Shown in pieces: positions 1-64,000 of a stretch of DNA of 64,000 bases; position 1 is the stretch's first letter; each line of letters opens with the position of its first letter. Both the position numbers and the translations under genes were made by a program. This stretch comes from Dorea longicatena (GTDB lineage: Bacteria > Bacillota > Clostridia > Lachnospirales > Lachnospiraceae): positions 575,501-639,500 of the forward strand of contig NZ_CP100126.1 in assembly GCF_024168045.1 (NCBI RefSeq), given 5' to 3'. Below the pieces are notes generated by a model. The model did no database searches and was not told where the DNA came from. It was given only the letters and a program-made list of their open reading frames with translations.

Positions 1-26
1 TGCAGTGAAAGAAAGGATGTTGAAGT

Positions 27-839
27 ATGTATAAAAAACTGGAAAAATGTTTAAAAAGCATAAGAAAAAAGACGGATTTCAAACCAGAAAAAGCAGTCAT
101 CTTAGGATCCGGTCTCGGAGATTATGCCGAGAAGATCAAGATAGAAAAGGTTGTAAAATATACAGACATCGAAGACTTTCCGGTATCGACCGTTCAGGGG
201 CATAAAGGTCAGTTTGTCTTCGGATATGTGAAAGATGTCCCGGTCGTACTGATGCAGGGAAGAGTGCATTATTATGAAGGGTACTCCATGCAGGATGTTG
301 TACTCCCGACCAGACTGATGGGGGTGATGGGAGCAAAGAAGATTCTTCTGACTAATGCTGCAGGCGGAGTCAATCCATCATTCAGACCGGGTGACTTTAT
401 GCTGATCACAGATCACATTACAACAGCAGTGCCAAGTCCGTTGATCGGACCGAATATCGAAGAACTCGGAACCAGATTCCCGGATATGAGTGAGGTATAC
501 AGTAAAAATCTTCAGAAAATCATCCGTAAAAGTGCAAAAGACTGCGGAATACCACTTCAGGAAGGGGTATACGTACAGCTGACTGGGCCGAATTACGAGA
601 CACCGGCAGAAATCCGAATGGTCAGAAGCTGGGGCGCAGACGCAGTCGGTATGAGTACTGCATGCGAAGCCATGGCAGCCAGACATATGGGAATGGAAGT
701 GTGCGGAATCTCCTGCATTACGAATATGGCAGCAGGCGTCAGTGATGCAAAGCTTAACCACGCCGAAGTTCAGGAGACGGCGGACAGGGTGGCGAAAGAT
801 TTTGAAAAACTGGTGACAGATGTGATAGATGCAATTTGA
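27..839 (+). CDS. punA: Purine nucleoside phosphorylase (trimeric type)
   Basis: Cytosolic enzyme that splits purine (deoxy)nucleosides with phosphate into base and (deoxy)ribose-1-phosphate. The 270-residue length fits the trimeric class. Seen motifs are GSGLG near residue 28 and GHKGQFVFG near residue 58 (phosphate loop), GRVHYYEGY near residue 78, TNAAGG near residue 109, and a purine pocket with GPNYETPAEIR followed by GADAVGMSTACEA and CITNMAAG. A GAAAGGA ribosome binding site precedes the ATG. The pathway continues with DeoB and DeoC, and the next gene is a broken fusion of exactly those two, so this is the only intact member of the salvage set here. Other symbols used for this class are deoD and pupG. 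Family call is firm; the exact substrate range is inferred. Confidence 0.95.
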   Translation: MYKKLEKCLKSIRKKTDFKPEKAVILGSGLGDYAEKIKIEKVVKYTDIEDFPVSTVQGHKGQFVFGYVKDVPVVLMQGRVHYYEGYSMQDVVLPTRLMGVMGAKKILLTNAAGGVNPSFRPGDFMLITDHITTAVPSPLIGPNIEELGTRFPDMSEVYSKNLQKIIRKSAKDCGIPLQEGVYVQLTGPNYETPAEIRMVRSWGADAVGMSTACEAMAARHMGMEVCGISCITNMAAGVSDAKLNHAEVQETADRVAKDFEKLVTDVIDAI

Positions 840-867
840 TTCTTCAGGCATTCTATATTTACGGAAT

Positions 868-916
868 AAAAGGGGATGTGAAAAAACTCAATCGATTTTT
901 TTCACATCCCCTTTTT
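868..916 (+). terminator. Terminator after punA
   Basis: A 19-base arm reading AAAAGGGGATGTGAAAAAA is followed by its near-perfect complement ending in CCCCTTTTT. The stem has A-rich and T-rich flanks, so it may work in both directions between punA and the convergent regulator relic. Confidence 0.85.
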
Positions 917-944
917 AGGAGGTCTGGGTAGCCAGTCTGGTAGA

Positions 945-1442
945 TTAAATAGAATACTTCAATTCAAACATCTCCGCCGGTATATAATGCTTACTAACCA
1001 CAAGTATCTCCTCATTCTCATCATACACATTCTCATGTGTCATAAGGAAAGAATCATGGCTGGACAGTTTATAATTCTTTGCAGAGAAGTTTCCGGCAGT
1101 AGAATACGTAACACAGCGGTTGCAGTGATGGTCTTGTTCATAACAGGTATGTTCCAGAAAATTCAGCAGGGCATCTGTGCTGTTCAGGTCAATCTGCAGT
1201 CTGCCGACCAGCTCGATCGGGATAAAACTTAAAGAATACGCAATGGTATGTCCCTCATGCTTATACTAGCGGTCGACGATGACAACAGCAGCCGTATAGT
1301 GGTCAAAGTTGTCTAAAATTGATTTTGATGGCGGCTCAATACGGAAATCCAGTTCAACATTGTCCAGTTCTTCCTGACAGCTGTCATAAACAGGGTGAGT
1401 CATAATGTTGTCAAAAAATTCTGGAACAGGAATGCAAATACG
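945..1442 (-). pseudogene. GntR-family regulator relic (UTRA domain)
   Basis: Reading the minus strand from 1442 to the stop at 945-947 gives a continuous frame except for one TAG at 1266-1268. The translation contains PVYDSCQEELDNVEL, HTIAYSLSFIPIELVGR and a C-terminus SKHYIPAEMFELKYSI, the layout of a UTRA effector domain of GntR/HutC regulators. The N-terminal winged helix is missing, because a stop lies immediately upstream in the frame. The gene therefore has at least two lesions, a nonsense codon and a 5' truncation. It probably once regulated the neighbouring nucleoside genes, but that is inference from position only. Confidence 0.7.
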
Positions 1443-1489
1443 TTACTGTTCCAGATATTTGATATACGAGAATTAAGAAGGTGTATAAT

Positions 1490-2197
1490 ATGAACGAAAA
1501 GAAATATAAAAGAATATTTACCGTAGTCATAGATTCACTCGGCGCCGGAGAGATGCCGGACGCCGCTTCTTATGGTGATGCGGGGACAGATACCCTGGGA
1601 CATATTGCGGCAAATGTAGAAGAGTTTAAAATTCCGAATCTGCAGAAACTTGGAATTGCTAACTTAAAAGATCTTGCAGGTGTTGCACCTGTAGAAAAAA
1701 CGTTGGCTTATTATGGAAAATTAAGAGAAGCAAGCAACGGAAAAGACACCATGACCGAACACTGGGAGATGATGGGACTTCACATCACAACTCCGTTCAA
1801 GACATTTACAGAGACAGGATTTCCAAAGGAACTGATCGATGAATTGTCAAAAAGAACCGGACGTACGATCATCGGTAATAAGAGTGCCAGCGGAACAGAG
1901 ATCCTGGACGAACTGACAGAAGAAGAGAAGATTAAGATGTGTGAAATCGTAACAAAAGCCGGAGCAGAATTCATCAAGACATCTACAGGATTCTCTACAG
2001 CCGGAGCAACATTTGAAAATGTAAAACTGATGCATGATCATGTTGGAGAAGGTGTGAAGGTAAAAGCAGCGGGTGGAATCAGCTCATTCGACGATGCTGA
2101 GAAATTCATGAGCCTTGGAGCAGACAGACTTGGAACAAGCCGTCTGGTGAAGATCATGAAAAATACAGATAACGGTGCGGGATCATTACATTTGTGA
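1490..2197 (+). pseudogene. In-frame deoB-deoC chimera (deletion fusion)
   Basis: The first approximately 140 residues are the N-terminal part of phosphopentomutase: [40 protein letters not shown] and [13 protein letters not shown]. From [17 protein letters not shown] onward the protein is the C-terminal part of deoxyribose-phosphate aldolase, with the Schiff-base motif [17 protein letters not shown] and LGTSRLVK. DeoB is normally about 390 residues and DeoC about 220; here 235 residues hold fragments of both. Missing are the C-terminal metal-binding half of DeoB and the N-terminal half of the DeoC barrel. The ATG at 1490 has AAGAAGG eight bases upstream; a GTG at 1481 is in frame. The reading frame is open, so a protein may be made, but neither activity is expected. 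The simplest origin is a deletion between adjacent deoB and deoC. Confidence 0.85.
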
Positions 2198-2442
2198 TGT
2201 GCATCATTGCAAAATCCGAGTGGTTTGATTTCTGCCCGGGAATATTCATGGGATGCTTTATAACATTCGCAACGGATGGAAACTGGAGTGTGTTGGCGAT
2301 ATCGCTGGTGATCGGAGCATTCTTAGGACTTTCCTGTGAGTATGGAGGAAACTGGCTGTATCAGGCAGTGACTGAGAAAAAAGAATGTGATACATATATG
2401 GGAGAAAATGTATTGCAGTCAGCACAGGATAGGACCTTGTAA
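2197..2442 (+). CDS. Small membrane protein, unknown
   Basis: Not recognised. The ATG at 2197 shares its A with the TGA stop of the preceding chimera, so translation is probably coupled. The 81-residue product has a hydrophobic stretch with two likely membrane segments (GIFMGCFITFATDG and LAISLVIGAFLGLSCEY), then a polar tail with EKKECDTYMGEN. It may be a short nucleoside-operon accessory protein or a chance frame. The 195 bases that follow up to 2637 contain no gene that could be supported. Confidence 0.4.
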   Translation: MCIIAKSEWFDFCPGIFMGCFITFATDGNWSVLAISLVIGAFLGLSCEYGGNWLYQAVTEKKECDTYMGENVLQSAQDRTL

Positions 2443-2637
2443 GTTTATTCCGATCGGTGATAGCCGCCATAATGCATTAAATAGAAAATATATGCAGAAA
2501 TCTAAAGATGTGATAGAATTTGACTGAATCATTGATTTTATTGTACCAGGGATCTTATATACATTGAAGATCAGATTCCGCTGATGTACTATATTGTACA
2601 GACAGTAAAGAAATCATAGGAGAAAAAGGAAAAAAGA

Positions 2638-4080
2638 ATGAAAGAGAAGAAAAGCAATATAGGAAAATATCTGCTGATCCTGGTTCCGTTTGTCATGGGT
2701 GTTACAGGATTTACGGTTCTAGATGGTCAGCCGGTGGTGGATTCGCTGTTTCTGAGTATGGAGATGTATTTCCTGAATTATTCGGATTCACCGCCGAATA
2801 TACTGATCGAGATCGCCAGATGGACAGCACCGCTTATGACGGCCAGCGGTGTTCTGATGTCGATATCAAAGATTCGTGGCAGGATATTGCAGTTGCTGCG
2901 GTATTACAGCGGAGACAGCATTGCCGTATATGGGGATAATATTCACCGGAAAGAAATGGTACAGGCACTGGGATCCTGCGGGATAGATGCCGGAGAAGAC
3001 TGGGAGTGGGTGAAAGCGAAGAAATACCTGCTTCTTGGAAATGAGGACGAGAATTTCCGGTTTTACGGACAGCACAGAGAAGCATTTGCGGGGCATACCG
3101 TTTATCTGAAATCTGAAAATCTTGCGGCAGAGGGAATCCTGAATCCGCATTTACGCCTGTTTTGTCCGGAAGAAACGGCGGCTAGATTATACTGGAGAAG
3201 GAATTGCCTGTATGAAACCTCTTGTGCACAAGGGCATCATTTGCAGATCATATTTCTGGGATTCGGACTTCTAGGGGAAAAACTTCTGGAATATGCACTG
3301 CAGGATAATATCTTTGACCCTAAACAGCGGATAGAGTATCATATCTTTGGAGACGGAGCAGAATTTCAGGCTTCGCACAGAGAACTGTTCCAGATGAGTG
3401 ACCCGGTGATCTTTCATGCAGAACACTGGTATGAGAACATACCGCTTCTGGAATCTGCAGACAGGATCCTTCTGCTCCCGCAGAAAGGGCAGCTTGGAAT
3501 GGCAGGAAAGCTTCTGGCATCTACAACGGGTACAGCTTTTGAAGTATTTACGGTGGAAGACGATGGATTTGAACTGTTATCGGGAAGAGAACGTCTGCAT
3601 GTAGTGGAATGGGAAAAAGAAGCATGGAATCCGGCCAACGTGCTGGGAACAGAGATGTTCGAGCATGCAAAGAAATTGAATCTTCATTATGCACATCTGT
3701 ACGGAGGTGTGGAGGAAAATTCGGAAAATATGGAACTGGAATGGGGAAAACTGGATGGATTTACGAGATATTCCAATGTCAGTGCAGCCGATTATCATAA
3801 GATACGGGTACATATGATGAAGATAGACGGATGGAGTATGGATGCTGCCGGACTGAGCCAGAAACAGATGGAACTTCTGGCTGAACTCGAACATATCCGG
3901 TGGTGCAGGTATCATCAGTTCCACAACTGGCGAATGGGAATTCCGAAAAATGGTGCGAGAAAAGATGCCACGCTTCGGATCCACAAGGATCTGATACCAT
4001 ATGATGAATTGACGGAAGAAGAAAAGAAAAAAGATAAGGATAATATCCGTATGCTGCAGAAGTTGTTTGCAGAAAGTTAA
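2638..4080 (+). CDS. Membrane protein with C-terminal RyR domain
   Basis: Two hydrophobic segments lie at the N-terminus (YLLILVPFVMGVTGF and ARWTAPLMTASGVLMSI, about residues 10-75). They are followed by a region resembling a Rossmann/TrkA-N nucleotide-binding fold (IAVYGDNIHRKEMVQALG), and a second such start is near residue 203 (LQIIFLGFGLLGEKLLEYAL). The last approximately 90 residues match the RyR repeat found in prokaryotic proteins: LAELEHIRWCRYHQFHNWRMG, then [18 protein letters not shown] with a final DNIRML helix. Family knowledge: bacterial RyR domains are often coupled to Rossmann and transmembrane modules and are proposed to act in nucleotide-linked signalling or ion flux. The substrate or ligand is unknown. 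It has its own ribosome binding site (GGAGAAAAAGG) and is followed by a terminator, so it appears to be a single-gene unit. Confidence 0.7.
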   Translation: MKEKKSNIGKYLLILVPFVMGVTGFTVLDGQPVVDSLFLSMEMYFLNYSDSPPNILIEIARWTAPLMTASGVLMSISKIRGRILQLLRYYSGDSIAVYGDNIHRKEMVQALGSCGIDAGEDWEWVKAKKYLLLGNEDENFRFYGQHREAFAGHTVYLKSENLAAEGILNPHLRLFCPEETAARLYWRRNCLYETSCAQGHHLQIIFLGFGLLGEKLLEYALQDNIFDPKQRIEYHIFGDGAEFQASHRELFQMSDPVIFHAEHWYENIPLLESADRILLLPQKGQLGMAGKLLASTTGTAFEVFTVEDDGFELLSGRERLHVVEWEKEAWNPANVLGTEMFEHAKKLNLHYAHLYGGVEENSENMELEWGKLDGFTRYSNVSAADYHKIRVHMMKIDGWSMDAAGLSQKQMELLAELEHIRWCRYHQFHNWRMGIPKNGARKDATLRIHKDLIPYDELTEEEKKKDKDNIRMLQKLFAES

Positions 4081-4105
4081 AAAAACAGGATAACATTTTT
4101 GCGTA

Positions 4106-4134
4106 GAAACACCACCCCGAAAGGAGTGGTGTTT
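4106..4134 (+). terminator. Hairpin after the RyR-domain gene
   Basis: GAAACACCAC pairs perfectly with GTGGTGTTTC around the loop CCCGAAAGGA. The T-tract is weak (TTGTG), so termination may be partial. Confidence 0.6.
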
Positions 4135-4151
4135 CTTGTGTAATAAATATA

Positions 4152-4226
4152 TTGAGAAATGTTCTCAACATATCCTCTTCCTATTTTTACAAAAATCATG
4201 TATCATACTAGTTAGATAAAGCTAAC
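4152..4226 (+). promoter_or_regulatory. Two palindromes upstream of the DUF2325 gene
   Basis: TTGAGAA-ATG-TTCTCAA (4152-4168) and GTTAG-ATAAAG-CTAAC (4211-4226) lie just before the gene. Such paired repeats are typical of operators. The second resembles half-sites of DtxR/IdeR-type iron repressors, but the match is loose and the regulator is not identified. Confidence 0.35.
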
Positions 4227-4251
4227 CTGTGTACATAAAAGGAGGAAATAC

Positions 4252-4536
4252 ATGAGTATAGTAATTGTAGGCGGACACGACAGAATGGTTCATCAATATA
4301 AAAAAATCTGTAAAGAATACAAGTGCAAAGCGAAAGTATTCACACAGATGTCTGGAAATTTAAGTGAAAAGATCGGAAGTCCTGATTTGTTGATCCTATT
4401 TACCAACACAGTATCTCATAAGATGGTACACTGTGCAGTGACAGAAGCGGAAAAATGCAATGCACAAATCGTGAGATGCCATACAAGCAGTGGAAATGCA
4501 TTAAATGAGATTCTTCAGAATGCCTGTACAGCATAA
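4252..4536 (+). CDS. DUF2325 domain protein
   Basis: 94 residues covering one complete DUF2325 domain: it opens with MSIVIVGGHDRM, continues with LLILFTNTVSHKMV and ends with IVRCHTSSGNALNEIL. The opening strand-glycine-rich turn resembles a Rossmann-like start and the family has no established biochemical role. The ribosome binding site is AGGAGG (4242-4247). It stands alone between a hairpin and the symporter promoter. Two palindromes upstream suggest specific regulation, possibly by metal, which is inference. Confidence 0.8.
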   Translation: MSIVIVGGHDRMVHQYKKICKEYKCKAKVFTQMSGNLSEKIGSPDLLILFTNTVSHKMVHCAVTEAEKCNAQIVRCHTSSGNALNEILQNACTA

Positions 4537-4621
4537 GTATCTGGAATGTGGGAAAGCCCACGTCAGATGCTGACACCTTTTCTTGATCTTTTTTAATCTA
4601 AAAACTCCATAAGGATAATCC

Positions 4622-4651
4622 TTGCGTTTGGCTGATAATATGCGATATAAT
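4622..4651 (+). promoter_or_regulatory. Sigma-A-type promoter for the NSS symporter
   Basis: TTGCGT (4622-4627) and TATAAT (4646-4651) are separated by 18 bases and lie 39 bases before the chosen start codon. Confidence 0.6.
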
Positions 4652-4689
4652 AAAAAATGCTTGACTTAAAACAAAGAGAGGTTTATGGA

Positions 4690-6165
4690 ATGAAGAGAGA
4701 GACATTTGGATCAAGACTGGGCTTCATCCTTGTATCCGCAGGGTGTGCCGTTGGCATCGGGAATGTGTGGAAATTTCCATATATGTGTGGACAGTTTGGT
4801 GGAGCTGCATTTATCCTGATATATCTGGTATTTCTTCTGATCATGGGAATTCCGGTTATGGTCTGTGAATTTGGTGTCGGACGTGCGAGCAGACACAGTG
4901 TTGCTGCTGCATATGAGACACTGGAACCTAAAGGAACAAAGTGGCATATTACAAAATGGATCGGTATCATTGGATGCTATTTTCTGATGATGTTCTATAC
5001 TACGGTTGGTGGATGGATGCTATATTATTGTGTCAGAAGCTTCAGTGGAGATTTCGTAGGTGCGGATATGGAGACGGTATCGGCTGGATTTAGTGATATG
5101 CTTGGAAATATGCCGCTTATGACATTTTGGACGATTCTGATCTGTATCATTGGATTCGGTGTATGTGCATTTGGAATCCAGAAAGGTATCGAAAAAGTAT
5201 CCAAGTTCATGATGACAGCATTGCTCTTGATCATGATCGTACTTGCGATTCACTCTGTGATGATGAAAGGTGCCGGAGCGGGAATCCGCTTTTATCTGAT
5301 TCCTGATTTCAGACAGATGGCAGAGATCGGAATCGGAAACGTGGTTTTCGGGGCTATGAGCCAGGCATTCTTTACATTATCAATTGGAATCGGAGCGATG
5401 TTGATCTTTGGAAGTTATATGGAAAAAGATCAGCGTTTATTCGGAGAGGCTGTGAATATTACCGTGCTTGACACGGTCGTAGCGCTGATGGCAGGTTTCA
5501 TTATTATTCCGGCATGCTTTGCATACGGAATTGAACCGGGAGCAGGCCCAAGCCTTATATTTATCACGATCCCGAATATTTTCGCGCAGGTGGCAGGCGG
5601 GCGTGTATGGGGAGGATTATTCTTCCTGTTCTTAAGCTTCGCTGCATTTACGACACTGGTTGCGGTATTTGAAAATATTATTTCTTTTGATATGGATTTA
5701 TTCGGATGGTCAAGAAAGAAGAGTACACTGGTAAGTCTGATTCTGATCATTATCTTAAGTATGCCATGTGTTATGGGATTCAATGTATTGGCCGGATTCA
5801 CTCCACTTGGAGAAGGATCGACAATCATGGATCTGGAGGACTTCATCGTATCGAATAACCTGCTTCCGCTTGGAAGTCTTGGCTATGTCCTGTTCTGTAC
5901 AAAGAAGAACGGATGGGGATGGAACAGCTTCCTTGAAGAAATCAATCAAGGAGAAGGATGGAAGTTCCCGGCAGGAATCAAGGGTTATATGTCTTACGGA
6001 CTGCCGCTCCTGATCATTATCATTTACCTGAAGGGATATTATGATAAATTTCAACCAATGGGAACGAAGACACTGATCGGTTGGATGATCGTGGCGTTCT
6101 TATTCCTTGCATTTGTGATCGGATGCTCTTGTGGAAAAAGTACTGTGGAAAAAGTGGACAAGTAA
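4690..6165 (+). CDS. Sodium-dependent symporter, NSS (SNF) family
   Basis: Integral membrane protein expected to import an amino acid or related solute with sodium. The hallmark first helix reads SAGCAVGIGNVWKFPYMCGQ, with the unwound GxGNxWxFP motif that binds sodium and substrate, followed by roughly 11-12 membrane segments; 491 residues is a usual length. The start is the ATG at 4690, with GAGAGG nine bases upstream; an ATG 33 bases earlier lacks a site. No small accessory protein follows, unlike the second NSS gene at 35077. A strong terminator closes the gene. Substrate cannot be read from sequence. Confidence 0.93.
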   Translation: MKRETFGSRLGFILVSAGCAVGIGNVWKFPYMCGQFGGAAFILIYLVFLLIMGIPVMVCEFGVGRASRHSVAAAYETLEPKGTKWHITKWIGIIGCYFLMMFYTTVGGWMLYYCVRSFSGDFVGADMETVSAGFSDMLGNMPLMTFWTILICIIGFGVCAFGIQKGIEKVSKFMMTALLLIMIVLAIHSVMMKGAGAGIRFYLIPDFRQMAEIGIGNVVFGAMSQAFFTLSIGIGAMLIFGSYMEKDQRLFGEAVNITVLDTVVALMAGFIIIPACFAYGIEPGAGPSLIFITIPNIFAQVAGGRVWGGLFFLFLSFAAFTTLVAVFENIISFDMDLFGWSRKKSTLVSLILIIILSMPCVMGFNVLAGFTPLGEGSTIMDLEDFIVSNNLLPLGSLGYVLFCTKKNGWGWNSFLEEINQGEGWKFPAGIKGYMSYGLPLLIIIIYLKGYYDKFQPMGTKTLIGWMIVAFLFLAFVIGCSCGKSTVEKVDK

Positions 6166-6189
6166 AGAAAAAAAGTAAAAAGATGTGGA

Positions 6190-6234
6190 AAAAGGATAAG
6201 TTCTTTTGTAAAGTGGAAAAGAACTTATCCTTTT
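6190..6234 (+). terminator. Terminator after the NSS symporter
   Basis: Perfect 18-base arms AAAAGGATAAGTTCTTTT and AAAAGAACTTATCCTTTT with a 9-base loop and a run of T. It lies between convergent genes and can serve both strands. Confidence 0.9.
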
Positions 6235-6304
6235 TTTGTTCATCATACATTTGAAAGAAACTGCCGGTGGCAGATTCTATAAATAGTAAAGCATGCAAAT
6301 GAAG

Positions 6305-6832
6305 TTAATTTTTCGCCTCGTAAGCAGCCTGGCGGACATCCGGGATCGCGATCAGTACAGGATATAATACTGCAGAGATAATCAGTCCGCCGATTCCCTG
6401 GATGATATTGGCAGGAATACTTGCGGCAGCACCGCTTCCATAAAGGAAGAATTCGCAGATAAAATATCCGCCGGCAACGAATACGATATCCGTGATACCG
6501 CCAAGAATGACTGCAATATAACGGTTTTTACCGGAACGGCACATCTTCTGGTAAATCAGTCCGGATACCAGTGCGACAAGCCCCTTGATCACCAGTGTGA
6601 TCGGAACGTATACAAAATATCCACCGATCAGGTCAGACAGTGCAGAACCGATACCACCGGCAAGCATACCATATACAGGACCGAGGATGATACCTGCGAG
6701 GATTACGATTGCATCACCAGGATGGATATATCCGCTGGTTCCCGGTGTCGGAATGCGGATGGACATCGTAGCAACACAGGCCAATGCAGCAAATAATGCT
6801 GTCATAATTATTTTTTTTAGATTGGAATTCAT
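6305..6832 (-). CDS. ECF transporter S component (vitamin/cofactor uptake)
   Basis: A 175-residue, very hydrophobic protein with about six membrane segments: IIMTALFAALACVATM, then TPGTSGYIHPGDAIVILAG, GPVYGMLAGGIGSALSDL and ITLVIKGLVALVSG. The S-component hallmarks are the first helix with alanines, the GYIHPGD loop and the GGIGSALSDL segment. S components capture a vitamin and use a shared EcfAAT energizing module, which is not encoded here. The start at 6832 (MNSNLKK) has GGAAAGAGGG upstream; the longer frame adds a poor N-terminus. A small palindrome GTAAT-TGTC-ATTAC (6855-6868) sits in the leader. Ligand unknown, possibly pantothenate or another B vitamin. Confidence 0.85.
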   Translation of the reverse strand: MNSNLKKIIMTALFAALACVATMSIRIPTPGTSGYIHPGDAIVILAGIILGPVYGMLAGGIGSALSDLIGGYFVYVPITLVIKGLVALVSGLIYQKMCRSGKNRYIAVILGGITDIVFVAGGYFICEFFLYGSGAAASIPANIIQGIGGLIISAVLYPVLIAIPDVRQAAYEAKN

Positions 6833-6942
6833 AACAAAAACCCTCTTTCCTTTCGTAATTGTCATTACTTTACAATAGTAGTGGCATGAGATAAAGAGCC
6901 AGTTATGAGAAAAAACACCATACCAGTTTGAAAGCACATCAC

Positions 6943-7899
6943 TTAATCAGCGGAAGATGACTGGGCTGCATGTTTTTTATATTGGCTGGGGGACATCCCC
7001 ATATAACGTTTAAAAATCTGACCATAATATGCCGGTGAGGAAAATCCTACAAGTCCGGCAATCGTAGTAATATTCTCTCCATTCATAAGAAGTGGAAGGC
7101 TGTTCTGGATCCGTGTAGACAGCAGGTAGTCGAAGATGGTCATCCGCATATACTTTTTGAAAAAGCGGCAGCATTCACTTTTGCACAGTCCGGCGTGAGA
7201 GGCAATATCTTCGAGACCAAGTTCTTCCGAGGCATGTTCTTGAATATAAGAAAGAATGTCTTTCAAACGTTGCAGATGCTTCTGTGGCTGTGGTGTATCC
7301 TGGGCAATCTGGACATAATGCAGATAAAGTCTGTGCCAGATCTCACAGAGCAGGAGGTGGACACGGAATTCATAGTCAGGTAATTCCGGCTGTTCTGACA
7401 TGCTTTCATATCCAGAAGCGGAAGAAGATTGAACATGGCAGGTCAATCTATATATTTCTTTTATGTATTCAATAATTTCATTCTGCCACGAAATCTCTGG
7501 CTTTAATACAAGTGAAGACCAGAATTCGTTGGAAGTGATAAAATCGACATATTTGGTCTGCAGGATACTGTTCTCGTATCCATAGATGAATTTGGGATGA
7601 AATGTGACAGAGATATAATTACAGTCCTGGTCATCAATCATATATCCGGCATGTAAAGCATTACTGTTGCAGAATATCCCTTCGCCTTCTGAGATAATAT
7701 AACGCTGGTCATTGACGACATATTCCATCTGTCCGGATACGAACCATGTAAGTTCGATCTCCGGATGCCAGTGCCACATGAAGGAATGCTGTTCATAAGA
7801 CTGTATTGCCTCTGGGGATACCTGAACGGGGAAAGTGTAACTTCCGTGTTCTTTTACTTCTTTTTTGTTTTTTTCTGTAAGAATCTGAATACCTTTCAT
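6943..7899 (-). CDS. AraC-family regulator with cupin sensor domain
   Basis: 318 residues. The N-terminal half is a sugar-sensing cupin (FMWHWHPEIELTWFVSGQ, SEGEGIFCNSNALHAG). The C-terminal approximately 100 residues are the double helix-turn-helix (LGLEDIASHAGLCKSECCRFF and ITTIAGLVGFSSPAYYGQIFKRYMGMSPSQYK). It is divergent from galK-galT across 227 bases that contain a direct repeat suited to an AraC dimer, so it probably activates the galactose genes in response to galactose or a galactoside. That target is inferred from position. Confidence 0.92.
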   Translation of the reverse strand: MKGIQILTEKNKKEVKEHGSYTFPVQVSPEAIQSYEQHSFMWHWHPEIELTWFVSGQMEYVVNDQRYIISEGEGIFCNSNALHAGYMIDDQDCNYISVTFHPKFIYGYENSILQTKYVDFITSNEFWSSLVLKPEISWQNEIIEYIKEIYRLTCHVQSSSASGYESMSEQPELPDYEFRVHLLLCEIWHRLYLHYVQIAQDTPQPQKHLQRLKDILSYIQEHASEELGLEDIASHAGLCKSECCRFFKKYMRMTIFDYLLSTRIQNSLPLLMNGENITTIAGLVGFSSPAYYGQIFKRYMGMSPSQYKKHAAQSSSAD

Positions 7900-7939
7900 A
7901 TCATCCTCCGTATATAAAAGTCAAAAACAAATAAAATCT

Positions 7940-7972
7940 CAATATTCTTATAAAATATGCCAATATTCTTAT
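7940..7972. promoter_or_regulatory. Direct-repeat operator between araC-type gene and galK
   Basis: CAATATTCTTAT occurs twice (7940-7951 and 7961-7972), 21 bases apart, two helical turns. This is the classic geometry of AraC-family sites. An inverted repeat TGAGA-N9-TCTCA follows at about 7975. Confidence 0.6.
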
Positions 7973-8126
7973 TGTGAGAATTTGCATATCTCATTATGAT
8001 TATATTATAGCAATAACAGAAGACAGTCAACTACAAAAAAGTATGTAAGTGGATGTTAAAGAAGGCCTGAAACTTAAGGTACGAAAGAAAAAATGATAAA
8101 AATGTATTACAAATGGAGGTAATGGA

Positions 8127-9296
8127 ATGCAGAAAGAGCAATTGATCGCAAAATTTCAGGAATTATACGGAGAAGGCGGGAAAATCCGTACTTATTTTGC
8201 ACCGGGACGAGTAAACCTGATCGGAGAACATACAGATTATAACGGAGGTCATGTATTCCCATGTGCACTGACAATGGGAACATGGGCAGTGGTAAGGAAC
8301 AGAGAAGACAGAAAATTAGGTTTCTTCTCTTTGAACTTTGAAAAGCTTGGAATCATTGAGACAAGTCTCGATGAATTGATTCCGAGTAAAAATGCCGGAT
8401 GGACGAATTATCCGAAGGGAGTAATGTGGGCATTCGAAAAGAGAGGGTATGAACTGACACATGGAATGGATATCCTGATCTATGGAAATATTCCGAATGG
8501 TTCTGGACTTTCTTCTTCCGCATCACTGGAAGTGCTGACAGGACTGATGTTAAAAGATACATTTGGATTTGAAGATCTCTCCATGATTGATCTTGCATTG
8601 ATCGGACAGTATTCGGAGAATAATTTCAATGGATGCAACTGTGGAATTATGGATCAGTTCGCAAGTGCGATGGGTAAGAAAGATCATGCAATTTTCCTGG
8701 ATACCAATACATTAAAATATGAATATGCACCGGTCGTTCTTGAAAATGCGAAGATCGTGATCATCAACAGTAAGGTAAAGCACAGTCTGGTTGATTCTGC
8801 TTACAATGACAGAAGAAATGAATGTGAGACTGCATTAAAGGAACTTCAGAAGGTTACAGATATAAAGACACTTGGAGATCTTACAGAGGACGGATTCGAA
8901 CAGTACAAGGATGCGATTAAAGATCCGGTCAGACAGAAGCGTGCGAAACATGCGGTATATGAAAACCAGCGGACAATCCGTGCGGTAGAAGCACTCCGTA
9001 ACAATGATGTGAAATTATTCGGACAACTTATGAATGCATCTCATGAGTCACTTCGTCATGATTATGAAGTATCCTGCGAAGAGATCGACATCTTAGTGGA
9101 CCTGGCGCAGGCTATGCCGGGAGTTATTGGTTCGCGTATCACCGGAGGCGGATTCGGCGGATGTACGGTCAGCATTGTTGAAGATGCAACAGTGGACAGA
9201 TTTATCGAAGAGATTGGAAAGACATATAAAGAAAAAGTCGGACATGAAGCAGAATTCTATGTAGTAGAGATTGGTGACGGAGCAAAGATTGTATAA
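8127..9296 (+). CDS. galK: Galactokinase
   Basis: Phosphorylates galactose to galactose-1-phosphate in the Leloir pathway. GHMP-kinase motifs are present in order: APGRVNLIGEHTDYNGG (residues about 24-40), the ATP loop NGSGLSSSASLEVLTG near residue 125, and ITGGGFGGCTVSIV near residue 340. Length 389 is normal. A GGAGG site lies before the ATG. It is followed at 37 bases by galT, forming an operon divergent from the AraC regulator. No epimerase galE is present locally. Confidence 0.96.
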   Translation: MQKEQLIAKFQELYGEGGKIRTYFAPGRVNLIGEHTDYNGGHVFPCALTMGTWAVVRNREDRKLGFFSLNFEKLGIIETSLDELIPSKNAGWTNYPKGVMWAFEKRGYELTHGMDILIYGNIPNGSGLSSSASLEVLTGLMLKDTFGFEDLSMIDLALIGQYSENNFNGCNCGIMDQFASAMGKKDHAIFLDTNTLKYEYAPVVLENAKIVIINSKVKHSLVDSAYNDRRNECETALKELQKVTDIKTLGDLTEDGFEQYKDAIKDPVRQKRAKHAVYENQRTIRAVEALRNNDVKLFGQLMNASHESLRHDYEVSCEEIDILVDLAQAMPGVIGSRITGGGFGGCTVSIVEDATVDRFIEEIGKTYKEKVGHEAEFYVVEIGDGAKIV

Positions 9297-9333
9297 ATTC
9301 ACAGGATAGAAAAAGGAACGGAAGGATCATAAT

Positions 9334-10824
9334 ATGTTGTATGAAAATATTAAGAAACTGGTAGAATATGGCATTCAGACCGGACTGACACCGGAATGTG
9401 AGAGAATCTACACAACAAATTTATTGTTGGAATTATTTCAGGAAGACTCATACGAAGATGTAGAAATCAACAGAAGCTCCATCGAACTGGAAGCAGTTCT
9501 GGAAGGATTACTGGATGAGGCAGTAAAAAGAGGAATCATTGAAGACAGCATCGGATTCCGTGATCTTTTTGATACAAAGATCATGAATTGTCTGGTGCCA
9601 AGGCCGGCCCAGATACAGATGACATTTGCAGAAAAATACGAAGAATCGCCGGAAACTGCAACAGAATATTTCTATAAATTAAGTCAGGACAGTAATTATA
9701 TCCGCAGATACCGTGTGAAGAAAGATATGAAGTGGAAAGTAGATTCCCCATATGGAGAGATTGACATCACAATCAATCTTTCTAAGCCGGAAAAGGATCC
9801 AAAGGCGATTGCAGCGGCAAGAAATGCAAAGAATACAGCATATCCGAAATGTCAGCTTTGTATGGAAAATGAAGGATATGCAGGACGGCTGGATCATCCG
9901 GCAAGAGAAAACCACAGAATTATTCCGATTGAGATTGCGGGAGGAAAATGGGGATTCCAGTATTCACCCTATGTGTACTATAATGAGCATTGTATTGTAT
10001 TTAACGGACAGCATATTCCGATGAAGATTGATAAGAAAGCATTTGAGAAATTATTTGATTTCGTAAAGTTATTCCCACACTATTTTCTGGGATCCAATGC
10101 AGATCTTCCGATCGTTGGAGGCTCTATCTTAAGTCATGATCACTTCCAGGGGGGACATTATACATTTGCAATGGCAAAAGCACCGATTGAGATCGGATTC
10201 AAGATTCCGGGATATGAAGATGTTGAGGCCGGAATTGTAAAATGGCCGTTATCTGTCATCCGTATACGTCACAAAGACGAAAAACGTCTGATCGAACTGG
10301 CAGATCACATTCTCGGATGCTGGAGAGGCTATACCGATGAAGAGGCCTTCATCTATGCAAATACAGACGGGGAACCACACAATACCATTACCCCGATTGC
10401 AAGAAAACGTGATGGATTGTTTGAACTGGATCTGACTCTTCGGAATAATATCACAACCGAAGAACATCCACTTGGCGTTTATCATCCACATGCAGAGTAT
10501 CATCATATTAAAAAGGAAAATATCGGACTGATCGAAGTTATGGGACTTGCGGTGCTTCCATCCAGATTAAAAGAAGAGCTGGAGATTCTTGCGGATTATC
10601 TGGTTCAGAAAAAAGATATCAGAAGTAATGAAAAGATTGCAAAGCATGCGGACTGGGCAGATACATTTTGTAAAAAATATGATGGGATTACAGAAGAAAA
10701 TGTAATGGATATATTGAAAAAAGAAGTCGGTGAAGTATTTGTACATGTACTTGAGGATGCCGGAGTGTATAAATGTACAGAAAAGGGAAGAGAAGCATTT
10801 TTAAGATTTGTAAAAACATTATAA
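9334..10824 (+). CDS. galT: UDP-glucose--hexose-1-phosphate uridylyltransferase, class II
   Basis: Exchanges UMP between UDP-glucose and galactose-1-phosphate. At 496 residues it belongs to the long class II form common in Firmicutes, rather than the approximately 350-residue class I. Seen are CQLCMENEGYAGR, a region GGSILSHDHFQGGHY bearing the conserved histidines, and DLTLRNNITTEEHPLGVYHPH. It follows galK with its own GGAAGGA site. A terminator hairpin closes the pair. Confidence 0.95.
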   Translation: MLYENIKKLVEYGIQTGLTPECERIYTTNLLLELFQEDSYEDVEINRSSIELEAVLEGLLDEAVKRGIIEDSIGFRDLFDTKIMNCLVPRPAQIQMTFAEKYEESPETATEYFYKLSQDSNYIRRYRVKKDMKWKVDSPYGEIDITINLSKPEKDPKAIAAARNAKNTAYPKCQLCMENEGYAGRLDHPARENHRIIPIEIAGGKWGFQYSPYVYYNEHCIVFNGQHIPMKIDKKAFEKLFDFVKLFPHYFLGSNADLPIVGGSILSHDHFQGGHYTFAMAKAPIEIGFKIPGYEDVEAGIVKWPLSVIRIRHKDEKRLIELADHILGCWRGYTDEEAFIYANTDGEPHNTITPIARKRDGLFELDLTLRNNITTEEHPLGVYHPHAEYHHIKKENIGLIEVMGLAVLPSRLKEELEILADYLVQKKDIRSNEKIAKHADWADTFCKKYDGITEENVMDILKKEVGEVFVHVLEDAGVYKCTEKGREAFLRFVKTL

Positions 10825-10832
10825 GATGTTAG

Positions 10833-10886
10833 AAAAACGTCAAAAATCAGAAGGGATGAAAAGCCCGGAAGATTTTTGGCGTTTTG
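10833..10886 (+). terminator. Terminator after galKT
   Basis: AAAACGTCAAAAATC pairs with GATTTTTGGCGTTTT (one wobble) around a loop of about 23 bases, followed by T-rich sequence. Confidence 0.8.
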
Positions 10887-10946
10887 TCATGTTTGAGTTG
10901 TTATGGTGAAAATGTAATAAAATTTTACGTAAATATAAAGTGCTGA

Positions 10947-10975
10947 TTGTGAATAGAGATAGTAGATGCTATAAT
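10947..10975 (+). promoter_or_regulatory. Promoter for the AIM24-GH3 pair
   Basis: TTGTGA (10947-10952) and TATAAT (10970-10975) with a 17-base spacer, 65 bases before the start codon. Confidence 0.6.
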
Positions 10976-11039
10976 GAAAATATAGTTTTTCGGGAAAAAG
11001 TATATTAAAAGAAAAATAAAATTTCAGGAGGAAACTTAT

Positions 11040-11723
11040 ATGAGATATGAAATCAAAGGAGACACATTACCGGTAGTTATCTGCTATCTGGAGGGCGGAG
11101 AGAAGATGATCACAGAAGGAGGCGGAATGTCTTGGATGTCACCGAATATGAAGATGGAGACGACCACGAATGGAGGAATCGGCAAGGCATTTGGAAGAAT
11201 GTTTTCCGGTGAGCATATATTCCAGAATATTTATACCGCACAAGCTGGCAAGGGGATGATTGCATTTGCATCGTGCTTTCCTGGATCCATCAAAGCATTT
11301 GAAATCGGACCGGGGTGCGAGATGGTATTCCAGAAAAGTGCATTCCTTGCAAGCGAAGCAGGGGTAGAATTGTCTGTGTTCTTTAATAAGAAGTTCAGCT
11401 CTGGATTATTTGGCGGAGAGGGATTTATCATGCAGAAGGTATCTGGTCAGGGAACTGTATTTGCTGAGTTTGACGGACATGTAGTGGAGTATGAATTGAA
11501 CGCCGGACAGGAAATTGTCGTAGATACTGGACATCTGGCTGCAATGGATGCTTCATGCCAGATAGAGATAAAGAGCGTACCGGGTGTGAAGAATATGTTA
11601 TTTGGCGGAGAAGGAATCTTTAATACAATAATTCACGGACCTGGAAAAGTGTGGCTTCAGACAATGCCGATCAGTAATGTGGCAGGAGCATTGCGCCCAT
11701 ATATGCCATCATCCGGAAAATAG
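11040..11723 (+). CDS. AIM24 family protein (TIGR00266)
   Basis: 227 residues of beta-rich, glycine-rich repeats typical of AIM24/TIGR00266 proteins: GGGMSWMSPNMKMETTTNGG, KMIAFASCFPGSIKAFE-like strands and AGQEIVVDTGHLAAMD. The bacterial role is not established. No signal peptide or membrane segment is seen, so it is probably cytosolic. A GGAGG site precedes the ATG. It is 18 bases upstream of the GH3 gene and probably cotranscribed with it; the functional link is unknown. Confidence 0.88.
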   Translation: MRYEIKGDTLPVVICYLEGGEKMITEGGGMSWMSPNMKMETTTNGGIGKAFGRMFSGEHIFQNIYTAQAGKGMIAFASCFPGSIKAFEIGPGCEMVFQKSAFLASEAGVELSVFFNKKFSSGLFGGEGFIMQKVSGQGTVFAEFDGHVVEYELNAGQEIVVDTGHLAAMDASCQIEIKSVPGVKNMLFGGEGIFNTIIHGPGKVWLQTMPISNVAGALRPYMPSSGK

Positions 11724-11741
11724 AAAGGATGCATAATTACA

Positions 11742-14294
11742 ATGAGAACAAGAAACATTCATAAAGCCGCACTAACAGATGCAGTCACACCGTTGGAGGA
11801 AGCCGGAAAGAAAATTGCATATCAGGCAGCGGTGGAAGGGATCGTGCTTCTGGAGAATGACGGATGTCTTCCGTTAAATCCGGGAAAAATTGCACTATAC
11901 GGAGCCGGTGCCAAAATGACGATCAAAGGAGGGACCGGTTCAGGAGAGGTCAATGAACGGCATGCAGTATCGATCCTGGAAGGAATGGAATATGCGGGAT
12001 TCAAGATTACAACGATGAACTGGATTGATGATTATGATCAGAGTTTTCAGGAAGGAGAACGCGCGTACGCAGAAGAATTTCGCAAGAAACTAAGTCCGAA
12101 GAATCTGTCGGATTTTATGAATCTGATGAGCAGTCCATACCGCTATCCATATGGAAGAGCAGTGCTGCAGGAAGATGTAGAAAAATCAGAGACCGATACC
12201 TGCATTTACGTCATTTCGAGACAGGCAGGAGAAGGTGCTGACCGTAAACTCAGTGAGAATGAATACGGTCTAGCAGAGATAGAACGAGTAAATCTGACAT
12301 TTTGTGCGGAACAATATGAGCATATGATCGTAGTGATCAATGTAGGAGGGCAGTTTGACCTGAATTTTCTGCATGAGATTCCGAACATCAATGCGGTGAT
12401 CTTCATGGGACAGCTTGGAACGATGGGCGGGCAGGCAGTTGCGGATATAGTCTGCGGAAAGCATACACCGTCCGGGAAACTTACAGATACATGGGCAAAG
12501 CATTACCGGGACTATCCGGCGTCAGATGATTACAGTTATCTGAATGGGAATCTCGATGAAGAGTATTACCGGGAAGGGATCTATGTCGGATACCGGTATT
12601 TTGATACATTTCATGTAGCACCAAGATATCCGTTTGGATATGGACTATCGTATACAGAGTTCGAAATGCATCTTGCAGGTATGAGGCTGGAAAGAACTAC
12701 CGTCGAGATATCCGTAGATGTAAAGAATAAAGGCGAAGTATACAGCGGAAAAGAAGTGGTACAGATCTATGTAAGCTGTCCGGATGGTGAACTGAAAAAA
12801 GAAGCACAGCGATTAACTTCATTTGCCAAGACAAAGAATCTGAAACCGGGAGAGGAAGAACGGATCGTATTACAATTTGATCTGCGTGATCTTACAAGTT
12901 ACAGGGAAAAAGATGCTGCCACTGTTCTGGAACCGGGCGAATATGTCGTGCGAGTCGGTAATTCCAGCAGGAATACAAGAGTATGTGGAATATTAAAACT
13001 GGAAACGGAAATAATTACAGAGAAACATTCTCATATCTGTAAGGTACCGTTAAGGGTGACAGAACTGGAATGGCAGGAAGAAAAGGAACTTCTTCATGCA
13101 GCCGGTGACTGCAGACAGAACTGGGGAAGAACCTGTGAAATAATCATCGACGATGTGGAAAAAATTCAGAGCTTTCAGATCGAACCGGGGATTATTCCGG
13201 AAACGGAGCATGAGTATGGCCCGGTGGAGATCTATTCTTCGGAAGAGACTGACAGGATCTTAGAGTCATTAACGCTAAGAGATATGGCGGAGCTGGTTGT
13301 GGGCGGAGGCATGTCCGGACATCGATTCTTTGAAGCACCGGGAGCAGCAGGCGTGACGACTGGAAATCTGACTGCAAAGGGAATTCCAAATGTCGTTATG
13401 GCGGATGGACCTGCGGGACTCAGGCTTCATAAGATATCGTCTGTATCTATAACGGGTAAAGTAAAAGGAATAGAACCAAATATCTCTTTTATGAAATATC
13501 TTCCCGAACCGGTAAAGAAAGTAATGCTTGGCAATCCGGACAGCAAGAATCTTCTGTATCAGTTTACAACGGCATTTCCGGTGGGAATCTCTCTGGCATC
13601 GAGCTGGAATCTGCAGCTTGCAGAAGAGGTCGGGAATGCAGTGGGAAAAGAGATGGAAGCTTATGGTGTAACTTACTGGCTGGCACCGGGCATGAATATA
13701 CACCGCAACCCTTTATGTGGACGTAACTTTGAATATTTCTCTGAAGATCCATTACTTACGGGTAAATTTGCGGCAGCAATTACAAAAGGAGTTCAGAAGA
13801 ACCGTGGATGTTATGTTACATTAAAGCATTACTGCTGTAATAATCAGGAAGACAACCGTAATAAGATGAATGCTAACGTAAATGAAAGAGCACTTAGGGA
13901 AATCTATCTGAAAGGATTTGAAATTGCGGTGAAAGAATCGCATCCGGGAGCTGTGATGAGCAGCTATAATAAGGTAAATGGCAAATACGTCAACAACAGC
14001 TATCGTCTGCTGACACAGGTACTGAGGAATGAATGGGGATTTGATGGTTTCGTTATGACTGACTGGTTCGCAACCGGAAGAAAATACGGTGATCCGGCAC
14101 ATGCGATTGCATCAGGCAACGACCTGATTATGCCAGGCAGTTCCGGAACCGTAGATGACATCGTAAAAGCAGTTTCCAAAGGTATTATTCTGGAAGAAGA
14201 TGTAAAAAGGAGTGCGGCCAACGTGTTGAAAGGAATCATCAGCAGCCGTATCTACCAGGGGTATTTAAGGAAGCAGAGAGAAAGCGGAGTATAA
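11742..14294 (+). CDS. Glycoside hydrolase family 3, reversed domain order
   Basis: 850 residues. In common GH3 beta-glucosidases the catalytic TIM barrel comes first. Here the alpha/beta GH3_C-type domain is first (VEGIVLLENDGCLPLNPGK and SDTWAKHYRDYPASDDY-like region, about residues 1-300). A fibronectin-III-like domain follows (KNKGEVYSGKEVVQIYV, LEPGEYVVRVGNSSR), and the barrel is last (about residues 500-840: NVVMADGPAGLR, LKHYCCNNQE, GFVMTDW). The nucleophile is expected to be Asp774 in VMTDW. There is no signal peptide, so it should act in the cytosol on imported oligosaccharides. The same order is known from rumen Butyrivibrio and Ruminococcus enzymes. Substrate (beta-glucoside, xyloside or other) is not determinable. 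Confidence 0.9.
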   Translation: MRTRNIHKAALTDAVTPLEEAGKKIAYQAAVEGIVLLENDGCLPLNPGKIALYGAGAKMTIKGGTGSGEVNERHAVSILEGMEYAGFKITTMNWIDDYDQSFQEGERAYAEEFRKKLSPKNLSDFMNLMSSPYRYPYGRAVLQEDVEKSETDTCIYVISRQAGEGADRKLSENEYGLAEIERVNLTFCAEQYEHMIVVINVGGQFDLNFLHEIPNINAVIFMGQLGTMGGQAVADIVCGKHTPSGKLTDTWAKHYRDYPASDDYSYLNGNLDEEYYREGIYVGYRYFDTFHVAPRYPFGYGLSYTEFEMHLAGMRLERTTVEISVDVKNKGEVYSGKEVVQIYVSCPDGELKKEAQRLTSFAKTKNLKPGEEERIVLQFDLRDLTSYREKDAATVLEPGEYVVRVGNSSRNTRVCGILKLETEIITEKHSHICKVPLRVTELEWQEEKELLHAAGDCRQNWGRTCEIIIDDVEKIQSFQIEPGIIPETEHEYGPVEIYSSEETDRILESLTLRDMAELVVGGGMSGHRFFEAPGAAGVTTGNLTAKGIPNVVMADGPAGLRLHKISSVSITGKVKGIEPNISFMKYLPEPVKKVMLGNPDSKNLLYQFTTAFPVGISLASSWNLQLAEEVGNAVGKEMEAYGVTYWLAPGMNIHRNPLCGRNFEYFSEDPLLTGKFAAAITKGVQKNRGCYVTLKHYCCNNQEDNRNKMNANVNERALREIYLKGFEIAVKESHPGAVMSSYNKVNGKYVNNSYRLLTQVLRNEWGFDGFVMTDWFATGRKYGDPAHAIASGNDLIMPGSSGTVDDIVKAVSKGIILEEDVKRSAANVLKGIISSRIYQGYLRKQRESGV

Positions 14295-14299
14295 TCAGT

Positions 14300-14381
14300 A
14301 AACAGATACACACTATATTCACAAAAGTTGACTTCGAACGAAGTGAGAGGAGAAACTTGGGAATATAGTGTGTATCTGTTT
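14300..14381 (+). terminator. Large 21-bp-stem hairpin after GH3
   Basis: Arms 14300-14320 and 14361-14381 are perfect reverse complements over 21 bases. The 40-base loop carries a second small palindrome (CTTCGAACGAAG) and AAGTT/AACTT ends. There is no long T run after the stem, so it may protect the 3' end of the transcript as well as or rather than terminate. Confidence 0.6.
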
Positions 14382-14514
14382 GCGTCCGGGGAAAAACAAT
14401 ATTTTTGTTCAACAGTTAAACTTTAATTCATCAAATAAACATATTTTTTCCACATACTTTTCAAACATCCCCCTTATATTGTTAACAGATTGAGTTTAAC
14501 AGGAGGAAGGAAAT

Positions 14515-15474
14515 TTGATAGAAGTAAAGAATCTTACCAAACGTTATGGTAACCATCTGGCGGTAGATCATCTGAACTTCACCGTAGAATCCGGTAAAAT
14601 CTATGGATTCTTAGGACCAAACGGTGCAGGGAAATCTACGACCATGAACATTATGACCGGTTATCTGGGAGCTACAGAGGGACAGGTGCTGATCGATGGA
14701 CACGACATTTTAAAGGAGCCGGAAGAAGCCAAGAAGAATATCGGTTATCTGCCGGAAATTCCGCCGTTATATATGGAAATGACGGTGCGGGAATATCTGG
14801 AATTCGCTGCAGAATTAAAAGGAATTAAAAAAGACAAAAGAGAGCCGCAGATAGAAGAAGTTATAAGACTTGCAAAGCTGAGAGACGTAGAAAACCGGCT
14901 GATCCAGAACCTGTCAAAAGGTTATAAACAGAGAGTCGGACTTGCACAGGCAGTTCTGGGATTCCCGGAGATCATTATCCTGGATGAGCCGACAGTAGGC
15001 CTTGACCCGAAGCAGATCATCGAAATCCGTGAACTGATCAGGAAGCTTGCGAAGAAACATACCGTGATCTTAAGTTCTCACATTCTTGCGGAAGTAAGGG
15101 AAGTCTGTGATTATATCATGATCATATCCGGAGGGAAGCTGGTCGCTAGTGATACGACCGAGAATCTGGAGAATATGATGAGTGGCAAAGGTCAGATCGA
15201 GGTGGAAGCAAAGGCTTCCAGGGATGAGATGGATCATATTATCCGCCGGACAGGAAAGATCAAAGAAGTAAAATACCGCACCAGTGCGAGCGGCATTACA
15301 ACTGCGCAGATTATAGCAAAAGGCGGGGAAGATATCAGAGAAGAGTTATTCCTTGCATTTTCCCATGCAGATGTACCGATGCTTACCCTGAATCAGAGTA
15401 AGACAACACTGGAAGAGATATTCCTGGAGCTGACACAAGGGTCAGGCAATAGAATGATAAAGGAGGAGAAGTAA
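14515..15474 (+). CDS. ABC transporter ATP-binding protein, Gld-type export operon
   Basis: 319 residues. Walker A is GPNGAGKSTT near residue 34, the signature is LSKGYKQRVGLAQAV, and Walker B is IIILDEPTVGLDP; the C-terminal extension after residue 220 is typical of ABC-2 exporters. It is the first gene of a four-gene unit (ATPase, permease, GldG-like, DUF4340). This set is known from gliding-motility gldA/F/G in Bacteroidetes but is widespread in non-gliding Firmicutes with unknown cargo. The start is TTG at 14515, with AGGAGGAAGG just upstream. Confidence 0.92.
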   Translation: MIEVKNLTKRYGNHLAVDHLNFTVESGKIYGFLGPNGAGKSTTMNIMTGYLGATEGQVLIDGHDILKEPEEAKKNIGYLPEIPPLYMEMTVREYLEFAAELKGIKKDKREPQIEEVIRLAKLRDVENRLIQNLSKGYKQRVGLAQAVLGFPEIIILDEPTVGLDPKQIIEIRELIRKLAKKHTVILSSHILAEVREVCDYIMIISGGKLVASDTTENLENMMSGKGQIEVEAKASRDEMDHIIRRTGKIKEVKYRTSASGITTAQIIAKGGEDIREELFLAFSHADVPMLTLNQSKTTLEEIFLELTQGSGNRMIKEEK

Positions 15475-15475
15475 G

Positions 15476-16342
15476 ATGAGAGCCATCTATAAAAGAGAGT
15501 TAAGGTCCTATTTTCATTCTATGATAGGATATGTATTTATCGCTTTCCTGGTAGCTTATACGGGAATCTATTTCCTGGCGTATAACCTGAACTATGGATA
15601 TCCGTACTTTTCTTATGTATTGTCAGGGATTCTGTTCGTATACCTGGTAGCAATTCCGATCCTGACGATGCGCTGCTTTGCAGAAGATAAGAAGAATAAG
15701 ACGGATCAGATGTTACTGACAGCACCGGTCAGCCTGTTCGAGATCGTGCTTGGAAAATATCTTGCAATGGTAACGATCACGGCTGTACCGTGTGTGATCT
15801 ATCTGATCTTTCCACTGATCATTAAAGCGCAGGGGACGGCATACATTAAGGTAGACTATTTGGCAATCCTTGTGTTCTTCTTACTCGGATGCGTATATAT
15901 TTCCATTGGAATGTTTGTCTCTTCATTGACAGAAAGTGTGATCATTGCGGCAATCGGCGCATTCGGTATCCTGCTTCTGACTTATCTCTGGAGCGGCATT
16001 CTGAACTTTATCCCTTCGGCAGCATGGGCAAATGCATTGGCAGTTGCGGTGTTGTTGACGCTGGTCGTACTTGCAGTCTGGAATATGACGAAAAATGTCG
16101 TGATCAGCGGGGTACTGGAGCTGATCGTACTGGCAGGAACACTGATTACTTACTTTGTAAAGAAAACAGTGTTTGAAAGTCTGCTTTCCACAGTACTTGG
16201 CAAACTGGAACTGACAGAAGTATTTTCCAATATTGCCGATAACCATCTTCTGGATGTGAACGGGATTATATTGTACCTGTCACTGATCGTCTTGTTCTTC
16301 TTTTTGACGATGCAGATGATTCAGAAGAGACGTTGGAGTTAG
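15476..16342 (+). CDS. ABC-2 type permease (GldF-like)
   Basis: 288 residues with about six membrane segments, opening MRAIYKRELRSYFHSMIGY, a common ABC-2 permease N-terminus. The phrase LTMRCFAEDKKNKTDQMLLTAPVS is the conserved cytoplasmic loop; the last helix ends MIQKRRWS. Its ATG comes one base after the ATPase stop, and an AGGAGG lies at the end of the ATPase gene, so the two are translationally coupled. It should form the membrane channel with the preceding ATPase. Confidence 0.92.
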   Translation: MRAIYKRELRSYFHSMIGYVFIAFLVAYTGIYFLAYNLNYGYPYFSYVLSGILFVYLVAIPILTMRCFAEDKKNKTDQMLLTAPVSLFEIVLGKYLAMVTITAVPCVIYLIFPLIIKAQGTAYIKVDYLAILVFFLLGCVYISIGMFVSSLTESVIIAAIGAFGILLLTYLWSGILNFIPSAAWANALAVAVLLTLVVLAVWNMTKNVVISGVLELIVLAGTLITYFVKKTVFESLLSTVLGKLELTEVFSNIADNHLLDVNGIILYLSLIVLFFFLTMQMIQKRRWS

Positions 16343-16352
16343 GAGGAGCATA

Positions 16353-17774
16353 ATGTTAGAAAAAATCAAGAAGTCATTCCGGAGTGCATCATCGAAAAAC
16401 GGAAGTTACAGTGTGGGAATGATCGCACTTGTGATCTGCATGGTGATCGTTGTCAATCTGATCGCAGGTCAGCTTCCGGAGAATGTTAAGAGCATAGATA
16501 TCAGTGATAACAACATTTACGGAGTATCAAAGACCAGTAAAAAGGTATTGAACAAACTGGATAAAAAAGTAACATTTAAAATCTATGCAGAAAAAGATTC
16601 GACAGATACAAGGATCAAATCATTTATCAAGAAATATACGGCATTGTCTGATAAGATCAGTGTAACATGGATCGATCCGGTCCTGCATCCGGCAGCACTT
16701 ACGAAAGCAGGAGTAGAGAAAGATACGATCGTAATCTCCTGCAAAGATACCGGAAAAACGAAATCTGTTTCTTTTGATGATATTTTAGTTTCGGATTCTT
16801 ATTCCTACTATACGACAGGAAGCAGTTCTGCATCTGAATTCGACGGAGAAGGTCAGTTTACAAGTGCGATCAATTCGGTTACAAGTGAACAGACAGAGAA
16901 GATGTATTATACAACAGGACACGGAGAAGCAGCATTTTCAGATTCTGTGACAAAACTGTTCAGTAAAAATAATCTGACGACAGATGAAGTGAATCTGATG
17001 ATGACAGGTGAAATTCCTGATGATTGTGATCTGTTATTCATGGATGCTCCATCAAAAGACATTTCCGATGATGAGAAAACATTACTTCTGAATTACCTGA
17101 AAAAGGGCGGAAAGGTATTTATCATTCTTGGAGATCCTGAGGATGAGACACCGAATCTGGATGAAGTGCTGAAAGAATATGGTATGCAGGAAGCGGACGG
17201 TTACATCGCAGATATGCAGAGAAGCTACCAGGGCAACTATTATTATATCTTCCCGGAGATTACAGCAACAGACGATCTGGCCAATAATCTGGAATCCGAG
17301 ATGGTTCTGATGATCAATGCGCATGGTCTGACTACAACAGATCCGGCAAGAGATACGATCACAACAACGGTGTTTATGCAGACATCAGATAATTCCTATG
17401 CAGTGACAGAGAATAAGCAGGAAGAGGGAACATATACATTAGGAGCAGTTGCGACTGAGCAGATTACATCTGATGATTCATCCGACAGCAGCTCATCCCA
17501 AACCAGCCGTCTGACGGTAATTTCTTCAGAAAGCATGATCAATTCACAGATTACAGATACTTACACAACACTGGAGAACCTGGATCTGTTCATGAATGCG
17601 GTGACAGCTAACTTTGACAAGACAAAAAATATAGCAATCAAGGCGAAGAGCCTGGAGGTAAGCAACAATACGATGCAGCATGCGGGAATCATCAGCATCC
17701 TGACAATCTTCGGAATTCCGCTTGTAATCCTGATTTATGGATTCATGCGCTGGTGGAAGAGAAGAAAAGTGTAA
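16353..17774 (+). CDS. GldG-family ABC auxiliary protein
   Basis: 473 residues. One membrane helix near the N-terminus (VGMIALVICMVIVVNLIAG) is followed by a long extracytoplasmic region and a second helix at the C-terminus (IISILTIFGIPLVILIYGFMRWW). This is the two-anchor topology of GldG/DUF4350-like auxiliaries. The region DDCDLLFMDAPSKDISDDEKTLLLNYLKKGGKVFIILGD is the conserved ThuA/class-I-amidotransferase-like core (shown here only as a landmark near residues 228-268). It lies 10 bases after the permease and should assemble with it. Confidence 0.88.
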   Translation: MLEKIKKSFRSASSKNGSYSVGMIALVICMVIVVNLIAGQLPENVKSIDISDNNIYGVSKTSKKVLNKLDKKVTFKIYAEKDSTDTRIKSFIKKYTALSDKISVTWIDPVLHPAALTKAGVEKDTIVISCKDTGKTKSVSFDDILVSDSYSYYTTGSSSASEFDGEGQFTSAINSVTSEQTEKMYYTTGHGEAAFSDSVTKLFSKNNLTTDEVNLMMTGEIPDDCDLLFMDAPSKDISDDEKTLLLNYLKKGGKVFIILGDPEDETPNLDEVLKEYGMQEADGYIADMQRSYQGNYYYIFPEITATDDLANNLESEMVLMINAHGLTTTDPARDTITTTVFMQTSDNSYAVTENKQEEGTYTLGAVATEQITSDDSSDSSSSQTSRLTVISSESMINSQITDTYTTLENLDLFMNAVTANFDKTKNIAIKAKSLEVSNNTMQHAGIISILTIFGIPLVILIYGFMRWWKRRKV

Positions 17775-17810
17775 ATTAAGAAGATTTATGGACAGAAAAG
17801 GGGAAATTTG

Positions 17811-18698
17811 ATGAAACAGAAAAAGACAATGCTCATCATGGTGATTGTGCTTGCGGTCTTGCTTGCGCTGTACGGAGGATTAAAAGCCTGGAACAGTCAC
17901 AGCGAGAAGCAGAAGAAGGCAAAAGAGGACAAAGAAAAAGTCAGCCTGGTAGATGTAAAGAGTCTGAAGTCATTTGCCTATGAAAGCGGCGGAAGCAAGA
18001 TGAGTTTTACCAAAGATGATGGCGAATGGGTATACGATGAGGATGACGGGGTACGTCTGAATCAGAGTACGATCAAGAGCACGGCAAAAGAGATTACTGG
18101 ACTGACAGCGGTCCGCAAGCTGAGTGATCCGGATGAAAAAGCAGATTATGGACTGGACAGTTCGGATTACACCGTTACCTACACGGCAAAGGATGGAACC
18201 AAAGGAACGATTGAAATCGGCGATGCAGCCGGAGACAATTATTATGCGATGATCCAGGATTCGGATGCAGTATATACCATTTCAAGTACGCTGGTATCGG
18301 ATCTGGTATTCGATCTGTCATCCCTGACGGAGAACGACACACTGCCATCGATCAGCAGTGGTAATCTGAAGAAGGTCGAAGTGACACAAAATGGTGAGAC
18401 CACGACTTATAAGAAAAAGAAGCAACGCAGTGAACTTGCCGGTGGCTGGGGAACCATCTCGCTTACCCAGTGTGCAGACTATAATGTCAAAAATCTTGCA
18501 AAATATGGTCTGGATGAAGCAAACCGGATCACGGTGACGGCAACTTATAAAGACAGTACTTCCGGAGATAAGAAGACCTGTACCGTTTATATTGGGAATG
18601 AAAATGGTGATAACCGCTATGTACAGCTCAAAGATTCCAATATGGTATATGAGGTTGGAAGTTCGATCGTAGAAAATATGATGTCGGTAGATAAATAA
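17811..18698 (+). CDS. DUF4340 lipid-anchored-like partner of the ABC exporter
   Basis: 295 residues with one N-terminal membrane helix (MLIMVIVLAVLLALYGGLKAW) and a long extracytoplasmic domain made of repeated beta units: SFTKDDGEWVYDEDDGVRLN, DYTVTYTAKDGTKGTIEIGD and DNYYAMIQDSDAVYTIS, with a second round VYIGNENGDNRYVQLKDSN. These are the DUF4340 repeats that accompany GldG proteins. The start is the ATG at 17811 with AGGGG upstream. Despite the call wording, there is no lipobox; anchoring is by the helix. It closes the four-gene operon before a terminator. Confidence 0.85.
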   Translation: MKQKKTMLIMVIVLAVLLALYGGLKAWNSHSEKQKKAKEDKEKVSLVDVKSLKSFAYESGGSKMSFTKDDGEWVYDEDDGVRLNQSTIKSTAKEITGLTAVRKLSDPDEKADYGLDSSDYTVTYTAKDGTKGTIEIGDAAGDNYYAMIQDSDAVYTISSTLVSDLVFDLSSLTENDTLPSISSGNLKKVEVTQNGETTTYKKKKQRSELAGGWGTISLTQCADYNVKNLAKYGLDEANRITVTATYKDSTSGDKKTCTVYIGNENGDNRYVQLKDSNMVYEVGSSIVENMMSVDK

Positions 18699-18714
18699 AA
18701 CATATCGATAGAAA

Positions 18715-18761
18715 GAAAAAAGACGGGAGCGGCACAGAAAATGTGTCTTCCGCCTTTTTCT
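18715..18761 (+). terminator. Terminator after the Gld-type operon
   Basis: GAAAAAAGACGGGAG and GCAC pair with GTGT and CTTCCGCCTTTTTC with minor bulges, ending in a T run. Confidence 0.7.
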
Positions 18762-18906
18762 GATTTTTGAGAAAAATGACGAAAAGTTTTCACATAATTT
18801 ACAATACATTTATTGCCTGAAAGTATAAAAAATGGTATATTATTAATAGGTTTGTTGTGAAAATATACAAAAAACCCGGAAAAGAAATAAGTAGGAGTGA
18901 TAAAAA

Positions 18907-20589
18907 ATGTATCAGGAAGAATACAAACGCTGGCTTGCGGCAGATCTTGAAGATGCAGATCTGAAGCCGGAATTGTCAAAAATTGAGGGAAACGATGATG
19001 AAATTAAGGAACGTTTTGCAGTAGCACTGAAATTCGGAACAGCCGGACTTCGCGGTGTGCTTGGCGCAGGAACGAACCGTATGAATATTTATGTAGTACG
19101 TCAGGCAACACAGGGACTGGCTAACTGGGTAAAGACACAGGGCGGAACACAGACTGTAGCAATCAGTTATGATAGCCGTTTAAAGAGTGATGTATTTGCC
19201 AAGACAGCAGCAGGTGTACTTGCAGCAAATGGGATCAAAGTAAGAATCTATGATGCACTGATGCCGGTACCTGCACTTTCATTTGCAACACGTTATTATA
19301 ACTGTAATGCAGGTATTATGGTAACAGCTTCTCATAACCCTGCAAAATACAATGGATACAAAGCATACGGACCGGACGGATGCCAGATGACAGATGATGC
19401 AGCCGCAATTGTATACGAAGAGATCCAGAAGACAGACGTTTTGACCGGAGCAAAATATATGTCATTTGCAGAAGGTGTAGAAGAAGGACTGATCAGATTT
19501 GTAGGAGATGACTGTAAGAGAGCACTTTATGATGCGATTGAATCCCGTCAGGTTCGTCCGGGACTGTGTAAGACAGCCGGATTAAAACTGGTATACAGCC
19601 CATTAAATGGATCAGGTCTTGTTCCTGTAACACAGGTATTAAAAGATATCGGAATCACAGATATCACAATCGTTCCGGAGCAGGAATATCCAAATGGATA
19701 CTTTACAACATGCAGCTATCCAAACCCAGAGATCTTTGAGGCACTGGAGCTTGGACTGAACCTTGCAAAAGAGTCAGATGCAGACCTTATGCTTGCAACT
19801 GACCCAGATGCAGACCGTGTAGGTATCGCTATGAAGTGCCCGGATGGATCTTATGAATTAGTAAGCGGTAACGAAGTCGGAGTACTTCTTCTGGATTACA
19901 TATGTGCAGGACGTATCGAGAAAGGTACAATGCCTGAAAAAGCAGTAGCAGTCAAATCTCTCGTATCTACACCACTTGCTGATGCAGTAGCAGCTCATTA
20001 CGGAGTAGAATTAAGAAACGTACTGACAGGATTCAAATGGATCGGAGACCAGATCGCACAGTTAGAGGCAGCAGGCGAAGTAGATAGATTCATCTTTGGA
20101 TTTGAGGAAAGCTACGGATACCTTGCAGGACCATATGTACGTGACAAAGATGCCGTTATCGCATCTATGCTGATCTGTGAGATGGCAGCTTACTACAGAA
20201 GTATCGGCAGCTCTCTGAAACAGAGACTGGAAGAGATCTATGCAGAGTACGGACGTTACCTCAACAAGATCGACAGCTTTGAATTCCCAGGACTGAGCGG
20301 AATGGACAAGATGTCTGGAATCATGCAGAATCTGCGTGAGAATGCACCGGCAGAGATCGCTGGATACAAGGTAACAGAAGTAACAGATTATACGAAGACA
20401 GAAGAGACCGGACTTCCGGCAGCAAATGTATTAGTTTATAAACTGGAGAATAACGAGACCGTGATTGTTCGCCCATCAGGTACAGAGCCTAAGATCAAGA
20501 TTTACTACACAACACTTGGTAAAGATCTTGCTGAGGCACAGGCTGAGAAGGACAAACTTGCTGAGGCAGTGAAGCCGATTATGGCATAG
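18907..20589 (+). CDS. pgcA: Phospho-sugar mutase (phosphoglucomutase/phosphomannomutase)
   Basis: 560 residues in the long PGM/PMM form. The substrate-specific motifs are all visible: early loop KFGTAGLRGVLGAGTNRMN, the phosphoserine loop MVTASHNPAKYNGYK, the metal loop DPDADRVG, the sugar loop GFEESYGY and the phosphate-binding RPSGTEPKIKIYY. It interconverts glucose-1-phosphate and glucose-6-phosphate, linking the Leloir pathway (galKT) and alpha-glucan use to glycolysis. Codon use is notably rich in optimal codons, suggesting high expression. Single-gene unit with a terminator. Confidence 0.93.
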   Translation: MYQEEYKRWLAADLEDADLKPELSKIEGNDDEIKERFAVALKFGTAGLRGVLGAGTNRMNIYVVRQATQGLANWVKTQGGTQTVAISYDSRLKSDVFAKTAAGVLAANGIKVRIYDALMPVPALSFATRYYNCNAGIMVTASHNPAKYNGYKAYGPDGCQMTDDAAAIVYEEIQKTDVLTGAKYMSFAEGVEEGLIRFVGDDCKRALYDAIESRQVRPGLCKTAGLKLVYSPLNGSGLVPVTQVLKDIGITDITIVPEQEYPNGYFTTCSYPNPEIFEALELGLNLAKESDADLMLATDPDADRVGIAMKCPDGSYELVSGNEVGVLLLDYICAGRIEKGTMPEKAVAVKSLVSTPLADAVAAHYGVELRNVLTGFKWIGDQIAQLEAAGEVDRFIFGFEESYGYLAGPYVRDKDAVIASMLICEMAAYYRSIGSSLKQRLEEIYAEYGRYLNKIDSFEFPGLSGMDKMSGIMQNLRENAPAEIAGYKVTEVTDYTKTEETGLPAANVLVYKLENNETVIVRPSGTEPKIKIYYTTLGKDLAEAQAEKDKLAEAVKPIMA

Positions 20590-20603
20590 GAGTTTTTTAA
20601 TTT

Positions 20604-20653
20604 AAAAATAAGTGTACAGTTCTTTTGGAAGAAAGGATTGTACACTTATTTTT
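20604..20653. terminator. Bidirectional terminator between pgcA and clc
   Basis: AAAAATAAGTGTACA and TGTACACTTATTTTT form a perfect 15-bp stem flanked by A and T runs, between convergent genes. Confidence 0.9.
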
Positions 20654-20670
20654 TATACCAGAGTATGCAG

Positions 20671-21984
20671 TTAATTATTAATATTCTTTTTCTCGGAAAG
20701 TCTTTCTTTTAATCGCTGTCGTCTTGTCGGGTGGATAAATGCAACTCTCTGTGCCGTAAAAATTGAATTGTTAAAGTTAAAGATAAAGGACACAAAGCAT
20801 ACCACAGAGAAGAAAGGTAGCATTGAATATCCAAAACTTTCCACACCGACCAGAATCGCAGCAAGCAGTGTATTGGATCCACTACAGAACACAGAGGCGA
20901 ATCCAAGCGCAGCACCGAACATTGGGTCAAATCCAAATACAGGTCCCAGGACATATCCTAAGCAGGAACCGATGGAGAACAGCGGTGCAACTTCACCGCC
21001 GATGAATCCGGAGGAAAGTGTCAGAATCGTAAGAGTCATCTTAAGAATCCAGTCATAAGCATATATATCGTCTGTAATACCGTCAAAGCACAGAGCAACC
21101 AGATTAGAGCCGGTTCCGGAGTATCTTCCCTGATGAAAGACCATCATAAGAACTGCGATAACAACCCCCATGATCAGAACCTTTTTTATAGGCGAAGAAA
21201 AACGGAAGGCGAATTTCAAACGCAGATATCGGAGAATCAGTGCAAATAAAGAACCAACGATACCGAAGCACAGTCCCATAGCTGCCAGTTTTAAAAGAAA
21301 AACAGCGTTGTACGTAGAAGGATGATAGTTCAGGGTTTCCAGTATATTAATATGAAATTTCCGAAGTCCGAGCGCCCGTGATGTAAAAGCTGCACTGATG
21401 GAAGCTACTGTTGCTGGAATCAAAGCATGATATTCCAGCTTTCCGGCAACCAATACCTCCAGTGCAAAAAAGATTGCAGCAAGCGGAGTACAGAAAAGTC
21501 CGGAAAATCCGGCAGCCATACCAGTGATCAGGAACATCTTCCGGCTGTTTTCGATATCAATAGTCTTATCGACCAGACGCCCAACGTTGTTGGAAACAGC
21601 AGCCCCGATCTGTACGGCAACGCCTTCTCGTCCTGCACTTCCGCCGAACAGATGCGTTGTCCAGGTTCCGATCACGGCAAGCGGCACCATGCGGATCGGA
21701 AGTTTATTGTTCTTACCAAGTCCTACATGGAATACCATCTTCATGCCGTTCGCGACAGATTTACCGAACTGGTGATAGATGAACCAGATGAACACCCCGC
21801 CAAGAGGCAGGAACCAGATCAGATACCAGAAGTATTTCGTCCGGATAGCGGTACAGGCATTAAGCCCCAGCCCGAATGCTGCATCGATGATTCCGACGAG
21901 AACACCGATGACTACTCCGGCAATAGCCAGGATAAAAGTATCTTTATAGTATTTGTAAATGTGTTTGAACAAAGCTTTAATCAT
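20671..21984 (-). CDS. CLC family anion channel/antiporter
   Basis: 437 residues, about ten or more membrane segments. Seen are GGSAGREGVAVQIGAAVS, which keeps the gating glutamate of GREGx, and SGFIGGEVAPLFSIG, equivalent to GxFxP. The usual chloride-coordinating GSGIP loop near the first third reads SVANGMKMV instead, so the central serine is absent; the fluoride-exporting CLC-F clade also lacks it and carries methionine. No fluoride riboswitch was recognised upstream. The start at 21984 has TTGGGGG upstream. Fluoride/proton exchange is a reasonable inference; chloride transport is the alternative. Confidence 0.88.
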   Translation of the reverse strand: MIKALFKHIYKYYKDTFILAIAGVVIGVLVGIIDAAFGLGLNACTAIRTKYFWYLIWFLPLGGVFIWFIYHQFGKSVANGMKMVFHVGLGKNNKLPIRMVPLAVIGTWTTHLFGGSAGREGVAVQIGAAVSNNVGRLVDKTIDIENSRKMFLITGMAAGFSGLFCTPLAAIFFALEVLVAGKLEYHALIPATVASISAAFTSRALGLRKFHINILETLNYHPSTYNAVFLLKLAAMGLCFGIVGSLFALILRYLRLKFAFRFSSPIKKVLIMGVVIAVLMMVFHQGRYSGTGSNLVALCFDGITDDIYAYDWILKMTLTILTLSSGFIGGEVAPLFSIGSCLGYVLGPVFGFDPMFGAALGFASVFCSGSNTLLAAILVGVESFGYSMLPFFSVVCFVSFIFNFNNSIFTAQRVAFIHPTRRQRLKERLSEKKNINN

Positions 21985-22237
21985 AATAACCCCCAAAGAT
22001 AAATTCTCTCGTATTTATTATAACTTGTATGGCGGAAACTGCAAGCAAATATATTTTTTACTCGACAATTTATATACTATGTGATACAATTGAATTAAGC
22101 ATTATAATTCTATATTTTCATTGGCATATACGCCCTATCAAGAACTTATGCATTTCGCATTCTATGAATTTTCAATGCTTGTAACCCAGAGAGATTTTAT
22201 ACAGGCAGAGAGGAATTGTAGAACGGATTGCAAAAGT

Positions 22238-22671
22238 AATGTAAAACGGTAGTTCTTCGCTGTACCTACAAAGGAGGATATGCCGATGAATATGAATGTA
22301 CGAAGTGCATTCTTAACACGAAAGGAAAGATAGAGAGGAATGTAGACTCTTCATTGATTGATTTTTTGCATTATGTATCAGATAGTAGTTCAGTAGACTT
22401 AGAAAAAGTATGCGATAAACGTCTTCAGAAGCTTCATGCTAATGTACAGATAATAAAGGATAGTGCTGAAATGGAGGCAGAGTTTATGAAAGCAGAGGAA
22501 AGAGAACGACAGATCCGTGATGAAGGAATAAAAGAAGGAATGAAAGAATATGATCGTTTTATGAAGCTTACACAAAAGTTGCTTTCAAATAAACAATATG
22601 ATGAGTTGAAACGTGCGACAGAAGAGAAATCATATTGTCAGCAGCTATTTGAAAAATATAATATAGTATAA
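22238..22671 (+). pseudogene. Rpn-family (PD-(D/E)XK) transposase-like nuclease, C-terminal relic
   Basis: An open frame without a plausible start begins after a stop at about 22236. It reads CTYKGGYADEYECTKCILN, then SSLIDFLHYVSD, and the charged helical tail IRDEGIKEGMKEYDRFMKL, ending at YNIV. This matches the C-terminal part of Rpn/PD-(D/E)XK nuclease family transposase proteins common in Clostridia. The N-terminal nuclease core is absent. The 250 bases upstream, to the clc gene, show no other gene. Confidence 0.6.
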
Positions 22672-22691
22672 AATTTTACGAGGAAACTAAG

Positions 22692-23258
22692 ATGACATTA
22701 GAAGAAGTAAGAAATGAAATTGATGAAATAGATACAAATATGAAGCCACTGTTTTTAAGAAGAATGAAATGTGGAAAACATGTTGCAGAAGTAAAAGGAC
22801 AGAACGGAGGAGATGTATTTGTTCTCGAAAGAGAACTTGAAATCATTGGAAAAAGAGCCATGGATGTAGATCCGGAGATCCAGGAAGAATATAAAACATT
22901 CCTGAGACACTTAATGAGTCTTTGCAGAAAATATGAATATGAATTATTACCAGAGATGCAGGAAAAAGTTATAACGGCAGCTTTGACGGCAGCAGGACTG
23001 ACAGCTGAGACTGAACATACACAGGTAAAGATTGGATTTACCTGCCCAAAAGAGACAAGTGATCTGAACCTGTTCGTGAACATGACAAAGTTAAATGGAA
23101 TCCAGATTGATGCTATGAATCTGATGACAGAAAATGGGAATCAGAAAGTAACTATGACATTGGATGGTAAGATCACGGATGCGGGAATGCGGTGCTTGTT
23201 GTGTCAGATAGGGAAAGAGGCAGAGGAGTTCCGGATTTTAGAATTGTTTGGGATTTAA
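22692..23258 (+). CDS. Chorismate mutase with C-terminal regulatory-like domain
   Basis: 188 residues. The N-terminal approximately 90 residues are an AroQ-class chorismate mutase (LEEVRNEIDEIDTNMKPLFLRR, HVAEVKGQNGGDVFVLERE, SLCRKYEYELL), converting chorismate to prephenate for Phe/Tyr synthesis. Residues about 105-188 form a second domain with strand-like segments resembling an ACT-type sensor; that is inference. No prephenate dehydratase or dehydrogenase is fused or adjacent. The last two codons and stop (GGG ATT TAA) coincide with the start of a palindromic repeat remnant, so the natural C-terminus may have been altered. Confidence 0.82.
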   Translation: MTLEEVRNEIDEIDTNMKPLFLRRMKCGKHVAEVKGQNGGDVFVLERELEIIGKRAMDVDPEIQEEYKTFLRHLMSLCRKYEYELLPEMQEKVITAALTAAGLTAETEHTQVKIGFTCPKETSDLNLFVNMTKLNGIQIDAMNLMTENGNQKVTMTLDGKITDAGMRCLLCQIGKEAEEFRILELFGI

Positions 23259-23327
23259 TTTATTAACATCCGCAGCCAGTCACGAGAATTGAAGGAAACA
23301 ATAGATAAGGATTATTGTGAATGTGGA
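23250..23327 (+). repeat. Truncated copy of long palindromic repeat family (copy 1)
   Basis: GGGATTTAATTTATTAAC begins the element. The 23 bases at 23263-23285 are identical to 31899-31921 in copy 3. The box GTGAATGTGGAATGC (23309-23323) corresponds to GTGAATGTGAAATGC there. Only the left arm remains; the apical box and right arm are absent. Confidence 0.75.
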
Positions 23328-23590
23328 ATGCCAATAGAAAACAAAAGTATAAATGTATTTCGCGCAAGCAGAAACAGGAAAAAACATCCCGTAACAATCA
23401 ATGTTTCGACATGATTTACGCATTTACGAATAAATAAATTCACTATGATTATGCATACATTCACGAGCATGAAAAGTTCCAATATGCCGAGTACCGGCAA
23501 GCTGTACAGTTGAAATATCTCCATCAGTATAGTTATACAGATGGAGATAATAAGAGCAAACCACAAATAGTACTTTTGTTTTTTGGTCAT
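23312..23590 (-). CDS. Small membrane protein, unknown
   Basis: 92 residues with about three membrane segments (YYLWFALIISICITILMEI, LGILELFMLVNVCIIIVNLF, LIVTGCFFLFLLARNTFILL). A GAGG site precedes the ATG at 23590. Its last six residues (GIPHSQ) are encoded by the truncated repeat copy, so the end of the gene was probably reshaped by that element. Function not recognised. Confidence 0.5.
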   Translation of the reverse strand: MTKKQKYYLWFALIISICITILMEIFQLYSLPVLGILELFMLVNVCIIIVNLFIRKCVNHVETLIVTGCFFLFLLARNTFILLFSIGIPHSQ

Positions 23591-23761
23591 AATAGTTCCT
23601 CACACATAGAAAGACTAAACTATAGTTACATTATATTTAGTAAATAATACCATAACAAGTCTTAAATGAAAAGCAAGAAAGGCATTTTACATAAAATTAG
23701 AAATACCCTCTTGCAATCTGGAAAAACATGTGCTAACATTTAAAACAAATTTTAGTATAGT

Positions 23762-24056
23762 AAAGCGATGAAAGAGACTCTGGACTCTGGAACCTGACAG
23801 GAATGTGGTGTCACCGACTGAGAGCACTGCTTGGGGAATGAGGACAATAGGGAACACTCTGGAGCAGACCAGCTGAACAAGTAAATATGGTAAAGTTGAA
23901 TGAAAAGTAGGTTGGTACGTAGACTGCACGTTACGCACGAAAAGAGGAATCTTAGAAAGCACTATACAGCTTTGAGATTCAATGCGGGTGGTACCGCGGA
24001 TAACGATGATGATATCCGTCCCGGGATACAAGTATGTATTCCAGGGCGGATTTTTA
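23762..24056 (+). promoter_or_regulatory. T-box leader, Asn-responsive (aspS2-gatCAB)
   Basis: The T-box core AATGCGGGTGGTACCGCGG is at 23981-23999, preceded by a long stem-I region beginning GCGATGAAAGAGAC with its GA-rich kink motif and followed by an intrinsic terminator (24013-24056: ATCCGTCC pairing with GGGCGGAT, then TTTTT). The likely specifier is in CTGAACAAG: AAC (Asn) at 23876-23878, overlapping GAA (Glu). Uncharged tRNA should pair with the specifier and the T-box bulge, favouring antitermination and raising expression of the downstream tRNA-dependent amidation operon. The specifier was placed by eye; GAC at 23866-23868 is an alternative. Confidence 0.93.
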
Positions 24057-24102
24057 TGTTTATAACCGTTATTCGTCCCGGGAAGAAAAGGAGGAAAAGA
24101 AC

Positions 24103-25437
24103 ATGGAGTATTTAACAGGTGTAAAGCCAAAAGAGACAAAAGAAATCAGTGAATTACTGGAACAGGCAGAAGCAGGAGCAAAGGTAAAAGTCAACGGAGC
24201 AGTGCATACGATCCGTGATATGGGAACTGTTGCATTTGTGATCTTAAGAAAAAGAGAAGGTCTGCTTCAGTGTGTCTATGAAGAAGGCAGTGCTGATTTC
24301 GAACTGAAAGACATCAAAGAAGCAGCAACTGTCGAAGTAGAAGGCGTCTTAGAAGAGAATGAAAAAGCACCAAATGGAATTGAAATCCGTATGGAGAACG
24401 TAAAAATCTTAAGTGAGCCGGAAGACGAGATGATGCCGCTTGCAATTTCCAAATGGAAACTGAACACATCTCTGGAAGCAAAACTGAACTATCGTTCCAT
24501 TTCCCTTAGAAATATCCGGGAGCGTGCCAAATTCAGAATCCAGGAAGGACTTACAAGAGCATTCAGAGATTTCCTCTACAGTCAGGAATTTACAGAGATC
24601 CATACACCGAAGATCGGAGCGAAAGGAGCCGAGGGGGGAGCCAACATTTTCAAACTGGAATATTTCCACAGACCGGCAGTGCTGGCGCAGAGTCCACAGT
24701 TCTATAAGCAGATGATGGTCGGCGTATTTGACAGAGTATTTGAGACAGCTCCGGTATTCAGGGCAGAGAAACATAACACAAAGCGCCACCTGAACGAATA
24801 TACCAGTCTTGATTTTGAAATGGGATATATTGATGGATTTGAAGACATCATGGCAATGGAGACAGGATTCCTCCAGTATGCGATGGAATTGCTGAAAAAA
24901 GATTATGCAAGAGAGTTAAAAGTATTGTGTGTTGAACTCCCTGATGTGAGTCAGATCCCAGCAGTGAAATTTGCAGATATCAAAGAAATAGTTGCAGAGA
25001 AATACAACCATAAGATGAGAAATCCATTCGACCTTGAGCCGGAAGAAGAAGTACTGATCGGACGTTATGCGAAAGAAGAGTGGGGAAGTGATTTTGTATT
25101 TGTCACACATTATCCTTCTAAGAAACGCCCGTTCTATGCAATGGATGATCCGGAAGATCCAAGATATACATTAAGCTTTGACCTGTTGTTCAGAGGACTG
25201 GAGATTACGACAGGCGGACAGCGTATTCATGATTACAAGATGCTGACAGATAAGATTGCTGCAAGGGGAATGACAGAAGAAGGAATGGAACAGTATCTTG
25301 CGACATTTAAGCATGGAATGCCGCCACACGGAGGACTTGGAATCGGACTGGAACGTCTGACGATGCAGTTGTTAGGAGAAGACAACGTAAGAGAGACTAC
25401 ATTATTCCCAAGAGATTTAAGCAGACTGGAACCATAG
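24103..25437 (+). CDS. aspS2: Aspartyl-tRNA synthetase, archaeal-type non-discriminating
   Basis: 444 residues, clearly shorter than the approximately 590-residue bacterial AspRS because the GAD insertion is absent. It has an N-terminal OB-fold anticodon domain (KVKVNGAVHTIRDMGTVAFVILR) and class II motifs: motif 2 FRAEKHNTKRHLNEYTSLDFEM and motif 3 GGLGIGLERLTMQLL. It should charge both tRNA-Asp and tRNA-Asn with aspartate, the latter being amidated by GatCAB encoded downstream. AAGGAGG lies before the ATG at 24103, just after the T-box terminator. The longer upstream frame runs through the T-box and is not the start. Confidence 0.94.
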   Translation: MEYLTGVKPKETKEISELLEQAEAGAKVKVNGAVHTIRDMGTVAFVILRKREGLLQCVYEEGSADFELKDIKEAATVEVEGVLEENEKAPNGIEIRMENVKILSEPEDEMMPLAISKWKLNTSLEAKLNYRSISLRNIRERAKFRIQEGLTRAFRDFLYSQEFTEIHTPKIGAKGAEGGANIFKLEYFHRPAVLAQSPQFYKQMMVGVFDRVFETAPVFRAEKHNTKRHLNEYTSLDFEMGYIDGFEDIMAMETGFLQYAMELLKKDYARELKVLCVELPDVSQIPAVKFADIKEIVAEKYNHKMRNPFDLEPEEEVLIGRYAKEEWGSDFVFVTHYPSKKRPFYAMDDPEDPRYTLSFDLLFRGLEITTGGQRIHDYKMLTDKIAARGMTEEGMEQYLATFKHGMPPHGGLGIGLERLTMQLLGEDNVRETTLFPRDLSRLEP

Positions 25438-25497
25438 CGGGGAGTAAGGTATAATAGATATGATACCGGTGATAACATGTCATGAGAGGGAAATCAT

Positions 25498-26625
25498 ATG
25501 TTTGGAAAAAGATGTAGTTTATGCGGAGGAAAGTTAAACAGTAGAGGAATCTGTACGGAATGTGGGCTTGATAACAGCAAATCGGATAAGAATTACCGGA
25601 TCAACCGGAGTGATTGTGACGGAATGCCGCTTACACATGTACATGAGGAGAAAGAAAAATACAGACCGGACAGGAAAGCAGATCACAGGGAAATAAATCA
25701 CAAGGAGACAAATCATAAAAAAAGAGATTACGGAAAACAAGGCTACCGTATGAATGAGTCTGATATGACCGGGAAAAAACGGAGAAAGCATGTGCAGACT
25801 CCGGATATTACAAACCGGAGAAGACCATTGAAAATAGTGATTCTGGCAATTATCGTGATTACAGTTTTGGGTAATCTCTATGAGGAACATAAGTACGATA
25901 TAGAATATGCAATTGGAGATGCAGTTCAAGATGTATTTCAGGATACGGGGGATCAAAAGACAAATGATACGGATGAAACAGACTATGATCATTATCAGTA
26001 TGTGACTCGGGAAATCCCGAAAGAGGGAGAACGTGCAGACTATGAACTTTCTTCCGGCAATTATGTGGCAGGTGTGGAGATCCCGGAGGGAATCTATACA
26101 GTGACACCGAAAGACGACTATGACACCGTGCAGATCGATGATCCTGAGAACAGCATCTATCTGTATGAATACACCGAGGGTAAAAAAGACAAGATAGAGG
26201 ATATCCGTCTTTATAAAGGTGCGCATCTTACATTAAATTGTAAGACTACAGTAAAACTGCATACCGATAATGCACAGGATGTAGAGGCAATGGAAACGGC
26301 CGGACAGAGTAATCCGCTCACAGAATCAGTGGATATTAAAGGTCAGAAAACGTTGACGGCCGGAAGAGATCTTAAACCGGGAATATATGATCTCAGCCGT
26401 GTATCAGGGGCTGGAAATGTGGATGTAATCATTTATTCGGACGAACAGGAAGAAATAAATTCATGGAGCCAGGGGCTGTCGGAAGATGGAATAGACGGAG
26501 AGACATTCCATTATCTGGTAATTCCGGAAAATGCAACACTGGAAGTGTCAGAAGATTTGAAAATAAGGCTTACACCGTCAGAAGAGATTGCATCGACGGA
26601 TTATTATGGCTTTTATAACAGATAA
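25498..26625 (+). CDS. Zinc-ribbon membrane-anchored protein, unknown
   Basis: 375 residues. An N-terminal zinc ribbon (CSLCGGKLNSRGICTECG, four cysteines) is followed by a basic, low-complexity linker, a single membrane helix (LKIVILAIIVITVLGNLY, about residues 108-125), an acidic stretch and two related beta-rich repeats: ELSSGNYVAGVEIPEGIYTV and TLTAGRDLKPGIYDLSRV. The zinc ribbon should be cytoplasmic and the repeats outside. It sits inside the tRNA amidation operon between aspS2 and gatC, 60 bases downstream of aspS2, with no known role in that pathway. Function not recognised. Confidence 0.75.
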   Translation: MFGKRCSLCGGKLNSRGICTECGLDNSKSDKNYRINRSDCDGMPLTHVHEEKEKYRPDRKADHREINHKETNHKKRDYGKQGYRMNESDMTGKKRRKHVQTPDITNRRRPLKIVILAIIVITVLGNLYEEHKYDIEYAIGDAVQDVFQDTGDQKTNDTDETDYDHYQYVTREIPKEGERADYELSSGNYVAGVEIPEGIYTVTPKDDYDTVQIDDPENSIYLYEYTEGKKDKIEDIRLYKGAHLTLNCKTTVKLHTDNAQDVEAMETAGQSNPLTESVDIKGQKTLTAGRDLKPGIYDLSRVSGAGNVDVIIYSDEQEEINSWSQGLSEDGIDGETFHYLVIPENATLEVSEDLKIRLTPSEEIASTDYYGFYNR

Positions 26626-26683
26626 GTTTACTGAATATAAATTATAGGGAAATCGATAACATCAGGGAAGAAGGAGCAGGAAG

Positions 26684-26977
26684 ATGGCAAATAAAATATC
26701 AGATGAAACCATTGAATATGTTGGTATTCTTGCAAAGCTGGAATTATCCGGTCAGGAAAAAGAAGATGCCAAAGCAGATATGGAAAAAATGTTAGATTAT
26801 ATAGATACATTAAATGAACTGGACACAGACGGAATTGAACCAATGTCACATGTATTTCCGGTAAAGAATGTATTCCGCGAAGATATTGTGACAAATGGAG
26901 ACGGCAGTAAGGAGACACTGGCGAATGCACCGCTGGAAAAAGACCAGAGCTTCAAAGTACCAAAGACGATCGGATAG
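26684..26977 (+). CDS. gatC: Asp/Glu-tRNA amidotransferase subunit C
   Basis: 97 residues, normal for Gat[21 protein letters not shown], then a helical [20 protein letters not shown] and the conserved end region [17 protein letters not shown]. GatC wraps around and stabilises GatA-GatB. AAGGAGCAGG lies before the ATG. Followed after 13 bases by gatA. Confidence 0.95.
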
Positions 26978-26990
26978 GAGGAAAACGGTT

Positions 26991-28460
26991 ATGGATATCA
27001 CAAGTCTTACAGCAGTAGAACTTGGAAAGAAGATTAAGGCAAAAGAAATATCTGTTGTGGAAGCCGTGAAAGCCTCCATTGCACAGATTGAAAAAGTAGA
27101 AAAAGATGTAAACAGTTTTGTGACGTTGGATAAAGAGGGCGCATTAAAACGTGCAGAAGAAGTACAGAAATTAATTGATGACGGAAAACTGACAGGGCCA
27201 CTGGCAGGTGTGCCGGTAGCAATCAAAGATAACATGTGTACGCAAGGAATGCTCACAACCTGCAGTTCGAAGATCCTGGGAAACTTCCGGCCGATGTTCA
27301 CGGCAGAGGCAGTAAAGAATCTGGAAGAAGCAGGAGCTGTCATTCTGGGAAAGACGAATATGGATGAATTTGCCATGGGAAGTACAACCGAGACTTCTTA
27401 TTACGGACCGACAAAGAACCCATGGAACTTAGAGCATGTTCCGGGAGGATCTTCCGGGGGAAGCTGTGCAGCGGTGGCAGCAGAAGAAGCGCCATATGCA
27501 CTTGGATCTGACACAGGCGGGTCCATCCGTCAGCCAAGTTCTTTCTGCGGCGTAGTCGGAATCAAACCAACATATGGAACGGTATCCCGTTACGGACTGA
27601 TCGCTTATGGTTCTTCCCTGGATCAGATCGGTCCTGTTGCGAAAGATGTGACAGACTGCGCAACGGTTCTGGAGACCATTGCATCTTATGATCCGAAAGA
27701 CAGCACATCAATCAGACGTGACAGTTATGATTTTACATCTGCACTGGTAGATGATGTGAAGGGCATGAGAATCGGTATTCCAAAAGATTATTTTGGAGAT
27801 GGTCTGGATGCTGAGGTAAAAGAAAATATTCTTCGGGCAGTAAAAGTTCTGGAAGAAAAAGGCGCAGTTGTAGAAGAATTCGACTTAAGCCTTGTAAAAT
27901 ATGCGATTCCTGCATATTATGTCATTGCATCAGCTGAGGCAAGCTCCAACCTTGCCAGATTCGATGGCGTAAAATACGGTTATCGTACCGAGGAATACGA
28001 AGGACTTCACAATATGTACAAAAAATCCCGTTCCGAAGGTTTCGGACCGGAGGTAAAGAGAAGAATTATGCTTGGTTCATTTGTTTTGAGTTCCGGATAT
28101 TATGATGCGTATTATCTGAAAGCATTGAAAACAAAAGCGTTAATTAAGAAAGCATTTGATAAAGCGTTTGAAAAATATGATGTGATCGTGGCTCCGGCGG
28201 CTCCGACAACGGCACCGGAACTTGGAAAGAGCTTAAGTGACCCGATCAAGATGTATCTGGGAGATATTTACACGATTTCCGTCAACCTGGCAGGACTTCC
28301 GGGAATCACAATCCCGGTAGGAAAGGATTCCAAAGGACTTCCGGTAGGTATGCAGCTGATTGGAAATTGTTTCGAAGAAAATAAAATCATTCAGACCGCA
28401 TATACATTTGAACAGACGAAAGTATATGAAGCACCAGAACTTGCAAAGGAGGACAGATAG
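26991..28460 (+). CDS. gatA: Asp/Glu-tRNA amidotransferase subunit A
   Basis: 489 residues. The amidase-signature core has the Ser-cisSer-Lys triad: Lys79 in VAIKDN, then PGGSSGGSCAAVAA and SDTGGSIRQPSSFCG. GatA releases ammonia from glutamine or asparagine, which travels to GatB. The start is the ATG at 26991 with TAGGAGGA eight to ten bases upstream; a longer frame overlapping gatC exists but lacks support. Between gatC and gatB, spaced 13 and 2 bases. Confidence 0.96.
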   Translation: MDITSLTAVELGKKIKAKEISVVEAVKASIAQIEKVEKDVNSFVTLDKEGALKRAEEVQKLIDDGKLTGPLAGVPVAIKDNMCTQGMLTTCSSKILGNFRPMFTAEAVKNLEEAGAVILGKTNMDEFAMGSTTETSYYGPTKNPWNLEHVPGGSSGGSCAAVAAEEAPYALGSDTGGSIRQPSSFCGVVGIKPTYGTVSRYGLIAYGSSLDQIGPVAKDVTDCATVLETIASYDPKDSTSIRRDSYDFTSALVDDVKGMRIGIPKDYFGDGLDAEVKENILRAVKVLEEKGAVVEEFDLSLVKYAIPAYYVIASAEASSNLARFDGVKYGYRTEEYEGLHNMYKKSRSEGFGPEVKRRIMLGSFVLSSGYYDAYYLKALKTKALIKKAFDKAFEKYDVIVAPAAPTTAPELGKSLSDPIKMYLGDIYTISVNLAGLPGITIPVGKDSKGLPVGMQLIGNCFEENKIIQTAYTFEQTKVYEAPELAKEDR

Positions 28461-28462
28461 TC

Positions 28463-29896
28463 ATGGCAAAACAATATGAGACAGTCATTGGACTTGAGGT
28501 CCATGTAGAGCTTGCAACAAAGACGAAGATCTTCTGCGGATGCAGCACTGCATTCGGAGGAGCACCGAATACACATACATGCCCGGTTTGTACCGGTATG
28601 CCTGGATCACTTCCGGTATTAAATAAACAAGTTGTAGAATATGCAATGGGAATCGGCCTTGCAACACATTGCGATATTACAAGAGTGTGCAAATTCGACC
28701 GTAAGAACTATTTTTATCCGGATAACCCGCAGAACTACCAGATTTCACAGCTTTATCAGCCAATCGCCAGAAACGGCTATGTGGAGATTGCAGTAGGAGA
28801 TACAAAGAAAAAAGTCCGTATCCATGAAATGCATATGGAGGAAGATGCCGGAAAGCTGGTACATGATGAATGGGATGACACATCTCTGGTAGACTTTAAC
28901 CGAAGCGGTGTGCCGCTTGTAGAGATCGTATCCGAGCCGGATATGCGTTCATCGGAAGAAGTCATTGCATATCTGGAGAAATTAAGAACGATTATCCAGT
29001 ATCTGGGAGCATCTGATTGTAAGCTCCAGGAAGGTTCGATGAGAGCGGATGTCAACTTATCCGTAAGAGAAGTGGGAACCCAGGAGTTCGGAACCAGAAC
29101 AGAGATGAAGAACCTGAACTCATTCAAGGCAATCGCAAGAGCCATTGAAGGAGAGAGAGAACGTCAGATCGAACTCATTGAAGAGGGAAAATCCGTTATC
29201 CAGGAGACGAGACGATGGGATGACAATAAAGAATCATCTCATGCCATGCGTTCCAAAGAAGATGCTCAGGATTATCGTTATTTCCCGGAACCGGATCTTG
29301 TACCAATCGTGATCGATGATGAGTGGATCGAAAAGATCAAAGAAAAACAGCCGGAATTCCGCGATGAAAAACTGGAACGTTATAAAAAAGAATTCGATAT
29401 CCCGCAGTATGATGCAGAAATACTCACAGAATCCAAACACATGGCGGATATCTTTGAAGAGACGACGGCAATCTGTGGGAAACCGAAGAAAGTATCCAAC
29501 TGGCTGATGGTAGAAACCATGCGTCTGTTAAAAGAACACAGCATGGAACCGGAAGATATCAGCTTCTCACCGGCTAATCTTGCAAAACTGATCGGGCTTA
29601 CAGAGGACGGAACCATTAACAGTTCCGTTGCAAAAGAAGTATTCGAACAGGTATTTGAAAAGAATGTAGATCCGGAAAGTTACGTAGAAGAGCATGGATT
29701 AAAGACAGTCAATGATGAAGGTGCACTGGAAGAAGTGTTAAAAGAAGTCATTGCAAAGAATCCAAAAGCAATCGCCGATTACAAAGGCGGCAAAGAAAAA
29801 GCACTCGGCGCATTGGTCGGACAGACTATGAAAGCCATGAAAGGAAAGGCAAATCCCGGAATGGTGAATGAGAAATTGCGGGAGATGCTAAATTAA
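28463..29896 (+). CDS. gatB: Asp/Glu-tRNA amidotransferase subunit B
   Basis: 477 residues. The catalytic cradle shows ETVIGLEVHVELAT, ATKTKIFCGC, TCPVCTGMPGSLPVLN (zinc cysteines) and HEMHMEEDAGKLVHD, and the C-terminal YqeY-like tRNA-binding domain ends GKANPGMVNEKLREML. It phosphorylates the Asp or Glu on mischarged tRNA and amidates it. Ribosome binding site AGGAGGA within the gatA end. A palindromic repeat starts four bases after the stop codon. Confidence 0.97.
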   Translation: MAKQYETVIGLEVHVELATKTKIFCGCSTAFGGAPNTHTCPVCTGMPGSLPVLNKQVVEYAMGIGLATHCDITRVCKFDRKNYFYPDNPQNYQISQLYQPIARNGYVEIAVGDTKKKVRIHEMHMEEDAGKLVHDEWDDTSLVDFNRSGVPLVEIVSEPDMRSSEEVIAYLEKLRTIIQYLGASDCKLQEGSMRADVNLSVREVGTQEFGTRTEMKNLNSFKAIARAIEGERERQIELIEEGKSVIQETRRWDDNKESSHAMRSKEDAQDYRYFPEPDLVPIVIDDEWIEKIKEKQPEFRDEKLERYKKEFDIPQYDAEILTESKHMADIFEETTAICGKPKKVSNWLMVETMRLLKEHSMEPEDISFSPANLAKLIGLTEDGTINSSVAKEVFEQVFEKNVDPESYVEEHGLKTVNDEGALEEVLKEVIAKNPKAIADYKGGKEKALGALVGQTMKAMKGKANPGMVNEKLREMLN

Positions 29897-29899
29897 ATT

Positions 29900-30178
29900 G
29901 GGATTTAATTCAGGAAGGCTTTGGATACCCGAACCGGAATAAAGCTTGAAAAGGCGTTCCTGCTCAGGTTCCATCGGCGGGTCAATTCTAAAGGGGCAAA
30001 ATTCTGCTAAAAGCAGGCTTTCAAAATTTGAAACTCGGCATACGCCTCAGACAGTCAAATTTTGAAAACCTAACGCAGAATTTTACCCCTTAAGAATTAC
30101 CAACGCCTCTTTCACATTCACTGGAACGCCTTTCCAAGTTTTATTCCGTGTGTATCAAATGCCTTACGAATGAAACCT
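29900..30178 (-). repeat. Long palindromic repeat, copy 2 (between gatB and IS110)
   Basis: The outer helix pairs 29936-29960 with 30123-30147 (25 positions, one mismatch and one wobble). A second helix pairs 29984-30007 with 30075-30098, and a third pairs 30020-30032 with 30055-30067. Boxes on the minus strand are GTGAATGTGAAA (30110-30121), TGAGGCGTATGCCGAGT (30033-30049) and TGGAACCTGAGC (29963-29974), the same as in copy 3 although the arms are unrelated. The plus-strand end starts GGGATTTAATT. Confidence 0.8.
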
Positions 30179-30295
30179 GCTAAGAAAAGTCAATAATTAT
30201 TTTTATCTTTTTTATTTTCTGTCACAAAATATATTTGCGTACCACAAATAGACTGTCTGATTGGCAGTCTAAAAAATTATTTATTTTATATAAGA

Positions 30296-31498
30296 TTATA
30301 TATTTTTATATAGTTCGGTTACTCGAGCATAATAAATGCGTAAAAACTTATTTAATCCGGCTATCTTTGCTGATTTTTTACTTTTACCTTCTGATTCCTT
30401 TTTTACAACATATCGGTAAACCGGATCTTCTGGTCTGGAATGCATTTTTAAACTTCTCATTGTTTCGTATCCTACTTTGCGCAATGATGCTGAACCACGT
30501 TTCGAGATTTTCCTATTACAACCTACAAATTGACCAGATTCATACGGTGGTGGATCAATTCCTGCGAATGCAACCAATGCCTTCCCGTTGCGAAATCTGC
30601 GAACATCTCCTATTTCTGCAATTAACTTTGGGGCTAATGTATTTCCCACTCCACCCATTTCTCTTACAACCGAATATTCTGGCAAAGTTTTGGCTATTTC
30701 CTGCATCCGTGATAAAATTAGACCAAGGGTTGCATCAACTTCCTTGAGCACCCGAACTGCTTCAGTCACCAGCATTTTGATCGATGAGGTTTCTGAAGGT
30801 AATGTGGGAATACTTTCCTGAGCCAGGGTGTATATAACTTTGGCTTTTTCCTGGCTTGGGACGTATTTCTTTTCTTTTGCCCAAAGTATATACTCTTCAG
30901 TAAATTCCTGTTCAGACATAGATGTTATTACATCATAATGCCAAAAACGTTCCACAAAATCACTTCTTTTATCTTTCCGATTTGTTTCATTCCAACTTGC
31001 AAGAAGATTCTTTATTCCAGGCATGGTCAAATCTAAAAGATGGGTCAATTCAGCGAGAGATAAAAGATGAAGCTTCATATAATGCCGATATTGCTGTCCA
31101 AGCAACTTCAACTCTTCATAAATCTCTCCAGAAGTTTGAAATTCTTTCATTTTAAACCAATGATCAATTCCATAATTAGCAATGATACGGGAATCAATCT
31201 TGTCGGTTTTGGCTTTTCGCAGACTTTCGTTACGATAACTTTTCATAAGATACGGATTAATTACAGAAACAAAAAATCCTTTTTCCTGTAAATATGTAAG
31301 AACTGGAAGATGATAAATTCCGGTTGCTTCCATAACGATTTTGACTTCATCATTTAGTCTGAAAAGCATGGAAGATAATTCGCTTAAATCCTTTTGGGTA
31401 TGGGTAATATTGAAAGGCTTACTAACAATCTCTCCATATGGTTTCAAAATACATACTGTACTTTTCCCTTTTGATACATCAATTCCTACGCTGATCAT
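30296..31498 (-). CDS. IS110-family transposase (DEDD recombinase)
   Basis: 400 residues. The RuvC-like DEDD domain shows MISVGIDVSKGKSTVCI (first Asp), VMEATGIYHLPVL (Glu) and AKTDKIDSRIIANYG (last two Asp). After a helical linker, the C-terminal Transposase_20 domain shows MGGVGNTLAPKLIAEIGD, FAGIDPPPYESG and KRGSASLRKVGY with the conserved serine. The protein looks full length and intact. IS110 recombinases use a bridge RNA from the non-coding end to pair donor and target DNA. Ribosome binding site AAGGAG before the ATG at 31498. Confidence 0.93.
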   Translation of the reverse strand: MISVGIDVSKGKSTVCILKPYGEIVSKPFNITHTQKDLSELSSMLFRLNDEVKIVMEATGIYHLPVLTYLQEKGFFVSVINPYLMKSYRNESLRKAKTDKIDSRIIANYGIDHWFKMKEFQTSGEIYEELKLLGQQYRHYMKLHLLSLAELTHLLDLTMPGIKNLLASWNETNRKDKRSDFVERFWHYDVITSMSEQEFTEEYILWAKEKKYVPSQEKAKVIYTLAQESIPTLPSETSSIKMLVTEAVRVLKEVDATLGLILSRMQEIAKTLPEYSVVREMGGVGNTLAPKLIAEIGDVRRFRNGKALVAFAGIDPPPYESGQFVGCNRKISKRGSASLRKVGYETMRSLKMHSRPEDPVYRYVVKKESEGKSKKSAKIAGLNKFLRIYYARVTELYKNI

Positions 31499-31540
31499 AA
31501 TATACTCCTTTTCTTTTTATAGAATTGCAGTTGTTTATCC

Positions 31541-31721
31541 CATCTACACTTATTATGATTCAGTTTAGTTCGTTACGCGAAAGCTCCTGCGAGTTTCAAC
31601 CTGCTTAAATGAATGTTTATAATAAGGGGATGGCTGACGGTTTCATTCACGGATGTGAAAATCCTAATGGCAATATGTCATACCAACTACTTCCCTTATT
31701 ATAATAAAATAAGTGTAGATG
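31541..31721 (-). ncRNA. Candidate IS110 bridge RNA region
   Basis: Upstream of the transposase, nested perfect inverted repeats enclose about 180 bases: 14 bp (31541-31554 with 31708-31721) and, inside, 12 bp (31617-31628 with 31693-31704). Each leaves a sizeable loop, the two-loop plan expected for a bridge RNA; the position upstream of the gene and the approximate length also fit the IS621 example. The 5' arm can alternatively pair with 31735-31753. The assignment is inference. Confidence 0.4.
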
Positions 31722-31884
31722 TTAGAGTTAATTACTCTCTAACAACTACACTTTTATGGTACTAAATGGCAATTGCGTAACGGTTGTGACAACGGAAGGT
31801 TACAGTAATCAGCTGTCATTAGCGGATTTTCAAGGCTTTTGACAAGATTGTGTACCGTAGTGGACTACACCAGGTTATAGTTCC

Positions 31885-32173
31885 GGGTATTTCATTTCTT
31901 AACATCCGCAGCCAGTCACGACTTGAAGAAAACAGTATAAAGTGGTTCTGGTGAATGTGAAATGCTCTTAGAAAAAGTTAGAGAGTCAGAATCTCCGTTA
32001 AAGGAACGAAGCGAACGTGTTTGAGGCGAATGCCGAGTTTGAGCGTAGTTCCTTTGCTTTTAGGAGATTCTGGCTCTCTTAGTTTTTCTTAGAGCGTGGA
32101 ACCTGAACCAGAACCACTTTATACTGTTTTCTTCAAGGATCGAGAGGCCAACTACGTTAATAAATAAAATCCC
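31885..32173 (+). repeat. Long palindromic repeat, copy 3 (upstream of the cadmium locus)
   Basis: Arms 31922-31951 and 32108-32137 are perfect reverse complements over 30 bases. A second helix pairs 31964-31996 with 32063-32095 (about 30 of 33), and a third pairs 32000-32007 with 32048-32055. Boxes: GTGAATGTGAAA (31951-31962), TGAGGCGAATGCCGAGTTT (32022-32040, containing a GGC-GAAT-GCC mini-hairpin) and GTGGAACCTGAACC (32096-32109). The ends resemble GGGTATTTCATTTCTTAAC and its inverted copy. Confidence 0.85.
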
Positions 32174-32184
32174 AAAAAAATGTA

Positions 32185-32242
32185 TTGACATTATGCAGCG
32201 CAGTGCTATAATTAAAACAAACATATGAATAACTGTTCATAT
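32185..32242 (+). promoter_or_regulatory. Promoter and ArsR-type operator of the cadmium/zinc locus
   Basis: TTGACA (32185-32190) and TATAAT (32207-32212) have a 16-base spacer. Directly downstream, ATATGAA-TAACTG-TTCATAT (32223-32242) is the imperfect-free palindrome typical of ArsR/SmtB repressors such as CadC and CzrA. The repressor is presumably the ArsR gene at 34404. Confidence 0.85.
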
Positions 32243-32283
32243 ATTCAAATAATCAAATAAAAACAGGAAAGGAAGTATTTATC

Positions 32284-32502
32284 ATGAAAAAAACTTATAA
32301 AATCGACGTAGACTGCGCAAACTGTGCAAATAAGATGGAGCAGGCAGCGAAGAACACTGACGGAGTAAAGGATGCAACTGTGAATTTTATGATGTTAAAG
32401 ATGATCGTAGAATTTGAAGAAGGCGCAGATCCTAAGAAGGTAATGAAAGAGGTACAGAAGAACTGTAAAGTAGTAGAAGATGATTGTGAGATATTTCTGT
32501 AA
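32284..32502 (+). CDS. Heavy-metal-associated (HMA) domain protein
   Basis: 72 residues forming one HMA ferredoxin-like fold. The metal site is DCANCANKMEQ (CxxC); the second half carries KNCKVVEDDCEIF with further cysteine and acidic residues. It probably delivers divalent metal to the ATPase whose gene begins 15 bases later, and takes the place of the N-terminal HMA domain that this ATPase lacks. AGGAAAGGAAG precedes the ATG. Confidence 0.9.
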   Translation: MKKTYKIDVDCANCANKMEQAAKNTDGVKDATVNFMMLKMIVEFEEGADPKKVMKEVQKNCKVVEDDCEIFL

Positions 32503-32517
32503 AGGTTGGGAAAAAAT

Positions 32518-34386
32518 ATGACAAAAAAGCAGAAGAAATCGCTTACCAGAATTATTATTGCAGCACTACTTATGATTATATTGAAGTTCTTACCTGCGGA
32601 AGGATGGCTGCGGTTCGTACTTTATATGATCCCGTATCTTGTTGTGGGATATGACATTTTAAGGAAAGCATTCAAAGGAATCCTGAATAAGCAGGTATTC
32701 GATGAAAATTTTCTGATGGCAGTTGCTACCATAGGAGCCATTGCACTTGGAAATTATACAGAAGGTGTGGCGGTTATGCTCTTCTATCAGATCGGAGAAC
32801 TATTCCAGAGCTATGCGGTTGGAAAGAGCCGCAGGAATATCAGTGAACTGATGGATATCCGTCCGGATTATGCGAATATTGAAAAAGACGGAGAGCTGGA
32901 ACAGGTGGATCCGGATGAAGTGGAAGTTGGAACTGTCATTGTCGTTCAGCCGGGAGAAAAAGTTCCGATCGATGGTGTGATCGAAGAAGGAAGCAGTACA
33001 TTGAATACCAGTGCACTGACCGGAGAAAGTGTTCCGAGAGAAGCAGCAGCCGGTGAGGAGGTCATAAGTGGATGTATTAATCTGACAGGTCTTCTGAAGA
33101 TTCGTACAACAAAAGAATTCGGAGAATCTACGGTATCAAAAATTCTGGATCTGGTGGAGAATTCAAGCTCTAAGAAGTCAAGATCAGAGAATTTTATTTC
33201 AAAATTTGCCAGATATTATACACCGGCAGTCTGTTACAGTGCGCTTGCACTTGCCATCCTGCCGCCACTGGTAAGGATGCTGGCAATGGGACTCGCACCG
33301 GAATGGGGTGACTGGGTCTACAGAGCGCTGACCTTCCTGGTTATCAGCTGTCCATGTGCACTGGTGATCAGTATTCCGCTCAGCTTTTTTGCAGGAATTG
33401 GCGGGGCGAGTCATGAAGGTGTGCTGGTCAAAGGATCGAATTATCTGGAGACGATGGCACGGACAAAGTATGTGGTATTTGATAAGACCGGAACGATGAC
33501 ACAAGGTGTATTCGAGGTGAGCGGAGTGCATCACAATACGATACCGGAAGAACAGTTATTAGAGTATGCGGCACTTGCGGAGTGTTCCTCATCCCATCCG
33601 ATCAGTAAGAGTCTTCAGAAAGCATATGGAAAACAGATTCACCGGGATCGTGTGACTGAGATTGAAGAACTGAGCGGAAAAGGTGTGACAGCGAAGGTCG
33701 ATGGTATTCCGGTGGCAGCCGGTAACGCAAAACTTATGAAATATCTGAATGTGGAATACAGTGAATGTGAAGAAACAGGTACAATCGTTCACGTTGCGGT
33801 GGACGGTAAGTATGCGGGACATATCCTGATCTCAGATAAATTAAAACCACATGCGAAAGAAGCTGTCAGAGATCTGAAAAAAGCAGGCATCACCAAGACC
33901 GTAATGCTGACCGGTGATATGAAGCGAGTGGCAGATAAGGTCGCAGAAGAGTTGGGAATCGGCGAAGTATACAGTGAACTCCTTCCGGCAGATAAGGTTG
34001 CGAAAGTAGAGGAACTTCTGTAACAGAAATCAGAGAAAGAAAAGCTGGCATTCGTCGGAGACGGAATCAATGATGCACCGGTATTGTCAAGGGCAGATAT
34101 CGGAATTGCCATGGGAGCGCTTGGATCAGATGCAGCGATTGAGGCGGCAGATGTTGTCCTGATGGATGATGATCCGAAGAAGATCGCAAAAGCAATCAGG
34201 ATTTCCAGAAAATGTATGCGTATCGTATATGAAAATATATACTTTGCACTTGGAATCAAGGCAGTCTGCCTGATCCTCGGAGCACTTGGAATTGCAAATA
34301 TGTGGATGGCAATCTTTGCAGATGTCGGTGTCATGGTTATTGCCGTATTGAATGCAATCCGTGCATTATTCGTAAAACACTTATAG
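32518..34386 (+). pseudogene. cadA: Cd/Zn-type P1B ATPase interrupted by a stop codon
   Basis: The frame from ATG 32518 runs to TAA at 34021-34023 (501 residues) and then continues in the same frame to 34386. The first part has six or so membrane helices, the phosphatase loop TGES, the CPC metal motif SCPCALVISIP, the phosphorylation site FDKTGTMTQG, the nucleotide motif SSHPIS and MLTGDMKRVADKVAEELG. The second part has [25 protein letters not shown] and the last two helices. A single base change (for example GAA to TAA) explains the break. The truncated product lacks GDGxND and cannot cycle; re-initiation at ATG 34084 would also omit that motif. Metal export by this locus is therefore probably lost unless the stop is read through or is a sequencing error. 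Confidence 0.88.
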
Positions 34387-34403
34387 AAAAGGCTGGTGGG
34401 CAG

Positions 34404-34778
34404 ATGGCAAAAATAGAAGAAGGAATGGAAGTATGTGACTCATGTGAGGTACATGAGAATCTTCTGAAGATCGTAAATGAAAAGATGCCGGAAGAAACGG
34501 AATTATATGATCTTGCGGAGTTGTTCAAGGTATTCGGTGATTCGACTAGAATGCGTATCCTGTTCGTGTTATTTGAAGCAGAGGTGTGCGTGTGCGATCT
34601 TGCAGAGGCATTGAATATGACACAGTCTGCAATATCACATCAGCTTAGGATTCTGAAGCAGAACAAACTGGTCAAGAGCAGAAGAGAGGGAAAATCCGTG
34701 TTCTATTCACTGGCAGACGATCATGTGCGTACAATTGTGGATCAGGGAAGAGAACATATAGAAGAAGATTTATATTGA
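34404..34778 (+). CDS. ArsR/SmtB-family metal-sensing repressor (CadC/CzrA-like)
   Basis: 124 residues. The winged helix reads LFKVFGDSTRMRILFVLFEAEVCVCDLAEALNM-type (landmarks GDSTRMRIL and CVCDLAEAL), with recognition helix TQSAISHQLRILKQNKLVKSRREGK and the wing VFYSL. The ELxVCDL-type cysteines and N-terminal CDSC match metal-binding positions of CadC. It should bind the palindrome at 32223-32242 and release on Cd, Zn or Pb. The start at 34404 has GGTGGG upstream, 17 bases after the ATPase end; last gene of the operon. Confidence 0.92.
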   Translation: MAKIEEGMEVCDSCEVHENLLKIVNEKMPEETELYDLAELFKVFGDSTRMRILFVLFEAEVCVCDLAEALNMTQSAISHQLRILKQNKLVKSRREGKSVFYSLADDHVRTIVDQGREHIEEDLY

Positions 34779-34785
34779 AAAGAAG

Positions 34786-34828
34786 AAAACTGTATCAGAC
34801 GATAAAAAGTCTGATACGGTTTTTTTAT
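34786..34828 (+). terminator. Terminator after the cadmium/zinc operon
   Basis: AAAACTGTATCAGAC pairs with GTCTGATACGGTTTT (one wobble) around GATAAAAA, with seven T after it. From 34829 to 35076 only a weak promoter (TTGACA 34994-34999, TACACT 35018-35023) was seen. Confidence 0.92.
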
Positions 34829-35076
34829 ATCTCCAATATACAAGAGAAACTTTTGGAATTGTAGATGAATTAGACTAAAGTATGAAAAACAGTCTATTTA
34901 CTTTTGAATTATCAGAAATTAATAAAAAATATAATAAAATGCATTTAATATTACAGTTTGTTATATTTGTATAAAAAAACATAATATTTTTCATTGACAA
35001 TTATATAACCATCTTTTACACTATAGTTACAAGGTATTCATTTCTAAAAAATTGGTATATGAATGGAGGTTTTGAT

Positions 35077-36570
35077 ATGGAACAAAAACAAGAAAAATTT
35101 AGTACCATAGGTTACATAGCAGCCGCGTTAGGTATGTGTATTGGTACCGGTAATGTATGGCGGTTTCCGCGAGTGTGTGCGGCGAACGGAGGAGGAGCAT
35201 TTATCATAGCATGGACGATTGCAATGCTGGTATTTGCTGTACCGCTTCTTTCTACAGAGATGGCATTCGGTAAAAAGACGAGACTTGGATGTATCGGTAC
35301 ATTCCGTGATGCAGGTGGAAAGAAATATACATGGATGGGATTCTTTGTTGCAGCAGTATGTTTCTTCCTGATGAGTTATTATTGTGTACTTCAGGGATAT
35401 TGTATGAAATACGCAGTTAATTCTGTAACTTCAGCATTTAAACCGAATCTGTCAACAGAGACGACATCGGCAATGTGGACAGCATTTACAGATTCACAGG
35501 CACAGGTTATTTTATTCCATGCGATCGGATTTGCACTTGCATGTTTCATCGTTTATCAGGGAATTGCAGGTGGAATTGAAAAATTCTGTAAAGTAGCGAT
35601 ACCGGCACTGTTTATCATCCTTGTAGGATTAGCAATTTACGCAGTTACATTAAATGGAGCAAATCAGGGACTTCAGTATCTCTTTACTGTTAAGAAAGAG
35701 TATATTTTAAGCCCGAATACATGGATTCAAGCCTTCATCCAGGCAGCATGGAGCACCGGAGCCGGATGGGGATTCATTATTACATATGCGAACTACGTAG
35801 GAGAAGAGGAAGATGTTCCGACAAGCTGTCTGATCATGGGACTTGGTGATAACCTTGGAGCAATCCTCTCGGCACTGGTAGTTATCCCGGCAATCTGTGC
35901 ACTTTCAGCTACACCGGAGGCAGCGAATGAAGCACTCAGTCAGGGCAACTTCGGACTTACATTTATTTACATTTATCAGTTATTTACAACAATCCCGGGT
36001 GGAAGATTCATTTCCTTTATCTTCTTTGGATTACTTGCAATTGCAGCAATCACATCACTGTTCTCTATGATCGAAGTTGGAGTAAAATGTGTTGTTGACC
36101 TTGGATTGCCGCGGAAGAAAGCAGTGGTCAGTGTCTGCTTCGCAGGATTTTTAGTAGGATGCTTCTCATGCTGGTCACTGGTTAACATTGATAATCAGGA
36201 CTGGGTATGGGGAATCGGACTTCTGGTAAGTGGTGCCTTTATTGCAATCCTGGCATGGAAATATGGTGTGGAAAAATTACGTACACAGGAAGTAAATGCA
36301 AAAGGTGCAGATGTACATCTTCCAAAAGCATATTATACCGGATGTATGTATCTGATTCCGGTTCTGGTAGTGATCATGGTGGTTTACTGGTTATTACAGA
36401 CAAAGGAATGGTTCCCGGATACATGGCTGAATCCGTTTATTATCCAGGATAACACAGGAACTGTATTACTTCAGTTCGGAGTAGTGATCCTTGTAGGTCT
36501 CGCACTTTCCAAGTTCTTTAATACAAAGACTGCAAAGGGAGCTATGAAAGATAACGAAGCTGGAAAATAA
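35077..36570 (+). CDS. Sodium-dependent symporter, NSS family (MetP-like)
   Basis: 497 residues with about 12 membrane segments. The hallmark first helix is ALGMCIGTGNVWRFPRVCA. The substrate-binding helix 6 region shows AWSTGAGWGFIITYANYV. The start is the ATG at 35077 with GGAGG eight bases upstream; an earlier ATG at 35059 lacks a site. A 37-residue single-helix protein follows after 22 bases, as in MetP-MetS methionine/alanine importers of Corynebacterium, which suggests amino-acid import with a required small subunit. Confidence 0.93.
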   Translation: MEQKQEKFSTIGYIAAALGMCIGTGNVWRFPRVCAANGGGAFIIAWTIAMLVFAVPLLSTEMAFGKKTRLGCIGTFRDAGGKKYTWMGFFVAAVCFFLMSYYCVLQGYCMKYAVNSVTSAFKPNLSTETTSAMWTAFTDSQAQVILFHAIGFALACFIVYQGIAGGIEKFCKVAIPALFIILVGLAIYAVTLNGANQGLQYLFTVKKEYILSPNTWIQAFIQAAWSTGAGWGFIITYANYVGEEEDVPTSCLIMGLGDNLGAILSALVVIPAICALSATPEAANEALSQGNFGLTFIYIYQLFTTIPGGRFISFIFFGLLAIAAITSLFSMIEVGVKCVVDLGLPRKKAVVSVCFAGFLVGCFSCWSLVNIDNQDWVWGIGLLVSGAFIAILAWKYGVEKLRTQEVNAKGADVHLPKAYYTGCMYLIPVLVVIMVVYWLLQTKEWFPDTWLNPFIIQDNTGTVLLQFGVVILVGLALSKFFNTKTAKGAMKDNEAGK

Positions 36571-36592
36571 TAGTAGAAAGAAGGTATGAACT

Positions 36593-36706
36593 ATGACGAT
36601 GGATGCAATTATTATGATGGTGATTACACTGGTTGGATATATTGGCGGATTTAGTTATTTCATGATACGTGTATTTAAAAAAGAAAGAAGTAAATCCAAA
36701 GAGTAG
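36593..36706 (+). CDS. Small NSS transporter subunit (MetS-like), 37 aa
   Basis: Short ORF MTMDAIIMMVITLVGYIGGF... ending SYFMIRVFKKERSKSKE, i.e. one membrane helix and a basic tail. AGAAAGAAGG precedes the ATG by about six bases, and it sits 22 bases after the symporter. This matches the NSS small-subunit pattern (MetS). It is easily missed because of its size. Confidence 0.75.
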   Translation: MTMDAIIMMVITLVGYIGGFSYFMIRVFKKERSKSKE

Positions 36707-36780
36707 CTATCGAATGAGGAAGGAATAAAGGGTAGTATGATAGATTAGACGACGTTCTGATTGAAATGAATACATAACCG

Positions 36781-36840
36781 AACAGACCGGAGCCGGATTC
36801 TTGTCAGATGTGACAGGATTCCGGCTCCGGTCTGTTATTT
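36781..36840 (+). terminator. Terminator after the NSS pair
   Basis: AACAGACCGGAGCCGGA pairs perfectly with TCCGGCTCCGGTCTGTT, with an inner TGTCA/TGACA extension, then ATTT. Confidence 0.88.
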
Positions 36841-36846
36841 GGATGC

Positions 36847-36896
36847 TTGACAGATCTGTGAATAAGAGGTAAAATACATATACCCGGTAAGGGTAT
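36847..36896 (+). promoter_or_regulatory. csoR-copA promoter and CsoR operator
   Basis: TTGACA (36847-36852) and TAAAAT (36870-36875) have a 17-base spacer. ATACCC-GGTAA-GGGTAT (36880-36896) right after the -10 is the G/C-tract palindrome bound by CsoR repressors. Confidence 0.85.
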
Positions 36897-36919
36897 GAGA
36901 ACCGAGAAGGAGAAGATAT

Positions 36920-37234
36920 ATGGAGGATAAAAATATAGACAAAGGATGCTGTTGCCACACGTCCAAGCATCGTTCGGAAAAAGAATACAAAGATCTGATG
37001 AACCGCTTAAGCCGGATAGAAGGACAGGTGCGAGGAATCAAGGGTATGCTGGAGAAGGATGCCTATTGTCCGGAGATCCTGGTACAGGTGTCGGCAGTGA
37101 ATGCGGCATTGAACAGTTTCAATAAAGTATTACTGGCGAATCATATCCGTACCTGCGTGGCGGATGATATCAGAGAAGGAAAAGATGAGACGGTTGATGA
37201 GTTGGTAAAGGTTCTGCAGAAACTGATGCGGTAA
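36920..37234 (+). CDS. csoR: Copper-sensing repressor, CsoR family
   Basis: 104 residues, all-helical. The conserved Cys-His-Cys copper site is YCPEILVQV with LLANHIRTCV, and the DNA-contact region is RLSRIEGQVRGIKGML. The N-terminal CCCH stretch may add metal affinity. Copper(I) binding should release the operator at 36880-36896 and allow copA expression. GAAGGAGA precedes the ATG. First gene of the csoR-copA operon. Confidence 0.94.
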   Translation: MEDKNIDKGCCCHTSKHRSEKEYKDLMNRLSRIEGQVRGIKGMLEKDAYCPEILVQVSAVNAALNSFNKVLLANHIRTCVADDIREGKDETVDELVKVLQKLMR

Positions 37235-37272
37235 ACAATAAGAAATAAGATGACAGGAGGAAACAGACAACG

Positions 37273-39810
37273 ATGATACAATATATTGTAACCGGTATGA
37301 GCTGCGCAGCCTGCAGCGCAAGAGTGGAAAAAGCAGTTTCAAAAGTACCGGGGGTAACATCCTGCTCAGTGAGTCTCCTTACAAACTCTATGGGAGTAGA
37401 AGGTACTGCAACGGAACAGGAGATCATTAAGGCAGTCAAAGATGCCGGATATGGAGCGTCAAAAAAAGGAGAAGGAGCAGCGAAGGCGCAGCCGGCACAG
37501 GCTTTGGCCGGAGAGGATATGCTAAAAGACAGAGAGACGCCGGTACTAAAGAGACGTCTGATCGCATCGGTGGGATTTCTGATCGTCCTTATGTATTTCT
37601 CCATGGGACATATGATGTGGGGCTGGCCGGTTCCGGGATTCATGAAAGACAATCATGTAATGATGGGACTGTTACAGATGCTTCTGACGATTGCAGTCAT
37701 GGTGATCAACCAGAAGTTTTTCATCAGTGGATTCAAAGGACTGATCCACCGGGCACCGAATATGGATACCCTGGTGGCACTTGGATCCGGAGCGTCTTTT
37801 GTATACAGTACGTATGCACTGTTTGCAATGACAGATGCGCAGATGCATGGGGATATGGATGCAGTAATGTCTTATATGCATGATTTTTATTTTGAATCAG
37901 CAGCTATGATCCTTGCACTGATCACGGTCGGAAAGATGCTGGAGGCAAGATCAAAAGGAAAGACGACCGATGCATTAAAAGGACTGATGAAGCTTGCGCC
38001 AAAGACAGCGGTTGTGATCCGTGGAGAAAAAGAAGTTCAGGTATCGATCGAACAGGTACAAAAGGGAGATTGCTTTGTTGTAAAACCGGGAGAGAATATT
38101 CCGGTTGACGGAGAAGTCATAGAAGGAAACAGTGCAGTCAATGAATCTGCTCTTACAGGTGAAAGTATTCCGGTAGATAAGGCTGTCGGTGATAAGGTAT
38201 CAGCCGCAACCGTAAATCAGTCCGGATATCTGAAGTGCCGTGCGACCAGAGTCGGCGAGGATACGACACTTTCGCAGATTATTCAGATGGTAAGTGATGC
38301 GGCTGCAACGAAAGCACCGATCGCAAAGATTGCGGACCGTGTATCCGGTGTATTTGTGCCAATGGTTATCACAATTGCAGTGCTCACAATTATTGTATGG
38401 CTGATCGCAGGACAGAGTATTGGTTTTGCGTTATCCAGAGGAATTGCGGTGCTGGTGATCAGCTGTCCATGTGCACTTGGACTTGCAACACCGGTAGCAA
38501 TTATGGTCGGAAATGGAATGGGTGCCAGAAATGGTATTATGTTCAAGACAGCAGTTTCACTGGAAGAGACTGGAAAGATGCAAATTGTTGCGCTGGATAA
38601 GACCGGTACGATCACAAGTGGAGAACCGAAAGTGACAGATATCATTCCGGCAGCGGGAGTGACAGAAGATACCTTATTAAAATGTGCGTATGCACTGGAG
38701 AATAAGAGTGAACATCCACTGGCAAGAGCAATCCTTGAAAATGCAAAAGAGGAAAATGCCGGCATCGAAGAAGTTACCGGATTCCAGGCTCTTCCGGGTA
38801 ACGGCCTGACAGCCATATTGGATGACCATACATTATATGGAGGAAATTATACATTTATCAGCAGTAAGGTATCCGTTGATGGAGATATCCAGAAGAAGGC
38901 AGAGAAACTTGCCGAAGCAGGTAAGACACCATTATTCTTTGGAAATGAAGACCGTTTATTAGGTGTAATTGCAGTGGCGGATGTCATCAAAGAAGACAGC
39001 CCGCAGGCAATCAAAGAATTACAGAACATGGGAATCCATGTAGTCATGCTGACCGGAGATAACGAACGTACTGCAAAAGCCATCGGACAGCAGGCCGGAG
39101 TTGATGAAGTGATTGCAGGCGTACTTCCGGAAGGAAAAGAGCAGGTGATCCGTAAGCTGAAAGAAAAAGGAAAAGTTGCGATGGTCGGGGATGGTATCAA
39201 CGATGCACCGGCACTTACAAGAGCCGATATGGGTATTGCGATCGGAGCCGGAACGGATGTTGCGATCGATGCGGCAGATGTTGTTCTGATGAAGAGCCGG
39301 TTAAGTGATGTGCCGGCAGCAATCCGCATGAGCCGTGCGACACTCCGTAATATTCATGAGAACCTGTTCTGGGCATTCTTCTATAATATTATCGGAATCC
39401 CGCTTGCGGCTGGTGTATGGTATCCGCTGTTCGGGTGGAAATTAAATCCGATGTTCGGTGCGGCAGCCATGAGTTTATCAAGCTTCTGCGTAGTATCGAA
39501 CGCATTGAGATTGAATCTTTTTAAGATGTATGATGCATCAAAAGATAAAAAATTAAAAGCCAAAAAAGAAAAAAAGAGATCCAAGAAGGAGGACAAGACA
39601 ATGAAAAAAATAATGCATATTGAGGGAATGATGTGTGGACACTGTGAGGCAGCTGTAAAGAAAGCACTGGAAGCACTTCCACAGGTAGATGAAGCAGTTG
39701 TAAGCCATGAGGCAGGAACAGCAGAGCTGACATTAAATGCAGAGATCGCAGATGATGTGCTGAAGAAGACAGTAGAAGACAAGGATTATACGGTGACATC
39801 TGTGGAATAA
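37273..39810 (+). CDS. copA: Copper P1B-type ATPase with fused C-terminal CopZ domain
   Basis: 845 residues. Order: N-terminal HMA domain ([15 protein letters not shown], residues 10-24), membrane helices, TGES loop, CPC motif [11 protein letters not shown], phosphorylation Asp442 in DKTGTIT, HP motif [20 protein letters not shown], then a lysine-rich linker and a second HMA domain at the very C-terminus ([15 protein letters not shown], residues about 785-845). A C-terminal HMA is uncommon. The codon for residue 777 is an ATG at 39601 with a perfect AAGGAGG (39586-39592) eight bases upstream, so a free 69-residue CopZ-like chaperone may also be made. Exports Cu(I). Confidence 0.95.
39586..39810 (+). 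CDS. copZ: Internal in-frame start: free CopZ-like copper chaperone
   Basis: Within copA, AAGGAGG (39586-39592) and ATG (39601) would yield [20 protein letters not shown]... of 69 residues, the size and sequence of a stand-alone CopZ. Upstream codons encode the lysine-rich linker [12 protein letters not shown], where a perfect site is partly forced by AAG/GAG codons, so chance cannot be excluded. The coordinates include the site. If used, the cell makes both the long and the short product. Confidence 0.45.
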
Positions 39811-39912
39811 TCTATGATTTCTTATATACAGAGTATACTTTTTATTTGAAGCATCCAAAGAACACTGCTATACTTAATTATAAGTATCATAACGAGGAAG
39901 GAACGAAAGTTA

Positions 39913-41400
39913 ATGAGAAAGAGTGGAATGTTAATGCCGGTCTCTGCACTTCCGGGGGCATATGGAATCGGATGTTTTTCAAAAGAAGCGTATGAATTTG
40001 TAGATATATTAAAAGAAGCAGGACAGAAATTGTGGCAGATCCTGCCGCTTGGACAGACAGGATACGGTGATTCACCGTATCAGTCTTTTTCAACATTTGC
40101 GGGAAACCCGTATTTTATCGATCTGGAGACGCTGATCGAGGATGAACTTCTGACAAAAGAAGAGTGTGACCAGGCAGATTTCGGAGAGAATGAAGAAGAA
40201 ATCGATTATGAAAAAATATATAATGCAAGATTTAAAGTATTAAAGCTTGCATATAAAAGAGCCAAAAAGAACGGATTGATGGAAAGTAAGGCATACCGTA
40301 CTTATCTGGAAGAAGAAAAAGCATGGCTTGCGGATTATGCATTGTATATGGCAGTGAAAGATTCATTTGACGGAAAAAGCTGGGATCAGTGGGAGGAAGA
40401 CATCAGGCTGCGTAAGCCGGAAGCAATTGCGGCATATCAGGAACAATTAAGTGCAGAGATTGATTTTTATGAATTTCTGCAGTATCTGTTCGCCGGACAG
40501 TGGGCCGGACTGAAAACATATGCCAATGAACAAGGCATTGAGATTATCGGGGATATCCCGATCTATGTAGCATTTGACAGTGCAGATACCTGGGCGAATC
40601 CGAAGCTGTTCCAGTTAGATGAAGAGAATCTGCCGGTTGCGGTAGCGGGATGTCCGCCGGATGCATTTTCGGCAACCGGGCAGTTGTGGGGGAATCCATT
40701 GTATGCATGGGATTACCATAAGAAGACAGGCTATGACTGGTGGATGAAGCGGGTGGCCTGCTGCTTTAAATTATATGACATCATCCGTATCGATCATTTC
40801 CGTGGGTTTGATGAATATTATGCAATCCCGTATGGAGATGAGACGGCAGAGAATGGTGAATGGATGCCGGGACCGGGCATGGATCTGTTCCTTAAGATGA
40901 AGGAAACATTAGGTGACCTTCCGATCATTGCGGAAGATCTGGGATTCCTGACGGATACGGTGAGACAATTGTTAAAAGACAGTGGTTATCCGGGAATGAA
41001 AGTACTGGAATTCGCATTTGTGGCAGGAGAGGACAGTGATTATCTTCCACATAATTATGATAAAAACTGTGTAGTTTATACGGGAACCCACGATAACGAT
41101 ACCCTTCAGGGATGGTATCAGACACTTTCCGAAGAAGATAAAGAGATGACAAAGGAATATCTGAATAATCCATATACTCCGGATGAAGAAGTACACTGGG
41201 ATTTCATAAGTCTGGCGATGAGAAGTGTGGCAGATACGTGCATCATTCCGGTACAGGATTATCTGGGACTTGGTAATAAGGCAAGAATTAATATGCCATC
41301 TACACTCGGCGGTAACTGGATGTGGAGAATGAAAAAAGGCGCATTTACAGATGAACTGATCAAGAAGATCAGAAAAACGACAGAAGTCTGCGCAAGATAA
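39913..41400 (+). CDS. malQ: 4-alpha-glucanotransferase (amylomaltase)
   Basis: GH77 enzyme, 495 residues. Seen are LPGAYGIGCFSKEAY, QILPLGQTGYGDSPYQSFS, DIPIYVAFDSADTWAN, IIRIDHFRGFDEYYAIP (nucleophile Asp in RIDHFR), the acid/base in IIAEDLGFLT and TGTHDNDTL. It disproportionates maltodextrins, releasing glucose, in the cytosol. GAGGAAGGAA precedes the ATG. It stands alone between the copper locus and a terminator. Confidence 0.96.
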   Translation: MRKSGMLMPVSALPGAYGIGCFSKEAYEFVDILKEAGQKLWQILPLGQTGYGDSPYQSFSTFAGNPYFIDLETLIEDELLTKEECDQADFGENEEEIDYEKIYNARFKVLKLAYKRAKKNGLMESKAYRTYLEEEKAWLADYALYMAVKDSFDGKSWDQWEEDIRLRKPEAIAAYQEQLSAEIDFYEFLQYLFAGQWAGLKTYANEQGIEIIGDIPIYVAFDSADTWANPKLFQLDEENLPVAVAGCPPDAFSATGQLWGNPLYAWDYHKKTGYDWWMKRVACCFKLYDIIRIDHFRGFDEYYAIPYGDETAENGEWMPGPGMDLFLKMKETLGDLPIIAEDLGFLTDTVRQLLKDSGYPGMKVLEFAFVAGEDSDYLPHNYDKNCVVYTGTHDNDTLQGWYQTLSEEDKEMTKEYLNNPYTPDEEVHWDFISLAMRSVADTCIIPVQDYLGLGNKARINMPSTLGGNWMWRMKKGAFTDELIKKIRKTTEVCAR

Positions 41401-41410
41401 ACATAACAGG

Positions 41411-41499
41411 AAACAAAAAGAAAACACAATATTCAAACGAAGGATTCACTGAGAAGGGAATGGAAACGTTTTGGATATTGTGTTTTTCTTTTTGTTTTG
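41411..41499 (+). terminator. Terminator after malQ
   Basis: AAACAAAAAGAAAACACAAT with the following ATTCAAACG pairs with CGTTTTGGATATTGTG and TTTTTCTTTTTGTTT, a long A/T-flanked stem with a roughly 25-base loop. Confidence 0.75.
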
Positions 41500-41662
41500 T
41501 ATATGCCAAAACCTCTGATTTTTCATAAAAGTATAATTTTTGATATAAAAAGTATGATTTTTGCATAACAGATATGATTTTTGGTAAAGAAAAAGTATAA
41601 AAAATTATAGAATGAGACTGTAATATGTTAAGATGGTATTAATAAAAGGTATGAGGTGTACT

Positions 41663-43255
41663 ATGGGGTTGTTAAAACTGGTGATCGTAGATGATGAGCC
41701 GATCCTGCTGGAGGGTCTGGTAAAGACGTATGACTGGAACGGTATGGGATATGAGGTGGTTGGTTTTGCGCAGAGCGGAGAGCAGGCGTTAAAGGTAATA
41801 CGCGAAAAAAAACCACACGTAGTGCTGACAGACATCAGGATGAAACAGATTTCCGGACTTATGGTAATGGAAGAAATCAAGAAAGAGAACCCGGAGTGTC
41901 AGTTCGTGGTATTAAGTGCATACAGGGATTTTGAATATGCGAAGAAGGCATGTGATCTGGGGGCATTCGCATATCTTCTGAAGCCGATTGAAGATGAAAA
42001 ATTACAGGCGACGATGACAGATGTCGGTAAAATCTGTGAAGATCAGATCAGAAATGAGGAAAAGTATGACCGCTGGGAGAGACTTCTGAAAAAGGACGGA
42101 GATGGATTTTTGCAGGTTGTCGTGCAAAAATATGTCCAGAACCGGCTGCCGGAAGAAAAAGTAGATGAAGTCTTCCATACGCTGCAGGATGTCATGAAGG
42201 AAGGGGACCGGTTTATTACAGTATATGCAGATCTTGATCTGGCCTATAAGATTACCAATGAACTGGAATATGAAGCCTCGAGATTTTCCATGGTCAGAAT
42301 GATTGAAGAAAAGATCGCAGAGAGATTCACATACTGGAAATTCGAGAGTGAAGAAGGACATCGTACATTTATTATAAAGACGCAGGAGAACACAGCGGTA
42401 CATGAATTGAAAGAACTGCTGGAAGAGGTAAAAAAAGAAGAGAACAGCCCGGTTATTGCAGCAATATCCAAACCATATAAAGGGATCCGCGGAATCAGAA
42501 GAAGTTTTGAAGAAGCACAGAGATTGTTCGCTGTTACAAATGCATCCGGAGCGGGAGTATTTACAATCCCGGAGACTGTTGAAGAAAAAGAGGAAAGCCC
42601 ATATCCGGCGGAGGCAGAGATGATGGTGGTCAACAGCGTGCGGAAGAACGACGCCGTACAGTTAAAGCAGGCATTTGTACATTTTATTTACCAACTGCCA
42701 CACAGAGAAGAACTGCAATGCCAGTATATGCACAAGATCATGGTAAAGACAGAATTCATGTTAAAAGACAGTTACGGGATGGACGAATCACTGAATCAGC
42801 AATTTGAAAATTATTATTCGAATATGAGAAACTTAAAGGCGGCAAAAGCGGTGGATGTCTGTTATAAGATTCTGGGAACTGCTATTGAAAAAAGACTGGA
42901 AAATGCAGAGAAGAAAGAGAATAAAGGATCAAAAGAATACATTGCAGCGGCTGTGGCATATATAGATGAACATCTGGATAATGAAGATCTTTCGATTGTA
43001 TCAGTGGCGACACATGTATATCTGAATCCGGTATATTTTGGACGGGTATTCAAGAATACCTTTCATATGACATTCAAACAATATCTGTTGCAGCGTAGAA
43101 TGGAGCTGGCAAAGAGACTGCTGGAAGACGGAAGAACCAGCATCGGTAATATCTGCGAGCAGGTCGGAATCAGTAATCCATCCTATTTTTCACATTTGTT
43201 TAAAGAATATACAGGACAGCTTCCGAGAGATTACAAAAGGGAATATGAAGTATGA
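41663..43255 (+). CDS. Response regulator with AraC-type output (YesN-like)
   Basis: 530 residues. N-terminal receiver (LVIVDDEPILLEGL, phospho-Asp in VLTDIRMKQ, switch residues VLSAYRDFEYA and LLKPI), a long middle region, and a C-terminal AraC double helix-turn-helix (LSIVSVATHVYLNPVYFGRVF and IGNICEQVGISNPSYFSHLFKEYTGQLPRDYK). The start is the ATG at 41663 with GAGGTG upstream; the longer frame from 41633 is unlikely. It overlaps the kinase gene by four bases (ATGA). Such pairs control sugar importers, probably the ABC system starting at 46419. Confidence 0.93.
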   Translation: MGLLKLVIVDDEPILLEGLVKTYDWNGMGYEVVGFAQSGEQALKVIREKKPHVVLTDIRMKQISGLMVMEEIKKENPECQFVVLSAYRDFEYAKKACDLGAFAYLLKPIEDEKLQATMTDVGKICEDQIRNEEKYDRWERLLKKDGDGFLQVVVQKYVQNRLPEEKVDEVFHTLQDVMKEGDRFITVYADLDLAYKITNELEYEASRFSMVRMIEEKIAERFTYWKFESEEGHRTFIIKTQENTAVHELKELLEEVKKEENSPVIAAISKPYKGIRGIRRSFEEAQRLFAVTNASGAGVFTIPETVEEKEESPYPAEAEMMVVNSVRKNDAVQLKQAFVHFIYQLPHREELQCQYMHKIMVKTEFMLKDSYGMDESLNQQFENYYSNMRNLKAAKAVDVCYKILGTAIEKRLENAEKKENKGSKEYIAAAVAYIDEHLDNEDLSIVSVATHVYLNPVYFGRVFKNTFHMTFKQYLLQRRMELAKRLLEDGRTSIGNICEQVGISNPSYFSHLFKEYTGQLPRDYKREYEV

Positions 43256-45030
43256 AAAAAAGTAAAATGTCAGGAATCCAGAAAAAGTATCTGAAGTATA
43301 TGTGTACGCTTCTGATACTGGCACTGGTTCTTTCCAGCATCTGTGTATGGACTTATGTCAGACGGAATATGACAGATGTGATTGTGGATAAGTATGAATT
43401 CATGAATGAGAAGATGGGGATAGCCCTGGATAATCTGTACCGGAAGACGGATGCCGTGACAGCGGAAATCATCCTGGAAAATGATGTGCAGAAGAGTCTG
43501 AAGAATAAAGAACTGCAGGAAGTAGAGAAGAATGCACTGAGCAAATATTTTGCATATATAGATCTAAATCATGTCGCTGATTACTGCTACATTGATAATA
43601 AAAGAAATGTTTACGCAAAATCCTATTCCCAGATTGGTTATTCGGATTTTCAAAGCAGCGGTCTGCGTGAGAAAATGGGGGATGAGTATGCGAAGACGCA
43701 GTGGATATGGACCCGGGATTACCTGTTTGGTACGGGGAACGAAGCTTTGTTTATCGGAAGATATGTGAACAGTATGGATTACGCACACGAACCTGGAATC
43801 GTGTATCTGAAGATGAATCAACAGTTTCTGGAAAGTGTTATGGATAAAGACAGGAAGATTGCAAAAGATGTTGCAGTGGGAATCATAAGTCCGGAAGGAA
43901 AGACTTGCATCCGGCAGGAACCGGAAGATCTCAGTATCGAAAAAAGGACAATGAAGAAGATTACGGAACTGACCAGAACGAAAAAATCCGGTGTGATCGT
44001 GCGGGGAAAAAAGATAGAAGGCGGGATTTTACAGGCATACCGGCAGGAAGAGACAGGGATGGTGATCTTTACACTGGTGCCGGATATGGTATTGAATCAG
44101 GGAATGATGCAGATATTGATCGTATTACTCACTATCTATGCGGTGATCGCAGTGTTGGCGTTTGTATTAAGTCTTTATGCATCACAGACATTTACCCGGC
44201 CGATCAGACAGATCAGTGATGCCATGACAAGTTTTGATGGAAATGATTTTACACATACCATTCAGATCCATACGGATACAGAACTGGATAAGATCGGGCA
44301 TGCCTATAACGAGATGTTAAAGAATATCGAAGAGTTCCAGAACGAGGTCAAGAATCAGCAGAAAGAACTAAGAATCAGTGAGATGAATACGCTGATCAGC
44401 CAGATCAATCCGCATTTTCTCTATAATACTCTGGATACCATCTATATGCTGGCGCGGATCAACGGGGAAGAGAAGACGATGAAGATGATACAGGCACTGT
44501 CAAAGTATCTGCGTCTGTCACTGAGCAAAGGACGTGAGATTGTGACAGTAGAAGACGAGCTGGAAAATGTAAAAAGTTATATGGAGATTCAGCAGATCCG
44601 CAATGAGAATCTGTTCCGTTATGAGATCGAATGTGCAGAAGAACTGAAAACAAGGTGGATATTAAAGCTGATCTTACAGCCAATTGTGGAAAATGCAGTC
44701 AAATATGGATTTTGTGATATCTTCGAAGGCGGTCTGATAAGGATCAGTGTCACTGAACAGGCAGGACAGCTTACTTTCAGTGTCTATAATAACGGAACTC
44801 CGATGGAAGAGCAGATGGCGGAGAAGTTAAACGGACTGTCAGAGATACCGGTATCAAAAATGAAAGACAGTTTTGAAGACAAAAAACATGGTTACGGTGT
44901 GATAAATATCATTACGCGACTGCGGTTAAAGTATGGGGAGGATGTGAGATTTTTCTATGAATCGGATACAAATGGAACCGTCTGTGTTATCCAGATCCCG
45001 GATGACGGGAAAGAAAACTGTGAACAGTAG
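43252..45030 (+). CDS. Sensor histidine kinase, YesM-like
   Basis: 592 residues. Membrane helix near residues 12-32 and another near 285-310, with an extracytoplasmic sensor domain between; then HAMP (FTRPIRQISDAMTSFDGND), a coiled coil and the His_kinase domain with QINPHFLYNTLDTIYML (phospho-His) and the ATP-binding region LQPIVENAVKYG followed by HGYGVINI. Starts inside the last codon of the regulator (ATGA overlap), so the pair is translationally coupled. The solute-binding lipoprotein gene overlaps its 3' end, hinting that ligand sensing involves a binding protein. Confidence 0.94.
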   Translation: MKKSKMSGIQKKYLKYMCTLLILALVLSSICVWTYVRRNMTDVIVDKYEFMNEKMGIALDNLYRKTDAVTAEIILENDVQKSLKNKELQEVEKNALSKYFAYIDLNHVADYCYIDNKRNVYAKSYSQIGYSDFQSSGLREKMGDEYAKTQWIWTRDYLFGTGNEALFIGRYVNSMDYAHEPGIVYLKMNQQFLESVMDKDRKIAKDVAVGIISPEGKTCIRQEPEDLSIEKRTMKKITELTRTKKSGVIVRGKKIEGGILQAYRQEETGMVIFTLVPDMVLNQGMMQILIVLLTIYAVIAVLAFVLSLYASQTFTRPIRQISDAMTSFDGNDFTHTIQIHTDTELDKIGHAYNEMLKNIEEFQNEVKNQQKELRISEMNTLISQINPHFLYNTLDTIYMLARINGEEKTMKMIQALSKYLRLSLSKGREIVTVEDELENVKSYMEIQQIRNENLFRYEIECAEELKTRWILKLILQPIVENAVKYGFCDIFEGGLIRISVTEQAGQLTFSVYNNGTPMEEQMAEKLNGLSEIPVSKMKDSFEDKKHGYGVINIITRLRLKYGEDVRFFYESDTNGTVCVIQIPDDGKENCEQ

Positions 45031-46300
45031 ACGGATTATGGCAGCAGTGATGGTGATCGCCATGCTGACAGCACTGACCGGCTGTGCGGGAAAAGAGAAT
45101 ACACAGACCAGAAAAAAGAATAAAGTAGTAGAGATCCCAATGATCCTTACCGTAGATTCCAGTACCGGTAATAAGAATGAAGAGGAAGTGGTGGAGCGGT
45201 TCAACAGGGCATACAAAGGGAAGTATCATATAGATGTGGACTGGGTGATGGAGACAGAGGAAGAATACCGGAAGAATCTGAAACGTATGAATGTGACAGA
45301 TGAATTACCGGCTATTATCACTGATCTGCGTATGCTTCCGTCTTTCTATCAGATGATGATCAAGAAAGGCAGGATTGAGGACCTGACACCTTACATAAAC
45401 GAAGATCAGGAATGGAAAGATATGATCGAACCGTCAGTAATGGAATCGGTCCGGGAAGAGGATGGAAAGATTTATCTGGGTCCGGTCAGCACGGCGGCAT
45501 TCGCCTGTTCAGGGGTTTTCTGGAACCGGGAGTTATTTGAACAGGCAGGAATCAGCAGATTTCCTGAGACATGGGAAGAATTCTGGAAATGTTGTGAGAA
45601 ACTGAAAGCAGCAGGGATCACGCCGCTTGCCCTGCATACGGAAGGAACAGCATGGGCCGCAATGCTGCTTGCAACAGCAGAAGTAGCAGGAAGTGAAGAA
45701 GGTGCGGCATTCATGAAGCAATTATATCCGGATACCTATCAGAATGAACCGGGGCTGGAGATAGCCGGTACATTAAAAAAATTATTCCAATATACGACCC
45801 AGGATGCATTACATAATGATTTTGACGTAGCTCATGATAATTTCGTGGCAGGAAATGCAGCGATGATACCTAATGGTTACTGGATGATTGATCAGATTCC
45901 GGAGGAAATGCAGAAAAAAGTATGTTTTTCTACATTTCCTGAAAATAAACTGATAGGCTCACCAGAGACATTCGGCTGGGCAGTTGTATCAACTTATAGT
46001 GAAAAGGTGAAAAAAGGAGCAGTTGAGTTCCTCAAATTCAGAACGAAATTGAATAAAGAACAGAAAGAAGAATTGCTGAACAGCAGGACAAGACAGGAAG
46101 GAACGCTGTTGGATGATTATCTGAAGGCTTATACGGGAAATCCACAGATTGTACCGAATTATCAGGTGAAGTGGAATTCACTGCTACAGGAGGATGTACT
46201 GGGAGAATGTCTGGCGGAACTGGCACAGGGAAAGATAACGGAGCAGGAATTCACGCAGGCAGAAGACGAAAGCATCCGGCAGTTTGAAGAAGAACAATAG
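45002..46300 (+). CDS. Solute-binding lipoprotein overlapping the kinase gene
   Basis: 432 residues in the extracellular sugar-binding protein class (SBP family 1). The signal IMAAVMVIAMLTALTGC has the lipobox LTGC near residue 40, then a polar linker. The domain shows VVERFNRAYKGKYHIDVDWV, GVFWNRELFEQAGISRFPETWEEFW and FVAGNAAMIPNGYWMIDQIP. Start is uncertain: ATG 45002 gives a good charged n-region but weak Shine-Dalgarno, and GTG 45020 or ATG 45038 are alternatives; all lie inside or just after the kinase end. A separate binding protein with permeases lies downstream, so this one may serve the kinase as a sensor subunit. Confidence 0.85.
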   Translation: MTGKKTVNSRRIMAAVMVIAMLTALTGCAGKENTQTRKKNKVVEIPMILTVDSSTGNKNEEEVVERFNRAYKGKYHIDVDWVMETEEEYRKNLKRMNVTDELPAIITDLRMLPSFYQMMIKKGRIEDLTPYINEDQEWKDMIEPSVMESVREEDGKIYLGPVSTAAFACSGVFWNRELFEQAGISRFPETWEEFWKCCEKLKAAGITPLALHTEGTAWAAMLLATAEVAGSEEGAAFMKQLYPDTYQNEPGLEIAGTLKKLFQYTTQDALHNDFDVAHDNFVAGNAAMIPNGYWMIDQIPEEMQKKVCFSTFPENKLIGSPETFGWAVVSTYSEKVKKGAVEFLKFRTKLNKEQKEELLNSRTRQEGTLLDDYLKAYTGNPQIVPNYQVKWNSLLQEDVLGECLAELAQGKITEQEFTQAEDESIRQFEEEQ

Positions 46301-46418
46301 ATATGTTTTTTTGTATATCAGGTTGTTTTATTGATACAGGGTTTGAGCGCATTTCTGTTAATATAATGACAACAAGAGAAACGAAGGTTTCAAAAAAGAA
46401 AGGCGAGGGAAATGAATT

Positions 46419-47717
46419 ATGAAAATGCGTAAAGTTGTATCAGCAATGCTGGTAGCAGCCATGGCAACAGGAATGGTTGCAGGATGTGGAAGCTCTTCTG
46501 ACAGCAAGTCAGACAAGAAAGACGCAAAAGGAAAAGTATACTACTTAAACTTCAAACCAGAACAGGATGAGCAGTGGCAGGATCTGGCAAAAGAGTATAC
46601 AAAAGAAACAGGAGTGGATGTAACAGTACTTACAGCAGCATCCGGAGAATACGAAAAGACATTAAAATCTGAGATGGCTAAGAGCAATGCTCCGACACTG
46701 TTCCAGGTAAACGGACCGGTTGGACTTGCAAGCTGGAAAGATTACTGCTACGATCTGAAAGATTCTGATGTTGCAAAACAGCTGACAAGTGATGATTTCG
46801 CACTGATGGACGGCGACAAGATGTCAGGAATCGCATACGTAATAGAAAGCTACGGAATCATTTACAACAAAGAACTGTTAAAGAAAGCAGGATACTCAGC
46901 TGATGATATCACTAACTTTGACAGCTTCAAGAAAGTTGTAGAAGACATCACAAAGAATAAGGACAAACTTGGATTCTCAGCATTTACATCCGCTGGTATG
47001 GACGGATCATCTGACTGGAGATTCAAAACTCATCTGGCAAACCTTCCAATCTACTATGAATACAAAGATGAAGGAATCGATAACACAGATGCTATCAAAG
47101 GAACATACCTTGATAACTACCGTCAGATCTGGGATCTCTACATCAACAACGCTACTTGCAAACCAACAGAACTTTCTACAAAGACAGCTGACGATGCAAC
47201 AGCAGATTTCGTAACAGGTGATGCAGTATTCTACCAGAATGGTACATGGGAATATAACAACATCAAAGACGTCGGAGATGACAATCTTGGAATCCTTCCA
47301 ATCTACATCGGTGTAGAAGGCGAAGAAGATCAGGGAATCTGTACAGGTACAGAGAACTACTGGTGTGTAAACTCCAAAGCATCTGAAGACGACATTCAGG
47401 CAACACTTGATTTCATGAACTGGTGTGTAACATCTGATGATGGTGTAAAGGCAATGTGCAAAGACATGGGATTCACAATTCCATTTAAGAAGAACCTGAA
47501 ATCAGACAACGTACTTGTTAACGAAGCAAACAAATATACAGAAGACGGAAAGACTCCTGTATCTTGGAACTTCTCAACAATGCCATCAGAAGAGTGGAAG
47601 AACGGAGTGGGTTCTGCACTGACAAGTTACGCAGCAGATCCGACAGATGCAAACTGGGCAAAAGTTACAACAGCATTCGTTGACGGATGGGCAAAAGAAG
47701 CTGCAGCAGCAAAATAA
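46419..47717 (+). CDS. Sugar ABC importer, substrate-binding lipoprotein
   Basis: 432 residues. Lipoprotein signal MRKVVSAMLVAAMATGMVAGC with lipobox VAGC, then a serine/aspartate-rich linker SSSDSKSDKKDAK. SBP family 1 features: SYGIIYNKELLKKAGYSADD, FVTGDAVFYQNGTWEYNNI and NYWCVNSKASEDDIQATLDF. Codons are strongly biased toward preferred ones, suggesting abundant expression. It is separated from the permease gene by a hairpin that probably lowers downstream expression. Expected ligand is an oligosaccharide; identity not readable. Confidence 0.94.
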   Translation: MKMRKVVSAMLVAAMATGMVAGCGSSSDSKSDKKDAKGKVYYLNFKPEQDEQWQDLAKEYTKETGVDVTVLTAASGEYEKTLKSEMAKSNAPTLFQVNGPVGLASWKDYCYDLKDSDVAKQLTSDDFALMDGDKMSGIAYVIESYGIIYNKELLKKAGYSADDITNFDSFKKVVEDITKNKDKLGFSAFTSAGMDGSSDWRFKTHLANLPIYYEYKDEGIDNTDAIKGTYLDNYRQIWDLYINNATCKPTELSTKTADDATADFVTGDAVFYQNGTWEYNNIKDVGDDNLGILPIYIGVEGEEDQGICTGTENYWCVNSKASEDDIQATLDFMNWCVTSDDGVKAMCKDMGFTIPFKKNLKSDNVLVNEANKYTEDGKTPVSWNFSTMPSEEWKNGVGSALTSYAADPTDANWAKVTTAFVDGWAKEAAAAK

Positions 47718-47759
47718 AAATAAAAATGTAACAATCAAAATAGTTATATGAAGTGAGTA

Positions 47760-47794
47760 GTGGCGGGCGGTTGCAAGAAACACCCGCCGCTTTT
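47760..47794 (+). terminator. Attenuating hairpin between binding protein and permeases
   Basis: GTGGCGGG pairs with CCCGCCGC around a 15-base loop, followed by TTTTATG. Hairpins at this place commonly allow a high binding-protein to permease ratio. Confidence 0.65.
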
Positions 47795-47851
47795 ATGAAA
47801 AAGTGCAGGGAAATGAAGCGGAGATTCTCTGCATGGAAGGAGGAATTTATT

Positions 47852-48694
47852 ATGGAAAAATCCATCAAACGTTATATGCCGATTTTCGTGCTTCCAACGT
47901 TTTTTGCATTTATTCTTGGCTTTATCGTTCCTTTTATTATGGGAATCTGGCTTTCATTTTGTAAATTTACAACCGTAACAGACGCGAAATTCGTAGGATT
48001 TTCAAATTACATAGAAGCACTGAAAGATACGGCATTCCGTCATTCATTCTGGTATACCGTACTGTTCGCGATTGCCTCTCTTCTGATCATTAACATCATA
48101 GCATTTGCACTTGCAATGGCACTGACAAAAGAAATGCATGGAACAAATGTCTTCCGTACGGTCTTCTTCATGCCGAACCTGATCGGTGGTATCGTACTTG
48201 GATATATCTGGCAGCTGATCTTTAACGGAGTTCTTTCCAGATATGGTACCGCACTTGCTCTGAATGAGTGGTATGGCTTCTGGGGACTGATCATTCTGGT
48301 CAGCTGGCAGCAGATCGGTTATATGATGATCATCTATATTGCGGGTCTTCAGTCCATTCCTGGTGATGTCATTGAAGCAGCAGAGATTGACGGAGCAAAT
48401 AAGATCCAGACATTATTCAAGGTAACAATCCCGATGATGATGCCATCGATCACGATCTGTATGTTTCTGTCAATTACAAACGGATTCAAGTTATTCGATC
48501 AGAACCTGTCCCTGACAGCCGGTGAACCGTCTAAGATGTCTGAGATGATGGCGTTAAACATCTTCAATACGTTCTACGGACGTACCGGATGGGAAGGAGT
48601 CGGACAGGCGAAGGCAGTCATCTTCTTTGCGATCGTAGTTGTGATCGGTATGATCCAGTTACGTGCAACACGTTCTAAGGAGGTACAGCAGTAA
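47852..48694 (+). CDS. Sugar ABC importer permease 1
   Basis: 280 residues, six membrane segments, MalF/UgpA-type. The EAA loop is VIEAAEIDGANKIQTLFKVTIPMMMP, the ATPase contact site. The start at 47852 (MEKSIKRY) has AAGGAGG upstream; the longer frame is rejected. Its stop overlaps the ATG of the next permease (TAATG). No ATPase gene is nearby, so a shared MsmX/UgpC-type ATPase encoded elsewhere is expected. Confidence 0.94.
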   Translation: MEKSIKRYMPIFVLPTFFAFILGFIVPFIMGIWLSFCKFTTVTDAKFVGFSNYIEALKDTAFRHSFWYTVLFAIASLLIINIIAFALAMALTKEMHGTNVFRTVFFMPNLIGGIVLGYIWQLIFNGVLSRYGTALALNEWYGFWGLIILVSWQQIGYMMIIYIAGLQSIPGDVIEAAEIDGANKIQTLFKVTIPMMMPSITICMFLSITNGFKLFDQNLSLTAGEPSKMSEMMALNIFNTFYGRTGWEGVGQAKAVIFFAIVVVIGMIQLRATRSKEVQQ

Positions 48695-49533
48695 TGAAGA
48701 AAAAAACAAGTAAATTAAGCTGGTTTGGAACAGGTGCATTTACGATCATCGGTATTGTATATATCATGCCGATCCTGATCGTGCTGATCAACTCATTTAA
48801 AAATAAAGTATTTATCAACAAAGAACCATTCAAACTCCCGACAAAGCAGACATGGGTAGGAATCGATAACTTCCTGTCCGCAATTGACAAATATGAACTG
48901 CTGAGTGCAGTCGGCTGGACTGTATTTATCACAGTTGGTTCCGTACTTGTGATCCTTGTATGTACTTCTATGTGTGCATGGTATATTACAAGAGTAAACA
49001 GTAAGTTTACAAAACTGTTATATTTATTCTGCGTATTTTCCATGGTTGTTCCGTTCCAGATGGTTATGTTCACCTTATCGCTGGTAGCTGACCGTACAGG
49101 GCTTCGTACACCTTGGGGAATCATCATCATTTACCTCGGATTTGGTGCAGGTCTTGCAGTGTTCATGTTCTGCGGATTTGTAAAATCCATTCCACTGGAA
49201 ATTGAGGAAGCAGCAATGATCGACGGATGTACACCACTTCGAACCTTTTTCTCCGTTGTACTTCCGATCATGAAGCCGACATACATTTCCGTAGGAATCC
49301 TGGAGACGATGTGGATCTGGAACGACTTCCTGCTTCCATACCTGGTACTGGATCTGAATAAGTATAAGACAATCTCAATTGCGATCCAGTATATGAAGGG
49401 AAGTTATGGACGTGTAGATATGGGTGCTGTTATGGCAGCGCTGATCCTTGCGGTAATTCCGGTAGTTATCTTCTATCTGGCTTGTCAGAAGCATATTATC
49501 AAAGGTGTTGCAGCCGGAGCTGTAAAAGGTTAA
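48694..49533 (+). CDS. Sugar ABC importer permease 2
   Basis: 279 residues, six membrane segments, MalG/UgpE-type. The EAA loop is IPLEIEEAAMIDGCTPLRTFFSVVLPIMKP, seen near residues 168-197. Pairs with permease 1 in one heterodimeric channel. Starts within the stop codon of permease 1 and is followed by a terminator. Confidence 0.94.
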   Translation: MKKKTSKLSWFGTGAFTIIGIVYIMPILIVLINSFKNKVFINKEPFKLPTKQTWVGIDNFLSAIDKYELLSAVGWTVFITVGSVLVILVCTSMCAWYITRVNSKFTKLLYLFCVFSMVVPFQMVMFTLSLVADRTGLRTPWGIIIIYLGFGAGLAVFMFCGFVKSIPLEIEEAAMIDGCTPLRTFFSVVLPIMKPTYISVGILETMWIWNDFLLPYLVLDLNKYKTISIAIQYMKGSYGRVDMGAVMAALILAVIPVVIFYLACQKHIIKGVAAGAVKG

Positions 49534-49542
49534 TAAGGACAA

Positions 49543-49580
49543 AAAAGAGATTTGGCATTTGGATATGTCAGATCTCTTTT
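49543..49580 (+). terminator. Terminator after the sugar importer operon
   Basis: AAAAGAGATTTGGCA pairs with TGTCAGATCTCTTTT with small mismatches around a short loop. Confidence 0.65.
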
Positions 49581-49696
49581 GGAATATGTAAAAGTATATA
49601 AGAAAAGTTGACAGCGGTGGAGAATGAAGATATCACTTGACATTTTTCACTTATTTTTTAAAATATAGTGAGAGATGAAGAGGAGTAGTTTTTATT

Positions 49697-50596
49697 ATGA
49701 ATTCAAATTTTGAATATTACAAAATATTTTATTATGTAGCAAAATATGAAAATCTTACCAAGGCAGCAACGGTACTGAAGACCAGCCAGCCGGCAGTCAC
49801 GCGTACCATACACAAACTGGAAAATGAACTTGGCTGCCGCTTATTTACGAGGAGTAAGACCGGAATGCAGCTAACTCCGGAAGGCCGGACATTTTATGGA
49901 TATGTAGCGGCAGGATGTGCCCAGTTTTTCAAAGGAGAGAATGATCTGAGCAATCTGATCTCGCTGGAGAACGGAACAATCTATATCAGCGCTACGGAGA
50001 CGGCACTTCACTGTTATCTTTTTCAGGCAATGGAAGAATTCAACAGCCTGTATCCGAATGTGAGGTTTAAGATTCTGAATAACAGTACGACAGAGTCGGT
50101 GAATGCAGTAAAAGAAGGAAAAGTAGACCTTGCATTTGTATCGGCTAACCTTCAGGTGGCAAAGCCGCTTCGGATGAAGATATTGAGAAAATACAGGGAT
50201 ATACTGATCGCCGGAATGCGATTTGAAGAATTGAAAGCGGGGAAAGAGGAGTTATCGCTTAAGGAACTGGTGTCGTATCCATGGATCAGTCTGACTGCAG
50301 AGACGATTACCAGACGTTTTCTAAATGAATATTTTGAAAAGAACAGTCTGACATTTACACCGGATATGGAGCTTGCGACGACGGATATGATACTTCCGGC
50401 AGTAAGACATAATCTGGGACTGGGATTCATCCCGGCGGAATTTGCGGATGCGGAACTTAAGTCCGGACAGGTATTTGAAATCAAGGTAAAAGAAAAACTG
50501 CCGGAACGTAATATCATATTGATTTACGATATGGAATATCCGCAGAGTATCGCAGCAAAGGAGTTCCAGAAATTCCTGAAAGAGAAGGGCAATTAA
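49697..50596 (+). CDS. LysR-family transcriptional regulator
   Basis: 299 residues. The N-terminal winged helix is YYKIFYYVAKYENLTKAATVLKTSQPAVTRTIHKLENELGC-like (landmarks LTKAATVL and SQPAVTRTIHKLE), followed by two effector subdomains (IYISATETALHCYLF, LDLAFVSA-like and LGLGFIPAEFAD). It is convergent with the phosphoketolase gene and downstream of the sugar importer; either may be its target. A GAAGAGGAG site precedes the ATG. Confidence 0.93.
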   Translation: MNSNFEYYKIFYYVAKYENLTKAATVLKTSQPAVTRTIHKLENELGCRLFTRSKTGMQLTPEGRTFYGYVAAGCAQFFKGENDLSNLISLENGTIYISATETALHCYLFQAMEEFNSLYPNVRFKILNNSTTESVNAVKEGKVDLAFVSANLQVAKPLRMKILRKYRDILIAGMRFEELKAGKEELSLKELVSYPWISLTAETITRRFLNEYFEKNSLTFTPDMELATTDMILPAVRHNLGLGFIPAEFADAELKSGQVFEIKVKEKLPERNIILIYDMEYPQSIAAKEFQKFLKEKGN

Positions 50597-50629
50597 TCTG
50601 CCAATCATGAGAAATGAGAAATATAATAA

Positions 50630-50727
50630 AAACCCGGAAGCTTACACAAATTCGGATGATCATAACGATCTGACAAAGATAAAAGGTATCGAATTGGAGT
50701 AAAATATGGTAAGCTTTCGGGCTTTTT
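50630..50727. terminator. Convergent terminator, LysR gene and xfp
   Basis: AAACCCGGAAGCTTAC pairs with GTAAGCTTTCGGGCTTTTT across a roughly 63-base internal segment, with T runs on both strands. Confidence 0.7.
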
Positions 50728-50755
50728 ATTAAAACAAACTAATTAGTAGGAATTT

Positions 50756-53131
50756 TTATTTATGCCACTCCCAGTTACGGATCTCTTCAAGATCCTGTCC
50801 GTATTCGGCAATGTACTGTTTGTGCTCAACCAGCTTGTCGTTCATCTTCTGGATCAGGAATGATCCCTTGTTGCCAAGCTGTGGCAAGTGCATGATAGCA
50901 TCTTTTACCAGGTTGAAACGGTCGATCTGGTTCTGTACACGCATATCGAATGGTGTAGTGATCGTTCCTTCTTCCTGATATCCATGAACGGAAATATTGT
51001 GGTTGTTACGTTCGTATGTAAGTTCATGGATCAGTGTCGGATATCCGTGGAATGCGAAGATGATCGGTTTATCTTTTGTAAAGATTGCATCATATTCTGC
51101 ATCACTTAATCCGTGTGGATGTTTGTGATCTGATTCCATCTTGAACAGGTCAACAACGTTAACAACACGAATCTTGAGTTCTGGCATTTCATCACGAAGA
51201 ATTGTAACAGCAGCCATTGTTTCAAGAGTTGGTGTGTCACCGCAGCAAGCCATAACAACATCTGGTTCTTCACCACAGTCGTTACTTGCCCAATCCCAGA
51301 TACCGATACCCTGTGTACAGTGCTTAACAGCCTGTTCCATAGATAACCACTGGCAGCTTGGGTGTTTTGAAGCTACGATAGCGTTGACATAGTTCTTGCT
51401 CTTGATACAGTGATCGAAGCAAGAGAGTAAGCAGTTAGCATCCGGTGGGAGATACATGCGGACAACATCTGCTTTTTTATTAGCGATGTGATCCAGGAAT
51501 CCTGGGTCCTGATGTGTAAATCCGTTGTGATCCTGCTGCCATACATTTGATGTCAGGATGAAGTTAAGAGAAGCAATTGGCTGTCTCCATGAAAGCTGGT
51601 TACATACTTTTAACCATTTTGCATGCTGAGCTGCCATAGAGTCAACGATACGGATGAATGCTTCGTAACTTGCGAAGAATCCGTGACGTCCTGTTAACAG
51701 ATAACCTTCCAGCCATCCTTCACACATATGCTCACTTAACATACCATCCATGATACGTCCGTTTCTTGCAAGACAATCGTCTGTGTCAAGAAGTCCGGCA
51801 TTCCAGTCACGGTTCTGTGTTTCAAATACTTTGTATAAACGGTTAGACATACTTTCGTCAGGTCCGAAGATACGGAAGTTCTTGTTCTCTTCGTTTAATT
51901 CGAAGATGTCACGGATATATCCGCCAAGTTCGATCATATCCTGAGCCTTTGTCTTACCTGGTTCAACTTCGATTCCATAAGAACGGAAATCAGGAAGTCT
52001 TAAGTCTTTTAATAATAATCCACCATTTGCATGTGGGTTAGCTCCGAGACGGGCATCTCCCTTAGGTGCAAGTTCCGCAAGTTCTGGGATCAGGTGTCCG
52101 TTTTCATCGAAGAGTTCTTCCGGATGATAGCTTTCCAGCCACTCTTTTAAGAGTTCCAGATGTTCTGGACTTTCCATTGTAAGTGGTACCTGATGTGCAC
52201 GGAAAGATCCTTCAATCTGCTGTCCATCTACAACCTTTGGTCCAGTCCATCCCTTTGGTGTACGCAGAACGATCATTGGCCATACCGGACGCTCTGGATC
52301 GTTGTTCTCACGTGCATTTTTCTGGATTGCTTTGATCTCTTCGATAACAGTATCCATTGTTTCTGCCATCTTCTTGTGCATTGTCATCGGATCATCGCCT
52401 TCTACGAAGTAAGGTTTCCATCCACATCCTTTGAAGAAGTTCTCAACTTCCTCGTGGGAAATACGAGAGAAGATAGTAGGGTTACTGATCTTATATCCAT
52501 TTAAATGAAGAATTGGAAGTACAGCACCGTCTGTAACTGGGTTCAGGAACTTGTTAGACTGCCATGAAGTAGCTAACGGTCCGGTCTCAGCTTCACCGTC
52601 ACCGACAACAACTGTTGCGATCAGATCCGGGTTGTCGAATACAGCACCGAATGCATGAGCGATAGAGTATCCAAGCTCTCCACCTTCGTTGATAGATCCT
52701 GGTGTCTCTGGTGCACAGTGACTCGGAACTCCACATGGGAATGAGAACTGCTTGAACATCTTCTTCATACCTTCTTCATCCTGGCTGATGTTCGGATATA
52801 CTTCGCTGTAAGAACCTTCCAGATATGTATTGGCAATTAAGAAGTTTCCGCCATGTCCAGGACCTGATAATAAGATCATATCCAGATCATAACGTTTGAT
52901 CTCACGGTTGCAGTGTACATAGATAAAGTTCTGTCCTGGGACAGTTCCCCAGTGCCCAACGATTTTCTTCTTGATCTGATCCATTGTAAGTGGTTCTTTT
53001 AATAATGGATTGTCAAGAAGGTATAACTGACCGGCTGACAGATAGTTGGCAGCACGCCAGTAGGCATTCATCTTTTCAAGCATTTCCTGGGATAACGGCT
53101 GTTTCTCAAGACATGTTTTTGTGTCTTCCAT
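50756..53131 (-). CDS. xfp: Phosphoketolase (xylulose-5-P/fructose-6-P)
   Basis: 791 residues, normal length. Thiamin-diphosphate enzyme cleaving xylulose-5-phosphate (and often fructose-6-phosphate) with phosphate to acetyl phosphate. Seen are [33 protein letters not shown], the ThDP motif [30 protein letters not shown] and PEDSLSNRLY-equivalent [14 protein letters not shown], plus a C-terminal [13 protein letters not shown]. Start at 53131 (MEDTKTC) because AGAGG is seven bases away; the ATG six bases upstream is too close to that site. Codon bias suggests high expression. It supports pentose fermentation alongside the adjacent sugar importer. Confidence 0.96.
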
Positions 53132-53160
53132 ATTCATACCTCTTTCTTAAAAATAATTTT

Positions 53161-53197
53161 TTGTGTTATTTTTTTAACCATTTGTAGAATAACACAA
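53161..53197. promoter_or_regulatory. Palindrome upstream of xfp
   Basis: TTGTGTTATT and AATAACACAA are perfect 10-base inverted repeats 17 bases apart, 30 bases before the xfp start. It may be an operator or a 5' stem-loop. Confidence 0.5.
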
Positions 53198-53218
53198 TGA
53201 AAAGTATGCGTAAAATAG

Positions 53219-53445
<227 letters not shown>

Positions 53446-53482
53446 AGATTAAATACAACTTAGGTTGCTGTTTTGTAAAAAT

Positions 53483-53721
53483 AATACAAGTGAGTACAAA
53501 ATAAAAGTTGTATTGTACTATAAAGAAAGTATGAAAGAAATGAAGAAAAATGCACAAAAAATTCATTCTTTGTTCATAATTATTGAAACCAAGACTGTCA
53601 AAACGCACAAAAAACGGTTTTGACAGATGAAAACACCATGAAAAGCGCTATGAGACAGTACAACTTTGTTGAAAAAAATGGTTGTATTTTATTGCAAAAC
53701 GATACCAGTTAAGTATATAAT
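53483..53721 (+). promoter_or_regulatory. Regulatory region of the MglA-type sugar importer
   Basis: Promoter: TTGCAA (53692-53697), 18 bases, TATAAT (53716-53721). Upstream lie several inverted repeats: AATACAA/TTGTATT (53483-53514), GTACAA/TTGTAC (53494-53518), CTGTCAAAAC/GTTTTGACAG (53595-53626), TACAAC/GTTGTA (53659-53686), and a CcpA-like site GAAAAGCGCTATGA (53640-53653). The GTACAA/TTGTAC words recall AraR operators. Assignments to proteins are inference. Confidence 0.55.
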
Positions 53722-53759
53722 CTAATCATCAAATAAATACAGAAAACGGAGGAAACATT

Positions 53760-54923
53760 ATGAAGAGAGTTCTCAAAAAAGTAACAGCAGCTCTTTTGGC
53801 AGCAACAATGGTAGTTGGACTTGCTGCATGCGGAAACGGTGGAAGTTCTGATGACAAGAGCAGCAAGAGCAGTAAATCAGGAAAGGTTAAAATCGGAGTT
53901 TCTATCTGGTCTTCAACAGACGTTCTTGGATCACAGTGTAAGAAGATGCTGGATGCAGCAGCTAAAGCACTGGATGTAGAAGTACAGTATGTTGACCAGG
54001 GACATGTATCTGAGAAAGTTACAGCTTCTGTAGAGCAGTTAGCAGCAGCAGGATGCCAGGGAATCATCATCTGTAACTCATCTGATACAGAGATGACATC
54101 AGCAATCAAGACATGTAATGATAATAAAGTATATCTTGCACAGTTCTTCCGTGTAATCAGCAAAAAAGACAGTGCAGATATCTACAAAGCAGCAAAAGAT
54201 TCCGCTTACTACATCGGAGCAGTTCATGAAGATGAACCTGAAAACGGTGCAGAACTTGTTAAGATTCTTCTTGACAAAGGTGATCGTAACATCGGTCTGA
54301 TCGGCTGGGAGCAGGGAGATGCTACTTGGCTTGGAAGATGGGAAGGTTACAAAGCCGGAGTTGAAAAATGGAACAAAGAAAACCCAGACGACAAAGCAAA
54401 AATTTCTGAGCCACAGTACGCTGGTACAACTTCAGAAGGTGGATCAAAAGCCGCTGAAGCTTTAATGGCAGCAGATCCTAAGCTTGATGCATTGATCCCA
54501 GCTGGTGGTGGTGGAGATCCACTTCAGGGAGCAATCGCAGCAGTTGAACGTGCAGGAAAGACTCAGGACATCGATATCGTTTCTACAGACTTCCTTCCAG
54601 ACCTTGGAGAAAGACTTCAGAACGGATCAATGGCCGGTGAATCCGGTGGACACTTCTGTGACCCACTGATCGCATTCATGATGGTTTACAATGCAGTCAA
54701 AGGTAACTACAAAGACTTCGCTGGTAAATTCGAAGATGTTCCATTCCCATACTTGTATGTATCATCAGCAGAAGACTATGCAGCATACGAGAAATATTTC
54801 GTAGATCAGCTTCCATACACAGACGATGAATTAGTAGCTATGTCTAAAGAAAGTATGAAAGAGCTGAAAGCTACTGCAGCAAGCGTATCTATCGCTGATG
54901 CAGAGAGCCGTGCCGCTAAATAA
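53760..54923 (+). CDS. Sugar-binding lipoprotein (Peripla_BP_4 class)
   Basis: 387 residues. Signal MKRVLKKVTAALLAATMVVG with lipobox LAAC at residue 24, then the ribose/galactose-binding fold: IGVSIWSSTDVLGSQCKKML, QLAAAGCQGIIICNSS, IGLIGWEQGDATW and LIPAGGGGDPLQGAIAAVER. First gene of an operon with two permeases and a double ATPase, the CUT2 (RbsABC/MglABC) type that imports monosaccharides. Pentose (arabinose or xylose) is suggested by the AraR-type repressor and nearby phosphoketolase, but this is inference. Confidence 0.93.
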   Translation: MKRVLKKVTAALLAATMVVGLAACGNGGSSDDKSSKSSKSGKVKIGVSIWSSTDVLGSQCKKMLDAAAKALDVEVQYVDQGHVSEKVTASVEQLAAAGCQGIIICNSSDTEMTSAIKTCNDNKVYLAQFFRVISKKDSADIYKAAKDSAYYIGAVHEDEPENGAELVKILLDKGDRNIGLIGWEQGDATWLGRWEGYKAGVEKWNKENPDDKAKISEPQYAGTTSEGGSKAAEALMAADPKLDALIPAGGGGDPLQGAIAAVERAGKTQDIDIVSTDFLPDLGERLQNGSMAGESGGHFCDPLIAFMMVYNAVKGNYKDFAGKFEDVPFPYLYVSSAEDYAAYEKYFVDQLPYTDDELVAMSKESMKELKATAASVSIADAESRAAK

Positions 54924-54955
54924 GACGGACACAAGATAACAGAAAATAATTTGGG

Positions 54956-54995
54956 GAGGGTGACGTCGCAAAAAAGGCGATGCCACCTTCTCTTT
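54956..54995 (+). terminator. Attenuating hairpin after the binding protein
   Basis: GAGGGTGACGTCGC pairs with GGCGATGCCACCTTC with two wobbles around AAAAAA, then TCTTTT. Same arrangement as at 47760. Confidence 0.65.
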
Positions 54996-55024
54996 TAAAA
55001 AGATAATAAGAAGAGGTAGATAAT

Positions 55025-55975
55025 ATGGGCACTACTAAAAAACTCTCAGGAAAGACAATGGGGTATGTAATCCTGATCGGTCTTGTGATTGTTTCCTGGG
55101 TAATCTTTAAAATATTGACACCACATAACTTCGGCTCATTTTCCAATATGCTCAATTACTTTCAGGCCAGTCTGATTGCCACTGTAGGTGCGGTTGGTTT
55201 CTATTTCGTAATGGTAATGGGAATGTTCGATTTCTCTATTGGTGCAAACATCATGCTTTCCGCAATCGTTGGTTGCGTATTGGCAACAAAATTTAATTTA
55301 GGATATTTCGGACTGATCGTCGGAGGTATTCTTACAGGTACAATCGTTGGTTTATTAAACGGAATTTTCTATGTGAAATTAAGAATTCCATCTATGATCG
55401 TTACAACAGGTCTGGCACTTATCTATGAGTCGCTGGCAAACTACATGGCAGGTGGTGTAGAACAGACACTTCCGGCACACTTAAGAGCATTCGGACGTAT
55501 GCCATGGGATATCATCCTTGCATTGGTAGCATGCGTTGTTGCTTACATATTCTTAAACTACACTAAAATCGGAACTTATACTTATGCGATCGGAAGTGAC
55601 GAGTTCGTTGCTAAGAACATGGGTATTAATGTTAATAAATACAAGGTACTTGCATTCATCTTAAGTGGTGCGTTCCTTGGAGTAATGGCAATTCTGACAA
55701 TCAGTTATGGTTCTTCAATGGTAGCGGTTACCGGTATGGCATCTATGAGCCGAAACTTCGTACCGACAATGGGATGCTTCTTCGGTCTGGCATTTAAGAA
55801 ATATGGTATGCCGCTGCAGGCTATTATCATCGGTGAATTCGTAATCAATATTATTTTCTTCGGTTTCATCGCACTTGGTGCTCCTACAGCGATCCAGGAC
55901 GTTATTACAGGATTTGCACTGCTGATTATCGTTACTCTGACAACAAAGGTTACAAAAGGCGAGATTGTCAAGTAA
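55025..55975 (+). CDS. CUT2 sugar importer permease 1
   Basis: 316 residues with about eight to ten membrane segments, BPD_transp_2 family: MGMFDFSIGANIMLSAIVGC (conserved DFSIGA), GLLNGIFYVKLRIPSMIVT and YAIGSDEFVAKNMGINVNKYKVLAFILSG. The second permease at 57505 is only distantly similar, so a heterodimeric channel is expected, unlike the homodimer of RbsC. Confidence 0.93.
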   Translation: MGTTKKLSGKTMGYVILIGLVIVSWVIFKILTPHNFGSFSNMLNYFQASLIATVGAVGFYFVMVMGMFDFSIGANIMLSAIVGCVLATKFNLGYFGLIVGGILTGTIVGLLNGIFYVKLRIPSMIVTTGLALIYESLANYMAGGVEQTLPAHLRAFGRMPWDIILALVACVVAYIFLNYTKIGTYTYAIGSDEFVAKNMGINVNKYKVLAFILSGAFLGVMAILTISYGSSMVAVTGMASMSRNFVPTMGCFFGLAFKKYGMPLQAIIIGEFVINIIFFGFIALGAPTAIQDVITGFALLIIVTLTTKVTKGEIVK

Positions 55976-55994
55976 TAGAAGGAGGAAGACAGCA

Positions 55995-57494
55995 ATGAGT
56001 GAAGTGAGATTACAGGTAAAACATGTTTCTAAAAACTTCGGTATCACGAAGGCGTTGAAAGATGTGTCATTTAATATCAATAAAGGTGAGGTTCACGCAC
56101 TGATCGGTGAAAATGGATCCGGTAAATCAACAATGACAAATATGTTGACAGGAATCTATACACTGGAAAGTGGACAGTTCATTCTGGATGGAAAAGAAGT
56201 TCATCCGAAGAACCAGGTAGAAGCAAATGAAGAAGGTATTTCTATCATCGTACAGGAACTTGGAACTCTTTCCGGACTGACGGTAGCAGAGAATATCTTC
56301 CTTGGACATGAAGATCAGTTCGTTCATCTGGGGATCAAGAATACCGCAGCAATGAACAAAAAAGCAAATGAGCTTTTACAATCCTATGGATTTGATAAGA
56401 TCAAAGCAGGAGATATGATTGATGATTATAATTTCGAAGACCGTAAACTGGTTGAGATCGTAAAAGCTACATATTTTAATCCTAAGATCGTCGTTGTCGA
56501 TGAGACGACAACTGCTCTTTCGCAGGAAGGACGTGAAGAACTGTACAAACAGATGAATCGTGTCCGTGACAATGGAAATACGGTTATCTTTATTTCCCAT
56601 GACCTTCCGGAAATTCTTGACAAATCCGATACAATCACAATCCTCCGGGATGGTGTATATATCGATACGGTTAAAAGTGCAGATGTGAACGAAGATGATC
56701 TGAAGAAGCTGATGGTTGGACGTGAGGTAACAGGTGATTACTATCGTTCAGACTATGGTGAAAAAGTATCAGATGAAGTTGTATTATCCGTAAAGAATGT
56801 TACAGTTCCAGGACTGATCGAAGATATCAGCTTTGATTTACACAAAGGAGAGATCCTTGGATTCGGTGGTCTGTCAGAATCAGGTATGCATGAGATCGGT
56901 AAAGCAATCTTCGGTGCATCTTATGACAGAGAAGGTGAAGTTGTTCTGGCTGACGGAACACACATCAACGATATTCCTACAGCAATTAAGCACAGCGTTG
57001 CTTATACATCCAAAGACCGTGACAATGAGTCGGTTGTGCTGAATCAGAGTATCGGTGACAACATCTGCTTACCATCATTAGATGAACTTGCTAATAAAGC
57101 ACATATATTAAGCGATAAGAAACGTAGAGAGTTTGCCGATAAATATGCAAAACAGATGTCTGTAAAGATGAATGATGTAAACCAGTTCGTTTCAAATCTG
57201 TCCGGTGGTAACAAACAGAAAGTTGTTCTTGCAAGATGGATCGGAAAAGATTCTGATATCGTTGTTCTGGACAGTCCTACCCGAGGAATCGATATTAAGG
57301 TAAAACAGGACATCTATCAGTTGATGAACCAGATGAGAAAGAACGGTAAATCCATCATCATGATCTCAGAAGAGTTGATGGAACTGATTGGTATGAGTGA
57401 TCGTATCATTATTATGAAAGATGGAAGTATCAGTGGAGAACTTGAACGTAATCAGAACCTGGATGAAAATGGTCTGATTTCGATGATGGTATAA
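55995..57494 (+). CDS. CUT2 sugar importer double ATP-binding protein
   Basis: 499 residues with two ABC domains, RbsA/MglA-like. Domain 1 has Walker A GENGSGKST and Walker B VVVDETTTAL, but its signature is degenerate (YNFEDRKLVEIVKA instead of LSVGQ). Domain 2 has a weak Walker A (GGLSESGMHEIGK) and a full signature NLSGGNKQKVVLARW with Walker B VVLDSPTRGID. This mixed pattern suggests one functional ATP site per pair. The start at 55995 has AGGAGGA upstream; a longer frame overlapping the permease is rejected. Confidence 0.94.
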   Translation: MSEVRLQVKHVSKNFGITKALKDVSFNINKGEVHALIGENGSGKSTMTNMLTGIYTLESGQFILDGKEVHPKNQVEANEEGISIIVQELGTLSGLTVAENIFLGHEDQFVHLGIKNTAAMNKKANELLQSYGFDKIKAGDMIDDYNFEDRKLVEIVKATYFNPKIVVVDETTTALSQEGREELYKQMNRVRDNGNTVIFISHDLPEILDKSDTITILRDGVYIDTVKSADVNEDDLKKLMVGREVTGDYYRSDYGEKVSDEVVLSVKNVTVPGLIEDISFDLHKGEILGFGGLSESGMHEIGKAIFGASYDREGEVVLADGTHINDIPTAIKHSVAYTSKDRDNESVVLNQSIGDNICLPSLDELANKAHILSDKKRREFADKYAKQMSVKMNDVNQFVSNLSGGNKQKVVLARWIGKDSDIVVLDSPTRGIDIKVKQDIYQLMNQMRKNGKSIIMISEELMELIGMSDRIIIMKDGSISGELERNQNLDENGLISMMV

Positions 57495-57504
57495 GGAGGC
57501 AACT

Positions 57505-58476
57505 ATGGGAAGTCAAGTAAGTGCAAAAACAAACGATAAGGAGCAGCAGCTTAAGAAAGCGTCTAAGATGGCGATGGTTCGTGCGCTCCTGCCAATCGTA
57601 GGATTGGTTGTTATTTTCCTGCTGTTCAATGTCCTGACAGATTTCCGTATGATGGGAAATATGTCACTGGCATTTTCGCAGGTATATGTTACAATGATTG
57701 CAGCTATGGGCGTGTTCTTTATTATGACAATGGGCGGCCTGGACTTTTCTCAGGGATCTATCCTTGGAATTGCTTCAATCGTTGTATGTATTCTTTCAAA
57801 ACATGGAATTGCAATTGCAATTCTTGGTGGTATTGCATCAGGTGCGATCATCGGTGCGATCAACGGATTCTTCTATGTATACCGTAAGATCAAATCATTC
57901 ATTGTTACAATTTGTACCATGTTCTTATTCCGTGGATTTATCAAATATATGACAACGAATGCACCCGTTTCCGGTTCTGCAACATTGATCAATTATGACA
58001 GTACAGGATTCAAAGTGGCTTGTACAGTAGTTGTTCTGGTTATTGGATTTATCGCATTCCGTTATACAAAATTCGGAACATATTTAAAAGCGATCGGAGC
58101 CGGTGAAAAAGCAGCAATGTTCTCAGGAATCCGCACAGACAGAATGAAATTCCTCATGTATGTACTGGCAGGTGCACTGACAGGATTTGCAGCATTTATC
58201 AACGTTATCAAGGTTGGATCTGTTACATCTTCCGGTGGTAACCAGTTAGAGACACAGATTCTGATCGCTCTGGTATTAGGTGGTATGCCTATTTCCGGTG
58301 GAGCCAAGGTAAGATTTGAAAATATCGTTGTTGGATCTCTTCTTTACGTCGTACTGAACAGTGGATTGACAATGATGGGATTCTCAACACAGATGATGCA
58401 GCTGATCCAGGGAGTTGTATTCCTGATCTTCGTAGCAGTATTCGCAGACCGTGAATCACTTACAGTTATCAAATAA
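57505..58476 (+). CDS. CUT2 sugar importer permease 2
   Basis: 323 residues, BPD_transp_2 family, with FIMTMGGLDFSQGSILGIAS (DFSxG motif), GAINGFFYVYRKIKSFIVTICT and LGGMPISGGAKVRFENIVVG. Starts 10 bases after the ATPase with AAGGAGG. A terminator separates it from the repressor gene. Confidence 0.93.
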   Translation: MGSQVSAKTNDKEQQLKKASKMAMVRALLPIVGLVVIFLLFNVLTDFRMMGNMSLAFSQVYVTMIAAMGVFFIMTMGGLDFSQGSILGIASIVVCILSKHGIAIAILGGIASGAIIGAINGFFYVYRKIKSFIVTICTMFLFRGFIKYMTTNAPVSGSATLINYDSTGFKVACTVVVLVIGFIAFRYTKFGTYLKAIGAGEKAAMFSGIRTDRMKFLMYVLAGALTGFAAFINVIKVGSVTSSGGNQLETQILIALVLGGMPISGGAKVRFENIVVGSLLYVVLNSGLTMMGFSTQMMQLIQGVVFLIFVAVFADRESLTVIK

Positions 58477-58491
58477 TAAAATTATTTATTC

Positions 58492-58531
58492 ATTACGGGC
58501 AAAGGCATTCTTTAATGTTTTTGCCCGTAAT
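58492..58531 (+). terminator. Terminator between importer operon and repressor
   Basis: ATTACGGGCAAA pairs with TTTTGCCCGTAAT; the T run is inside the 3' arm, so some readthrough to the repressor gene is likely. Confidence 0.75.
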
Positions 58532-58548
58532 TGGTATATGGAGCATTT

Positions 58549-59649
58549 ATGAAGAATACGAATCAGGAAGGTCTGAAATATCAAAAATTATATAACTGGG
58601 CACATACACTGATCACCAGTGGTGTGATCAGGAACATGGATAAATTCCCATCAGAGCCGAGTCTGCAGAAGAAGTTCGGGTATTCCAGGCAGACAGTAAG
58701 AACGGCTTTGCAGCAGTTGGAAGAAGAAGGGCTGATCACCCGGGTGAGGGGGAGCGGAACATATGTGTCTTATGAAGGACAGATGATAGATGATGACCGG
58801 CCGAGAGTAGGACTGCTGCTTAGCTATTATTCGGAATATCTCTTCCCGGAGGTGTATGACGGCATAGAAGCTTCCCTGAGTGAAAAGGGGTATCGTATTG
58901 ATGTGGCAGTTACCAAGAACCGTCTGAACGATGAAGCGGTTTATCTGGAGAGTATGCTGAAGAATAACGTCTCGGGTCTGATCATTGAAGGTTCACGTTC
59001 TGCATTTCCGAATCCGAATCTGCGTCTGTTTGAAGAAATTAAGAAGCGGAATATACCGACAATCTTTATACACAATCATTATGAAAATATGTCTTTTGAC
59101 AGTGTAGAGATGTCGGACACCAGATCGGCCTATGAACTGACAAAGACGCTGATCGAACATGGGCACAGAAAAATCGGAGGAATTCTGAAATATGATGATA
59201 TGCAGGGGATTGCACGTTATAAGGGGTTGATCCAATGCATGTCGGATTATGGAATTAAATATGACGATGACTGCATCAGATGGTATTCTACCAGAGAGAT
59301 GGAAGACAAGTTCGGTAAGAAAGGACTTACTCATATTTACCGTCACACCAGAGAGTGTACAGCGATGATGATCTATAATGATGAAGTGGCGAGAGTGTAT
59401 TTGGAATTTCTGGATGAGAGAGGGATACACGTTCCGGAAGATCTGTCGGTAGTATCTTTTGATGATGCGGAGCTGATGGATAATACAGATGTTAAAGTAC
59501 TGTCCGCCATACATCCGAAAAACAAGCTGGGATATATTACAGGGAATCATCTGTTGCGTATGATGGATGATGAAGACTGGCAGACAAAAAATTATGCATA
59601 CCGTTTTCCGGTGAGAATAAATGATGGTAATTCCGTGAGAAAATTGTAG
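58549..59649 (+). CDS. AraR-type repressor (GntR DNA-binding + LacI sugar-binding)
   Basis: 366 residues. N-terminal GntR winged helix (FPSEPSLQKKFGYSRQTVRTALQQLEEEGLITRVRGSGTYV-like, landmarks SEPSLQKKFG and GSGTYVS) fused to a periplasmic-binding-protein-like sensor typical of LacI/GalR (RPRVGLLLSYYSEYLFPEV, GLIIEG, YDDMQGIARYKGLIQ, LSVVSFDDAEL). This architecture defines AraR. The start at 58549 has GGAG seven bases upstream; the longer frame from 58531 is less likely. Probably represses the preceding importer operon through the GTACAA/TTGTAC repeats. Confidence 0.93.
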   Translation: MKNTNQEGLKYQKLYNWAHTLITSGVIRNMDKFPSEPSLQKKFGYSRQTVRTALQQLEEEGLITRVRGSGTYVSYEGQMIDDDRPRVGLLLSYYSEYLFPEVYDGIEASLSEKGYRIDVAVTKNRLNDEAVYLESMLKNNVSGLIIEGSRSAFPNPNLRLFEEIKKRNIPTIFIHNHYENMSFDSVEMSDTRSAYELTKTLIEHGHRKIGGILKYDDMQGIARYKGLIQCMSDYGIKYDDDCIRWYSTREMEDKFGKKGLTHIYRHTRECTAMMIYNDEVARVYLEFLDERGIHVPEDLSVVSFDDAELMDNTDVKVLSAIHPKNKLGYITGNHLLRMMDDEDWQTKNYAYRFPVRINDGNSVRKL

Positions 59650-59658
59650 AAGTTAATC

Positions 59659-59780
59659 TTGACAGGAAATGGGAAAAAGAGTATTATACAAATATAGTAT
59701 GTTACTTGTTAGTAAACGATGAACGAGGCATTAACTATGTGTAAATTATTAAATGTATTTATGCAGAGTTAGTGCCTTTT
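59659..59780 (+). promoter_or_regulatory. ptsG promoter and antitermination leader (RAT + terminator)
   Basis: TTGACA (59659-59664), 17 bases, TATTAT (59682-59687). In the leader, a terminator forms from AGGCATTAACT (59726-59736) with AGTTAGTGCCT (59767-59777) and T6. Its 5' arm overlaps a candidate ribonucleic antiterminator (about 59706-59736, GTTAGTA...GAGGCATTAAC), the target type for BglG/GlcT proteins, one of which is encoded after ptsG. Confidence 0.75.
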
Positions 59781-59848
59781 TTGTGTTAATAAGTTGATAA
59801 AAAGGAAAGACTATGCATAGATACACGTACAAAGAAAAGGAGAAAAAT

Positions 59849-62041
59849 ATGAAAGACAAAATCTTTGGCGTATTGCAAAGAGTAGGGCGCAGCTTCATGC
59901 TCCCGATCGCAATCCTCCCGGTAGCAGGATTGCTTCTCGGTCTTGGCAGCTCATTTACCAATGCCACAACCATTGCAACTTATGGACTGCAGGGAATCCT
60001 GGGAGAGGGAACAATCCTTCATTCGCTGCTGATTATTATGAACAAGGTTGGAAGTGCGATCTTCGATAACCTTCCACTGATTTTTGCCGTTGGTGTAGCC
60101 ATCGGAATGGCAAAGAAGGAAAAAGAAGTTGCAGCATTATCAGCATTGATCGCATACTTTGTTATGCATATTTCCATTAACAGTATGCTGGAAATCAGCG
60201 GGAAGATCGCAGCTGACGGAACCATTTCCAAGAATGTCCTTGAAGGAACGATCGCTTCTGTGTGTGGAATCAATACACTGCAGATGGGTGTGTTCGGCGG
60301 TATTATTGTAGGACTTGGAGTTGCGGCGCTTCATAACCGTTTCCACAAGATTGTACTGCCAAATGCATTATCATTCTTTGGCGGTTCAAGATTCGTACCG
60401 ATCATTTCAACAATTACTTATATGTTCGTCGGAATCGCAATGTATTTCGTATGGCCGGTTGTGCAGAACGGTATCTATGCACTGGGCGGTCTGGTAACAG
60501 GAACCGGATATTTCGGAACACTGATCTTCGGTATTGTAAAACGTGCGCTGATCCCGTTCGGACTGCATCATGTGTTCTACCTTCCGTTCTGGCAGACCGC
60601 TGTCGGCGGAACGATGGAAGTTGGCGGAAAACTGATCCAGGGTGGTCAGAATATCTTCTTCGCACAGCTTGCCGATTCTGCCAATATTACACATTTCAGC
60701 GCGGATGCGACAAGATATTTCTCCGGTGAGTTCATCTTCATGATCTTCGGACTTCCGGGAGCGGCACTTGCTATGTACCGTACGGCAAAACCAGAAAAGA
60801 AAAAAGCGGCAGGCGGACTGCTTCTTTCCGCAGCACTGACATGTATGTTAACAGGTATCACAGAGCCTCTGGAGTTCTCGTTCCTGTTTGTGGCACCGGT
60901 TCTGTTCGCAGTACAGGTTGTACTTGCAGGTAGTGCATACATGATTGCACATATCCTGAATATTGCAGTAGGACTGACATTCTCCGGCGGATTCTTAGAT
61001 CTTCTGTTATTCGGTATCCTTCAGGGAAATGCGAAGACAAGCTGGATCAGAATCATTCCGGTAGGAATTATCTATTTCTTCCTGTATTACTTTATCTTCT
61101 CATTCCTGATCAAGAAGTTAGATCTTAAGACACCGGGTCGTGAAGATGATGATGCAGAGACAAAACTTTATACAAAAGCAGATGTCAATGCCAAAAAAGC
61201 AGGAAATACAGAAGCAGGTACAGAAGGAACTTCCGAAGATTCGCTTAGTGCGGAAATTACAAGAGGACTTGGAGGCTCTGCGAATATCGAAGACGTAGAC
61301 TGCTGTGCGACAAGACTTCGTTGTACGGTAAGCAATGCAGATCTGGTAAATGACGGAATTTTGAAAGCAACAGGTGCATCCGGCGTGGTCCATCGCGGAC
61401 AGGGTGTACAGATCATTTACGGACCGGGTGTGACGGTTATTAAGGCGAACCTGGAAGACTATCTGGAACATGCGCCAAAAGAGCTGTATGAGCCTCAGAA
61501 AGACGCAGAAAGTACTGGTCAGAACATATCAGAAGATGATAAAATAGAAACCAAAGCAGAAGAAAAGAAAATTGTAGATACAATCGTGATCTCAAGTCCG
61601 ATCACAGGAGTTGCGGCAGACCTTTCCACAACGCCGGACGAAGCATTTGCCGGACGTATGATGGGTGACGGTGCTGTTGTAACACCGGAAGATGCGATCG
61701 TAAGAGCACCGGAAGATGGAGAAGTATGCTTCGTATTCGATACCAAGCATGCGATCGGATTCATGACAGAGTCCGGAGTGAGCCTTCTGATCCATGTCGG
61801 TATTGATACCGTAAAACTGGACGGAAAAGGATTCGAATGCTTCGTTGAGAACGGACAGACGGTGAAGAAGGGTGATCCGATGCTGAAGTTGGATCTGGAT
61901 TACCTGAAAGCAAATGCACCATCGGTAGCATCACCGGTTCTCTGTACAGAGCTTGAAGATAACCAGAAGATCCGCCTTCTGAATGAGGGAGAGATCAAGG
62001 CAGGAGATGAGCTTTTCGCAATTGATATCTACGAAGCGTAA
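59849..62041 (+). CDS. ptsG: PTS glucose-type transporter EIICBA
   Basis: 730 residues in one chain. EIIC membrane domain first (SFMLPIAILPVAGLLLGLGS, GLHHVFYLPFWQTAVGG, about residues 1-410), then EIIB (VDCCATRLRCTV with the phospho-cysteine) and EIIA at the C-terminus (ISSPITGVAADLS, phospho-His in LLIHVGIDTVKLDGKGF). The order C-B-A matches glucose or N-acetylglucosamine transporters; glucose is favoured by the GlcT-type regulator. AAGGAG precedes the ATG at 59849; the longer frame from 59813 is rejected. Confidence 0.95.
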   Translation: MKDKIFGVLQRVGRSFMLPIAILPVAGLLLGLGSSFTNATTIATYGLQGILGEGTILHSLLIIMNKVGSAIFDNLPLIFAVGVAIGMAKKEKEVAALSALIAYFVMHISINSMLEISGKIAADGTISKNVLEGTIASVCGINTLQMGVFGGIIVGLGVAALHNRFHKIVLPNALSFFGGSRFVPIISTITYMFVGIAMYFVWPVVQNGIYALGGLVTGTGYFGTLIFGIVKRALIPFGLHHVFYLPFWQTAVGGTMEVGGKLIQGGQNIFFAQLADSANITHFSADATRYFSGEFIFMIFGLPGAALAMYRTAKPEKKKAAGGLLLSAALTCMLTGITEPLEFSFLFVAPVLFAVQVVLAGSAYMIAHILNIAVGLTFSGGFLDLLLFGILQGNAKTSWIRIIPVGIIYFFLYYFIFSFLIKKLDLKTPGREDDDAETKLYTKADVNAKKAGNTEAGTEGTSEDSLSAEITRGLGGSANIEDVDCCATRLRCTVSNADLVNDGILKATGASGVVHRGQGVQIIYGPGVTVIKANLEDYLEHAPKELYEPQKDAESTGQNISEDDKIETKAEEKKIVDTIVISSPITGVAADLSTTPDEAFAGRMMGDGAVVTPEDAIVRAPEDGEVCFVFDTKHAIGFMTESGVSLLIHVGIDTVKLDGKGFECFVENGQTVKKGDPMLKLDLDYLKANAPSVASPVLCTELEDNQKIRLLNEGEIKAGDELFAIDIYEA

Positions 62042-62072
62042 AAGAATGTAATGTGGAGATACAAGTGGGGAT

Positions 62073-62918
62073 ATGATGTACAGGATAGAGAAAGTTTTAA
62101 ATCATAATACCGTAATAGCCATCCATCAGGACGATCATAAAGAAGTCCTGATCATGGGAAAGGGAGTAGGATTCGGCAGAAAAGTTGCAGAAAGAATCAA
62201 AGTAAGGCCAGAAGACCGTTTATATTCTCTCCAAAAATATAAAGAGCGGGGCGGGGCAAAAGAAATCGTAAAGTCTATCGCACCGGAATTTCTGGAACTG
62301 ACGAATGCTGTGCTCAACGAGGCTGAAAAGGTATTTGGGAAGATTGACCGTATGGTACTATTCCCACTTGCAGACCATATTGCATTTGCAGTAAAACGTA
62401 TTCAGAATCATGAGCAGATCAGTAATCCGCTCACAGAAGACATCCGTGTGTTATTTCATATGGAATTCAAGGTGGCGGAAAGTATCCGGCCTCTTTTGAA
62501 AAAGCAGTTTCAGATCGATATAGAAGACGACGAGATCGGATATGTGGCACTTCATATCCATTCGGCAATAGAAGATGAGAAAGTATCACAGGCAATGCAG
62601 ATGGCAAGATCTGTCAGGGAATGCATCAGTATGGTAGAAGAAGCGATCGGAAAACCGATCGATATTGCATCATTATCTTACAACCGTCTGATGAATCATA
62701 TCCGTTATATGGTGGCAAGAGCCTTGAGCGGTGAGAAGCTGAAGGTGAATATGAACGACTATATGGAAGTGAAATTCCCGGAATCTTTTGGGATGGCACA
62801 AGTCATCTGCGACCGGGTAGGTACGAGTCTGGGAGTAAAGCTGGAAGAAGTAGAGACAGGATATCTGGCAATGCATATTGAAAGAGTTGCCAATGACGAA
62901 CGTGAAATAGAAGAATAG
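62073..62918 (+). CDS. glcT: BglG/GlcT-family transcription antiterminator
   Basis: 281 residues. N-terminal CAT RNA-binding domain (YRIEKVLNHNTVIAIHQDDHKEVLIMGKGVGFGRK-like, landmarks LNHNTVIA and GKGVGFG), then two PTS regulation domains with phosphorylatable histidines (PLADHIAFAVKR, GYVALHIHSAIED; and LMNHIRYMVARAL, GYLAMHIERV). It should bind the RAT in the ptsG leader when sugar is available and allow transcription through the terminator. It lies 31 bases after ptsG, so regulation is autogenous. Confidence 0.94.
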   Translation: MMYRIEKVLNHNTVIAIHQDDHKEVLIMGKGVGFGRKVAERIKVRPEDRLYSLQKYKERGGAKEIVKSIAPEFLELTNAVLNEAEKVFGKIDRMVLFPLADHIAFAVKRIQNHEQISNPLTEDIRVLFHMEFKVAESIRPLLKKQFQIDIEDDEIGYVALHIHSAIEDEKVSQAMQMARSVRECISMVEEAIGKPIDIASLSYNRLMNHIRYMVARALSGEKLKVNMNDYMEVKFPESFGMAQVICDRVGTSLGVKLEEVETGYLAMHIERVANDEREIEE

Positions 62919-62995
62919 TACACTTCGGAAAAAAGGCGGAAAATACACAAAAATAATTTTTTTTGAAAAAAATAAAAAAAAATTCAAAAAAACAC

Positions 62996-63024
62996 TTGCA
63001 AAAGATATTGCGTTATGATATTAT
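62996..63024 (+). promoter_or_regulatory. Promoter of the tRNA gene cluster
   Basis: TTGCAA (62996-63001), 17 bases, TATTAT (63019-63024); upstream is an A/T-rich stretch (62941-62990) resembling an UP element. Confidence 0.65.
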
Positions 63025-63075
63025 AAATCTCGGTCACGCAAGAGGAATAAAAACACGAAACAGTGACTGAGATAT

Positions 63076-63147
63076 GGCTCCATGGTCAAGCGGTTAAGAC
63101 ATCGCCCTTTCACGGCGGTAACACGGGTTCGATTCCCGTTGGAGTCA
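63076..63147 (+). tRNA. tRNA-Glu (TTC)
   Basis: GGCTCCA and TGGAGTC form the acceptor stem; anticodon loop CTTTCAC; GGTTCGATTCC arm. CCA is not encoded. Confidence 0.95.
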
Positions 63148-63170
63148 TTACCTAAGTAATTAGGTAAAAT

Positions 63171-63243
63171 GCCGATGTGGCTCAATTGGCAGAGCAGCTG
63201 ATTTGTAATCAGCAGGTTATCGGTTCGAGTCCGATCATCGGCT
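63171..63243 (+). tRNA. tRNA-Thr (TGT)
   Basis: GCCGATG pairs with CATCGGC; anticodon loop in GATTTGTAATC gives TGT; GGTTCGAGTCC arm. CCA is not encoded. Confidence 0.95.
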
Positions 63244-63269
63244 TAGTCCTTACGGGACTTAAAGATTTT

Positions 63270-63343
63270 GGACCTTTAGCTCAGTTGGTTAGAGCAATCG
63301 GCTCATAACCGATCGGTCCTGGGTTCGAGTCCCCGAAGGTCCA
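63270..63343 (+). tRNA. tRNA with CAT anticodon (Met or Ile2)
   Basis: GGACCTT pairs with AAGGTCC; anticodon loop CTCATAA gives CAT. The acceptor is not of the initiator type. GGACCTTTAGCTCAGTTGG resembles Firmicutes tRNA-Ile2, whose C34 becomes lysidine, so it could read AUA rather than AUG. Confidence 0.9.
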
Positions 63344-63349
63344 TGAAAT

Positions 63350-63423
63350 GGCCCAGTGGCTCAGTTGGTTAGAGCGCCGCCCTGTCACGGCGGAGGTCGA
63401 GAGTTCGAGTCTCTTCTGGGTCG
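63350..63423 (+). tRNA. tRNA-Asp (GTC)
   Basis: GGCCCAG pairs with CTGGGTC; anticodon loop CTGTCAC gives GTC; discriminator G as expected for Asp. Confidence 0.95.
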
Positions 63424-63467
63424 CTTGCTTGTCACTTTTAGTGAGCAGGCGATAAACAATTAAATAT

Positions 63468-63540
63468 GGGATCATAGCTCAGCTGGGAGAGCATCTGCCT
63501 TACAAGCAGAGGGTCATAGGTTCGAGCCCTATTGGTCCCA
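63468..63540 (+). tRNA. tRNA-Val (TAC)
   Basis: GGGATCA pairs with TGGTCCC; anticodon loop CTTACAA gives TAC; AGGTTCGAGCC arm. Confidence 0.95.
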
Positions 63541-63652
63541 TTTCGTGATAGTAAGTTATCACGATTTGCAAGTAGTGTAATCACGAAATGTGACGCGATG
63601 CTTCGCATCGATGCACACAACTCCTTCGGAGTTGGCGCGATTCATCTTGTAT

Positions 63653-63738
63653 GCCGCAGTGGCGGAACTGGCAGACGCACAGGACTTAAAATCCTGCGGG
63701 ACTAACCTCTCGTACCGGTTCGATTCCGGTCTGCGGCA
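63653..63738 (+). tRNA. tRNA-Leu (TAA)
   Basis: GCCGCAG pairs with CTGCGGC; anticodon loop ACTTAAAAT gives TAA; long variable arm of a class II tRNA; 86 bases. A tyrosine recombinase end lies 100 bases downstream. Confidence 0.95.
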
Positions 63739-63748
63739 TTAGGTTGAG

Positions 63749-63790
63749 GTGCCTCAAACCCTTATAATTATAGGGTTTGAGGCACTTTTT
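63749..63790 (+). terminator. Terminator of the tRNA cluster
   Basis: GTGCCTCAAACCC(T) pairs perfectly with (A)GGGTTTGAGGCAC around TATAATTAT, followed by TTTTTG. Confidence 0.92.
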
Positions 63791-63800
63791 GTTTTACATA

Positions 63801-63822
63801 AAAAGTTGTACAAAGTTGTACA
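63801..63822. repeat. Tandem AAGTTGTAC repeat next to the integrase
   Basis: AAAGTTGTAC occurs twice in succession just downstream of the integrase stop codon. Short direct repeats here are typical of integrase arm-type sites or att cores, but the role is inferred. Confidence 0.45.
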
Positions 63823-63839
63823 GGCAGTATTTACAGGGC

Positions 63840-64000
63840 TTAGGCCAGTATTCGGGCCATTTCTGTTGAGTCTCGTTCGGTAGTACGTTGTCCGATGTAG
63901 TGCTGGGTCATCGCAAGATTCGAATGTCCCAAGAGTGGCTGGATGTCAATTGCTTTTACACCAGCATCAAAAAGCATCGAGGCGTTGGTAAAGCGGATTT
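63840..64000 (-). CDS. Tyrosine recombinase/integrase, C-terminal end (partial)
   Basis: The minus strand from the window edge reads IRFTNASMLFDAGVKAIDIQ, then PLLGHSNLAMTQHYIGQ and stops at 63840-63842. LLGHSNLAMTQHY carries the conserved LGH box and the nucleophile tyrosine of phage-type integrases. The remainder lies outside the window. Its position next to tRNA-Leu suggests an integrated element entering from the right. Confidence 0.85.
   Translation of the reverse strand, partial: IRFTNASMLFDAGVKAIDIQPLLGHSNLAMTQHYIGQRTTERDSTEMARILA

Follow-up and report, generated by a model that had tools for sequence, protein, structure and literature searches.

Long palindromic hairpins with a near-constant apex and freely varying arms: a widespread bacterial repeat family that is probably mobile

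Results

Two hairpins separated by an IS110 insertion

The window (the whole stretch of Dorea longicatena DNA analysed here, 64,000 nucleotides) contains two long hairpins, A on the minus strand (29898..30171) and B on the plus strand (31885..32175). Each carries three boxes in the same order, with 0 mismatches at all six places: in A, on the minus strand, box 3 at 29962..29973, the apical box 2 (TGAGGCGTATGCCGAGT, exact) at 30033..30049 and box 1 at 30110..30121; in B, on the plus strand, box 1 at 31951..31962, the apical box 2 at 32022..32038 and box 3 at 32097..32108. A first-pass annotation, made from the letters alone, had placed two hairpins with this order of boxes at 29900-30178 (minus) and 31885-32173 (plus), and they are indeed there; comparison with homologues extends the ends it gave by 2 bp (TT..AA). 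The minimum free energies are -128.5 kcal/mol for A and -136.6 kcal/mol for B (z = -11.3 and -14.3), far beyond shuffled sequence, with 0 of 200 shuffles equalling either. The predicted folds also agree with the annotation in putting box 2, with its GGC-N4-GCC mini-hairpin, at the apex and box 1 opposite box 3; the mini-hairpin reads GCC-N4-GGC in L010A, L011A and L012A, at loci of the related genome G001. Helix 1 of B reads 30/30 paired, the figure that had been claimed for one copy, and in A 92% of 26 positions of helix 1 and 92% of 24 positions of helix 2 are paired. The box 1/box 3 region of A forms symmetric internal loops with two GA/GA steps (fold read by eye).

Box 2 occurs in the window only twice at up to 3 mismatches, exactly both times (mean of 100 shuffles, 0.31; two or more in 4 of them). 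Box 1 alone, at 2 mismatches, gave 16 matches against 11.5 expected, a number reached by 17 of 100 shuffles, and box 3 alone gave 29 against 15.3 (0 of 100 shuffles). The distinctive thing is the ordered set of boxes, rather than box 1 or box 3 singly. A truncated B-type relic comprising the TIR, outer arm and box 1 lies at about 23249..23332 on the plus strand (90% identity over 92 nt to L010 8237-8326); at the corresponding place in G001 stands a composite of about 650 bp.

The annotation had treated 29900-32173 as a span with two copies of a family. The two copies stand, but it had missed that they form a composite, A(-)..B(+), split by an IS110-family insertion (about 30172..31763, minus strand) with a transposase gene of 400 aa (30296..31498, minus; NF033542, E 2.6e-57). 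A runs from its outer TIR (TTGGGATTTAATTC..) to its inner TIR, where it is cut after ..GAAT; the remainder of that inner TIR (AAATGGCAA) and the A/B spacer follow at 31764..31884 (plus), and B ends ..AAATAAAATCCCAA. The uninterrupted homologue of A is L012 6471-6748 in G001, the nearest comparison genome (50% of sampled 31-mers in common with the window), where A(-) and B(+) stand back to back without IS110. Since the window has GAAT, IS110 and AAATGGCAA where L012 reads GAATTAAATGGCAA, the IS110 sits in A's inner inverted end. The arrangement A(-)-IS110-B(+) is also present at L010 and L011 of G001, over 2.2 kb at 99.3% identity, and the A-IS110 junction recurs at L294. All differences between L010 and L011 fall in the hairpins, the spacer and the outer flanks and none in the IS110 part, as expected if IS110 recently landed in two hairpin pairs separately, each time at the same site. 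IS110 was thus seen at one site of A-type inner inverted ends in the window and at three places in G001 (L010, L011 and L294); judged from these junctions, the recurrence suggests that IS110 is guided to a mobile hairpin as its target.

The family in related genomes

A covariance model built from 10 copies (R1) had matches in 7 of 145 relatives. A second model, R2, built from 30 matches, found 35 matches in G001, 84 in G018, 7 in G013, 2 in G048 and 13 in G049, three of the last being the opposite strand of hairpins already listed. At E 1e-6, under strict filters and with at most six candidates scored per genome, matches were present in 49/397 genomes and 45/334 genera of a sample from the same taxonomic family (probably Lachnospiraceae) and in 11/398 genomes of a phylum sample. 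The search that the first-pass annotation had proposed therefore reveals a family much larger than its two copies. From the matches 42 loci were chosen, six of them too short for simple excision; by eye, the apical motif, or something close to it, is present in all 36 printed loci. Elements are about 180-435 nt long. The printed G018 copies have outer arms of ~60-70 bp that are mostly unlike between copies, purine-rich on the left and still near-perfectly paired; some have arm segments in common (L050 with L052, L035 with L053). GTAG stands beside many of these copies and is not a general feature.

In G001, 20 of the 35 matches make up 10 close pairs, each (-)(+), so that the commonest unit is two back-to-back hairpins, A(-)B(+). 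By eye, a near-identical composite occupies two G001 sites and halves of it three more. The composites L290-L293 and L297 contain a further inverted repeat between A and B (GTAACC..GGTTAC, CGGAAA..TTTCCG-like; by eye), perhaps a third hairpin. R2 had no match in G002 or G003, which belong to the genus of G001, and reading downstream of gatB in both genomes revealed no hairpin; we count this patchiness in favour of a mobile element.

A search beside gatB yielded no clean empty site corresponding to the window pair, since in G001, G002 and G003 gatB is followed by a different gene from the one in the window. The sites beside gatB and copZ are occupied in both the window and G001, with different arm types. 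When window positions 29896-32284 are compared with L077 and L297, the gatB and copZ junctions are swapped, with a hairpin composite at each junction; the simplest reading of these alignments, and a likely one, is recombination between dispersed composites.

A common apex in many phyla

The apical box is near-constant (TGTYTGAGC-N-GCGAGTT). A scan of species genomes with the pattern CTGTYTGAGCN{2,8}GCGAGTTK returned at least 119 stretches, and among the matches listed are Bacteroidota, Pseudomonadota, Nitrospirota, Gastranaerophilales, Fusobacteriota, Selenomonas, Anaerococcus and Lachnospiraceae. The annotation had named Lachnospiraceae as the range to search; many matches do lie there, but the family extends far outside, which the annotation had not seen. 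A strict long-arm score was passed by 26 of 85 apices. A complementary run of at least 6 adjoins the apex in 93 of 114 cases, compared with 4.6% when flanks of different loci were paired; some of the remaining 21 are probably chance matches. Among 33 genomes selected for already having a match, a looser pattern hit 600 times and its reversal 10 times, with at least two in 31/33 genomes and at least ten in 19/33. Pattern matches numbered 143 in Flammeovirga sp. OC4 (two of them read as sequence), 45 in Cellulophaga sp. BC115SP, 32 in Flavobacterium sufflavum and 21 in Leptotrichia sp. oral taxon 879.

Viral contigs held five matches, of which four fold as hairpins and one does not. No copies of A were found by blastn against plasmid and phage sequences; a Proteobacterial element matched three plasmid records over about 30% of the query. 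L002 in G046 was rejected as a family member, as on inspection it has no long hairpin with this apex. At several Pseudomonadota, Bacteroidota and Nitrospirota loci (L134, L140, L173, L183, L187 and L200) a second, GGTTACTTTTCTT..AAGAAAAGTGAC-like hairpin follows the first; a literature search for its letters found none.

Ends and target site duplications

In G418, a sister genome of the same genus, one element of G049 is matched 12 times at near full length, at 81-94% identity with the arms included (nine at 89-94%); seven of the 12 aligned end to end. Flanking gene segments of the two genomes are 81, 82 and 88% identical. The ends GTWACNGTT..AACNGTWAC are recognisable at 22 of 29 apices in G049 and G418, where elements mostly measure 287-290 bp (commonest 289, range 267-323). 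An 8-bp target site duplication (TSD) matching at 7/8 or better flanks 16 of the 22 copies, exactly in 10, against 0 of 462 control pairings. Two further copies match at 6/8 (control at 6 or better, 4/462), and the scoring finds no match in the other four, L015 among them with an offset of one base. Transposition is therefore demonstrated for one subfamily, that of G049 and G418, and the annotation's suggestion of a MITE-like mobile unit with inverted ends gains support from these terminal inverted repeats and duplications; for the remaining subfamilies we infer movement.

The ends of the G018 and G001 copies differ from those of G049, and no convincing TSD was found in either genome. An automated TSD search flagged 16/21 copies in G418, 3/7 in G049, 8/20 in G018, 3/23 in G001, 5/10 in G865, 2/10 in G855, 3/10 in G875 and 1/12 in G860; flags outside G049 and G418 were not counted, many being self-complementary arm stretches from a run made without a control. 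A few of them, such as L344 and L345, may be real.

Candidate movers

We found no autonomous relative sharing the hairpins' ends. Clustering of 1043 neighbouring ORFs at 215 loci yielded common families and repeat-read ORFs only, and no gene family always beside hairpins. Candidate genes were counted in 22 carriers and in 22 genomes without a hairpin match under strict filters. RAYT was rejected as a general mover: NF047646 was detected in 20/44 genomes at E 1e-5 and was absent from G001, with its 35 hairpin matches. Its curated cut-off was passed by only two genomes, both without hairpin matches, all matching carriers scoring below it. Rpn (TIGR01784) was likewise rejected, being present in 18/22 carriers and 12/22 non-carriers and missing in carriers G013, G176, G276 and G344. 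The same verdict applies to IS66 (PF03050) as a general mover (10/22 carriers, 6/22 non-carriers, none in G001). IS66 is present in both G049 and G418, and one G049 copy could be resolved, with GTAAGCG ends and an 8-bp TSD. Its ends, to go by the letters, appear to be of the same class as those of the G049 hairpins and yet different ends. An IS66-like DDE transposase is a possible mover in G049 and G418 only. Replication-strand bias followed no common rule (negative skew in 6/7 for G049, positive in 19/24 for G018 and 6/12 for G001).

How the arms stay complementary

In 30 aligned rows, fitted to the model and mixing subfamilies, both partners vary in 57 of 58 model pairs, in 663 cells compared with 194 in shuffles, a value beyond all 500 of them. 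The outcome that the annotation had named as speaking against it, only these two copies and no covariation, is thus far from what was observed. Wobble pairs are rare and the covariation is almost purely Watson-Crick. Isolated mismatches in 205 copies comprised 68 G.T and 55 A.C (p 0.28); G.T was ahead in four of five groups and A.C in one (7 G.T vs 14 A.C). Inner stem cells of two cleaner alignments, with helix ends and one fixed column removed, gave G.T to A.C ratios of 23 vs 15 and 26 vs 16 (sum 49 vs 31). Pairwise tallies of single changes, in which the same change is counted repeatedly and wobble-fixed columns are kept, placed G.U ahead of A.C in all but one of eight divergence bins (e.g. 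117 vs 63 and 218 vs 79). Two counts were set aside: a strand count (G.U 42, A.C 37) from a badly registered alignment, and a count of 62 vs 16 because 34 of the 62 fell in two apical columns. Arms kept as RNA would tolerate G.U and purge A.C; the finding that G.T does not significantly exceed A.C therefore points to DNA. The mild G.T excess in some counts may leave room for pairing at the RNA level.

Where the aligned copies come from one genome group, double changes overtake single ones once divergence reaches about 8-10%; at about 4% the single ones still lead (10 against 4 double), so correction is not immediate. With gap columns excluded, unpaired columns are more conserved than paired ones (0.948 vs 0.855 in 18 copies, 0.891 vs 0.835 in 21 copies). 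We conclude that the arms are probably kept complementary mainly as DNA, whether through correction or because selection favours a DNA hairpin, and that the boxes are what selection preserves. From covariation the annotation had argued for a selected RNA or single-stranded DNA structure. The family is indeed structured, its loops constant and its arms free; the RNA half of the claim fits poorly with the rarity of wobble pairs and the 68 G.T against 55 A.C.

Discussion

We consider it fairly probable, at about two in three, that the hairpins belong to one very widespread family of mobile DNA elements, of a non-autonomous, fold-back (MITE-like) type. Each copy would be a long inverted repeat able to leave the duplex as a DNA hairpin, in which the apical box and further stem boxes are conserved and the intervening stems mainly need only to pair. 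Copies would spread by transposition, presumably in trans, by an enzyme whose existence is deduced. If the arms meet repeatedly as a hairpin or cruciform, single mismatches would be corrected from arm to arm, so that arms could drift fast and yet remain Watson-Crick complementary; the larger conserved boxes, being required for recognition, would remain unpaired. In the window, an IS110 has landed within an A(-)B(+) unit. Counting against this explanation, the cross-phylum apex is more than a transposon end alone would require.

A selected structured RNA is the most serious alternative and in our view an unlikely one: a transcript of the hairpin would bind a protein through its apical and internal boxes (tandem G.A, perhaps kink-turn-like), and compensatory mutation would make the arms covary. 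This alternative would account for the very low folding energies, for covariation exceeding 500 of 500 shuffles and for the mild G.U excess of some counts. The tandem G.A flanking the apex, which by eye we take to resemble RNA motifs, would also suit it, as would the G001 copies, in 10 of 11 of which the 3' end faces a convergent gene, 121-145 nt from the apex. That orientation is not kept in G018 (8/21), however, and rare wobble pairs, with isolated A.C about as frequent as G.T, are not what arms paired as RNA should display. Still less probable is a pure mutational process, by which functionless palindromes are homogenised by template switching and spread by homologous recombination alone: the Watson-Crick change is concerted and the gatB and copZ junctions bear signs of recombination between composites, but such homogenising should wipe out the unpaired boxes too, whereas unpaired columns are the more conserved, and it does not explain exact ends with 8-bp TSDs. 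Finally, it is barely credible that A, IS110 and B are a single transposon with the hairpins as its ends and the IS110 transposase as its mover, a layout identical over 2.2 kb at two G001 sites (99.3% identity) notwithstanding, given that IS110 is missing from L012 and from composites L290-L293, that its sequence is identical in L010 and L011 despite their differing hairpins, and that single hairpins in G418 move with TSDs of their own; we regard L012 and these TSD-bearing single hairpins as refuting it. The hairpins are not confined to the company of IS110 (L012, L290-L293, the G049 and G418 copies).

The fold-back element reading could be taken further. Tentatively, and with the odds against it, one ancient hairpin signal, TGTYTGAGC-N-GCGAGTT, might be read as a single-stranded DNA hairpin by a factor in many phyla, with unrelated transposon ends attached in each lineage and repair rewriting the arms at each folding; the heritable unit would then be the tip and the ability to pair, and no sequence.

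Among known systems, MITEs derived from DDE insertion sequences such as IS66 are similarly short, with inverted ends and, as in G049 and G418, 8-bp TSDs. The hairpin ends are GTWACNGTT, however, and not the IS66 TIR that we saw; moreover, the hairpin is the whole element, its apex is common to copies with other ends and its arms are unconserved. Integron attC sites are palindromes with free arms and fixed unpaired positions, as in the hairpins, which differ in being much longer and in having an apical signature. ERIC/RU-1, BOX, RUP and similar repeats are imperfect intergenic palindromes, often with no known mover; they occur in few taxa with conserved arm sequence, whereas the hairpin arms vary and the taxa span phyla. 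REP sequences are likewise many-copy intergenic palindromes thought to be mobilised in trans by RAYT, and according to PMC3733652 they measure 20-40 bp and mostly carry a GTAG or CGTC tag. At about 180-435 nt, and with no RAYT match in G001, the hairpins differ from them, and neither a tagged palindrome of 20-40 bp nor an accompanying RAYT gene characterises the family.

The annotation recognised no named family, and neither did we. Rfam matched only tRNAs in the window and nothing above gathering score in the elements, where the sub-threshold hits were to miRNA-precursor models (mir-266, MIR1858). No published description was found in the open-access literature, a range outside which most subscription papers fall; the portions of PMC2267715, PMC3733652, PMC6006769 and PMC4853749 available to us do not describe the family. 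Short non-autonomous palindromic repeats are an already known kind; a cross-phylum tip with freely replaced arms is apparently undescribed. A high-copy repeat with a conserved tip and replaceable arms in many phyla would be a large unnamed share of bacterial intergenic DNA. If the arms are corrected as DNA, such repeats can mislead covariation-based RNA discovery, because covariation then comes without wobble, and in them genomes would carry a natural record of cruciforms or hairpins having formed. The family also looks like a site of rearrangement and of IS110 landing. At L012 6471-6483 the TIR of the element gives the neighbouring ORF its stop codon (..KIGI, then TAA within GGGATTTAA).
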